This document shows positions 1 through 37,157 of a DNA stretch of 37,157 bases, in pieces. The DNA is from a virus, in the IMG/VR virus record IMGVR_UViG_3300021519_000024, positions 1 through 37,157 of that record. One strand, 5' to 3'. A model generated the notes under the pieces. The model made no database searches, was not told the origin of the DNA, and saw nothing but the letters and a program-made list of their open reading frames with translations. Made by a program: the position numbers and the translations under genes. Within the stretch, counting starts at the first letter, position 1. Each line of letters opens with the position of its first letter.

Positions 1-179
1 GCGTTCCAACTGTTCCCCTTAGTGTCGGTCGCGGACGCGGCAACTTTGCCGTTTGCGCCCGCGCAACACACAACAACAATGTTGCCTGCGGTCGCGGTGA
101 ACGCACCGATAGCTGAGGATGTTGTTTCTGTTAGACCGGAGAACGTCGCGAGGGATGTTGGTGCGCTAATCGTTGACAT
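1..179 (-). CDS. partial virion or tail-type protein (N-terminus only)
   Basis: Only the first 59 codons are present; the gene runs off the left edge. The reading begins MSTISAPTSLATFSGLTETT and continues with Ser, Thr, Ala and Gly-rich sequence ending in KGNSWN. That style is typical of beta-rich phage tail or appendage proteins, but I cannot name a family. The ATG at 179 has a weak GAGTGAG 7 nt upstream. The DNA is clearly more GC-rich than the rest of the window, which suggests separate acquisition. The plus-strand reading over the same bases is a shadow. Confidence 0.6.
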   Translation of the reverse strand, partial: MSTISAPTSLATFSGLTETTSSAIGAFTATAGNIVVVCCAGANGKVAASATDTKGNSWN

Positions 180-320
180 GTATTATCTCACTCAAACATG
201 CTATATAAACTATCATCTTATATTTAGTGAGAGAAAATGTATCATATGTAGTCCACTCTCCCTCACATTATGTGATCATGATGCTTTTTTTCTTAGACTT
301 CCTGTAAATTAATAAATGAT

Positions 321-473
321 ATGGAATCACACGCTGAAGTTCCTGTTAAAAAAATAATTCTAGAGGCTGTTATAACAAGGGCTGACGGAACGAAAGAGAA
401 TCTTGGGACTATTGCTAAGTGGGAAAATAGGGAGTTTCTACTCAAAAGAATTGTAAGGAGAATTTTTAGATGA
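321..473 (+). CDS. small hypothetical protein, translationally coupled to the next gene
   Basis: This is a 50-residue ORF, MESHAEVPVKKIILEAVITR to a basic C-terminus ending RRIFR. Its TGA overlaps the ATG of the following gene (ATGA), the usual sign of translational coupling. The compact mix of charged and hydrophobic residues looks like a real small protein. No family is recognised. It probably works with the structural-type protein encoded downstream and shares its transcript and terminator. Confidence 0.6.
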   Translation: MESHAEVPVKKIILEAVITRADGTKENLGTIAKWENREFLLKRIVRRIFR

Positions 474-853
474 CTACCACGACAACAAATAAGGGCAAGA
501 ATATAATTACTGATAGACTCCAGACGACCCCCGCTACCTATACGGCAAATGGTCCAAAGTACGTTGCCTTTGGGGGAAGCTCAGGCGGAAGCGCCTCGAA
601 TACGAACTTACAAGCTCAACTGGGTGGAAAATCAAACGGAGCAGAAACTTTAGTTACAACGACTCAGACCAACGACACCTATCAGGTTGTTGCCACTCTG
701 ACAGCATCGGGATCATGGGCGATCACTGAATCTGGTCTATTTTATGGGGCAGCCTCGGGAACGAACGATCTTTTTGCCTACTCGGACTTCTCCGTTGTTA
801 ACCTTTCGGCCTCAGATAGCATCCAATTTACCTGGAAGGTTCAATTCACATAG
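470..853 (+). CDS. putative virion structural protein (tail or appendage)
   Basis: The 127-residue product is Thr, Ser, Gly and Asn-rich. It contains IITDRLQTTPATYTANGPKY near residue 12, a central TNDTYQVV segment, and the C-terminal pattern SASDSIQFTWKVQF. Short proteins with this N-terminal IITDRL and C-terminal DSIQF pattern are common in phage structural regions; that is a recollection of the family style, not a search result. The SD is AAGGAGAATTTTTAG. It overlaps the 50-aa gene by 4 nt and is followed by a strong terminator, so the two form a minimal plus-strand operon facing the minus-strand genes. Confidence 0.65.
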   Translation: MTTTTTNKGKNIITDRLQTTPATYTANGPKYVAFGGSSGGSASNTNLQAQLGGKSNGAETLVTTTQTNDTYQVVATLTASGSWAITESGLFYGAASGTNDLFAYSDFSVVNLSASDSIQFTWKVQFT

Positions 854-881
854 GTCGTATTTATCTTTGACAGAAGTAATC

Positions 882-907
882 GGGGGCCATTTGGCCCCCT
901 TTCTTTT
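882..907 (+). terminator. intrinsic terminator
   Basis: A perfect 7-bp GGGGGCC/GGCCCCC stem with an ATTT loop is followed by TTTCTTTT. It closes the 321-853 operon and separates it from the convergent minus-strand genes. The T-tract exists only in the plus orientation. Confidence 0.9.
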
Positions 908-1051
908 CTATACCTTTTCTGACCAGTTAAAATAGTCTCTAGAGAAATCTAGAAATTCTGGAGCATAGATCTCTATTATTCCTAGGGTCACAGCCTCTTC
1001 TGGAATCTCAGCCCGATCAGCGGCTATCTTAATTACCTTCTCTATTGTCAT
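908..1051 (-). CDS. small hypothetical protein (47 aa)
   Basis: The ORF reads MTIEKVIKIAADRAEIPEEA and ends FNWSEKV. The start at 1051 lies 10 nt past the stop of the glycosyltransferase gene. The composition is amphipathic helical and acidic, with an AxxxxIPEEAVTLG stretch that could be a small helix-turn-helix or a protein-protein module. No family is recognised. Support comes from clean packing between the upstream gene and the terminator on the opposite strand. Confidence 0.55.
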   Translation of the reverse strand: MTIEKVIKIAADRAEIPEEAVTLGIIEIYAPEFLDFSRDYFNWSEKV

Positions 1052-1061
1052 CTATTACTTT

Positions 1062-1709
1062 CTAGACCACGGTAGGTATTCCTATAGACATATTCTCTCC
1101 AAACTCTATCTTCGTATGCCATCTATCGTTTGAATCAAGCACGATACTCGAAAAGTATTGCGCTTTTCTAGATATTGACTTAGATAGATCAATATGGACC
1201 TTGAATCCGAGCTTCCTAGCCTTGTGGCAGAAGTATAGGTCCTCGGGAATGATGTTGTTTCCCATAAGACCCTCCTCAAAATAAGGAGCCTCCATCTCAT
1301 CAAAGACTCTTCTTCTAATAAGGGCACTAACCATGCTGACAGCAACTACTTCTTTAATACCCCGGTCGGAACTAGAAAGATCTATTGGGATATGAGTCTG
1401 ACTCTCATCTATTCTTGAATAAGCGAGTGGCCTCCATGGAGAGGCGTTCTCGCAAACAAGAGGAGACACTATGTCTAAATCAAGTTCTAATAGACTTCGG
1501 ATGAGATCTAGGTCGTAATCTGCATCCCGTTTGGTAAAATAGATCCACTCTCCCACGGAATCACTAACCAGACTATTTCTAGTCTCCTGATTAAATGAGT
1601 CATATTCAACTGTTTCTAAAATACCTCCACTCAGATCGAAAAGAGTAGTCGAATAGGACTCTCCTTCATCAGAGTAGCTGACAATAGTCCCCTCGGGCTT
1701 TCTAGCCAT
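1062..1709 (-). CDS. GT-A fold (family 2-like) glycosyltransferase
   Basis: The protein resembles nucleotide-sugar glycosyltransferases of phages. It has a DAD triplet (DxD-type metal site) in YFTKRDADYD, followed by SLLELDLDIVSPLVC. Towards the C-terminus come a SALIRRRVFDEM segment and PEDLYFCHKARKLGFKVHID, the acidic acceptor-loop region typical of GT2-like enzymes. The sugar and acceptor (DNA base, virion protein or host wall) cannot be told from sequence. The start at 1709 (MARKPEG) is chosen because AAGAAGGAAG lies just upstream and it leaves only an 8-nt overlap with the preceding gene; longer in-frame starts reach 1778. The product is 215 aa. Confidence 0.7.
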   Translation of the reverse strand: MARKPEGTIVSYSDEGESYSTTLFDLSGGILETVEYDSFNQETRNSLVSDSVGEWIYFTKRDADYDLDLIRSLLELDLDIVSPLVCENASPWRPLAYSRIDESQTHIPIDLSSSDRGIKEVVAVSMVSALIRRRVFDEMEAPYFEEGLMGNNIIPEDLYFCHKARKLGFKVHIDLSKSISRKAQYFSSIVLDSNDRWHTKIEFGENMSIGIPTVV

Positions 1710-2127
1710 CGATCTTCCTTCTTGGACTGGGGCACATTGCTGTCCAGACATCTGTTCTACTCGACTCAATTCTGCCATCTTCTGAACTCACCCATATATG
1801 ATCAACATAATCATTGAAATGAAAAGATACATGGACGAGATTCTCTATTGTTGAGTCTCCAAACAGATTATCCACATTAATATCATACTGAACTCCATAA
1901 TACTCCGGATCCTTATCTTGACTCAACCAACATACAGAATCTGATGGGAATACTATCGGATTATCTTGATCATCTAGAAGTCCCAGACCTTCAATGTGAA
2001 GCTCATTCTCTTCTAGGTAAGCGCACAGACGCGGCCACGGAAGCCTCTCTCCCGGCAGTTCTACCCAGGGAACTACTCCTTCTGTCGCTAACTCTCCATT
2101 ACTTAATTGAGCCTTCCATCTTATCAT
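1702..2127 (-). CDS. hypothetical protein with a leaderless start
   Basis: The 141-residue acidic protein begins MIRWKAQLSNGELATEG. It contains Trp-rich strands and ends SPRRKIDG; no family is recognised. An upstream in-frame TTG at 2163 lies inside a terminator hairpin and is rejected. The ATG at 2127 has no Shine-Dalgarno but sits 7 nt after a good -10 box, so translation probably starts on a leaderless mRNA. It overlaps the glycosyltransferase by 8 nt, and the two are likely cotranscribed. Confidence 0.65.
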   Translation of the reverse strand: MIRWKAQLSNGELATEGVVPWVELPGERLPWPRLCAYLEENELHIEGLGLLDDQDNPIVFPSDSVCWLSQDKDPEYYGVQYDINVDNLFGDSTIENLVHVSFHFNDYVDHIWVSSEDGRIESSRTDVWTAMCPSPRRKIDG

Positions 2128-2134
2128 AGATGGA

Positions 2135-2163
2135 ATTGTAGCATAAAAAAAGAAGACCGTCAA
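2135..2163 (-). promoter_or_regulatory. sigma70-type promoter, leaderless
   Basis: On the minus strand TTGACG (2158-2163), a 17-bp spacer and TACAAT (2135-2140) are followed by 7 nt and then the ATG at 2127. The transcription start should fall on or next to the start codon. The promoter is embedded in the terminator hairpin at 2147-2175. Confidence 0.7.
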
Positions 2164-2175
2164 GGTCTTCTTTTT
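2147..2175. terminator. bidirectional intrinsic terminator
   Basis: AAAAAGAAGACC, loop GTCAA and GGTCTTCTTTTT form a 12-bp perfect stem. It has A-tracts on one side and T-tracts on the other, so it works in both directions. For minus-strand traffic it ends the structural pair at 2197-3153, and the next promoter starts within the hairpin itself. Confidence 0.85.
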
Positions 2176-2196
2176 AAAATCTCATTAAGAAGTTTC

Positions 2197-2751
2197 TTAT
2201 ATATAAGTTAGAGACATTTTTATCGAGCCAGATTTTGCCCCAGGAGATGTCGGAGACGCACTTATCGCCACATAGAAATCATGAGTTGTTGATGCTCCAG
2301 CTTGATCATTTAAAACTAAGGCTGAGCCTGATCCATTTGCTTCTATCCAAGCTGAGTCTCCGACCTCCGCTGCCTTAAAGGTGATTCCCTGCATCGGAGT
2401 GGAATCTGTCACTCCGTCATAAGCAAATAGGGTTGTTGATGACGTTGCTACTGCTGACCCATTCGTGAATTGGAACTTAAACGGTACCTGGCTAGAAGTT
2501 ACTCCGCTTAGAGTCGTTGAGCCACCTCCATTAATAGAAACAGTGCTGTTCGTGACATATTTCGTATTATTCAGGGCCGAAGTTGTATCTCTCTGAGCAT
2601 CATTCGCGGTAGAAATATGAGTACTGTCTTGATATTGTCCAGAGACTACATTGAGTCCGAACGATGTGCCATTAAACCAGATGTGATCTGTCGCAGCTAA
2701 TTGAAGGGTTGTTCCATTTTGAAGAACACCGTATACATTCCATGAAGCCAT
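2197..2751 (-). CDS. putative phage structural protein
   Basis: The 184-residue protein is rich in Ser, Thr, Gly and Ala, with alternating beta-type patterns. It starts MASWNVYGVLQNGTTLQLAA and carries GITFKAAEVGDSAWIEANGS and HDFYVAISASPTSPGAKSG towards the end. The style fits a capsid-decoration or tail protein. Its SD, AGGGAGAATAA, is well placed. The gene lies 9 nt after the next upstream structural gene and before a bidirectional terminator, so 3153-2197 is a two-gene unit. Confidence 0.65.
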   Translation of the reverse strand: MASWNVYGVLQNGTTLQLAATDHIWFNGTSFGLNVVSGQYQDSTHISTANDAQRDTTSALNNTKYVTNSTVSINGGGSTTLSGVTSSQVPFKFQFTNGSAVATSSTTLFAYDGVTDSTPMQGITFKAAEVGDSAWIEANGSGSALVLNDQAGASTTHDFYVAISASPTSPGAKSGSIKMSLTYI

Positions 2752-2760
2752 TTATTCTCC

Positions 2761-3153
2761 CTATCCTCCGCTGGAAACTTCCCAGCCAGCGACGCAATTG
2801 ATGTTATTTGAACTTAGAAGTCTTACCCAACCAGGAGTAAAAGCTGGAATTATTGTTGCAGAAGATCCTGATCCGGAAAATATAAACGTAATGGGCTTAT
2901 CTGTCCAATATAAATTCTGATAGGCAGAGTCCGCTGGAGCACGTCCGCCAACTCCTTCACCATCGGAGTCAGGTTCTCCAGAGTGAGCTACCTGAACTGT
3001 TATTGTAGTTGCTCCATCTACTTTCACATAAAATACAAACTGCTCAGTCGCTTGACCAAGCTGGACTGCTCTAGAAGGCTTGCTCGCTCCAGTAGCTTCA
3101 GCTGTGGTGCCGCTCCCCCAAAAACCATCAGGTTGTCCGTGTCTACGAATCAT
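2761..3153 (-). CDS. putative minor structural protein
   Basis: The 130-residue protein begins MIRRHGQPDGFWGSGTTAEA. It has beta-type sequence FVFYVKVDGATTITVQVAHS and a Gly/Ser-rich C-terminus ending GWEVSSGG. No enzyme motif is visible. GGAG lies 9 nt before the ATG. It is the first gene of the two-gene unit with 2197-2751, so a virion role is inferred from composition and neighbour. Confidence 0.6.
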   Translation of the reverse strand: MIRRHGQPDGFWGSGTTAEATGASKPSRAVQLGQATEQFVFYVKVDGATTITVQVAHSGEPDSDGEGVGGRAPADSAYQNLYWTDKPITFIFSGSGSSATIIPAFTPGWVRLLSSNNINCVAGWEVSSGG

Positions 3154-3200
3154 TCTATAAAACTCCAGTTCTCTATAATTCTATAGAAGTAATTTTGGAT

Positions 3201-3228
3201 AAAATAGTGAAGAGGGCTTTCGCCCTCT
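3201..3228 (-). terminator. probable intrinsic terminator
   Basis: Read on the minus strand, AGAGGGC, a GAAA tetraloop and GCCCTCT are followed by TCACTATTTT. It sits 5 nt after the stop of the 54-aa membrane protein gene. The U-tract is interrupted, so termination may be partial. Confidence 0.7.
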
Positions 3229-3232
3229 CCCT

Positions 3233-3397
3233 TTACGTACTCCGACTCTGAAATCTCATCAGAAATATTTTATGAATCAGAGTTCCATACAGACACATTA
3301 CAACAAAGGCAAAAATCTCAGCGAACACAGCATGATGCTGATAGGCATTGACCCAGGCTACAAAGGACATCATTAACATTGCAACCAAGGTTCTCAT
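3233..3397 (-). CDS. small two-helix membrane protein (54 aa)
   Basis: The ORF begins MRTLVAMLMMSFVAWVNAYQ, a strong hydrophobic segment. A polar AYQHHAVF turn follows, then a second segment around residues 25-42, and a basic tail ending RFQSRST. Two transmembrane helices in a tiny protein are seen in phage holin-like and superinfection-exclusion proteins, but no family assignment is possible. Its ATG overlaps the stop of the preceding gene (ATGA), so the two are coupled. A terminator follows. Confidence 0.6.
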   Translation of the reverse strand: MRTLVAMLMMSFVAWVNAYQHHAVFAEIFAFVVMCLYGTLIHKIFLMRFQSRST

Positions 3398-3639
3398 CGC
3401 TTCTGCTTCTGCTGTCCGACCCTTGCGTTACCCTCTTTAACGATAATCGCAGGTCTGCCACTTCTACATCCATCACACTTCCACGGAGGAGTAGTATTTG
3501 TTGTGGACCTAGTTAAGTCAATATATCTCATTACTTTCACGCAGGGAAAATTTGCACAACGAACCATGATTCCGCCCTTGTATTGACGCATTCTCCCCTG
3601 ACCACTGCCTATTCCGACCTTTGCTATTTTACTCACCAC
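3394..3639 (-). CDS. small zinc-ribbon-like protein
   Basis: The protein is at most 81 residues and basic. A C-x4-C pair (CANFPC) and a CDGC knuckle flank a Thr/Trp segment, which suggests a single zinc site. The start is uncertain: GTG at 3639 follows an AAGGGTG run and suits the promoter at 3660-3688, while ATGs at 3591 and 3567 also have purine-rich upstream sequence. It is coupled by ATGA overlap to the membrane protein. Confidence 0.5.
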   Translation of the reverse strand: MVSKIAKVGIGSGQGRMRQYKGGIMVRCANFPCVKVMRYIDLTRSTTNTTPPWKCDGCRSGRPAIIVKEGNARVGQQKQKR

Positions 3640-3659
3640 CCTTATCTATTGATGAACCT

Positions 3660-3688
3660 AGTCTATCACTACAGAGGATGACTGTCAA
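3660..3688 (-). promoter_or_regulatory. sigma70-type promoter
   Basis: TTGACA (3683-3688), 17 bp and TAGACT (3660-3665) on the minus strand give a predicted start near 3652, about 13 nt before the GTG at 3639. The -35 is a perfect consensus. Confidence 0.65.
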
Positions 3689-3690
3689 GA

Positions 3691-3879
3691 TCAATGAAAT
3701 ATACCCTCCGGATGATTTAGCTTACACTTTTTGCACCAAACTTTATAATATACTACCGTTTCAGAGCCAGCTCTTTTTTCTATAAAAACATTGGGAACGA
3801 TCTCCCACTCATGAGCAGGAAAAGGTCTCTCTGTAAGAGGATTTTGAATGCAAGGTGGGTATCTAAATTTCTTGGACAT
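3691..3879 (-). CDS. small hypothetical protein with a CKKC knuckle
   Basis: The 62-residue protein begins MSKKFRYPPCIQNPLTERPF. It has an HEWEIVPNVFIEK core and a VWCKKCKLNHPEG end. One C-x2-C plus a later His and an early Cys could bind zinc; no family is recognised. No Shine-Dalgarno is present. TATAAT ends 7 nt before the ATG, suggesting leaderless expression. Confidence 0.55.
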   Translation of the reverse strand: MSKKFRYPPCIQNPLTERPFPAHEWEIVPNVFIEKRAGSETVVYYKVWCKKCKLNHPEGIFH

Positions 3880-3886
3880 AAAGCAG

Positions 3887-3892
3887 ATTATA
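3887..3892 (-). promoter_or_regulatory. -10 box next to a start codon
   Basis: TATAAT is followed by 7 nt and the ATG at 3879, the same geometry as the stronger leaderless promoters here. The -35 region (TTTCGG at 17 bp) is poor, so activity is less certain. Confidence 0.45.
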
Positions 3893-3902
3893 TCATATAT
3901 AC

Positions 3903-4526
3903 CTAGAGTCCGAAAGCTCTAATGGTATGCTCAAATGGATTACCCTCAATGTTTTTAACTAAATTCAACATCTCACTCGCTATCTCCCTTATCTCAACCT
4001 GAGCCTCCTCCGAATTCCTCAGTTTTAGAAAATGAGAAAAGCTTCTCCAGTTAAAACTTATATCAAGCCCAAGCTGATTCCCATATGGCAATGCAAATCT
4101 CGCTGATTCTTTTGCTCTTTTTCTACTAAAACCAGCCTCCTCTAGATCAGACAATATCGAATGATATTCTGAATAAGCTATCTTTACACAGCGAGAATAT
4201 CGTTGTCTAGTATTTTCTGGCCAGTCCTCAGGAGTATAATACTTATCATCTTTAAGTTCTTTATATCTTGCAGATTCAGCGTTAATGCTCACTCCAACTC
4301 TGTGTTTCAACATCTGAATATGAGAGGCGTTTTCACACACGACATAAAAATGTAAAGTGCTTTTTTCAAATGGAGTATTATGGTTATTCTTAGCAAGCGT
4401 ACTTAAAAGGCTCCCGATTCTCTCCATTTTACTATCATCCAGGTCTCTACTTGTGCTTGTCCATGCTGATAGGGCATGAGTAATATCTCCCCCATAATAA
4501 CCTAGAAGTTCCACTGTATTTTTCAT
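3903..4526 (-). CDS. thyX: flavin-dependent thymidylate synthase ThyX
   Basis: ThyX makes dTMP from dUMP using methylene-tetrahydrofolate, FAD and NADPH. The signature R-H-R-x7-S is present as KHRVGVSINAESARY at residues 74-88, with the first Arg replaced by Lys. A substrate and flavin region, NWRSFSHFLKLR, lies near residue 160-171, followed by AQVEIREIA. The length of 207 is typical. The start directly abuts the preceding stop and no SD is visible; a TATAAT lies 12 nt upstream. Together with the ribonucleotide reductase it gives the phage its own dTTP supply. Confidence 0.9.
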   Translation of the reverse strand: MKNTVELLGYYGGDITHALSAWTSTSRDLDDSKMERIGSLLSTLAKNNHNTPFEKSTLHFYVVCENASHIQMLKHRVGVSINAESARYKELKDDKYYTPEDWPENTRQRYSRCVKIAYSEYHSILSDLEEAGFSRKRAKESARFALPYGNQLGLDISFNWRSFSHFLKLRNSEEAQVEIREIASEMLNLVKNIEGNPFEHTIRAFGL

Positions 4527-4742
4527 CTATATATCTAGATTATATCCGTTATACTCATCATAAGTTGGGTACTCAACTCCAGGAATCAAATGCTTCCAAG
4601 AATCCTCGTCAAACTCTTCTCTATCCATTCTATTACAATCACAGACACAAATTATTTCATCAACCTCTCCACTAGAGTCCTCGCAAGAATCACAGTCTCC
4701 ATTGGAACAGCTAAAACATATTCTAAATTCTTCTTTCGTCAC
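4527..4742 (-). CDS. small acidic cysteine-rich protein
   Basis: The 71-residue protein has FSCSNGDCDSCEDSSG and IICVCDCNRMD clusters. Seven cysteines in about 30 residues suggest a metal-binding knuckle. The rest is Asp/Glu/Tyr-rich, ending YNGYNLDI. The start is GTG at 4742 after AAGGAGGGTATT, a strong SD. The stop abuts the thyX ATG, so it is probably cotranscribed with it. No family is recognised. Confidence 0.55.
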   Translation of the reverse strand: MTKEEFRICFSCSNGDCDSCEDSSGEVDEIICVCDCNRMDREEFDEDSWKHLIPGVEYPTYDEYNGYNLDI

Positions 4743-4781
4743 AATACCCTCCTTCGTTGATTTGAATTTTTCTACTAACTA

Positions 4782-4928
4782 TCATTCGTCCTCGTTCGGA
4801 TCGTAGGCGTACATAAGCTTACCATTTTCCCACCACCCCTGAATACCATTGGTGGACTCAAACGCAGGGCCGTCAGTGCGGTGACGCTTGCTCCAGATAC
4901 TTTTCTTAATTGTCTGCGCGCTAAACAT
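4782..4928 (-). CDS. small protein with RHRTDGPA motif (48 aa)
   Basis: The ORF carries KRHRTDGPAFESTNGIQGWW followed by ENGKLMYAYDP. The same motif recurs in the protein at 36724-36885 (RHRTDGPAVEY, WWEKGK), so the genome holds at least two paralogues. Proteins with a HRxDGPAxEYxxGxxxWW pattern occur in many phages; their role is unknown to me. The start at 4928 follows AAGAGAG and lies 11 nt after the IMPDH-like gene. Confidence 0.65.
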   Translation of the reverse strand: MFSAQTIKKSIWSKRHRTDGPAFESTNGIQGWWENGKLMYAYDPNEDE

Positions 4929-4939
4929 GACTCTCTTTT

Positions 4940-5944
4940 CTAGACCCGAACTTGGTTCTCTCTATTTGAGCCATGGGAAACTAGAATAAACTCATGATTA
5001 TCTTGCATAGTTTGTATATTTACCCCTCCAGAATAACTAATTCCAGATTTTATCCCGCCCATTAGCGAATTGATTATCGACTCAAGAGACCCGTCTATAC
5101 CAACAGTAGATTCGACCCCCTCTACAAGCCCCTCTGCCAACCCCGCCTCTGTTTTTGCCCTACGACTCGCCATTCCATAATATGAGCCTGGATACGGTGC
5201 TTCGATAGCGCCTGCGATCAATCTACCTATCATAACACTAGATGCGCCAGCAGCAAGAGCCTTAACGATATCTCCAGAAGTGTTAATTCCCCCATCAGCG
5301 ATGATGTGTGTATATGACCCCGAGGTTGCCTCGACACACTCAACTACCGCAGATAGCTGAGGGAGGCCGTGTCCGGTCACCTCCCGCGTCGTGCAAGCTG
5401 CCCCAGGTCCAATTCCAACTCTAAATGCAGACACGGGAAAACGGCTTAGGATCCATTCTACGGCCTCCCCGGTAGCGACACTTCCAATGATCAAATCAGA
5501 GTCGTAAAGAATTCTATCGGGGATGCCTAAGTACCACCTCTCCGTAGAAACGGAGTGAGCATGGGCTACATCTAAACAGAATAAACGGCAACCTCTCTCA
5601 TAAAGAAAACTCATTCTGTCCGAGGGAGATTCAGTTGTTCCTATCGAACAACCGATGGCTCTCCCATTCGGATTATTACACGTCGCTACACTCCACTCAT
5701 TGGCCTGATTCTCGATACTCTGATTTCTGTGGATAAATGCTCCACCTCCAAGTTCTGCCATTTTTCTTGCAACAGTACTATCTGTTACTGATGACATCGG
5801 TGTAGAAACTATCGGAATTGATATACTAACGCCATTTGTTAGGAAAGTTGAGGTGTCTACAGATTGCCTACTAAGTACTTGCCCCTTTCTTGGGACGAGA
5901 AGAACATCATCGTAAGTTAGACCGATTTTATTTCTCAGATTCAC
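4940..5944 (-). CDS. IMP dehydrogenase / GMP reductase family protein without CBS domains
   Basis: This is a (beta/alpha)8 purine nucleotide oxidoreductase. The N-terminus [18 protein letters not shown] is the family signature. The catalytic loop is [11 protein letters not shown] at 177-187 with the nucleophile Cys184, and IADGGI near 221 binds phosphate. The 334-aa length leaves no room for the CBS pair of IMPDH. The flap lacks the Arg-Tyr dyad of IMPDH, while the C-terminus ([16 protein letters not shown]) resembles IMPDH more than GMP reductase, so direction and substrate are unresolved. The start is GTG at 5944 after GGAGAGAATTC; an in-frame TTG lies at 5965. Confidence 0.8.
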
Positions 5945-6110
5945 GAATTCTCTCCACAGCCTCAAAAACTAAGTCTTTAGGAATTCCACACAACTGACAT
6001 TTATTGTACCATTTTCTATTGTACTTATCGCAGATACAAGTCCAATCTTCCCGAGGTTCCCCACCTTTGCCAAAGCTTGATGGAGTTGTATTAGAGCCGA
6101 AAGTCAACAA
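5928..6110 (-). CDS. small zinc-finger protein (RanBP2-like pattern)
   Basis: The 60-residue protein contains DWTCICDKYNRKWYNKCQLC. The W-x-C-x-C-x10-C-x2-C arrangement resembles RanBP2-type zinc fingers, with a shorter first knuckle. A charged helix ends [11 protein letters not shown]. The start is TTG at 6110, 5 nt after AAGGAG. It overlaps its neighbours by 7 and 17 nt, so it belongs to a coupled chain. Confidence 0.6.
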   Translation of the reverse strand: MLTFGSNTTPSSFGKGGEPREDWTCICDKYNRKWYNKCQLCGIPKDLVFEAVERIRESEK

Positions 6111-6472
6111 TCTTTCTCCTTTTCTGAATACTCTATAGAATTCTTAATTTGTTTCGATAGCAATAGGAGTTCTCCGTGGATATCTTTAATCTCCTGAAAT
6201 TCTTCCAAAATAGCTTGATGATCTTCTTCATCCCGAGCCTCAGTTTTCTGAGCCTGAGCTTCTTGTCCGACCATAATTATCGATAAGAGAACTAATTGAA
6301 GAAAAGTCTGAGCTATCCACGGAATAGTTCCTGAAACTCCGTGACTTATGGCGTTCGGCAAACTTATCATTGCTAGTCCAGCAAAAGCATAGGCACACCA
6401 CATGGTACCCACAGAACGAGTAATCCGAGTAGCGATCTTGTTATTAAGGTTGTCTAGTTTTGAGTTTGCCAT
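6104..6472 (-). CDS. membrane protein with two transmembrane helices
   Basis: In this 122-residue protein, GTMWCAYAFAGLAMISLPNA and WIAQTFLQLVLLSIIMVGQE form two hydrophobic helices joined by a short polar turn. A charged Glu/Lys-rich, probably coiled-coil, cytoplasmic tail follows. I recall similar GTMWCAYAF / WIAQTFLQLV proteins in Gram-positive bacteria and their phages, without a firm function. It might be a holin-like or envelope-modifying protein. GGAG lies 11 nt before the ATG. Confidence 0.65.
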   Translation of the reverse strand: MANSKLDNLNNKIATRITRSVGTMWCAYAFAGLAMISLPNAISHGVSGTIPWIAQTFLQLVLLSIIMVGQEAQAQKTEARDEEDHQAILEEFQEIKDIHGELLLLSKQIKNSIEYSEKEKDC

Positions 6473-6626
6473 CTTTAGTAATTCTCCGATATTCCGCTCC
6501 AGGATATTCCTCAGTCATTCTTTTAAATTGAGAATTCTCCCAACTTACAACTCTTGTTCTATCATACTCTTTCCAGGGGTAACCCGGATACCTATACTGC
6601 AATCTAATTTCACTAGAATTCTTCAT
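6444..6626 (-). CDS. small hypothetical protein (60 aa)
   Basis: The protein begins MKNSSEIRLQYRYPGYPWKE and is Tyr/Arg/Lys-rich and basic, ending GKLKTRQP. The start at 6626 is preferred over upstream in-frame starts because it has AGGATAATAACG before it and overlaps the preceding gene by only 14 nt. The pattern of aromatic and basic residues might suit nucleic-acid binding. No family is recognised. Confidence 0.5.
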   Translation of the reverse strand: MKNSSEIRLQYRYPGYPWKEYDRTRVVSWENSQFKRMTEEYPGAEYRRITKDGKLKTRQP

Positions 6627-6864
6627 CGTTATTATCCTGAAATTCCTCGACGTTGGGAAACTCAGGGAATCCCGGTCGAGGATCGTTAGCGTATGCCTCA
6701 ATAGCTCTATCCAACTCTTCCCTTCTGGACGCAGCAAAGGAGGGATATTCTTTTTCTAAAACATCTCTCGATTCCAGTATACCGATGACGGAAGCATCCT
6801 TAAGCTGAATGATGTCCGCCACCTTTAGCTTATTTCTTAAAAATCGCACTGGAGTCCATTCCAC
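6613..6864 (-). CDS. small acidic hypothetical protein
   Basis: The 83-residue protein begins MEWTPVRFLRNKLKVADIIQ. A helical ASRREELDRAIEAY segment leads to an acidic tail, EFQDNNDEEF. GGGTGGA precedes the ATG. It overlaps both neighbours (35 and 14 nt), which places it in the coupled chain 7108-5928. No motif is recognised. Confidence 0.5.
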   Translation of the reverse strand: MEWTPVRFLRNKLKVADIIQLKDASVIGILESRDVLEKEYPSFAASRREELDRAIEAYANDPRPGFPEFPNVEEFQDNNDEEF

Positions 6865-7108
6865 CCGTTATCAAGTTCTTCACTCTCTCGACCTCCGCTC
6901 TCTCCGCAGCCGCTCTCATTGCGGCATTCATCTGAAGAATAACGATATTGCTTATTAGATTTATTGCTATTCGAGAGGCATCATCTGGACTGAGCATGAC
7001 AACCTGCTTATTTGTTCCATCATTCGTCTCAAGAGCAATTCCTTGGGAGGTCGGATAGATACCTACTGAGGGGATTGGCCCCTGAGTTTCTTCAGTTTGT
7101 TCGGACAT
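6830..7108 (-). CDS. hypothetical protein, first gene of an operon
   Basis: The 92-residue protein has an N-terminal beta-type part (SVGIYPTSQGIALETNDGTN), a VVMLSPDDASRIAINLI segment and a helical AAMRAAAERAEVERVKNLI stretch that may form a coiled coil. The SD AAAGGTTAGG and a consensus promoter at 7132-7160 mark it as the head of the unit running to the IMPDH-like gene. No family is recognised. Confidence 0.55.
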   Translation of the reverse strand: MSEQTEETQGPIPSVGIYPTSQGIALETNDGTNKQVVMLSPDDASRIAINLISNIVILQMNAAMRAAAERAEVERVKNLITGGMDSSAIFKK

Positions 7109-7131
7109 CCTAACCTTTCTTTATCTGTTCA

Positions 7132-7160
7132 ATAGTACTTGTTTTGAAGTGGCTTGTCAA
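7132..7160 (-). promoter_or_regulatory. sigma70-type promoter
   Basis: TTGACA (7155-7160), 17 bp and TACTAT (7132-7137) give a 16-nt leader that carries the SD of the 7108 gene. The -35 overlaps the stop codon of the HAD phosphatase gene. Confidence 0.75.
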
Positions 7161-7762
7161 GTGCGAATGTTTGTCTCGACTTTTGGAATAATTATTTCAA
7201 TTAAAACAGTCTGAATGGCTTTCCAATCGGGACATATGTAGATTCCATTAACCTCATTTTTGAGATTGATATTATGAGGTCTCTGGAGACCAATCCCGTA
7301 ACTACTAAGCTCAAATCTAGCCATAAGCAAAGTTCTAACTCTATCGTCAATAACAATATCTGGCCTATGTTCTCGCATCCACTCTCTCTTATCTAGAGTG
7401 GTTGCAACGACATCGTTTTCTTGAAGGAATCCTTCTTGACTCAGCCACTCTTCAAGAGCCGACGTCTGCTGCCTATTTCTGTCTGATATAAATGCAAACC
7501 TGACTCCATCATAGCACTCATGAATCTCCCTGATGGCATCTACCGCGAAGGGAAAGGGCTTCTGAGCGAGAATATACTCTCGACTATGGCACCTCCTAAA
7601 GACATTCTTAATCGTCTTTAGATCTGTACCGATATCACCCGGACCAAACCAATATGAGCAGCTTGTTGGCCATTGAGCTACCCCAAACTCTTCCCGAGCT
7701 ACTCTACTAAAAAGAGAGTCGGCATCGTAGAGAGTATTGTCTATATCGACAAGAACGAGCAT
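7157..7762 (-). CDS. HAD-superfamily phosphatase, probable deoxyribonucleotidase
   Basis: All four HAD motifs are visible. Motif I is VDIDNTLYDAD with Asp6 as nucleophile and Asp8 as acid. Motif II Ser is in FAFISDRNR, a motif III Lys is in TLDKREW, and motif IV is DIVIDDRV. The length of 201 and the DxDNT form fit 5'(3')-deoxyribonucleotidases and similar phage enzymes. The start TAATG overlaps the stop of the DUF5664 gene. Beside a predicted dNTP pyrophosphohydrolase it would dephosphorylate the resulting dNMP and help shape the nucleotide pool. Confidence 0.75.
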   Translation of the reverse strand: MLVLVDIDNTLYDADSLFSRVAREEFGVAQWPTSCSYWFGPGDIGTDLKTIKNVFRRCHSREYILAQKPFPFAVDAIREIHECYDGVRFAFISDRNRQQTSALEEWLSQEGFLQENDVVATTLDKREWMREHRPDIVIDDRVRTLLMARFELSSYGIGLQRPHNINLKNEVNGIYICPDWKAIQTVLIEIIIPKVETNIRT

Positions 7763-8133
7763 TATTTCTTATTTCTCACTCCTAAAATATCTTCCCCATT
7801 TAGCAGAGTAGCAACCATTGACTCAGGATTTGCAAGTTTCGTCCTATCATCAATACCGCTTCCCCGAGACATAAAAGACAAGAGAAAGGCCGTGTGAACC
7901 CTAACGAGAGCTATATGGGGAAGACCAGTCTCTGGGTCCAGGTCTTCCCCCGCCTTAAAGAGTTGAAGATGTCTCTCCAATGCTGCGATGGAGAGACCCC
8001 ATTCATACCCGTCCTCCCAATTTCTCTCGGAATACTTATCCGCACCCGCTCCGAAAGCCAGAGCTTCATACCATGTTGCCTCTGGCGGGATCAGATCGTA
8101 TCTTGCATCTTTTTTACCCTTGACTCCAGCCAT
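7762..8133 (-). CDS. DUF5664 / dATP-dGTP diphosphohydrolase-like protein
   Basis: This 123-residue helical protein has YDLIPPEATWYEALAFGAGA near residue 12, KYSERNWEDGYEWG, then AALERHLQLFKAGEDLDPE and GLPHIALVRVHTAFLLS. That series matches the DUF5664 family, related to MazG-type all-alpha NTP pyrophosphohydrolases; acidic and His residues in ERH and LPH would bind metal. Members are predicted to hydrolyse dGTP or dATP to the monophosphate. It is coupled to the HAD phosphatase, giving a dNTP to dNMP to nucleoside route. Substrate is inferred from the family only. Confidence 0.7.
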   Translation of the reverse strand: MAGVKGKKDARYDLIPPEATWYEALAFGAGADKYSERNWEDGYEWGLSIAALERHLQLFKAGEDLDPETGLPHIALVRVHTAFLLSFMSRGSGIDDRTKLANPESMVATLLNGEDILGVRNKK

Positions 8134-8134
8134 A

Positions 8135-8710
8135 CTACTTCTTCTCTGGCGTCCAAAGCCGAAGGGGTCTTAGATAACCCTTAGAAATGAGAACCTCTCT
8201 AAGTTCCTTATTCTGCTTTACATCCTGCCTAACTCTTTTCTTGGTTTTCAGAATCCCTTCCTCAGTTAGCTTATTAGCCTCTGACCAATCAATTACGTTC
8301 ATGTGCTGCTTATGCTGCTTGATGCCAAACATTGATCCCATATTCTCCTGAGACTTAGAGATTCCAGAAGTTCTGATGAAATCAGTACAGGTATCTGACA
8401 CTAGCTTACTTGACAATGGGTCAAGTCCGTGCATTACTAGCTGACCAGTTACTATCCCAAGATCATGTCCCCTAATATAGTGACCAGTCACTACATCGGC
8501 CTGATCATACATCTCTTTAAAGCCAGAGAGCATTTCCTTCGCAGTAACCTCTCCAAGTGCCCACACCTTAATCTCTCTTGATCCCACCCAAGAGGCCGCG
8601 ATAGCTGTTATCTCTGGAAATGTAAAATCCCCTCCTCCATAAGCAATTGGACGATTCTCTATGTCGAAATTTAAGATCTTGAGCTTTTTAGTGCGAACAG
8701 CGGAATTCAC
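8135..8710 (-). CDS. DnaQ-like (RNase H fold) 3'-5' exonuclease
   Basis: The 191-residue DEDD-type nuclease candidate has motif I as LNFDIEN with Asp16 and Glu18. Motif II is GHYIRGHDLGIV and motif III is HMNVIDW. It resembles stand-alone YprB or phage exonucleases rather than the full epsilon subunit. Encoded with a PolIII-alpha-type polymerase, it is a candidate proofreading or processing nuclease. The start is GTG after GGTGGATAA. The C-terminus is basic. Confidence 0.7.
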   Translation of the reverse strand: MNSAVRTKKLKILNFDIENRPIAYGGGDFTFPEITAIAASWVGSREIKVWALGEVTAKEMLSGFKEMYDQADVVTGHYIRGHDLGIVTGQLVMHGLDPLSSKLVSDTCTDFIRTSGISKSQENMGSMFGIKQHKQHMNVIDWSEANKLTEEGILKTKKRVRQDVKQNKELREVLISKGYLRPLRLWTPEKK

Positions 8711-8905
8711 TTATCCACCAACGACAGTCTTATCAATGGTAAACTCAACAAGGTCTCCACGCAAGGCTTTCTCATCTAATTCGTTGAGAGCCTCTTGCAT
8801 CTGACCGTGCTTAAAGTCAATCCGCAGGAGTCCGACATTGTAATTAAACTCTGATCTAAGCTTATGACGAAGTTTCTCTTTTGCTATTTTAATTTCATCT
8901 GCCAT
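8711..8905 (-). CDS. small hypothetical protein (64 aa)
   Basis: A charged amphipathic helical N-terminus (KIAKEKLRHKLRSEFNYN) is followed by a helix LNELDEKALRGDL and a short strand end. It directly abuts the exonuclease gene and overlaps the upstream gene by 22 nt, with AAGGAGAAG before the start. It could be a partner of the exonuclease, by position only. Confidence 0.5.
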   Translation of the reverse strand: MADEIKIAKEKLRHKLRSEFNYNVGLLRIDFKHGQMQEALNELDEKALRGDLVEFTIDKTVVGG

Positions 8906-9279
8906 GATCTAATAATCTTCTCCTTATATTGTTTGTTTTGTTCTGTACCTTCGATATACTTCTGAATTCTCTCCTCAGCTCTTTTTTCTTCATCTTTATA
9001 TTCAAAAGTTCCCGAAGTGTGATATCTCTGTCTGCGACTCCACTTGTGTCTATAGGTACCCAGAGTTTGACCTCTTCTTCTCATTGAACAAAGGAGTTCC
9101 CATCTTCCTCCGGCTGGCCGCTGTTTCGAAGAGTGCCATATTTTATCTACCCCGCAGCAGTCACAGACTGGCCAGGGTTCCCCAGCCTCAAGCAGAAGTC
9201 TTCTCTTCTCTGCTGATCTAACGGCAGAATATTTCTGCCTGCTATCTTTGAGATTAGTTGAGGTTTTGTTTTCTAACAC
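8884..9279 (-). CDS. basic zinc-ribbon or HNH-like protein
   Basis: The 131-residue, strongly basic protein has a CDCC knuckle at residues 39-42, His49 in KIWHSSKQRP, GGRWELLCSMRRRG with Cys64, and long Lys/Glu helices at the end. The spacing resembles a reduced HNH or zinc-ribbon core, but a complete HNH triad is not visible. The start is GTG at 9279 without an SD, 6 nt after TAGTCT. With a perfect TTGACA 17 bp further up, the mRNA is probably leaderless. Confidence 0.55.
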   Translation of the reverse strand: MLENKTSTNLKDSRQKYSAVRSAEKRRLLLEAGEPWPVCDCCGVDKIWHSSKQRPAGGRWELLCSMRRRGQTLGTYRHKWSRRQRYHTSGTFEYKDEEKRAEERIQKYIEGTEQNKQYKEKIIRSWQMKLK

Positions 9280-9285
9280 ATAGGA

Positions 9286-9314
9286 AGACTACAGGAAATC
9301 TACTCAACTGTCAA
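9286..9314 (-). promoter_or_regulatory. leaderless sigma70-type promoter inside the portal gene end
   Basis: TTGACA (9309-9314), 17 bp and TAGTCT (9286-9291) are followed by 6 nt and GTG at 9279. The -35 encodes the last Leu-Thr of the portal protein, so promoter and coding sequence are superposed. Confidence 0.7.
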
Positions 9315-11396
9315 GTCTTCATCTGAATCTTCTTCGACCCAGTTATGAAGAAATTCTATTCTGGGTACGGATCCTATCTTCTTAGGTAGCCCAATGGTGA
9401 TCCCAGTCTCATCTTCATTAGTATACCCGAAACTACTCTGAGAGAAGAGGGGAGCGTTCGTTCCTCCTGGGCCAGGTAGTCTCTCTGTAGATTCCTCGGG
9501 AGCGTTACCACGCTCAGGATTTCTACCAGTTAATCCTCCTGGGGGTGGTGGCATGGGAATACCCCCACTGCCACCGGGAGAGCCAGCGCCTCCACCCAAT
9601 CCGGCGGGACCTCCCCCTCCAGACAGTCCTCCTGGACCCGAAGGAATGCCTGAGGCTCCCGGTTGACCAGAACCCTGAGGGGCACCGGGAGCTAGTCCAG
9701 CCATCTGCATCTCAATAAGGAGATCTTGAGGCACCGGAAGATTTAGAGCAAGGAGAATGTTATATGCCTTGACCTTGGCCTTTTGCTGAGCGACGGTTTT
9801 CTTAACAAGCTCCTCTTCTACCTGATCAAGAGATTCGTCAAAATCATAGTCCATTCCCATCGCTGCATGTTGATCGGGGATCGGGATGCCCTGCTGTTTG
9901 AGACTTAATATAAACTGCCTCTGAGTGGCCTCATCTCTAAGATCAAGAACCTTCATTCTGACCTCTGGAATCATGAGCTTCTTCCTTCGCTCTATTCTTT
10001 GATTACCATCTTCATCATGGACAAGGACCTCTTCATAAATCGGCACTCTAGTATCGCCTCTCTTTTCATAGGCATAGTGCCCCTGAGCCTCTGCCACAAT
10101 CTTGGCCCTGTCGGATATATGCCTCTTAAGAAAATTCTGATACGTCCTTAATATCTGATTAAGGAATTCTGCCTGCAATGCGCTTGACGCATAAGGAGTC
10201 GAAGCATTTCCTCCACTCAAGAGTTGGGGATTTACTCCAAAAGATTGCATGATCCGTCTTTCTATGCGATCAAAATCGTTATCGAGTCTTGGCATATTTT
10301 CTCTACCAAAAACATTTTGAATATCTATTCCAAAGTGGTGAACAATGAGTCTAAAGTCTGAGGATAAGGCTATGTCGAGATCGTTCCGGAATGAGCTTAT
10401 TTCTTGTGGGCCTGGAACCCAAGGCATACGACCGGCCCCCATATCTTGGACTCCAAGCTTAGCTAGAATGAGAGGAGAGTAGAGGCGCTCTGCTATGGCG
10501 TCTTGAGACGCCAGAAGCTTCTCTTCGTGCATAAGAGTTCTAAGTGAGCGAAGCAAGATTGGGGTTCCATATAGATCTCTAGGTGACGCCTTGAACGCAA
10601 CCTGTTTCATAAGAACATCTGAGACCGGAATATTTCGTCCATTCTGAAGAAATGGAATTAGGTCTGAGTAATTCTTCTCCAATAAGGCGAATTGCGGAGC
10701 CGGTCGCCTATTCTTCACTAGATCGACAAGTTCTTTAGGAGGAACAATAAAGAACTGCTCTCCTCCTATTATTGGAAAACGTTTAACCTCAACAAGGGTT
10801 GGGTCCATAAGTTCCTCTGATTCCCAAATTCCAAGGATCTCATTAAAGGTTCCCATTGGGAAGGACTGACCGAAGCACCAATATTCCCTCCCCATATCGA
10901 CCATGAATTGCTCATAATCAAGTCTATCAAAGAATAACTCTCGATAGAAATCATTTAGGGATTCATCTGGTCCAAAAAAGTCAACACCAACGAGGGGGAA
11001 TCTCGTAAAAATATCAACAAGAATGGGAATTAGATAGTGTGTCCTATAAAATAGGTCTAGCCACTTATATAGCTCAAATCTATGCTTCTTATTATTTATA
11101 TCATATGGTATCTGGGTCTGTTCAAAATACTCCAGTGGAGAATAGAATCTTGGTATTGCAGCAAATACATCTCCACCTCCCATTGAAGAGGAGAAGCCTG
11201 ACAACTTTCTCATAGCTGGGCCTCGATTTGCCGACCTTCTTTGGGCAAACTCTCCAGATAATTCCTGGTTCCTCTGATCAACCTTTTCAAACATTCCATC
11301 ATCTGCCGTTAGGACAGATTGAGAATATGGCATCCGTGGCGTATGGATAGCTCCAGTCCGATAGTTATGAAGATCCATTCCATTAAGTATATCCAT
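9300..11396 (-). CDS. portal protein
   Basis: The 698-residue protein forms the dodecameric DNA channel at one capsid vertex. A conserved portal core lies at about residues 80-480, including RFYSPLEYFEQTQIPYD, a wing region, ASPRDLYGTPILLRSLRTLM and FGVNPQLLSGGNASTPYASS. The last has the portal-type GxNPQLLxG helix start. After it comes a helical segment, then an extreme Gly/Pro/Ser run of about 70 residues (roughly 575-645) and an acidic tail ending EEDSDEDLTVE. Lying downstream of TerL in the same direction supports the call. Confidence 0.85.
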   Translation of the reverse strand: MDILNGMDLHNYRTGAIHTPRMPYSQSVLTADDGMFEKVDQRNQELSGEFAQRRSANRGPAMRKLSGFSSSMGGGDVFAAIPRFYSPLEYFEQTQIPYDINNKKHRFELYKWLDLFYRTHYLIPILVDIFTRFPLVGVDFFGPDESLNDFYRELFFDRLDYEQFMVDMGREYWCFGQSFPMGTFNEILGIWESEELMDPTLVEVKRFPIIGGEQFFIVPPKELVDLVKNRRPAPQFALLEKNYSDLIPFLQNGRNIPVSDVLMKQVAFKASPRDLYGTPILLRSLRTLMHEEKLLASQDAIAERLYSPLILAKLGVQDMGAGRMPWVPGPQEISSFRNDLDIALSSDFRLIVHHFGIDIQNVFGRENMPRLDNDFDRIERRIMQSFGVNPQLLSGGNASTPYASSALQAEFLNQILRTYQNFLKRHISDRAKIVAEAQGHYAYEKRGDTRVPIYEEVLVHDEDGNQRIERRKKLMIPEVRMKVLDLRDEATQRQFILSLKQQGIPIPDQHAAMGMDYDFDESLDQVEEELVKKTVAQQKAKVKAYNILLALNLPVPQDLLIEMQMAGLAPGAPQGSGQPGASGIPSGPGGLSGGGGPAGLGGGAGSPGGSGGIPMPPPPGGLTGRNPERGNAPEESTERLPGPGGTNAPLFSQSSFGYTNEDETGITIGLPKKIGSVPRIEFLHNWVEEDSDEDLTVE

Positions 11397-11407
11397 ATTA
11401 TTTCCTT

Positions 11408-11436
11408 ATTATACCTTAATCCACGCAATAAAGCAA
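11408..11436 (-). promoter_or_regulatory. sigma70-type promoter for the portal gene
   Basis: TTGCTT (11431-11436), 17 bp and a consensus TATAAT (11408-11413) end 11 nt before the portal ATG. The predicted leader is only about 4 nt and would exclude the AAGGAAAT that otherwise serves as SD on longer transcripts. Confidence 0.65.
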
Positions 11437-11439
11437 GTT

Positions 11440-11691
11440 TTATGTAATTTTTCTACTATCTTGAATTCTTTTAAAGAGAATCTTAAATAATTCATATGGT
11501 GATATAAGCTTCATCTCTGCCTCTGCGTGACAATTACTACAGAGACCCACCACGTTCCAACAAACATATCCGCCACCCTTTCTTCCGGGCCTAAGTCTAT
11601 GTCTTGTTACATACTTGTCATACCCGCAGACTTCGCAACACGGAAAAACAAGCTCTTTCTTTGTTGATTTTTCTTTAGTTTTTGAGATCAA
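11440..11691 (-). CDS. small HNH-type endonuclease-like protein
   Basis: In this 83-residue protein, CCEVCG (18-23), HRLRPGRKGGGY (31-42), N46 and LCSNCHAEAE (50-59) give the two zinc knuckles and His-Asn-His order of HNH nucleases. Small HNH proteins near terminase and portal genes often assist DNA packaging; whether this one does is inference. The start appears to be TTG right after the preceding stop, with a weak SD, so it probably depends on coupling. Confidence 0.7.
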   Translation of the reverse strand: MISKTKEKSTKKELVFPCCEVCGYDKYVTRHRLRPGRKGGGYVCWNVVGLCSNCHAEAEMKLISPYELFKILFKRIQDSRKIT

Positions 11692-11692
11692 A

Positions 11693-12757
11693 TTAATGAG
11701 CAGATTGTTCTGGAACCTGATTATACTGCTGGTCCATAATATCTTCTGGCCTTTGTGGGGGGAGGAATGGAGAATCTGTTTGCTGACTAGTCTCTCCTAC
11801 CATTTCCGTAGGAAGATAGAATTTTAGATTTCCTTTTACCATAACGTCAAAGCTCTCGGGTGGCATCTCGCCTGCCCACGCCTCTTTCATCATATTGAGG
11901 GCCGTAGATTTATCGATCTGTTGATCCTTCATAATTTTATCTACGATCAAGCTCAAGGGAACCTTCGCTCCCTTTTTTATCTCAGTTAGGGGTTTATCGG
12001 GAACAAAAGAATTCTGGCTCTGACCCTCTGGAGTTACGTCCTGAAGCATCTCTGTATCGATCTGACCACCAAGCTCTCCGTTTACAGCCCTAGCATCTCC
12101 GAACGTAGCCTCGATTGAGAGATTTGTAGATACTGTATCTGGAGGAAGATTATATTTCTCGGCTAACCCCTGAAGGATTGAATCTCTCATATCATCAAGA
12201 TTTTCTATTGACGAAAAATTTATTGAAGCCTGTTCATTCGCAATTGACATTCTCGCCTCTGAATTGGGATCAGTTAGATTAGTTTTTTCTTCCTGAGGAA
12301 TCTGATCTCCCTGCATGGCTGGATTTGGAGCATTATTCATCGGCATCTCTTGACCGGGGGGGAGAGTGCTCTGCTGCTCTTCGGGAAGAAGGGCCGTTTT
12401 TACCGATCCAAGCGTATTGAGCAAGGGGTTTCCCAAACTCGATGAGGTAGGCGGAATCCCAATAAGAGACTGCCCACACTTCAAACAAGTCTCAGCATTA
12501 ACCTCATTCTCATTTCCGCAAGAAGAACACAGTTTCACCATGGGAACGGCACCGCTATTCATCTGAGGCTGAGTCCCACCCGGATTAAGATCATTTGTGA
12601 GAGATTCCTTCTTGGTAGAGGAGTCTCTCTGGGCGTGGACTCTCATAGCCTGAATCTGATTTAGAATATCCTCTAAATAAGCACTCTCTTGTCCAGGATT
12701 CTCTTCTAAGAAGAGACGCCACGCATCGGCATCTCCCAACCAACCAAGATCGCTCAT
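11693..12757 (-). CDS. virion-region protein with one zinc ribbon
   Basis: In this 354-residue protein an acidic N-terminal helical part is followed by a zinc ribbon, LCSSCGNENEVNAETCLKCG (Cys77, 80, 91, 94). A long Pro/Asn/Gln-rich linker and a C-terminal folded part with SLIVDKIMKDQQIDKSTALN come next. It lies between the portal and TerL, where scaffold, protease or head-maturation proteins commonly sit, but no such motif is seen. It is the first of three consecutive proteins with C4 zinc sites. Confidence 0.6.
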   Translation of the reverse strand: MSDLGWLGDADAWRLFLEENPGQESAYLEDILNQIQAMRVHAQRDSSTKKESLTNDLNPGGTQPQMNSGAVPMVKLCSSCGNENEVNAETCLKCGQSLIGIPPTSSSLGNPLLNTLGSVKTALLPEEQQSTLPPGQEMPMNNAPNPAMQGDQIPQEEKTNLTDPNSEARMSIANEQASINFSSIENLDDMRDSILQGLAEKYNLPPDTVSTNLSIEATFGDARAVNGELGGQIDTEMLQDVTPEGQSQNSFVPDKPLTEIKKGAKVPLSLIVDKIMKDQQIDKSTALNMMKEAWAGEMPPESFDVMVKGNLKFYLPTEMVGETSQQTDSPFLPPQRPEDIMDQQYNQVPEQSAH

Positions 12758-12807
12758 CTCAAGTAAGGCTTGATCGATCTGGGTGCTGATAGAGGAAGAA
12801 GCTTTAG

Positions 12808-13830
12808 TTACTTTTTTTTTACGCTACAGTGGCAATTGCCATCACAAGAACAGCTAGAATCCTTAATGATGAGAGAATTTTCTACTCTTGTCCACTTAAA
12901 AGTATCTTCTTTAAGATCGTGCTTTTTTCCAGGGCCACCCGCAGAAGGTCCTCGAATCTCTTTCTCAAGAATCGGACCATCTTCACTATGATAGTCAACC
13001 GTAGTCTTCTCTACGTCAATGGGAGAATCCTCGATGGGCTTAACCTCTTGATTTGGAGTCTCTTTGACCCCAACTCCCTCGGTGGCATCCTTATTCTCTA
13101 CATCACTAACATCAAATTTAATGGAGATCTGCTCTATCTCAGAGACAGCCTCCTCGCCTTTCTCTCCGGAAATTCCAAGCCCCTTATCTCGGGTCTCCTG
13201 GTCTCCACTTTTACCATCTCCAAATGGATTAAAAGCATCGCCAGCGTTTGTTAGATCTTCCTTAACTCTCTCTCCACCGACGCCAAGACCTTTTTCAAGA
13301 GTTCTCTTATCTTCTGACTCAGAAAGTCTCACAGAAGCTAATGATTGAATATCGTCATCTACATCAGGAGCCTCCCACATCCAAGTCGAATAACACTCAG
13401 GACATTCTTCCGGATCGACTCTCTCATCCCCTGGGTCAATTGCCGTAGCTGGAATCTCCGTAACAACGACATTCTGAGGTTCTCCATAGGTGGGGCATCC
13501 CGGATTGGAACAGTAGGCCACGCGACCATTGTCGGATAAATACTGATCTTGTTTGTAATAACCTCTATCGTCATCGTCATAATCCATATCGTATGGACCA
13601 GATTCTTTAATTACAGAATAGAGATTATTTCTGATGTAATTAACATCGGCATTAAACTGATTGGCGGCACTAACCACAATCTTATCGATAGATTCTTTAG
13701 CAAACTCAAGTCTTGCGGACGAATTCTTTACGAAAGGAGCAATCTTCTCATTATACTGGGTTCTTGCATACAATAGAGCAGACTTATTGGCCTGCTTAAT
13801 TAAGTCTTCTGAGATATAGATATCTGACAT
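12808..13830 (-). CDS. acidic zinc-ribbon protein of the packaging region
   Basis: The 340-residue protein has a helical N-terminal 75 residues and an Asp cluster at 82-88. A C-x4-C (107, 112) and C-x2-C (143, 146) pair form a probable zinc ribbon with a 30-residue insert. A long acidic low-complexity middle follows, with repeated KGLGxxGE segments. The C-terminus is a cysteine-dense CSCDGNCHCSVKKK. AAAGGTTGAT is the SD. The repeats TLEKGLGVGGER and TRDKGLGISGEK suggest internal duplication. Function unknown. Confidence 0.6.
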   Translation of the reverse strand: MSDIYISEDLIKQANKSALLYARTQYNEKIAPFVKNSSARLEFAKESIDKIVVSAANQFNADVNYIRNNLYSVIKESGPYDMDYDDDDRGYYKQDQYLSDNGRVAYCSNPGCPTYGEPQNVVVTEIPATAIDPGDERVDPEECPECYSTWMWEAPDVDDDIQSLASVRLSESEDKRTLEKGLGVGGERVKEDLTNAGDAFNPFGDGKSGDQETRDKGLGISGEKGEEAVSEIEQISIKFDVSDVENKDATEGVGVKETPNQEVKPIEDSPIDVEKTTVDYHSEDGPILEKEIRGPSAGGPGKKHDLKEDTFKWTRVENSLIIKDSSCSCDGNCHCSVKKK

Positions 13831-13838
13831 ATCAACCT

Positions 13839-15161
13839 TTACATATAGAGTGCGGCATCATCGATATCATCGAATGATTGGACACTGGCTTCTTTCTCTA
13901 TTGGAGCAACTGGTTCTTCTAGTCTCATCTTACAAGCCTCTGAGAAGAAGATAGAAAACTTCGAGTGTGCCTCTTTAGGTAAAGCTCCAGTGGAGTAAGA
14001 GAGAACCTCTCGCATGAAGCTTTTGTTCTCGATCTGGTTTCGGCTTAGGGTCTTAATAGATTCTGATGCCAGAGTGGCAAGTCTAGTGTCACTAAGACCC
14101 TCAAATTCAACATCAATATCACTTAGCCAGGAAATATCTTCATCCGTCTTTGTCCTTGCTACTGAACCCCAGCTATTAAAATCTCCATCTATTTCATACT
14201 TCGGAGTTCTGGCCAAGTAAGACACTGCTTCTATCTCTTGAAGATGAAGTTGTCCTTCTTGGAAGTCCCTAATATCCGCAGAGGTTGAAGTTATGATGCG
14301 ATCTAAATCTATTCTCTCATTCATCGAGACTTTAGCACTCTGAATAAGACCTCTCGCTCTTGAATTTAAATTTTTAGCAATCCGAGTCTTAGACTCTAAT
14401 TGATCAAGAGTGTTTGCAGGGGTACTCTCGTAATTTATAAAATCTGAGCTTATCTCTTCTACAGAAGAGAGGTATACGGGAACATTCCCCTCTTCTCTGG
14501 AAAGCTGACTAGCGAGGTATTCTCCCACCTCTCCACTATCAAAGGCAACTCCTAGAGTCTCTCCATAAATGCCCGGAACTGAACTAATTATTGTTCCCGG
14601 ACGTTCTCTATAAGAGACTCTCGCTCCAGCTTGAAATGGACCCTGTTGGGATTGCATCTGTTGGTTCATCATGTCCTTTGTGCAACCATCACAAAGACCG
14701 TTTGGGTTTTGAATATTTCCTCCAAGGGGGAGGTGGCATCCTGGGCAGGCTTGAGTTGCTTGATCGTACACTGGGCCTGACTGGGGAAGGTCAATTGGGC
14801 CTGCTGACGTCTTCTTCTCTTTTTCATCAGATTCTTCTTCGGCTTCATCTTCCTCATCGTCAGTATCCTCGTTGGCCTCATCTAGCCATGGCGGTTTACT
14901 GGCCTCTACGACAGATGACTCCTTTTTATCTTCAGGAGTATCCTCGGAGTCCTTTTTCTTCTCCTTGGCCTTGGGAAACTCAACCTTCATGCTTGTTCCA
15001 CACCCCTTGCAATTTTCATTCTTTTTAATATCATACTTAGTCTTGCCAAATTCTTCGCAATCGGGATGTGGGCAAGAGCCATAATAGGCTTCTTTTACAA
15101 AAGAAGAAACCACCTGATTGTCTTCTACAACAAAGATTCGATTTTTCTCTTCTACAAACAT
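13839..15161 (-). CDS. double zinc-ribbon protein of the packaging region
   Basis: The 440-residue protein has two C4 sites (Cys30, 35, 51, 54 and Cys139, 142, 157, 160), separated by a highly charged Lys/Glu/Asp linker. A small beta domain (ARVSYRERPGTIISSVPG, near residue 180) and a long helical C-terminal half follow. AAAGGAAACTTTC is a strong SD. Position directly after TerL suggests a role in packaging or head assembly; no catalytic motif is visible. Confidence 0.6.
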   Translation of the reverse strand: MFVEEKNRIFVVEDNQVVSSFVKEAYYGSCPHPDCEEFGKTKYDIKKNENCKGCGTSMKVEFPKAKEKKKDSEDTPEDKKESSVVEASKPPWLDEANEDTDDEEDEAEEESDEKEKKTSAGPIDLPQSGPVYDQATQACPGCHLPLGGNIQNPNGLCDGCTKDMMNQQMQSQQGPFQAGARVSYRERPGTIISSVPGIYGETLGVAFDSGEVGEYLASQLSREEGNVPVYLSSVEEISSDFINYESTPANTLDQLESKTRIAKNLNSRARGLIQSAKVSMNERIDLDRIITSTSADIRDFQEGQLHLQEIEAVSYLARTPKYEIDGDFNSWGSVARTKTDEDISWLSDIDVEFEGLSDTRLATLASESIKTLSRNQIENKSFMREVLSYSTGALPKEAHSKFSIFFSEACKMRLEEPVAPIEKEASVQSFDDIDDAALYM

Positions 15162-15224
15162 GAAAGTTTCCTTTTGATATATATCATTTATTTATGAAAG
15201 GGTAATGGTAAAAATAAAGGGATT

Positions 15225-17264
15225 TCATCTTCCAAGATTTCTCTTTCCTAGAAAACGTCCGCCCCTAGCAAGGTCCTTTTGATTAGATCTTCTCGATTCT
15301 TCATAGAAGGAAGAGAACGGACTATCTTGTTTTTTACCTAATCCATATCCACCAGGACTACCGTATGCAGGATGAGAGTCTGAAAATGCACCTAGCGTTA
15401 AGTGGTCTCCAATGAGAAAATCTACGCACTCCATAATACAGTCGCTTATATCCTTCGTTCTAACTGCTCCTATTACTTGATGATCGACTTTTCCATTTTT
15501 CTCTTGCAAAAACTTCAACTCATTTCTGACAAGTTCTAGAGATCTTTTATTAGATTGATCCTTTGGGTAAGTGGGGTGTGGAATATGGACTCTTCCTAGG
15601 TTTAAAGCAGCCTTAAAGTTCATCGCTCTTCTTTTGTTGTTAGCGGCGTTCGCGGTTTTCATATAGACCTGAGTTTCAGTGATTCCAAGTTGTGCAATGT
15701 CATTAGTTATCTTTTGAATTGCAAAATTTGAATCAAACTGATCGAATGTCCACTCCACTGGTCTAAAGGCATTGATAAGCTTAGTTATTTCAGGAGTTAC
15801 CTCCATCCAGTCAATAGTATTCTCCGCAAAATCTTCGGGATAAAAAGCGTGAACTAGGTCGAATACCACATGGGGGACACTCATGATGACTGAGCTTCCA
15901 TTTGCATCGAGAATTTCTTCATCGACATTCTCAATGTGGGCAATCGCTATGCCGAAGTTTGCGACAACAGAAGAAGGGTCTCCGTGGGCCTTATACATGG
16001 AGAACATCTTGGCTCCCCATTCTGTCTCTATGTGTCTTCCGAGCCTGGATTTCGTGAATACGGGATCAAAAGCTCTATCGACCATATCTGGATTCAAGAA
16101 GGCGTCAATAACCTTCGCAAATCTTGCCCTATACTCTACTGCAAAAGATTCAGGATTAGCCATCTCCTCGAAGCGCGCTCGCTGCGCCTTAATTTGCTCA
16201 TCTTTATTAATAAAAAGATCATCTGGAATATCTGGAGAAACCATGATCGACCCCTTCCACTTATAGAGTGGATCGGAATCCCAGTCCTTATATAATTCCC
16301 AAGATGGATATTGTAACATGAGCATATCTGGATAAACTGGAGTTCCTATATCTGGAGGATCTAGCTTAATTGCCCGATTGTATAACTCAAAGAACATTCC
16401 GATCTCTGTATAGGGAGAAGAGTTTGCAAAGATCAAAGCATCCTTACCAAACTGATCCAGAGATGGAGTCGCGGCCTTATAGACCTCCTCAGCAGACATA
16501 TTTGACTCTCCAGAGAGAAAATGGGCAAACTCATCAAAGACATAGGCGATTGAAGCTTGTCCACGAAGAGTTCTAGAGTTAGTTCCCTGTGCTTGTAGTC
16601 TTAATTTAGCCAAATCTTTGTCGATCTTTCCCTGTTGAGATTCGATCTTCATAACCCTTTGTTTATCATATGGGGTAAAAACAGAAGTTGTTTCAGCTAG
16701 AAGCTTTGATATCAGCCCCCGATCAACCATTGATTTACACGATAAGAGCCAGTTGGTTGCATCTGAAAATTGCATAGCCTTAGCCTGCTCTTTAGAGTTA
16801 GCTACAATCTGTAGATATATGTCCTTATCGATATCAATTCCATAATGATCCCCAACATTGTCTAGCAGGGTCAGGTCATACATCTTTTTTGCCACGGCGA
16901 GGCCAGTTATATGCCCCTTACTTGATCGCCGTCCCCCAACTAGTACGATCTGACGAAAATGGGGGAAATCATTCTCTCTAAGGTAGTCATATCTATCCCA
17001 TATCTGAGGGGATATCCGAACCTCCCCTCCACTCTTCTCAGAATTTGTCCATTCATTAATGACTTTTTTATCATAGTCATCTAGATCCTCAAGAAATATT
17101 AGCTTGAGAAGAGTTCTCTGCCTTGGATATAAAGGTTTTCCGCAAAACCTATCTGAGCCAGCAAATTCAACAATTCCGACATCCTCCTTAACGAGAGAGG
17201 ATTCAAACATTGATAAAAAGTCCGGAACTCTAAGCTTATCGGCTGCACTCTGCCGGGATGCCAT
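15225..17264 (-). CDS. terminase large subunit (TerL)
   Basis: This is the ATP-driven DNA packaging motor and nuclease, 679 aa. The Walker A is VGGRRSSKG near residues 108-116 (the arginine-rich form common in TerL) and the Walker B is AYVFDEFAHF near 243. The coupling motif FANSSPY follows. The RNase H-type nuclease domain spans about 380-640, with DAFLNPDMVD, VVFDLVHAFY and KDISDCIMECVDF supplying acidic residues. The C-terminal tail is basic. It abuts the stop of a 100-aa gene and lies two genes downstream of the small-subunit candidate. Confidence 0.92.
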   Translation of the reverse strand: MASRQSAADKLRVPDFLSMFESSLVKEDVGIVEFAGSDRFCGKPLYPRQRTLLKLIFLEDLDDYDKKVINEWTNSEKSGGEVRISPQIWDRYDYLRENDFPHFRQIVLVGGRRSSKGHITGLAVAKKMYDLTLLDNVGDHYGIDIDKDIYLQIVANSKEQAKAMQFSDATNWLLSCKSMVDRGLISKLLAETTSVFTPYDKQRVMKIESQQGKIDKDLAKLRLQAQGTNSRTLRGQASIAYVFDEFAHFLSGESNMSAEEVYKAATPSLDQFGKDALIFANSSPYTEIGMFFELYNRAIKLDPPDIGTPVYPDMLMLQYPSWELYKDWDSDPLYKWKGSIMVSPDIPDDLFINKDEQIKAQRARFEEMANPESFAVEYRARFAKVIDAFLNPDMVDRAFDPVFTKSRLGRHIETEWGAKMFSMYKAHGDPSSVVANFGIAIAHIENVDEEILDANGSSVIMSVPHVVFDLVHAFYPEDFAENTIDWMEVTPEITKLINAFRPVEWTFDQFDSNFAIQKITNDIAQLGITETQVYMKTANAANNKRRAMNFKAALNLGRVHIPHPTYPKDQSNKRSLELVRNELKFLQEKNGKVDHQVIGAVRTKDISDCIMECVDFLIGDHLTLGAFSDSHPAYGSPGGYGLGKKQDSPFSSFYEESRRSNQKDLARGGRFLGKRNLGR

Positions 17265-17567
17265 CTAGATACGGCCTTCTTCTTTCATTTGCTTACGAAC
17301 TTCGTGTCGGACTCTATCGTGATCTGTCTCGATAGGATTGATTCTTCCAACAATGGCCAGGTCTGGATATCCCACTCCGACTAATGCTGGAGTTATATCC
17401 ATATTAACGATAAAACCTAGCTCTGCATAGCGACTGGTAGCTTCATACGCATACTCCTGAAGATTATCTACATTTGCTGTTTTATGCGCCCACTTATCGT
17501 TAAGTTTTTGGGCCAATTTATAAATCTGCATACCCTCGTCACTAGATACTTCAATTGGATCTTTCAT
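17265..17567 (-). CDS. hypothetical protein between the terminase genes
   Basis: The 100-residue protein is mostly helical: MKDPIEVSSDEGMQIYKLAQ, then a YAELGFIVNMDITPALVGVG strand region and a basic C-terminal helix (DHDRVRHEVRKQMKEEGRI). ATG at 17567 is chosen over TTG at 17582 because AAAGGAAGAG precedes it. It overlaps the upstream gene by 17 nt and abuts TerL, so it is probably a packaging accessory. Confidence 0.55.
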   Translation of the reverse strand: MKDPIEVSSDEGMQIYKLAQKLNDKWAHKTANVDNLQEYAYEATSRYAELGFIVNMDITPALVGVGYPDLAIVGRINPIETDHDRVRHEVRKQMKEEGRI

Positions 17568-18219
17568 TCTCTTCCTTTGCAAGTTGTATTACGTCTGATT
17601 CTACATACGGAAGATCAATAATATCTCCCTCAAATATTTGTCTAGCTCTGGCCGTTATTCTTCCGAACATATCTGATGGAACGATATCTTTGATAGCCCT
17701 AGTTATTGAGTAGACCTGCTTCTCCATTACTCTGATTTGCTCAGAGAATTCTGAGGACTCCATATCCTTCTTTATCTTTATTGCTTCTAGAGCATCCTTC
17801 ATATTAACTGTGAAATTTGGATCCACAGATTGCTCAGTAGCCTGTCTAACAAGGATATCTAGCAGACCCTTATCATCGATAAACGCCCCATCTATATTCT
17901 CCATAAGAATGCCTTGTTGCTTAGCTCGATTCTCTAGGATATTACGAATAGCCTTCTCTCTAATCCGTAGGTGGGACTTAGCATGACGATCTATATTCTT
18001 TCTTAGTGTATCTATCGTGCTTGATAAATTAGGATCTATTCCAATAATCTCTTCGGCAATAGCTGTTCCTCCGAAGCCTGCGGCGGCGAGTCGATCTATT
18101 CGGTCTCGAATAGGACTAGTGCAGATCTTGCACCGGGGTTCCTTGATAGGAAGAAGGTCACTATTCACCCCAGTTGCTCCAGCCGGAATTGTTTTTTTAG
18201 GTCTGCCTCTAGTTGCCAT
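17551..18219 (-). CDS. candidate terminase small subunit
   Basis: The 222-residue protein has a basic N-terminus (MATRGRPKKTIP). It carries a CKIC knuckle at about 30-33 and a helix-turn-helix-like segment, IDRLAAAGFGGTAIAEEIIG. A His-rich basic helix (NIDRHAKSHLRIREKAIRNI) and a long helical oligomerisation region follow. DNA-binding plus oligomeric helices and a place immediately before TerL are what small terminase subunits show. The assignment rests on architecture and synteny. Confidence 0.6.
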   Translation of the reverse strand: MATRGRPKKTIPAGATGVNSDLLPIKEPRCKICTSPIRDRIDRLAAAGFGGTAIAEEIIGIDPNLSSTIDTLRKNIDRHAKSHLRIREKAIRNILENRAKQQGILMENIDGAFIDDKGLLDILVRQATEQSVDPNFTVNMKDALEAIKIKKDMESSEFSEQIRVMEKQVYSITRAIKDIVPSDMFGRITARARQIFEGDIIDLPYVESDVIQLAKEENERSN

Positions 18220-18224
18220 AGTTC

Positions 18225-18587
18225 CTAGTTCCTAAAGTAGGAGGCTCCTTTTGTCTTCCTTGCATTCTCATCATTTACTTTGCGACCTAGCGGATGTGCT
18301 CTATTATATATCCTCTGCCCATCTCCCTTAAATACACCAGGCCTATCCTTGTCTTGCATAACATTAGTCAATGTGCCATCGATATCGAAGGCATCAACAA
18401 GAACCTCTCTCTTTGATTTATTATATAGCTGTTCATTAAAGAGAATGCTATGACTTTCTCCAGAGTCCCGACGATCCCTCTTAAGGAAAGCTGTTCCAAA
18501 ATCTTCAAGCTGAGAGGAGGTATATTCCTCTCCTTCCTTAAATTCATCGAGATCAGAAATTTTTACGGGTTTTCTTCTATAATACAT
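18225..18587 (-). CDS. hypothetical protein with an isolated FDIDGTLT motif
   Basis: The 120-residue charged protein contains DAFDIDGTLTNV near residue 66, which matches HAD motif I exactly. Only about 45 residues follow and no motif II-IV is seen, so it is not a complete phosphatase. It begins MYYRRKPVKISDLDEFKEGE and ends KTKGASYFRN. GAAAGAACTCT precedes the ATG. A structural or regulatory role cannot be chosen. Confidence 0.5.
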   Translation of the reverse strand: MYYRRKPVKISDLDEFKEGEEYTSSQLEDFGTAFLKRDRRDSGESHSILFNEQLYNKSKREVLVDAFDIDGTLTNVMQDKDRPGVFKGDGQRIYNRAHPLGRKVNDENARKTKGASYFRN

Positions 18588-18621
18588 AGAGTTCTTTCAT
18601 ATTTTTTAATATCATAGTAAT

Positions 18622-18996
18622 TTAAGTGTCCTTCTGGTCACTTTTAGAGGATTCTCCAACTTCACCCTTAGAAAAATACCTCTTTGAGAGTATTATGCAA
18701 GCAGCCTCGACATACTGTCCGACCGTTACGGTGGTAACTCCCATTATCTTAGCAACATCCTCCTGTTTTTTATCTAAAATAACATTGTAGAAGAATGCTT
18801 CCTTCTTTCTCTTTGAGAGTTGACTCAAGTCAGCTTTCAAATCTAGAAACGAGATAGTGTAGTTCTTGTACTCTAGAGTGTCATTCCCTGTTCTTTGGAA
18901 ATAATCTTGAAAGTCTATATAGTGGCGATAGACTTCTCTCAGGATCCTGTGTGGAATAAGCCGAGAGTCAGTCCTCTTTCGTTTTTTTATCTCCAT
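18622..18996 (-). CDS. sigma factor region-4-like DNA-binding protein
   Basis: The 124-residue protein has a basic N-terminus (MEIKKRKRTDSR). The C-terminal half has the region-4 pattern: LSQLSKRKKEAFFYNVILDK, KQEDVAKIMGVTTVTVGQYV, then EAACIILSKRYF. That is a helix-turn-helix with the EVAxxxGxxxxTV core of sigma70 family proteins. No region 2 (-10 recognition) is recognisable. It may be a truncated sigma factor, an activator of phage promoters or an anti-sigma partner. The start at 18996 overlaps ruvC by 29 nt; an in-frame TTG exists at 19020. Confidence 0.6.
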   Translation of the reverse strand: MEIKKRKRTDSRLIPHRILREVYRHYIDFQDYFQRTGNDTLEYKNYTISFLDLKADLSQLSKRKKEAFFYNVILDKKQEDVAKIMGVTTVTVGQYVEAACIILSKRYFSKGEVGESSKSDQKDT

Positions 18997-19528
18997 GTAT
19001 GAGAAGACCTGCCCAACCAACGGCTACGGCATCATATAGATCCTGAGGGAATCCTTCGGCCTTCACTCCTTCCATTTTTTGTTGTTTCTTTATGTCCTCA
19101 TTTCTACCTACTAAACTAGGGAACTCCTTGACCACAGTGTGTTTTATCTTAGCCTTTGTTGCACGTCCGTCTCCTGTTATCGTCTTCTTAACGGTATTCG
19201 CAGCGATATCGATCCAATCGATCCCCCACTGCCATGCGATAACTTTACATACGGTTATCGCCGCAACATTAAGCTCTGTGTTTGACCCAAGTCTCCCAAC
19301 CGGAATAATCTCCGCAACAATAACGTCGGGCTGAGTCTGATGCAATATCCATGGAAAAGCCTCACATAGATTTGCAATTCCTTCATTTAAGTAAACATTA
19401 AAACTAAGATTATTATCATTATTATGATAAATCACTTCACACTCGCCCAAAGCTATTCCCCCTGGGGTCATGTGAAGTGACGCTAGACCCATTCGTTTAT
19501 TACCAGGGTCGATACCAAGTAGTTTCAT
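18968..19528 (-). CDS. ruvC: RuvC-like Holliday junction resolvase
   Basis: The 186-residue RNase H-fold nuclease resolves branched DNA before packaging. LLGIDPGNKRMG holds catalytic Asp7, VIVAEIIPVG holds Glu near 73, and DLYDAVAVGWAG near 164-168 supplies the final acidic pair. The GIDPG opening is diagnostic for RuvC. There is no SD. The ATG lies 8 nt after a TATAAT that sits inside a perfect inverted repeat, so expression may be leaderless and operator-controlled. Confidence 0.85.
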   Translation of the reverse strand: MKLLGIDPGNKRMGLASLHMTPGGIALGECEVIYHNNDNNLSFNVYLNEGIANLCEAFPWILHQTQPDVIVAEIIPVGRLGSNTELNVAAITVCKVIAWQWGIDWIDIAANTVKKTITGDGRATKAKIKHTVVKEFPSLVGRNEDIKKQQKMEGVKAEGFPQDLYDAVAVGWAGLLIHGDKKTKED

Positions 19529-19548
19529 ATGCTACTATTATAGCATAT
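19527..19548. repeat. perfect inverted repeat over ruvC promoter and start
   Basis: ATATGCTA, six central bases and TAGCATAT form 8-bp arms. The dyad covers the -10 box of the ruvC promoter and the first base pairs of the start codon, the classic place for a repressor operator. Alternatively it forms a small hairpin at the mRNA 5' end. Confidence 0.6.
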
Positions 19549-19564
19549 AATTCTACATAAGCAA
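19537..19564 (-). promoter_or_regulatory. sigma70-type promoter for ruvC, leaderless
   Basis: TTGCTT (19559-19564), 16 bp and TATAAT (19537-19542) are followed by 8 nt and ATG at 19528. The same TTGCTT hexamer is used before the portal gene. Confidence 0.6.
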
Positions 19565-19566
19565 AA

Positions 19567-20280
19567 TTAATCGTTATTATCTAAGTTCGCTTGATATTCC
19601 TTGATCTGACTATACGCTTCTATCCATCTTTCATAGATACTTTCGACTAATTCTGGATTAGGAGGAACGATAATCTCCTTAAAATCATGAGGAGAGTCCT
19701 TTCGAATAGCAAGAATCATCAGCTTATCATATTCAAACCAGTCTCCATAGAGGTTTATCTGAGCGATATATTTCTCCATCATGCCTGGAAACGGATTTTG
19801 AAAGGATCGACTATTCATGGTCTTTACATCGACCAACCATTTTCCAGATCCCGGTATCTCAACTCCAACAAGGTCTCCGAGACCAGAGGTATAAGCGATA
19901 CCACTGGGTCGTTCAATCTTCTTAATCATGTATCTCTCTAGACCAGATTCTTCGATGAACTTCATCTCAAGAAGAACATTCTCTATATATTCATGCCACA
20001 TTGTCCCACAATCAAATGTCCTTCGAAGTGCCGCCGATACTGGCTCTTCAGGAGTTCCCACTGTATATTTCTGAACGAGTTCCTCTACTGTGAGTAGAGT
20101 ATCTGAAGATGGGCTGAAGCGCACGTCTGCTTCACCATAGTCCCGCTTCTCTTTTCGATTATGGATAGTAAGACTCCATTTCGCAGGTAGATTACTTTGA
20201 TCTGCCAAAAATCTATCAATATGAGGAGTTAACATAGCATTTCTACCGGAAAGTGTTTTCACAAGCTTATCAGCTTCCAT
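19567..20280 (-). CDS. Cas4/RecB-like PD-(D/E)XK exonuclease
   Basis: The 237-residue nuclease shows the RecB motif series. His96 lies in GTMWHEYIENV, Asp136 in TSGLGDLVGVE, Asp151 and Lys153 in KWLVDVKT, and Gln174 in YIAQINLYGDW. The iron-sulfur cysteines of Cas4 are absent (one Cys only), so it belongs to the cluster-less phage RecB-like exonucleases. With the RecA-like protein and RuvC it forms a recombination set. GAGGTAGAAAATAAT precedes the ATG, one base after the upstream stop. Confidence 0.8.
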   Translation of the reverse strand: MEADKLVKTLSGRNAMLTPHIDRFLADQSNLPAKWSLTIHNRKEKRDYGEADVRFSPSSDTLLTVEELVQKYTVGTPEEPVSAALRRTFDCGTMWHEYIENVLLEMKFIEESGLERYMIKKIERPSGIAYTSGLGDLVGVEIPGSGKWLVDVKTMNSRSFQNPFPGMMEKYIAQINLYGDWFEYDKLMILAIRKDSPHDFKEIIVPPNPELVESIYERWIEAYSQIKEYQANLDNND

Positions 20281-20281
20281 A

Positions 20282-20521
20282 TTATTTTCTACCTCTCTTC
20301 ATTATGTTCTCTAATAACTCATCTGCATCAATTGCCCTTGATGACTCCTCCTTGGAAATCACTGATGATGATGGAGAAAATACAAACTGCTGTTTGTCAA
20401 TATCCCAATGTAGTTCGAGCACTCCCTTGTTAACAAAATAGCTCATTATAAACATAGATATGTTTTTAAAATCTCCTGAACTTTCCAGGATTGAATCAAA
20501 TATGCTTTTAATATCTTCCAT
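20282..20521 (-). CDS. small hypothetical protein between two nuclease genes
   Basis: In this 79-residue protein an amphipathic N-terminal region (MEDIKSIFDSILESSGDFKN) and a hydrophobic middle (MFIMSYFVNKGVLELHW) are followed by a Ser-rich linker and a helical tail ending IMKRGRK. It overlaps the upstream gene by 14 nt and is coupled to the RecB-like gene. No family is recognised; a role as nuclease partner is only positional. Confidence 0.5.
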   Translation of the reverse strand: MEDIKSIFDSILESSGDFKNISMFIMSYFVNKGVLELHWDIDKQQFVFSPSSSVISKEESSRAIDADELLENIMKRGRK

Positions 20522-20858
20522 ATAGTTTCTCCATTAGTTCGATAAAATCATTTTTATCCATCGCAATTAAATCTACTGACTTTCTGGGATTTTTTACATC
20601 CCTGAATCTGAAGGCAATTAGAGGTTTCTTGTTATTATATGCCTTCGCTCTAACTTCCTCCCAGAACGAAACTTTGACCGAGTAACTCTTCTTCTCTGTT
20701 GATTCTGCCTCTATAACAAAATGTTCTGTAGTTATGTCGATATTGTCATGAAAAGAAGCTCCACTAGACTTTGAACGCTTCGCATTATCAAAAGCTAAGT
20801 GCCCAACAAGATCCTCCTCGTACTCTCTTCCCATTGCTGTCGTACTCTTAGCCTCCAT
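20508..20858 (-). CDS. PD-(D/E)XK nuclease-like protein
   Basis: The 116-residue protein has GREYEEDLVGHLAFDNAKRS, a Ser-rich strand leading to DNIDITTE, then HFVIEAESTEKKSYSV and a final PLIAFRFRD strand. The E...D...ExE/K layout and size recall small resolvase or VRR-type nucleases. The usual catalytic Lys of ExK is Glu52, with Lys56 and Lys57 nearby, so activity is uncertain. The start at 20858 follows AGAAGGAGGGGGTCT, an excellent SD; the longer reading to 20933 is rejected. Confidence 0.55.
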   Translation of the reverse strand: MEAKSTTAMGREYEEDLVGHLAFDNAKRSKSSGASFHDNIDITTEHFVIEAESTEKKSYSVKVSFWEEVRAKAYNNKKPLIAFRFRDVKNPRKSVDLIAMDKNDFIELMEKLYGRY

Positions 20859-21003
20859 AGACCCCCTCCTTCTCTGTACCCATATATTTCTGAACCCTAA
20901 GTTCCAGACACTTTGAGCAGTGATAGGTAACAAATAATTGTCCTATGGCTGGACTTGCACTCCTTAGGAGGTGCCAACTGTGCTCACATTTTCTATCTGT
21001 CAC
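20848..21003 (-). CDS. 51-residue zinc-ribbon protein
   Basis: The GTG-started ORF carries KCEHSWHLL (Cys6, His8, His11) and YHCSKCLEL (Cys29, Cys32), a compact zinc ribbon, and ends EKEGVYGG. It overlaps the recA end by 11 nt and the next gene start by 11 nt, filling an otherwise empty gap. GAGGAGAA precedes the GTG within recA. Small Cys-x-His ribbons of this type are frequent in phage genomes. It is too short for usual ORF callers. Confidence 0.65.
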   Translation of the reverse strand: MTDRKCEHSWHLLRSASPAIGQLFVTYHCSKCLELRVQKYMGTEKEGVYGG

Positions 21004-21970
21004 TCTTCTCCTCTTCATACAGCCGCTTGGCCAAGTTGTTTACATCATTTCTGATTACCTCTATCTTCTCTGGATTGGCCCTGAGAAGCTCTGTAACCTT
21101 GTCTGTGCCCTGAAGAGGCTTATCTCCGAACGTAGGGTGTGTAAACCATGACCCACTCTGAGAGATTATACCTTCATTTCTCGCAGTATCAATAACGTCT
21201 TGAAGCAAGTCTATCCCGAGGACTCCATTTGTTGGATCGGGCACATTCCACACGTTCCAACTCGCAACCTTATTCGGAGCACCCTTTTTATTCTTAATAA
21301 ATTTTGCCTTGACTCGGAAACCTATTTTCTCCCCTTTGTAATTTAGGGGTTCTCCAGGCTTAAGATGAATTCTCATCGAACACATATGTTTCTTAGCTCT
21401 ACCGCCAGGAGCCTCTTCTTGCGCCCCTCCTACTCCATATGAATTAAAGGAATCTCTGGCTTGATTGATATAAATAACAATACAGTCAGACTGTCTTATT
21501 AGAGGATTGATCTTATTAACCATCCCCGTTATAATCTTGGACGTTCCTCCAACCCTAGAAGTAGTTATATCCTTCTCAGAATCATCGACCATGCAGCCCA
21601 GCGAGTCGAATAGAATGACCTTATACTCCCCACTTCGAACAGCTTCATCTAGGGTGATGACAGCTTCTCCCCCAGGGTCTGGAGTTGCGATATCTAGATC
21701 AGCCAGAGATAGTCCAGATGTCTTTTTGGCCCATTTTGACTCAAACGTTCCTTCTAGGTCGATATAGGCGCACTTATGTCCTCTTCGTTGAGCTTCTGCA
21801 AGGATATAGTAAGCTAGCAGCGATTTTCCGACAGCTTCACGTCCAAAGATTTCTACCTGTGATCCAGTCGGGATACCCCCTATGCCAGAAGCAAAATCGA
21901 GACTTGCAATTCCAGTTGGTAATATATTCATACTTGGCATCTCCGTTGCTGATCGAAAACTTTTACTCAT
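20993..21970 (-). CDS. recA: RecA-like recombinase
   Basis: The 325-residue strand-exchange ATPase has Walker A GREAVGKS at 43-50. The catalytic Glu lies in YIDLEGTFES, Walker B is VILFDSLG near 117-124, and a DNA-binding L2-type loop (NQARDSFNSYGVGGAQEEAP) is near 168. The C-terminal domain has a long helix ending YEEEKSDR. Slightly shorter than bacterial RecA, it lies between the cellular and UvsX-like forms. It overlaps the polymerase gene by 8 nt (ATGAGTAA context), so replication and recombination are coexpressed. Confidence 0.9.
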   Translation of the reverse strand: MSKSFRSATEMPSMNILPTGIASLDFASGIGGIPTGSQVEIFGREAVGKSLLAYYILAEAQRRGHKCAYIDLEGTFESKWAKKTSGLSLADLDIATPDPGGEAVITLDEAVRSGEYKVILFDSLGCMVDDSEKDITTSRVGGTSKIITGMVNKINPLIRQSDCIVIYINQARDSFNSYGVGGAQEEAPGGRAKKHMCSMRIHLKPGEPLNYKGEKIGFRVKAKFIKNKKGAPNKVASWNVWNVPDPTNGVLGIDLLQDVIDTARNEGIISQSGSWFTHPTFGDKPLQGTDKVTELLRANPEKIEVIRNDVNNLAKRLYEEEKSDR

Positions 21971-24900
21971 TCAAACTCTCCTTGTTTAGCAGTAATCTTG
22001 CTGTCTTAAACGTTGCTCCATCAAATTTCTCTGTAATTTTAACCTGAAAGATTCCAATAACCCCCTTTCTCAACATAAACTTCCATGACTCCGGTTCCCA
22101 TATGTAGATCCGAAGCTCGTACTCATCAATGTCTTTTACAGTGAAGACCGTATATTTCTTTCCAGTCTTTGCAACAGCATCTCTAACCTCTGTGACGACA
22201 CCAGCAACAGCGTATTCGCCCGGACCATCAATTTTAGAAATAGGTGAGCAAACATCTTCGATCTCCTCTTCATATTGTCCTAGTATCATAGCAGTTTTAT
22301 CAGAAAAAGCAACCCCAATATATTCCTCCTCGGCCTGAATTCTCTCATGATCTTCAACCTCAAGAATAGGACATCCTTCCATACGATCCATAGCTCCGAT
22401 CATATTCAAAATACTGAGGTGCTTCGAAGTTAACGCAACCCTCTTAACCCCATTGGGAAGAGTGGTCTTATTCTCTTGAATCTTAGAAATAAGAACATCA
22501 TAATTAGAGAATGGTCTATTCTGAATGATCCAACTTGCAGAAGTATTACTAAAGTATTTTATGTCAGAGAATCCAAATCTAATTCCGTCCTCAGTAATAC
22601 AAGTTTGATTACTTGATAAGTTAATATCTGGAGGAAATACTCCGATTCCCATTTTTCTAGCCTCAGAGAGATATCTCTTATTATCTGACTTCTCGACAGT
22701 CCTGATTCCACCTAGAATAAAAGCATCTGGATACTTCCATTTTGCATACAATGTTCGAAGTAAGATCATTCCGTATCCGATAGCATGACTTTTGTTGAAT
22801 CCATACCGAGAGAAGTTCTCGATCTTGTTCCAGATTTCCAAAACATTTCCTTCTGACATATAGTTAGAGGCTTTCTCAACAAAGAGCTTCTTTTCTTTAG
22901 TTACCTCAGTAGCCTTCTTCTTTCCCATGACTGACCTGAAGTTATCGGCCTCTTCCAGGGAGTATCCAATCTGAGTCATAAATTGAATGATCTGTTCCTG
23001 ATATAGGAATACTCCATAGGTGTCTCTTGTCACGTTCTCAACGAATGAGTTCAAGTAGGAAACAACTTCGCCGTTTCTACCTCTGATGTACTTATCGACA
23101 TCTCCAGATTCTAGAGGGCCAGGACGATTTAGAGCAAGAAGATCTCCAAGATCGCTCACAGAGCGAGCCTTCATCTTTTTGGCTATGCTCTTCGCCATTC
23201 CCCCATCCTCAATCTGAAACAATCCAACGGTAAGACCCCTATCTAGAGTTTCCCACATTTCAATAGGAAATTCAGAATCAGGAAGACTCTCATAATCAAT
23301 AGGGTCGATTCCCTTTTCAATCAGGATGTTATTAATCTCCTCAAGGGTATCTAGAGTTCTTAGACCGAGAAAGTCCATCTTCATGTATCCGAACTCCTCG
23401 GCGGTCTCCATAGGCCACTGAGAGACCAGCTTCTTATCCTTTGCGACCCACCTCATTGGAAATACTCCATCAAGTTCTTCGTCTCCAACTATTAGCCCCG
23501 AAGCGTGGATTCCATATCCCCGGACATGATCGTAAAGTCTCTCTGCCCATGAGAACATCTGTGGATATTGTTTTCTATATGGAGCTAGAGATTTCCCCTC
23601 TACATCGTAGATAGTCTCCCAGTCTGACTGAATGCCTGCGACAGTGGTCTTATCAATGATCCCAGCGATCTTTCGTACCTCTGGAATTGATACTCCCATA
23701 ACCCTACCTAGATCATTGATAGCCCCCTTACTTTTTAGTCCAATGACGGTTCCCAGATCAGATACATACTTCTTGCCGTACTTATCTGCAACATATTCCT
23801 TGACTCTATCTCGACCTTTTGTTGAAAAATCGCTATCAATATCTGGTCTGGATTTTGCTCTCCCCTTATTGTAAAATCTCTCGAAAATAAGATCATATTT
23901 GACAGCATCTATTCCAGTTATATCAACTAAGTAAGCGACAAGACTTCCTCCGATACTACCTCTCCCTGGGCCGACAACAATATTGTTGTTCTTTGCCCAG
24001 AGAACATAATCTCTGACGATAAGAAAGTAGTCGTATAGATTTGCTGATTTTATAACCTCAAGTTCTTTTTGAAGTCTCTGAAAATACACTTCGGAGTGTA
24101 GACCTCTTTCGATAATCTTCTCCTCATATCCAGCTTTAACCACATCGAAGAACATATCCCAACTATTTTGCCATTGTTTATCTGGGATGAATGTTGGTGT
24201 CCTATCTCTGTAGGCCGGGAGAGATACGTTTATACTATCGGCTATCTCTATCGTATTTTTAATAGCGTCGTCAACAATACTTGGATCAAGATAGGAAAGG
24301 TGCTTCCTTACATCAGCCTCATCCATGATGTATAGACAGGGGGAGTGATGAGGCTCTGTAAGCTCAGCTAACTTCTGGTTATATTGAATGGCGAGGATCG
24401 TCTCATGGAGGTCATACTGATCTGGAAAGGCATAGTGAGCATCGTTACCGTATACAGTAGGTATCCCCCATTTCTTAGAGATAGAAACAAGTTCTTTATT
24501 TAAATCATGCTGAAACTCTGCGTCATAGGTGCTAAGTTCTATATAGAAGCGATCACCAAAAGCTTTTAAGTAGTTTTTGATAAGATCATCATAATTCTTC
24601 TCCTGTCTTATATAGGAGGATAACATTCCCGATGCACAGGCTGAAGTACAAATTACCCCTTCTCCAAACCTATTGAGTAGATCCCAGTCAACTCTTCCGT
24701 GATAGTAGAAGCCAGAACGATGGGATTCCGTATTCATCCTCCACAAATTCTTGAGTCCTTCGTTATTCTGGGCCAACAGAATTAGATGAAAGTTATCAAT
24801 CTTATTTCCCGTAGCTTTATCATTATTCGACCCAGCATTAATAAGTCTAGACTCTGGAGCTTGATAGGTCTCCACTCCTAGAATGGGTTTGATATCTGCG

Positions 24901-25067
24901 TTTGTCATCGCTTTATAGAAGGCTACGTGACCGCTGACAACATCGTGATCCGTTAGTCCTATCGCTGATATTTCAAGCTCAGTCGCTCTCTTTGCGATTT
25001 CCTCAACAGTCGAAAGACCATCAAGACGGGAGTAATTTGAGTGATTATGGATTGGGCAAATTGGCAT
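21963..25067 (-). CDS. dnaE: DNA polymerase III alpha subunit (DnaE type)
   Basis: This is the C-family replicative polymerase, 1034 aa. The N-terminal PHP domain (1-250) keeps metal ligands HNHSNYS, GLTDHD and NDAHYA, so it may be an active exonuclease. The palm catalytic Asp pair lies in RPDIDSDF near 405 and the third Asp in MKMDFLGLRTLD near 566. GPGRGS and the FNKSHAIGYG finger region are intact. An OB fold (YAVAGVVTEVRDAV) lies near 950. The C-terminal tau-binding domain of cellular DnaE is missing. The start at 25067 follows AAAGGAGATAAA; the ATG at 25082 is within that SD context. Confidence 0.92.
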   Translation of the reverse strand: MPICPIHNHSNYSRLDGLSTVEEIAKRATELEISAIGLTDHDVVSGHVAFYKAMTNADIKPILGVETYQAPESRLINAGSNNDKATGNKIDNFHLILLAQNNEGLKNLWRMNTESHRSGFYYHGRVDWDLLNRFGEGVICTSACASGMLSSYIRQEKNYDDLIKNYLKAFGDRFYIELSTYDAEFQHDLNKELVSISKKWGIPTVYGNDAHYAFPDQYDLHETILAIQYNQKLAELTEPHHSPCLYIMDEADVRKHLSYLDPSIVDDAIKNTIEIADSINVSLPAYRDRTPTFIPDKQWQNSWDMFFDVVKAGYEEKIIERGLHSEVYFQRLQKELEVIKSANLYDYFLIVRDYVLWAKNNNIVVGPGRGSIGGSLVAYLVDITGIDAVKYDLIFERFYNKGRAKSRPDIDSDFSTKGRDRVKEYVADKYGKKYVSDLGTVIGLKSKGAINDLGRVMGVSIPEVRKIAGIIDKTTVAGIQSDWETIYDVEGKSLAPYRKQYPQMFSWAERLYDHVRGYGIHASGLIVGDEELDGVFPMRWVAKDKKLVSQWPMETAEEFGYMKMDFLGLRTLDTLEEINNILIEKGIDPIDYESLPDSEFPIEMWETLDRGLTVGLFQIEDGGMAKSIAKKMKARSVSDLGDLLALNRPGPLESGDVDKYIRGRNGEVVSYLNSFVENVTRDTYGVFLYQEQIIQFMTQIGYSLEEADNFRSVMGKKKATEVTKEKKLFVEKASNYMSEGNVLEIWNKIENFSRYGFNKSHAIGYGMILLRTLYAKWKYPDAFILGGIRTVEKSDNKRYLSEARKMGIGVFPPDINLSSNQTCITEDGIRFGFSDIKYFSNTSASWIIQNRPFSNYDVLISKIQENKTTLPNGVKRVALTSKHLSILNMIGAMDRMEGCPILEVEDHERIQAEEEYIGVAFSDKTAMILGQYEEEIEDVCSPISKIDGPGEYAVAGVVTEVRDAVAKTGKKYTVFTVKDIDEYELRIYIWEPESWKFMLRKGVIGIFQVKITEKFDGATFKTARLLLNKESLNE

Positions 25068-25101
25068 TTTATCTCCTTTCAAATGAGACGCGCCTAGATC
25101 A

Positions 25102-25130
25102 ATGATAGCATCATTTCAACGACAATGCAA
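25102..25130 (-). promoter_or_regulatory. sigma70-type promoter for the polymerase-recA operon
   Basis: TTGCAT (25125-25130), 17 bp and TATCAT (25102-25107) give a ~28-nt leader with a strong SD. It lies just downstream of the SSB terminator, so the polymerase unit is independently transcribed. Confidence 0.7.
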
Positions 25131-25157
25131 GACGCAAAGGGGAGCTTTCGCTCCCCT
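25126..25157 (-). terminator. intrinsic terminator after the SSB gene
   Basis: On the minus strand AGGGGAGC, a GAAA tetraloop and GCTCCCCT (stem 25138-25157) are followed by TTGCGTCTTGC. The T-rich run is interrupted, so read-through into the polymerase genes is possible. Confidence 0.75.
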
Positions 25158-25179
25158 CTGATTCCCGTGAAATACGATC

Positions 25180-26007
25180 CTAGTAGGATTCTACGCTAGG
25201 GGTTGCTGCAACTCTATCCGGAGAGAGTGCGTCCCTAAGAACATCAAAGGCTAGATCAGTAGGCTTCTCCGAACCCATCGTTTGTGGAACAACTGCGGTA
25301 GCAAAACTGGGCTGATCAGCCACACTAATGTCTCCCATCTCTGCATCGTAGTACTCCATTGATCCAAGAGAGCGTAGATAGTCAGTCAACGTAGGTTTCC
25401 CATCTAAAACACTCCCGAGATCTGGTTTCATCTGGACAGGGAAGAATGTGTACCTAGTTTCCAGACCCGATTTCTCTTTGGTTATTTCCCAAGAGAATTC
25501 GCTGATATCTCTTGTTTCGTCATAGCTAACGAGCGTCCCAAAGAATTTCGGACCCTGAATAACAAGACCTATTGCTGGATACTCAACCTCCTGCCCTTCC
25601 TTGTCAGTGCTCTTATTGTATTTTATAGAGACGCCTTCAAGCTTTTTGCCATTCATCTTTGGTTCAAGTTCAACAGCGAGAGCTGCGAATCTCTCCGTAG
25701 ACTTATGGCCGATATCACACAACGGACAAGAGTTGCCACTCTCGGCTCTCCAGGCTTGATCCTTGCGGCACATAAAGGTTAACCAACGTTCTTTTCTCTG
25801 CCCTTTGCTGTCAGAATAGAACTTTCTGACGTAATTGTGCATAAGAACCTTGGGAACTTCTTCAATAGGAGTAATGAACTCTAGAGATTTCGTCTCATTC
25901 TGTTTCCAGGATATGTAGGGCGTATATGACACAGTTCTCTTACCTCCACCTGTCTCCCCAGAACTCTTGATAAGTTCCTTCCCCTGTCTTAATTCTTCCA
26001 TTCCCAT
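25180..26007 (-). CDS. single-stranded DNA-binding protein
   Basis: The 275-residue protein resembles gp32-like phage SSBs. The basic N-terminus is followed by a beta-rich OB core with LEFITPIEEVPKVLMHNYVR. A zinc site is formed by FMCRKDQAW and SCPLCDIGHK, then ALAVELEPKMNGKKLEGVSI and a C-terminal variable tail. The CPLC zinc knuckle between OB strands is the diagnostic element. AAGGAGAAAAAT precedes the ATG. Location between primase and polymerase supports a replisome role. Confidence 0.8.
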   Translation of the reverse strand: MGMEELRQGKELIKSSGETGGGKRTVSYTPYISWKQNETKSLEFITPIEEVPKVLMHNYVRKFYSDSKGQRKERWLTFMCRKDQAWRAESGNSCPLCDIGHKSTERFAALAVELEPKMNGKKLEGVSIKYNKSTDKEGQEVEYPAIGLVIQGPKFFGTLVSYDETRDISEFSWEITKEKSGLETRYTFFPVQMKPDLGSVLDGKPTLTDYLRSLGSMEYYDAEMGDISVADQPSFATAVVPQTMGSEKPTDLAFDVLRDALSPDRVAATPSVESY

Positions 26008-26017
26008 ATTTTTCTCC

Positions 26018-26045
26018 TTGTTTAGTTATTGTTTAGTTATTGTTT
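26018..26045 (+). repeat. short tandem repeat, 11-bp unit
   Basis: TTGTTTAGTTA occurs twice plus a partial third copy. It covers the stop codon of the 56-aa gene and the gap before the SSB start. It may come from slippage, or it may be an AT-rich site unwound near the SSB gene; no function is evident. Confidence 0.7.
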
Positions 26046-26196
26046 GATCGATATCGTTATGCAGAGATTCTCTCTCTTCATCTGTGAAATCTTCAATAGA
26101 TTTCCCTGTCTTGGATATATGAGATAGGATAATCTCCGTTTCATCTTTTTCCACGGGAACTATCTTCTCTGGATTTCCAAATTTTTTAAACGCCAT
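26026..26196 (-). CDS. small acidic protein between primase and SSB (56 aa)
   Basis: The ORF begins MAFKKFGNPEKIVPVEKDET and ends NDIDQTITKQ. GAGGAGGTAAAAC is a strong SD placed inside the end of the primase gene (11-nt overlap). The acidic helical sequence SIEDFTDEERESLHNDID looks like a small adaptor. No family is recognised. It fills the 180-nt gap completely. Confidence 0.65.
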   Translation of the reverse strand: MAFKKFGNPEKIVPVEKDETEIILSHISKTGKSIEDFTDEERESLHNDIDQTITKQ

Positions 26197-27223
26197 GTTT
26201 TACCTCCTCTAAATTTAAAAGTTTTTTGTATATCGATAGGAGTTGAAAAGGATTATAGCAATTCTCTAGATATTCTGCAACCTCAGATTCACTTAGATCT
26301 GCTGGATCACCCTTGATCTTATCTACAACAGGAGCAATCCTAATTGGAACTAGCCGCGCTAGATAGTGAATTACCCTCTTGACATTTTCCTCCCCAGCCT
26401 TGTCGTTATCGGGCCAGAGAATTACCCCGTTCATACAACCACTTAAGCTACTCATTTGTTCTCTTGACCAAGCCCCAAACGTTGCTACTACTGAAAAATA
26501 TCCAAGAGATATTAATCTGAGGGCCGTCATGGGAGATTCAACTACAATAATCTCCTTACTCTCTAAACGAGAGTAATCTATTGCGTTAGAGTAATTATAT
26601 AAAGTGTTCTTCTTTGGAAAATTAGGAGTATTTGTGTACTTTGGAACTTTTGACATTAGACAGAATGGACACTGAAAATTCCCTTCAATATCTTGAATAA
26701 GATGCCGAGTCTGCCACCCAACAAGCTTGCGATTGAAATAGTGAGGAATTGTTATCCCCCCATGGGTCTCGTCGTACCCGACCTTCATATCTCTAGCAAC
26801 CTCCTTAGAGATACCTCTCTCAATTAGGTACGGATGAAACTTAAAGAAGGGTTGAATTATTTGATCTGGATACGAAGAAGTCTTTTGACTTTCAACCATT
26901 AGCCTCTTATTGATTTCTGTCTTAAGATTTGCCCCCGACTGGAGGTGGTTAACATGATCAAGTATCCACCTCTCAGCCTCTTCATCAGACAGCCTCTGGA
27001 GTGTTTTTACTAAAGAAGTCAAGTTTCCCCCTCCACAAGAGAAGCAGTTATATACGAGCCTTTTAGTATTGAAACTGAAGCTGGGATTTCTGTCTCCATT
27101 TTTATGATTTTCAGTAAAAGGACAATGACAGAGAATCTCTTCTCCAGAGATCATCGAGATTCTAACACCGAGACTTTCTAGAATCTCTTTCCCATCAACT
27201 TCTTGAGACGAGCTAAGCTGCAT
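26186..27223 (-). CDS. dnaG: DnaG-type primase
   Basis: The 345-residue protein makes RNA primers for lagging-strand synthesis. An N-terminal CHC2-type zinc domain has CHCPFTENH (32-40) and YNCFSCGGG (59-66). The TOPRIM domain has Glu in IIVVESPMTAL near 227 and the Asp-x-Asp in ILWPDNDKAGEE near 270. It lacks the C-terminal helicase-binding domain of cellular DnaG. It overlaps the DnaB-like gene by 11 nt. Confidence 0.88.
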   Translation of the reverse strand: MQLSSSQEVDGKEILESLGVRISMISGEEILCHCPFTENHKNGDRNPSFSFNTKRLVYNCFSCGGGNLTSLVKTLQRLSDEEAERWILDHVNHLQSGANLKTEINKRLMVESQKTSSYPDQIIQPFFKFHPYLIERGISKEVARDMKVGYDETHGGITIPHYFNRKLVGWQTRHLIQDIEGNFQCPFCLMSKVPKYTNTPNFPKKNTLYNYSNAIDYSRLESKEIIVVESPMTALRLISLGYFSVVATFGAWSREQMSSLSGCMNGVILWPDNDKAGEENVKRVIHYLARLVPIRIAPVVDKIKGDPADLSESEVAEYLENCYNPFQLLSIYKKLLNLEEVKHGV

Positions 27224-28499
27224 AATTTTCTTTAGTTCCTAGACATTTTAAATAGGTGGTCTGTTTAAATTCACTTTGAAACATCCAAGATGTCTTTCCG
27301 TGGTTTCTGGCCTCAACTATCCCCATTTCAGCAACTCCATTATCATACATATCTTTTGTCTGAACTATGCTGTAGACGACATCTGAGGTCTGACCTATCG
27401 CATCTGTCAATCCCAACTGAGCCAAGTCTAAGTCTTGAAGCTCCCCTATGTTCTGAGCATCACGATTGAATTGAGCCTCTACATAAATTGGCCTCTCGCT
27501 TCCAGTTCTCACGGCCTCATTCTTTAGATCAAGAACTATCTCTGAGAACCCTTCGTGTGCATTTCTATAGTTCTTTACAGGTCTAACATACTTAAATTGA
27601 GATATAAAAATTGAGTCGGCATCGTGCTTCTCTGCCTGGAGCATAAGCTGAGCTACAGATCTTTCATCGGCAGCAGGCTGGATAATTGTTCCGGTTCCAT
27701 ACTCCTCATTGAATTCTCTCCATTTCGTCCCGATATTCTCCCAATCCTTACTTGAAGCAAATTCTCCTCTTTGAGCCTTGTCCCAGGAGTATCCTGTTAC
27801 CATGCACATGAATCTAAGCATGATCTCTTTGTGAGTAAGCTCTAGAGTGAGGAATATAGGTTTGTGCCCCTGCTTAATCTGCTCAATGTACGACTGGAGC
27901 ATGAAGAAACTCTTCATTCGCTTAGGTCGAGCAGCTAGAAATGCAAGATATCCAGGTTTGAGTCCTCCTGTGTATCTATCGATCTGATTAAATCCCACGG
28001 AGAATCCCTTATATTGATCCCTAATAATCTCTTCCTGGATGAGTCCCACAAAGCGTTTGTAATCATCCGTTTCCCACACGTTAGTATGGGTCATGGTGTT
28101 CTTATCTATCTCCTTGGAGGTAACTCGGAGCGTATCAATCGCTCCATCGATATCGTTCTGCTCCCACTTGTCAGCAAGATCAACAGTAAGGTCCCAGATT
28201 TCTCTCTTTCGATACCTCTCTTTAAGTTTCTGTATCACCCAGTCTATTGATGAGTCCGTCTCATCCAAATCGAATTCATACTCTGGAAATTCCGTTCTAA
28301 GTACGTCTGAAGTTGGAGAAGATGACGACTTTGAATAATAGTGCTTAGCAAAAGCTACCGCACTTTTGATCTTGGGTAAGACCAAGATTTCATCAGTCAC
28401 ATTCTCCTTAATAATCTTCTCTAGGCTTTCCTTGATCAGAAGATGCTTAACTAGCTCTTCCTCTAGGTCCATTACACTAGTTGACTGGTCTACGCTCAT
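27213..28499 (-). CDS. DnaB-family replicative helicase with altered ATPase motifs
   Basis: The 428-residue protein has a RecA-fold C-terminal domain introduced by GFNQIDRYTGGLKPGYLAFL. The P-loop reads ARPKRMKS (about 187-194) where DnaB has GRPxxGKT: Lys and Ser are kept but the second Gly is Met. The catalytic Glu in FLTLELTHKEIMLR is kept. The Walker B IDYLQ is replaced by ISQFK near 300, losing the Asp. VEAQFNRD matches the LSQLNR sensor. No frameshift explains this. Flanked by primase and loader genes, it is the replisome helicase by position. AAGGGGAATA is the SD. Confidence 0.8.
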   Translation of the reverse strand: MSVDQSTSVMDLEEELVKHLLIKESLEKIIKENVTDEILVLPKIKSAVAFAKHYYSKSSSSPTSDVLRTEFPEYEFDLDETDSSIDWVIQKLKERYRKREIWDLTVDLADKWEQNDIDGAIDTLRVTSKEIDKNTMTHTNVWETDDYKRFVGLIQEEIIRDQYKGFSVGFNQIDRYTGGLKPGYLAFLAARPKRMKSFFMLQSYIEQIKQGHKPIFLTLELTHKEIMLRFMCMVTGYSWDKAQRGEFASSKDWENIGTKWREFNEEYGTGTIIQPAADERSVAQLMLQAEKHDADSIFISQFKYVRPVKNYRNAHEGFSEIVLDLKNEAVRTGSERPIYVEAQFNRDAQNIGELQDLDLAQLGLTDAIGQTSDVVYSIVQTKDMYDNGVAEMGIVEARNHGKTSWMFQSEFKQTTYLKCLGTKENYAA

Positions 28500-29280
28500 T
28501 ATTCCCCTTCATGATATGCTCCCTCTCTCTAACTATACTACCACGGACGTCAAGCCCCTGCGTCTCTATTCGAATGTTGAGGGCGGATAAGAGAGAGTAG
28601 CTCTTCGCAAAATGCTTTTGCTCATCCTCCTTGTCTAGATTTGTGGTTATTAGAGTCGGAAGGAGGTTCACCGTTCGATGTCTAATAATGGATTCTGCGG
28701 CGGAAGTTAGGAATCCAGAAGAGTTTCTTGAGTCCACCTTAAGTTCATCGATACCAAGAATATCTACAGATCTAAGTTTGTTGCTTAGATACTTAGCCTC
28801 ATCATTATTCCAGGCGCTCCCGAATATATTGACCATATCATCGAATGTTATAAAGTGAGTTCTAAAACCTCTTTTTGTGAGTTCCTTTAGAATGATTGAC
28901 ATGGCGAGGGTCTTACCCGTACCCAACCCCCCATTGAAGGTGATTCCATGCCCGAAGTATCTATTATTATCCCAATCGTAAAGATAGTCAATAATCTTAC
29001 TCCTGATCATTAGGGACTCCTCCGTTACAAAGTGATCGAAACCTAAGGTGTGATATGCTCGACCAATATTTGCGGCGAAGTAATGCTTCTGGAGAAGCTT
29101 TTGCATCTCACAGTCGCAGGGATGAACCTCTCCAGCTAGTCGATACTCCTTGCTTTCATTGCAAGTGGGACATCTATCTATCGTGGGGTAAAATGCTTTT
29201 AACCGACTAAGGGTTGCGTCATCAATGACGCCGCCACTAATCAGATTTTTCCTGATCTTCTCTCTTGTTAGTGTTGTCAT
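28477..29280 (-). CDS. dnaC: DnaC-like AAA+ helicase loader
   Basis: In this 267-residue protein, CPTC and CDC (Cys37, 40, 55, 57) form an N-terminal zinc site. The AAA+ core has Walker A GGLGTGKT at 117-124, Walker B VDILGIDEL at 172-180 with Asp178 and Glu179, sensor 1 TLITTNL, and an arginine in LSALNIRIE as finger candidate. Loaders place DnaB on single-stranded DNA. It overlaps the DnaB-like gene by 23 nt. Its intact ATPase contrasts with the altered motifs of its presumed partner. AGGAGACAAG is the SD. Confidence 0.85.
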   Translation of the reverse strand: MTTLTREKIRKNLISGGVIDDATLSRLKAFYPTIDRCPTCNESKEYRLAGEVHPCDCEMQKLLQKHYFAANIGRAYHTLGFDHFVTEESLMIRSKIIDYLYDWDNNRYFGHGITFNGGLGTGKTLAMSIILKELTKRGFRTHFITFDDMVNIFGSAWNNDEAKYLSNKLRSVDILGIDELKVDSRNSSGFLTSAAESIIRHRTVNLLPTLITTNLDKEDEQKHFAKSYSLLSALNIRIETQGLDVRGSIVREREHIMKGNNERRPVN

Positions 29281-29812
29281 CTTGTCTCCTCTTGATTGCG
29301 TCTATTGTTTCATATATCTTTTTCTTATTTTTACTATCTATTGTTTGCAAACCGAAATAATTTGTTACAAATTTTATGTTTTCATAGAATAAAAACTCTA
29401 TCTCATCCTTAGGTTCTCTTTCGAATGATATCACAAGATCATAGACCAAGGAGTCTTGAATGAAAGATGGATAAAACTTTAGAGATTCTATCCAGATATC
29501 TGATATGCTATTATTCTTCATCTTAAGAGCACTTATAGTAAGTGTGTGGACAAAACTATCTAATATGCTATGGGTATAGATTCTGTTATCTCTTTTGACC
29601 ATCTCACAGGATCGATAGGATGCGAGAAGGATCTCTCCCCGATAATCACTAAAGAGACCTAGGGCTGGAGTGCGATTCTCGTCCTTGCCGAAGATAGATT
29701 TTAGGAAATCCTCCGGGTTTTCTGTTATGGAGAGTTCTGGATATTTCCTTTTTAGAGATTTCGCAAATATCCGGCGACCAGAGTCTGGAGGACCTATCAA
29801 TAGGATTCTCAT
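29237..29812 (-). CDS. P-loop kinase-like protein with degenerate Walker A
   Basis: The 191-residue protein opens MRILLIGPPDSGRRIFAKSL. This is the beta1-P-loop-alpha1 layout of a nucleotide kinase, with GK(S/T) replaced by GRR. A lid-like YRGEILLASYRSCEMVKRD and a SILDSFVHTL helix follow, then YDLVISFERE as a late strand. The loss of the P-loop Lys argues against normal ATP hydrolysis; it may be a structural or regulatory partner of the loader gene it overlaps by 44 nt. The 3' end is Lys/Asp/Arg-rich. Confidence 0.55.
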   Translation of the reverse strand: MRILLIGPPDSGRRIFAKSLKRKYPELSITENPEDFLKSIFGKDENRTPALGLFSDYRGEILLASYRSCEMVKRDNRIYTHSILDSFVHTLTISALKMKNNSISDIWIESLKFYPSFIQDSLVYDLVISFEREPKDEIEFLFYENIKFVTNYFGLQTIDSKNKKKIYETIDAIKRRQDDNTNKREDQEKSD

Positions 29813-30390
29813 TCTTGATCCTCTGGAATCCAGTCTTTCTCTCCGATTGGCTTTACTGTCAGTCTGCTTGACGGCAGTCCTTCCTGGATGTGTCTGTTCA
29901 AAACAGAAAAAGATTCAGGATGCTCTCCTAGAAATTTATCTAATTTTTTAGTATTTAATTTGTACGTCCACTCTTCATCCCGAATCTCTTTAGCCATTTC
30001 TGGCCATTCTAACTCTAGAGTATTCCAATTGACTATTGGAGACGAGCTTGCTGGAATTATTGTTACTGAATGAGATGTTCCCGAATGAGTGTATTTCATA
30101 CACTCAGACTTCTTCTTTAAAAAAGAAGTGAATCCACCTTGTTCTTCGAACAGATCCATAATCTCCCAAGCCGGAAAGTTCCTCTTTAAATGTTCAGTTA
30201 CTTCTGTCGAAGTTATAAAAACTCCGGCTGGAAAATGAACGTGAGTAACGGGCTTATCATAGTCCCGACCATCCCAATCTTCAATAGCAACTTTTTGAAT
30301 AGCCGATCTAATTCTATTCTTTTCTTCAGTGAGCTTCTTTATCTCCTGATCAATCCTATAATATGCTGAAGCTGATTCGTCCAGATTCAT
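29809..30390 (-). CDS. hypothetical protein with coiled-coil N-terminus
   Basis: The 193-residue protein has RIDQEIKKLTEEKNRIRSAI as a clear coiled coil (15-40). A folded middle with HVHFPAGVFITSTEVTEHLK follows, then a basic C-terminus ending EDQE. ATG at 30390 is chosen because it overlaps the preceding TGA (ATGA); the 8-codon longer form is unlikely. It lies between the SWIM protein and the P-loop protein at the head of the replication operon. Function unknown. Confidence 0.6.
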   Translation of the reverse strand: MNLDESASAYYRIDQEIKKLTEEKNRIRSAIQKVAIEDWDGRDYDKPVTHVHFPAGVFITSTEVTEHLKRNFPAWEIMDLFEEQGGFTSFLKKKSECMKYTHSGTSHSVTIIPASSSPIVNWNTLELEWPEMAKEIRDEEWTYKLNTKKLDKFLGEHPESFSVLNRHIQEGLPSSRLTVKPIGEKDWIPEDQE

Positions 30391-30662
30391 ATGAAATCCA
30401 CCCGGTCTCCCCATGTATCTATACTTCTACCACACCTTGGGCAGTTCTCTAGATCAGAATCTCCGACGATTACCCATCGACATCGGCTGTCCTCAGCCTC
30501 AGCGATGTGCTTGCAGATTCCCCGGAAGGTAAAGCCGGGGCAAGTGCAAGACGCATCATTGAGGGGAGTAGAAAGAGATGTGACATACACTCCCTCTCCT
30601 TTTTGAGAAGGAACAACTCTATTTTCTGGCTTAGTTAATTCAGAACAGAGAGTGTATTTCAC
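30387..30662 (-). CDS. SWIM-type zinc-finger protein
   Basis: The 91-residue protein contains CTCPGFTFRGICKHI at 39-53. This is the C-x-C-xn-C-x-H SWIM signature, used for DNA or protein binding. A second pair, Cys74 and Cys77 in CPRCG, lies in the C-terminal half. The start is GTG at 30662 without an SD, 8 nt after a perfect TATAAT, so the mRNA is likely leaderless. It is the first gene of the replication operon (30662 to 25180) and could be its regulator or an ssDNA-handling factor. Confidence 0.75.
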   Translation of the reverse strand: MKYTLCSELTKPENRVVPSQKGEGVYVTSLSTPLNDASCTCPGFTFRGICKHIAEAEDSRCRWVIVGDSDLENCPRCGRSIDTWGDRVDFI

Positions 30663-30670
30663 TTTAAAAC

Positions 30671-30699
30671 ATTATACCAGTCATAAAGTCTCTTGTCAA
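30671..30699 (-). promoter_or_regulatory. perfect-consensus sigma70 promoter, leaderless
   Basis: TTGACA (30694-30699), 17 bp and TATAAT (30671-30676) are followed by 8 nt and the GTG at 30662. Both hexamers and the spacer are textbook consensus, the strongest promoter seen here. It lies in the short gap after the reductase gene and drives the replication genes. Confidence 0.85.
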
Positions 30700-30705
30700 T
30701 ATTAA

Positions 30706-32655
30706 TCATATTACACACGATTCCCCATCGCAAAACATATCTGCCATCTCATGAGTTTCCTTTTTCTTCCAATTTATCTTCTTGAGACTCTTAACATAAG
30801 AATCATATTCTGCCTCACTAATTTCTTGGTAAGGAGCCTGTTCATATCCATGGTCCTGCAACGGCAAGAATGATATAGATTTTAGTCTGCTCTCGTAGAG
30901 AGACAGTGCATGAGAGATGTCTCCAGCTTCTTCTGGTTTAAAGGTTATTGTTGCGGAAACTGCATTGTCCGACCAGTACCTATTCATTTGAGCCGCATTC
31001 TCTAGCTGCTCCCACATCGAGACCTCTGCCTTAGATCTATCGTAATACTCCTCCTTGATCGGAAAGTAAACAACTAGGGTGTTTGGTCCATACTTATCTT
31101 TTTCGATTCTATAATTTGCTTTTCTCAAGGATTCCACTAGGGGAGAATTTTCCTGAAAGCGGATCGTTCTATAGTAGAACTCTGAATGTGGATAGTGAAT
31201 ACCCGGAGTGACCCCAGGTAGCAAAGAAACTGTTCCAGAAGGCTTGACCGTTGTCTTTTTTATTGATCTTGGCACACAAAGCCAATCTGAATATATAGTA
31301 TCCAGGTCGTTGATATATGAGTACCCCTCGTCGCACCATCTCATATGTTCCCTCACTCCTATCTTCTGAAAGTTCTGAACGATTCCAGACTGGCTTGTTC
31401 CGATCCTTCGATTTCTCATCATTACGGCGTTCGAACGCTCATTATGAGTTGGAATTAGAGTTACGGTCTTGGCATATAAATATGAGAACTTTAGAGTTTT
31501 CTTATAGTCTTCAAGAGAGTCATGGCGAGATGGAAATGTCTCAACTAGGCAGCAGAGTTCTCTGTCTTCCAAAGTCTGCTCAGCACAAGGATTTACTCCC
31601 ATAACTCTATAATCCTTGCGCCCATTGTCTCCCATTCTTCCATAGTTCCTACAATTCTCCAACCACACGTATCCAGGTTCTCCATTCTTTGCTGTCATCT
31701 CAGCAACGACGGAATAGTCTTCACCAACTTCACAAGATACGCTGTTATTAGAACACCATCTGTGACTAAATAACTCATCCTGATGGATTTCAGGATTTTT
31801 TAGATTAAGGAATTCTGTATCTTGGGGAGATCCAAGAGATAGTTCTGCGGTTCTTCTGACGTTCCCAGATACCACACATTTACCTATAACATTCATCAGA
31901 TCTACAATTGCTGTGGACGTTATCTTTTCTCCGATTAGGGGAGAGAGAATCTTGTCGATATCATCAATCAGATTCATGATAGGTTCTGATCCCTCGGCAA
32001 CACCACCGAACGTCTTGATAGGTGCTCCCTTCGGTCTAATGAGCGAGTAGTCTACAGTGGAAGGTCTCGCTGAAACTCCTACGTAAGAGTTTAAAACTCT
32101 TGACGTTAGATCAACCCAACCCTCCCGAGAATCCTCGACAACATAGTCTTCAGGATGTACCCTGGGCTGTTTTATTGTCACATGTCCTGCTCCAAGGACG
32201 TCGAATCCGACGCCGACGCCGAGCATAGACATGTCCATAAGAAATGTAAAAGGCGCTGAGAAATCTGTAGAAAGATCTTTTGTGCTACACATCGCGCAGT
32301 TCATTAGCGCAGCTGCTCCGATCTTATCAATAATCGGAGTTCCCATAGCCCAAAGGCCCCTGCCTGGGGGAAGAAATTTCATGTCCCACATTCTCTGATA
32401 CATCTCTTGAGCAGATTTCTGGGATTTGGAATTTGACCATGGAAGTCCAAATGATTTACAATGGCCTTTTTGAATGGAGTAAACTCCTTCGACTACCCGT
32501 CTAAGGGTTTCCCAAAATTCTTCAGTTAGACCATTCTCTTTAATTCTAGAATACGTTCTTTTGTAGGTGACGTAACCTATAGGTCCCCAGTCCGGCTGTT
32601 TATCTATGAACTGATCTATGAAACTTTCGTTCAACTTAAATTCGAGTCCGCTCAA
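30706..32655 (-). CDS. adenosylcobalamin-dependent (class II) ribonucleotide reductase
   Basis: The 649-residue monomeric reductase resembles Lactobacillus RTPR. The active-site loop NPCAEQTLE lies near 356, with a partner Cys in ELCCLVETF near 368 and Cys in MNCAMC near 118. KPSGTVSLLPGVTPGIHYP forms the phosphate and finger-loop region. The C-terminal redox pair is CDGESC at 642-647. It reduces ribonucleoside triphosphates with a B12 radical and thioredoxin-type electrons. The start is TTG at 32655 after AGAGGGAAT. Two tandem promoters lie upstream, so expression is separate from 30662. Confidence 0.92.
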   Translation of the reverse strand: MSGLEFKLNESFIDQFIDKQPDWGPIGYVTYKRTYSRIKENGLTEEFWETLRRVVEGVYSIQKGHCKSFGLPWSNSKSQKSAQEMYQRMWDMKFLPPGRGLWAMGTPIIDKIGAAALMNCAMCSTKDLSTDFSAPFTFLMDMSMLGVGVGFDVLGAGHVTIKQPRVHPEDYVVEDSREGWVDLTSRVLNSYVGVSARPSTVDYSLIRPKGAPIKTFGGVAEGSEPIMNLIDDIDKILSPLIGEKITSTAIVDLMNVIGKCVVSGNVRRTAELSLGSPQDTEFLNLKNPEIHQDELFSHRWCSNNSVSCEVGEDYSVVAEMTAKNGEPGYVWLENCRNYGRMGDNGRKDYRVMGVNPCAEQTLEDRELCCLVETFPSRHDSLEDYKKTLKFSYLYAKTVTLIPTHNERSNAVMMRNRRIGTSQSGIVQNFQKIGVREHMRWCDEGYSYINDLDTIYSDWLCVPRSIKKTTVKPSGTVSLLPGVTPGIHYPHSEFYYRTIRFQENSPLVESLRKANYRIEKDKYGPNTLVVYFPIKEEYYDRSKAEVSMWEQLENAAQMNRYWSDNAVSATITFKPEEAGDISHALSLYESRLKSISFLPLQDHGYEQAPYQEISEAEYDSYVKSLKKINWKKKETHEMADMFCDGESCVI

Positions 32656-32722
32656 ATTCCCTCTTTTCCAAATAGTTATAATCTATATAATATATATAGA
32701 GATATTTAGTTAATTTTTATTA

Positions 32723-32751
32723 AAAGTATCTTTAGAAGTACTAAAAGTCAA
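32723..32751 (-). promoter_or_regulatory. second promoter of the reductase gene
   Basis: TTGACT (32746-32751), 17 bp and TACTTT (32723-32728) give a ~60-nt AT-rich leader. Confidence 0.5.
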
Positions 32752-32762
32752 AGTCTAAAGAG

Positions 32763-32791
32763 ATTGTAGCAATGAGTTGAGGATCTGTCAA
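32763..32791 (-). promoter_or_regulatory. main promoter of the reductase gene
   Basis: TTGACA (32786-32791), 17 bp and TACAAT (32763-32768) lie 5 nt past the end of the upstream gene, with a ~100-nt AT-rich leader to the TTG start. No B12-box or long cobalamin aptamer is visible in it. Confidence 0.75.
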
Positions 32792-32795
32792 ATCT

Positions 32796-33107
32796 TTAAC
32801 CGATTCTGTCTTTTTGCCATAACATACCAGATAGCAGAGATCTCATGATATAGGAATATATTAGATCTGGAGGAAGACCTCTGTACCTATTGGTAATGGC
32901 TATCATTTCATTAGATCTTCTTGATACAAACTCAAGAGCATCCTTAAGCTCGCCCTCGCCTAAATATAATTCCTCCGGCCAAACTATTTTACTTAGCTCA
33001 CCTGGAGAGATAGAGTCTAAAGGATGTGAGTTACGAAACTCTTCTAGTTGTTGTAGGTAGGAGTCCCAAATGTCATTTGCCGGAGTCCATTCATTATCGT
33101 CAATCAT
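32796..33107 (-). CDS. hypothetical helical acidic protein
   Basis: The 103-residue protein begins MIDDNEWTPANDIWDSYLQQ and contains LKDALEFVSRRSNEMIAITN and PPDLIYSYIMRSLL, so it is mostly helical. There is no SD; TATAAT ends 7 nt before the ATG, which fits leaderless translation. No family is recognised. It is the first minus-strand gene after the divergent gap with the holin. Confidence 0.6.
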   Translation of the reverse strand: MIDDNEWTPANDIWDSYLQQLEEFRNSHPLDSISPGELSKIVWPEELYLGEGELKDALEFVSRRSNEMIAITNRYRGLPPDLIYSYIMRSLLSGMLWQKDRIG

Positions 33108-33114
33108 GCTATCT

Positions 33115-33150
33115 ATTATACACTAGACAAGGATGATTCTACGGTATAAC
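33115..33150. promoter_or_regulatory. divergent promoter region
   Basis: Minus strand: TATAAT (33115-33120) lies 7 nt before the ATG at 33107, with no good -35. Plus strand: TATAAC (33145-33150) has TAGACA 15 bp upstream (33124-33129), a weak match, for the holin gene. The two overlap in 36 bp. Confidence 0.4.
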
Positions 33151-33187
33151 ATATAGACACTAGTAAAAATAAAATGGAGGTGTTTAC

Positions 33188-33388
33188 ATGAGAAGAAGTT
33201 GGTTGTTAGATGCAATAGAGAGAGTTCTTTGGACTGGTCTCCAGTCTGGGGCTGCTGTAATAATAGCTACAAATAGTTTCAATCTGCTCACCCTTAAGGC
33301 TGCGGCTATCGCGGCTGGACTTGCTATAGTTAAGTCCGTTGGGGCGAAGACGATAGGTAATCCAAACGACGCCTCAACTCTCCCCTGA
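33188..33388 (+). CDS. r1t-type holin
   Basis: The 66-residue protein has a short N-terminal helix (LDAIERVLWTGLQSG), a first transmembrane segment of about 20 residues, a polar turn, a second one (LLTLKAAAIAAGLAIVKSV) and a C-terminus NPNDASTLP. This matches the phage r1t holin family, including its GxPxxAS-x-P end. Holins make pores that start lysis. GGAGGTG is the SD. A strong terminator follows the gene, so it is a separate unit. No endolysin is in the window. Confidence 0.8.
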   Translation: MRRSWLLDAIERVLWTGLQSGAAVIIATNSFNLLTLKAAAIAAGLAIVKSVGAKTIGNPNDASTLP

Positions 33389-33410
33389 TCGGGCGGGATA
33401 TTCGTTTGAA

Positions 33411-33438
33411 AAAGGGGGCTTCGGCCCCCTTTGTGTTT
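33411..33438 (+). terminator. strong intrinsic terminator
   Basis: AAAGGGGGC, TTCG and GCCCCCTTT form a 9-bp perfect stem with a UUCG tetraloop, followed by GTGTTT. It closes the holin unit. Confidence 0.88.
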
Positions 33439-33451
33439 AACGAGTTTAACT

Positions 33452-33480
33452 TTAACACTTTCTTAACATTTGGTTATATT
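33452..33480 (+). promoter_or_regulatory. sigma70-type promoter for the AAA+/VWA genes
   Basis: TTAACA (33452-33457), 17 bp and TATATT (33475-33480) give a leader of about 45 nt carrying GAAGGGAAAT. TTAACA occurs a second time at 33463-33468. Confidence 0.55.
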
Positions 33481-33532
33481 GAGGGTGCTATGATTATCTC
33501 ATCAATTTAAACAAACAAACGTGAAGGGAAAT

Positions 33533-34651
33533 ATGATAACTAATAAAACAGCCAGTAGTCTTATTCCTATGGCAGACTCGTACCTAGAGAATAATATGAA
33601 TCTTCTCTTGATAGGTCTCCATGGAACAGGTAAAACACAATCAATTCTCGATCTTGCTGAGAGACATGGCATCAAGATCAAGTATTACTCTTGTGCAACT
33701 CTTGATCCATATACGGATCTTGTTGGTGTTCCGGTTCCCAAGATCGATGAGAATGGTCGAGAAGTTCTTAAGATGATCAGACCTAGGGAGGTTGATGAAG
33801 CTGAACTCATCTTTTTTGATGAGTTCAATCGAGCAGACTCAAAGACAACAAACGCTGTGTTTGAGATAATCCAGTTTGGATCCATCAATGGAGAGAAGCT
33901 GCCAAATCTTAGATGCTGCTGGGCAGCTATTAATCCGCCGGACAAGTCTTATGATGTTGAGGAACTTGACCCTGCTCTAATGGACAGATTCGATGCCTTC
34001 ATCGAAATTAAGCCGAAGCCGTCGATCAATTACATGGTCGAGAGAGGAATTTCTAAGTCCGTTGCGGTTGCTCTAAAGACTTGGTGGGATTCGCACAACC
34101 GAGTTAAAAGAGACTTCGCTGATTACATTTCGCCTAGAAGACTAGAGAAGATCGGTCTAGTTTATGAAAAGATGGGGAATATTAAGGCTGTTCAAAATGC
34201 TTTGCCTCCGGGCGGTAATTTTGATACCAAGAAGTTGATTAACCTTCTTGAGATTGCAACAGGGAAAAGGATTGGTGAAATCGAGACAAACAACATCGGA
34301 GGAATGCCTTCTTCAAAATTCAAGTACGCAGTTGGGTCCTTGTATAAAGACAAGGGTGCTGTCATTAAGCATCTCAAGGAGAATCCTCTCGAACTAGAAA
34401 CCCACAAGGCGGTTGTGGACGCGCTGAGGACATCTAACGTTTCTCATGAAACAATAATCAAATCCTTCTCAGATATGCTAGAGTCTGTTACTCCGAGTAT
34501 TCTAGAGGGTTATATCGCTGGACTGTCTCCAGCAAAACGAAGCCAGGTGAGATCTGCTTTCCAGGCAGCAAAATCTCAGAATAAGAACTTTAGCTCTCCT
34601 AATCTTGCTAAGATTCTTTCCAAGGGAGCCAGAAGCGGAGATTGGACATAA
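33533..34651 (+). CDS. MoxR-type AAA+ ATPase
   Basis: The 372-residue protein has Walker A GLHGTGKT at 28-35 and Walker B LIFFDEFNRA at 92-101. Sensor 1 lies in AAINPPD and the Arg finger in DPALMDRFD near 152. A C-terminal helical extension of about 180 residues follows. MoxR ATPases act as chaperones with VWA partners, or as the small motor of metal chelatases (CobS, BchI). ATG at 33533 (SD AAGGGAAAT) is chosen over GTG at 33521. It lies 3 nt before the VWA gene. Confidence 0.85.
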   Translation: MITNKTASSLIPMADSYLENNMNLLLIGLHGTGKTQSILDLAERHGIKIKYYSCATLDPYTDLVGVPVPKIDENGREVLKMIRPREVDEAELIFFDEFNRADSKTTNAVFEIIQFGSINGEKLPNLRCCWAAINPPDKSYDVEELDPALMDRFDAFIEIKPKPSINYMVERGISKSVAVALKTWWDSHNRVKRDFADYISPRRLEKIGLVYEKMGNIKAVQNALPPGGNFDTKKLINLLEIATGKRIGEIETNNIGGMPSSKFKYAVGSLYKDKGAVIKHLKENPLELETHKAVVDALRTSNVSHETIIKSFSDMLESVTPSILEGYIAGLSPAKRSQVRSAFQAAKSQNKNFSSPNLAKILSKGARSGDWT

Positions 34652-34654
34652 AAT

Positions 34655-35923
34655 ATGGAGCATGAAGCCAAATATTCTGAAGCAATTCGTCTACTTGATA
34701 GTCAGTACGCATACTTTGTGACTCACGTACTTAATATCGGAAGACCCACTCACACAAATGCTATTCCAACAGCTTGTGTGAGTGTAAGTAAAGATAACCG
34801 AGGAGCAATTGGAAATAATTTCAGCTTCGCTTTTAATCCTCAGTTCGAAATTAGTCTTAGTGTTGAAGATTATGCGTTCGTTATGTCACATGAAACCATG
34901 CACATCCTTCTTGACCATTTGGCTCTTGTTTCTAGATTTCAAGATAAAGTCAGGTTCAACATCGCAGCAGATTGTGTTATCAATGACTATCTTGTCGAAT
35001 CGGGATTGGCTCCTAGTGCAAAACTTTATGAGAATCTAATGTCCGGAGAAAAAAATGTTGGGTATAACTGCGCTCACGCTACTGTGAGTCAAGTCTACGA
35101 TGATATTCCACAGAGCGTTGTTGATCAGATGGGCAAGGGGATGCAGATTGATTCTCATGACTGGATCCACGATCCAGACGGACTGATGAAGAAAATTCTT
35201 GACGAAATTGCGAAAACGGCACCTATTCCGGGTGATTTGAAAGATATCAAGGACGATATTGATCAGCAGAGTGATATAACTAGTATGAAAAAGGCTGGGG
35301 ATGGGTCAACAGATCTTCAGACTTTCATCGATACACATGGAGTATCGATGAACTGGGTAAATCTTCTGAAAGAGATCAATCCGGACATCTTCAAGATGAA
35401 GGGGGGAAAACTTCCGAGGCCCATGTATCACAAGAGACCTAGAAAGCTAGGGTCATTTCCCGAAACGATTCTTCCGATTAAAGAAACTGGTAGACAGAAG
35501 AAGCACGGAGATAAACCTGTGATTTTTATGGCACTGGATACATCAGGTTCAATCGGAAATAATACTGCCAGAAAGTTCATAACTCTAGCTAGATCAATTC
35601 CTAGATCAGAAATTCATCTTGAAGTTGTCACCTTTACTGCATCAGTCAGACCTCTCGATCTCGATAATCCGAATTTTATGAGTGGAGGAACTGCGTTTAG
35701 TCCAATTGAAAAATATATTAGAGATATCGTTATGCCAAAGTATAAGAATAAGTATCCAAGTTCAGTCGTCGTCATCACGGATGGAGAGGCTTCCTTTGAC
35801 TCACTTCGCCCCCTTAAGGAGAATCAAGATAATTGGACCTGGCTCCTCGAAGGATATGGAAGTAGTTATTATCTAAAGAGTCTGTTTGGTAAGAAGAAGA
35901 AATTGTCGGAATTTATCAAATAG
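34655..35923 (+). CDS. HExxH metallopeptidase-like / VWA protein (DUF2201 type)
   Basis: In this 422-residue protein the N-terminal part has SHETMHILLDH with the HExxH zinc motif at 79-83 and AADCVINDYL downstream. A linker with FIDTHGVSMNWVNLLKEINP follows. The C-terminal VWA domain keeps the MIDAS residues: ALDTSGSIG near 297, SGGTAF near 343 and VVITDGEA near 375. This pairing with a MoxR ATPase is a recurrent two-gene unit in bacteria and phages. The substrate is unknown: a protein remodelled by the ATPase, or a metal-insertion target. Confidence 0.82.
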   Translation: MEHEAKYSEAIRLLDSQYAYFVTHVLNIGRPTHTNAIPTACVSVSKDNRGAIGNNFSFAFNPQFEISLSVEDYAFVMSHETMHILLDHLALVSRFQDKVRFNIAADCVINDYLVESGLAPSAKLYENLMSGEKNVGYNCAHATVSQVYDDIPQSVVDQMGKGMQIDSHDWIHDPDGLMKKILDEIAKTAPIPGDLKDIKDDIDQQSDITSMKKAGDGSTDLQTFIDTHGVSMNWVNLLKEINPDIFKMKGGKLPRPMYHKRPRKLGSFPETILPIKETGRQKKHGDKPVIFMALDTSGSIGNNTARKFITLARSIPRSEIHLEVVTFTASVRPLDLDNPNFMSGGTAFSPIEKYIRDIVMPKYKNKYPSSVVVITDGEASFDSLRPLKENQDNWTWLLEGYGSSYYLKSLFGKKKKLSEFIK

Positions 35924-35954
35924 TTTATTCTAGAGGGCTTCTTTATGTTAATAT

Positions 35955-36055
35955 GTGAGTAAGTGGTAGGTATAGTCCGAAGTGCTCCATGTAGCAGAGA
36001 ACTGGGCAGTTGCCCCTTAGGAACGGTTATAGTTAACAACCTACCGCTTACTTAC
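35955..36055 (+). ncRNA. putative structured RNA element closed by a 17-bp stem
   Basis: Arms 35955-35971 (GTGAGTAAGTGGTAGGT) and 36039-36055 (ACCTACCGCTTACTTAC) pair over 17 positions, 15 Watson-Crick and 2 G-T, closing a 67-nt interior. Inside, TGCT/AGCA, AACT/AGTT and GGGC/GCCC can form competing small hairpins. TAATAT ends just before the 5' arm and could be its -10 box. The region has no credible ORF. It may be a noncoding RNA or a leader element of the next gene. Canonical tRNA features are absent. Strand is inferred from the flanking genes. Confidence 0.55.
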
Positions 36056-36065
36056 CAACACCTTC

Positions 36066-36084
36066 TCACTATAAAATAGTGGAG
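36066..36084 (+). promoter_or_regulatory. hairpin next to the ribosome binding site
   Basis: CACTAT, AAA and ATAGTG (36067-36081) form a 6-bp perfect dyad directly before GAGGAACT and the ATG at 36090. It could partly hide the SD or act as an operator; the TATAAA inside it might also be a -10 box. Confidence 0.4.
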
Positions 36085-36089
36085 GAACT

Positions 36090-36362
36090 ATGTCTACATC
36101 ATCAACATCATTTCAACTGAACTTACCTGCTGATTATCCTTATAATCAGGATTTCTCGGCTCAACTGGCAAACATCTCTACAGATACAGAAACCCAACCT
36201 ACTGTTTCGACCTATGATAGATCAAGACAAGTAGCGCGAGCAGAATATTCAGCAGAAAATAGAAATATACAGGTTCAAACAAAAGTGTTTAGAACGGATC
36301 AGGATAATGGATCTGTTGATTTCCAATCATGTTACACAACGGTTAATAAGTCTAAGATATAA
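36090..36362 (+). CDS. hypothetical protein (90 aa)
   Basis: The Ser, Thr, Gln and Asn-rich sequence begins MSTSSTSFQLNLPADYPYNQ and ends CYTTVNKSKI. The middle has a repeated RSRQVARAEYSAENRNIQVQ pattern. The composition suggests a partly disordered or virion-associated protein. SD GGAGGAACT. No family is recognised. It forms a pair with the next gene, 12 nt downstream. Confidence 0.6.
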   Translation: MSTSSTSFQLNLPADYPYNQDFSAQLANISTDTETQPTVSTYDRSRQVARAEYSAENRNIQVQTKVFRTDQDNGSVDFQSCYTTVNKSKI

Positions 36363-36374
36363 AAACGAGGATAT

Positions 36375-36644
36375 ATGAGTTATAATCAGAAAAATTACAG
36401 AAAGACAGCGGCCACTGGTGTTTTCCATACAGATGGAATAGGAGTAAGTCCTAACGATCCATCTCAAGAATACCTAGGCTGGAATAATGATTTGGTAGAT
36501 GAGGGTATCGACTTAACTGCTGGTAAGACTACATTAACACAGTTTAATCAGAATTCACAGTTGAATACCTCGGGGAATCAAGCTCAAGTAGATTCGTTTG
36601 ATGAAGATAGAGCTTATGATCCAGTGCTTAGGCAAAGTTCCTAA
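36375..36644 (+). CDS. hypothetical protein (89 aa)
   Basis: The Asn, Gln, Gly and Asp-rich protein begins MSYNQKNYRKTAATGVFHTD, contains EYLGWNNDLVDEGIDLTAGK and ends PVLRQSS. GAGGATAT is the SD. A strong terminator follows 16 nt after the stop, so 36090-36644 ends a plus-strand unit. The composition resembles its neighbour and suggests a related role. No family is recognised. Confidence 0.6.
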   Translation: MSYNQKNYRKTAATGVFHTDGIGVSPNDPSQEYLGWNNDLVDEGIDLTAGKTTLTQFNQNSQLNTSGNQAQVDSFDEDRAYDPVLRQSS

Positions 36645-36660
36645 GAGAATAAGTGGGTTG

Positions 36661-36686
36661 AGAAAGGAGGGGAAACCCTCCTTTCT
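36661..36686 (+). terminator. intrinsic terminator, possibly bidirectional
   Basis: AGAAAGGAGGG, a GAAA tetraloop and CCCTCCTTTCT form an 11-bp perfect stem whose 3' arm holds a T-run. A promoter -35 starts 1 nt later. Confidence 0.8.
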
Positions 36687-36687
36687 A

Positions 36688-36716
36688 TTGACCGAGGAGA
36701 GCATCTCTGCTACGAT
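36688..36716 (+). promoter_or_regulatory. leaderless sigma70-type promoter
   Basis: TTGACC (36688-36693), 17 bp and TACGAT (36711-36716) are followed by 7 nt and ATG at 36724. The geometry is the same as at 2135-2163 on the other strand, again right beside a terminator. Confidence 0.7.
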
Positions 36717-36723
36717 AGTACTC

Positions 36724-36885
36724 ATGTCAGAAATCCTGAGTTTCGGGAGTTATGAGCGGCTAAATAAGAAAGGCCAGCGTCACCGCACTGACGGCCCTGC
36801 GGTTGAGTACGCCAATGGTGGGCTAGAGTGGTGGGAGAAGGGCAAATGCTTCTACTACTATAATCCTCTTGCGAATAATGACTAA
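36724..36885 (+). CDS. small RHRTDGPAVEY-motif protein (53 aa)
   Basis: The sequence has GQRHRTDGPAVEYANGGLEW and EKGKCFYYYNPLANND, a paralogue of the 48-aa protein at 4782-4928. The family motif is widespread in phages without known function. The start at 36724 is chosen from the leaderless promoter; earlier in-frame starts run through the terminator. It overlaps the next gene by 8 nt. Confidence 0.65.
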   Translation: MSEILSFGSYERLNKKGQRHRTDGPAVEYANGGLEWWEKGKCFYYYNPLANND

Positions 36886-37063
36886 GGGGCACCTTCACAT
36901 TGACGAAGCTGGAGTAGTTCTTCGTTGCTATCATTCTTGTAAGAACCTTTTAATCACCTGGCAGTTTTGGATAGGGACTACTTTGGGGTATCCAATGGAA
37001 CACTTGCTTTGGGAAAAAACTCCAGGATTCACATGGCTAGCTCAGATTTTAGGGTTGAAATAA
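36878..37063 (+). CDS. small aromatic-rich hypothetical protein (61 aa)
   Basis: The protein starts MTKGHLHIDEAGVVLRCYHS and contains CKNLLITWQFWIGTTLGYPM and EHLLWEKTPGF, ending LAQILGLK. Cys/His near residues 17-22 could bind metal, and the hydrophobic Trp-rich middle might be membrane-associated. The ATG overlaps the preceding gene by 8 nt, giving coupling; the SD is weak. No family is recognised. Confidence 0.55.
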   Translation: MTKGHLHIDEAGVVLRCYHSCKNLLITWQFWIGTTLGYPMEHLLWEKTPGFTWLAQILGLK

Positions 37064-37121
37064 TCAATCCTTCTAAGCGGGACTTATTGTGTTTTAAATT
37101 GTTAATTAATCGACACTCTCC

Positions 37122-37150
37122 TTGCAGAGTCTCTGTATATATGATATAAT
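37122..37150 (+). promoter_or_regulatory. sigma70-type promoter at the window end
   Basis: TTGCAG (37122-37127), 17 bp and TATAAT (37145-37150) point out of the window. ATG at 37154-37156 is 3 nt after the -10, too close to be the start, so the driven gene lies beyond the edge. Confidence 0.65.
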
Positions 37151-37157
37151 GTAATGT

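Follow-up and report, generated by a model that had tools for sequence, protein, structure and literature searches.

A 17-bp stem in a phage intercistronic gap occupies the position of a tRNA gene in the closest relative found, next to a Shine-Dalgarno-masking hairpin common to both phages

Is a long stem in the noncoding gap between two codirectional phage genes a conserved RNA element, and what could it do there? The DNA analyzed here (the window) covers an IMG/VR virus record over its full length of 37,157 bp. Its genes include those for a DNA polymerase of the DnaE type, a ribonucleotide reductase, a terminase and the pair of AAA ATPase and DUF2201 proteins. Judged by polymerase and terminase, the nearest cultured relatives, with identities of about 30-36%, are large phages that infect Gordonia, Rhodococcus and Mycobacterium, which makes an actinobacterial host likely. 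The gap consists of 166 noncoding bases between the DUF2201 stop at 35923 and the start of a 90-aa gene at 36090. A preliminary description had singled it out as the only sizeable gap between codirectional genes; others exist, for example at 4743-4939 and 32656-32795, according to a crude gene call that left the gap at 35923-36090 itself unlisted. The gap and its neighborhood comprise the following features.

33521-34651, AAA ATPase gene, directly 5' of the DUF2201_N gene
34655-35923, plus strand, gene for a DUF2201_N putative metallopeptidase, 5' of the gap (protein matches)
35945-35962, plus strand, mini-ORF MLICE with the Shine-Dalgarno (SD) sequence GAGGG at 35933-35937 and its stop codon inside the 5' arm; may be chance
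35955-35971, plus strand, 5' arm of the 17-bp stem, GTGAGTAAGTGGTAGGT (helix search; pair probabilities 0.90-1.0)
35972-36038, plus strand, 67-nt interior with several near-equal folds, no more stable than shuffles
36039-36055, plus strand, 3' arm of the 17-bp stem, ACCTACCGCTTACTTAC (helix search, gap shuffles)
36062-36085, plus strand, SD-pairing hairpin CUUC-u-CACUAU/AAA/AUAGUG-GAGG (folding, SD-pairing rank)
36090-36362, plus strand, gene for a 90-aa protein with an 82-aa homologue in the relative, 62% identical (tblastn)
36375-36644, plus strand, gene for an 89-aa protein, second of a two-gene unit, 63% identical in the relative
36661-36686, plus strand, terminator-like hairpin with a GAAA loop, 3' of the 89-aa gene (fold z-scores)

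The stem itself was recovered as originally described: 35955-35971 and 36039-36055 form an unbroken helix that includes two G-U pairs and encloses an interior of 67 nt. With up to three G-U pairs and a loop of up to 120 nt allowed, it is the longest helix of the window. Dinucleotide shuffles of the 166-nt gap never gave 17 pairs (0 of 1500) and gave 16 pairs twice. Because 2 of 25 surrogates generated for the complete 37 kb with a Markov model contained a helix of at least 17 pairs, the stem is notable mainly for its place in a noncoding gap. On the plus strand, the 101-nt element folds with -38.1 kcal/mol (z = -3.77; none of 200 shuffles was as good), compared to a weaker -31.4 kcal/mol on the minus strand, and the arms pair with a probability of 0.90-1.0 when computed with 900 nt of context. 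The competing hairpins reported for the interior were found as several alternative folds within about 1 kcal/mol, but this is expected of random sequence, as 683 of 1000 shuffles were at least as stable, so that the closing stem alone is unusual. The arms are of low complexity, one side consisting of G, A and T only. That both non-Watson-Crick pairs are G-U is weak evidence for pairing as RNA, with an estimated chance of about 10-25% under random substitution.

Does the element carry its own transcription signals? The TATA-like box noted in front of the 5' arm is present as TTAATAT, but the region 35900-35955 contains no TTGAC-17-TANNNT site. No intrinsic terminator was found in 35700-36700; the element's loop measures 67 nt, and its 3' arm is not followed by a T run. 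Across the window, the promoter-like pattern TTGAC-16/18-TANNNT is enriched, with 14 sites found compared to 4.2 expected, including those at the following positions.

2135, 3660, 7132, 9286, 30671 and 32763, minus strand, promoter-like sites (TTGAC-16/18-TANNNT)
36688, plus strand, promoter-like site (TTGAC-16/18-TANNNT)

The site at 36688 is located 3' of the terminator-like hairpin and 5' of a third small gene (36869-37063, with a 58-aa match in the relative), and it has a counterpart in the relative. The terminator-like hairpins with GAAA loops that follow the 89-aa gene are found in both phages (z = -3.68 and -4.24); for the one at 36661-36686, the terminator tool did not detect the T run it looks for. 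Structure prediction for the 90-aa protein was uninformative (pLDDT 43).

To place the element among known RNAs, it was compared with Rfam 15, where neither the gathering threshold nor E values up to 10 yielded a relevant family; the tRNA model was not reached even at E 10. ARAGORN found no tRNA gene at default settings, with the search also covering intron mode, and none on the plus strand at the element with lowered thresholds in bacterial mode. A covariance model built from the single sequence (R1) matched only the element itself when run on the relative introduced below, 13 further virus records, the retrieved loci and the tRNA region of T4. Likewise, no homologue was detected by blastn among phages or by nhmmer and blastn in all fetched loci. 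Searches of viral collections and a genome collection with flanking and more distant proteins showed the locus to be shared with one relative only, and an alignment of DUF2201 over 30 records gave a single weak, partial match.

The closest record found, IMGVR_UViG_3300027782_000054 (G001; 95 kb), has a terminase 80% identical to that of the window and is colinear with most of it. The genes in the vicinity of the gap are 58-68% identical (tblastn), with 62-68% protein identity for the flanking genes, and their order is the same, with AAA, DUF2201, gap, 90-aa gene, 89-aa gene and the third small gene. Neither the arms nor any other sequence of the element could be aligned to the gap of G001, which is instead filled by a tRNA-Arg(UCU) gene (L048 5703-5775, minus strand). 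Eight tRNA genes lie in the first 6 kb of this contig and twelve in the whole contig, and the tRNA in this slot may just be part of the cluster. A colinear relative with a tRNA-Arg in place of the stem, together with the lack of any arm-bearing homologue in the records searched, leaves the earlier proposal that RNA pairing is kept unsupported. The observation is thus sound as a long RNA-strand stem and not sound as a conserved RNA element. Helices of 16-17 bp occur elsewhere in G001 as well; one of 16 bp was considered as a counterpart and rejected as chance, since it lies inside a coding gene. Further along in the relative (L048 3979-5061, minus strand), the small third gene is followed by tRNA-Ile and then by an endolysin-like gene with CHAP and peptidoglycan-binding domains; the window ends just short of the point matching this CHAP gene region.

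Is anything in the gap common to both phages? The second small hairpin, described as abutting the next ribosome-binding site, was confirmed by folding, and an equivalent is present at the same place in the relative.

L048 about 5659-5685, minus strand, hairpin of G001 equivalent to that at 36062-36085 (folding, SD-pairing rank)

The G001 hairpin reads UCUUCCUAUG / CUUAAAA / UAUAGGAGGA. Both hairpins form about 10 pairs that include the SD, with -9.0 kcal/mol in the window and -10.7 kcal/mol in G001. When all starts with a recognizable SD were scored, that of the 90-aa gene had the strongest SD pairing in both phages, ranking first of 31 in the window and first of 64 in G001. As the window hairpin had been flagged beforehand, the rank in G001 tests the finding independently, with a chance of about 1 in 64. 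The SD is held in the helix with a pairing probability of 0.95-0.99 in the window and 1.0 in the relative. By eye, the two stems differ by matched changes (CA on one side, UG opposite), although two sequences cannot establish covariation, and counting changes on an automatic alignment of the hairpins was uninformative. Deleting the element in silico left the masking of the SD unchanged, so that the role of the stem does not have to involve the hairpin, and a function as its insulator was not supported. In silico loss of the 5' strand of the hairpin did not clearly free the SD, which was still paired in shortened transcripts. The SD-masking hairpin common to both phages and the tRNA in the slot of the element in the relative are the most solid results of this analysis, and a reading of the gap as a cis-regulatory leader is plausible.

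Hidden ribosome sites of this type are known from T4, where those of e, soc, 49 and I-TevI are held in helices on long early transcripts, while late transcripts of e and I-TevI, lacking the 5' strand of the helix, free the site (PMC3014915; PMC2988022). Similar to the leaders of these genes and of Aeh1 mobE, the window hairpin pairs the SD of a small phage gene within a longer unit, and it includes an AT-rich string (TATAAAATA, 36070-36078). The sequences are unrelated, however, and upstream there is in addition a 17-bp stem in the window or a tRNA in the relative. The masked gene fits the first half of the T4 scheme, the hidden site. For the second half, release on a late transcript, the window offers only the AT-rich TATAAAATA; the candidate late-promoter motif TATAAATA/TATAAAATA was not enriched at gene starts. 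An SD-masking hairpin in both phages suggests T4-style delayed translation in phages that are distant relatives of the large actinobacterial phages.

We tentatively favor the possibility, short of an even chance, that the gap is an intercistronic mRNA leader made of the SD-masking hairpin common to both phages and a replaceable upstream module, the stem in one and the tRNA in the other. Such a leader would connect the AAA/DUF2201 genes to the two-gene unit at 36090-36362 and 36375-36644, which would end at the terminator-like hairpin. The stem would be transcribed along with the operon; that no consensus promoter was found directly 5' of the stem is consistent with read-through transcription. 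The SD-masking hairpin would limit translation of the read-through mRNA until opened, be it through an internal start, through cleavage or through a binding protein. The stem, in turn, is probably an RNA-processing or stability boundary, and its most economical role would be to act as punctuation between two mRNAs or to protect their ends. It may act as an RNase III-type double-stranded cut site or as an exonuclease block, splitting upstream from downstream mRNA in the way that RNase P/Z excision of the tRNA would in the relative. An RNase III step as such, suggested by helix length alone, is less likely than the leader as a whole; 17 bp is short for this enzyme. The early-gene RNase III sites of T7 are double-stranded stems in short gaps between codirectional genes, a setting that resembles the window; the T7 sites are hairpins that lack a multibranched interior of 67 nt like that of the element. 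In the tRNA punctuation of organelle operons, tRNAs separate protein genes, as does the tRNA-Arg of G001 (with putative excision), whereas the slot of the window phage has no tRNA. If the stem were processed like the tRNA it replaces, two RNA-processing signals would have been swapped naturally at a single operon junction; taken by itself, without homologues, the stem is an isolated curiosity. It is rather improbable that, in this phage lineage, one slot holds exchangeable RNA-processing modules (tRNA or 17-bp-stem RNA) which cut the transcript and thereby set up a masked two-gene unit near a lysis-type (CHAP) gene.

Several other readings have to be weighed against such a leader, of which a stable small RNA and a functionless inverted repeat come closest. 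The same slot, which in the relative holds tRNA-Arg beside a run of further tRNA genes, might instead carry a discrete gene for a small stable RNA, trans-acting or a decoy, whose ends the long closing stem would shield. A parallel would be T4 rnaC and rnaD, for which no role is known (PMC3014915). These are noncoding RNA-like and adjoin tRNA-Arg in T4; they do not match the model of the element, and rnaC has a tRNA-like T arm that the element lacks. We regard such an RNA gene as unlikely, given that neither a consensus promoter of its own nor a directly following terminator was found, that the interior is no more structured than shuffles and that no homologue is present in the records searched. 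The same random-like interior, the low-complexity arms with G, A and T only on one side, the absence of the stem from the sole relative and the 16-17 bp helices elsewhere in that relative, including one in a coding region, would suit a young, functionless inverted repeat that is now drifting, left for example by replication template switching or as the remnant of an insertion. This origin, too, is on the unlikely side: both differences between the arms leave G-U pairs on the plus strand, the stem is placed in a noncoding gap and not in the coding DNA that makes up the bulk of the sequence, and the plus strand folds better than the minus. In T4 rnaC (L061 1409-1547, minus strand; z = -4.57), the terminal hairpin CCGGG-UUCGAAU-CCCGG resembles a T arm, and the RNA therefore looks tRNA-like.

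Imperfect terminal repeats of 17 bp around a 67-bp core also have the size of a MITE, and a function at the DNA level, as a mobile element of this kind, an inverted repeat bound by a protein or a site of replication, was considered. It is very unlikely, as the element occurs once in the window and not at all in G001, its flanks show no direct repeat, as a MITE would require, and the strand-specific G-U pairs weakly favor RNA. Still less probable is a leader-peptide attenuator in which ribosomes on the MLICE mini-ORF open the stem and thereby alter downstream expression. The mini-ORF has good SD spacing and ends inside the arm, and an imperfect helix between the 5' arm and the anti-SD strand of the hairpin at the RBS, with 9 of 11 positions paired, also looks feasible by eye; however, a mini-ORF of this kind arises in about 6% of shuffles, none is found in the relative, and this alternative helix is much weaker than the 17-bp stem. 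A tRNA in degenerate or aberrant form, which the tRNA-Arg in the same slot of the relative might bring to mind, is largely refuted by the negative ARAGORN and Rfam searches and by the absence of T-loop and D-loop motifs.

A further difference between the two phages was observed at some distance from the gap. Their ribonucleotide reductase genes take up the same position (30706-32655 in the window, 8871-10718 (L056) in G001), but they are only about 21% identical, compared to 33-72% for genes nearby. Judging from these identities, it is probable that one reductase gene was replaced by that of another lineage.
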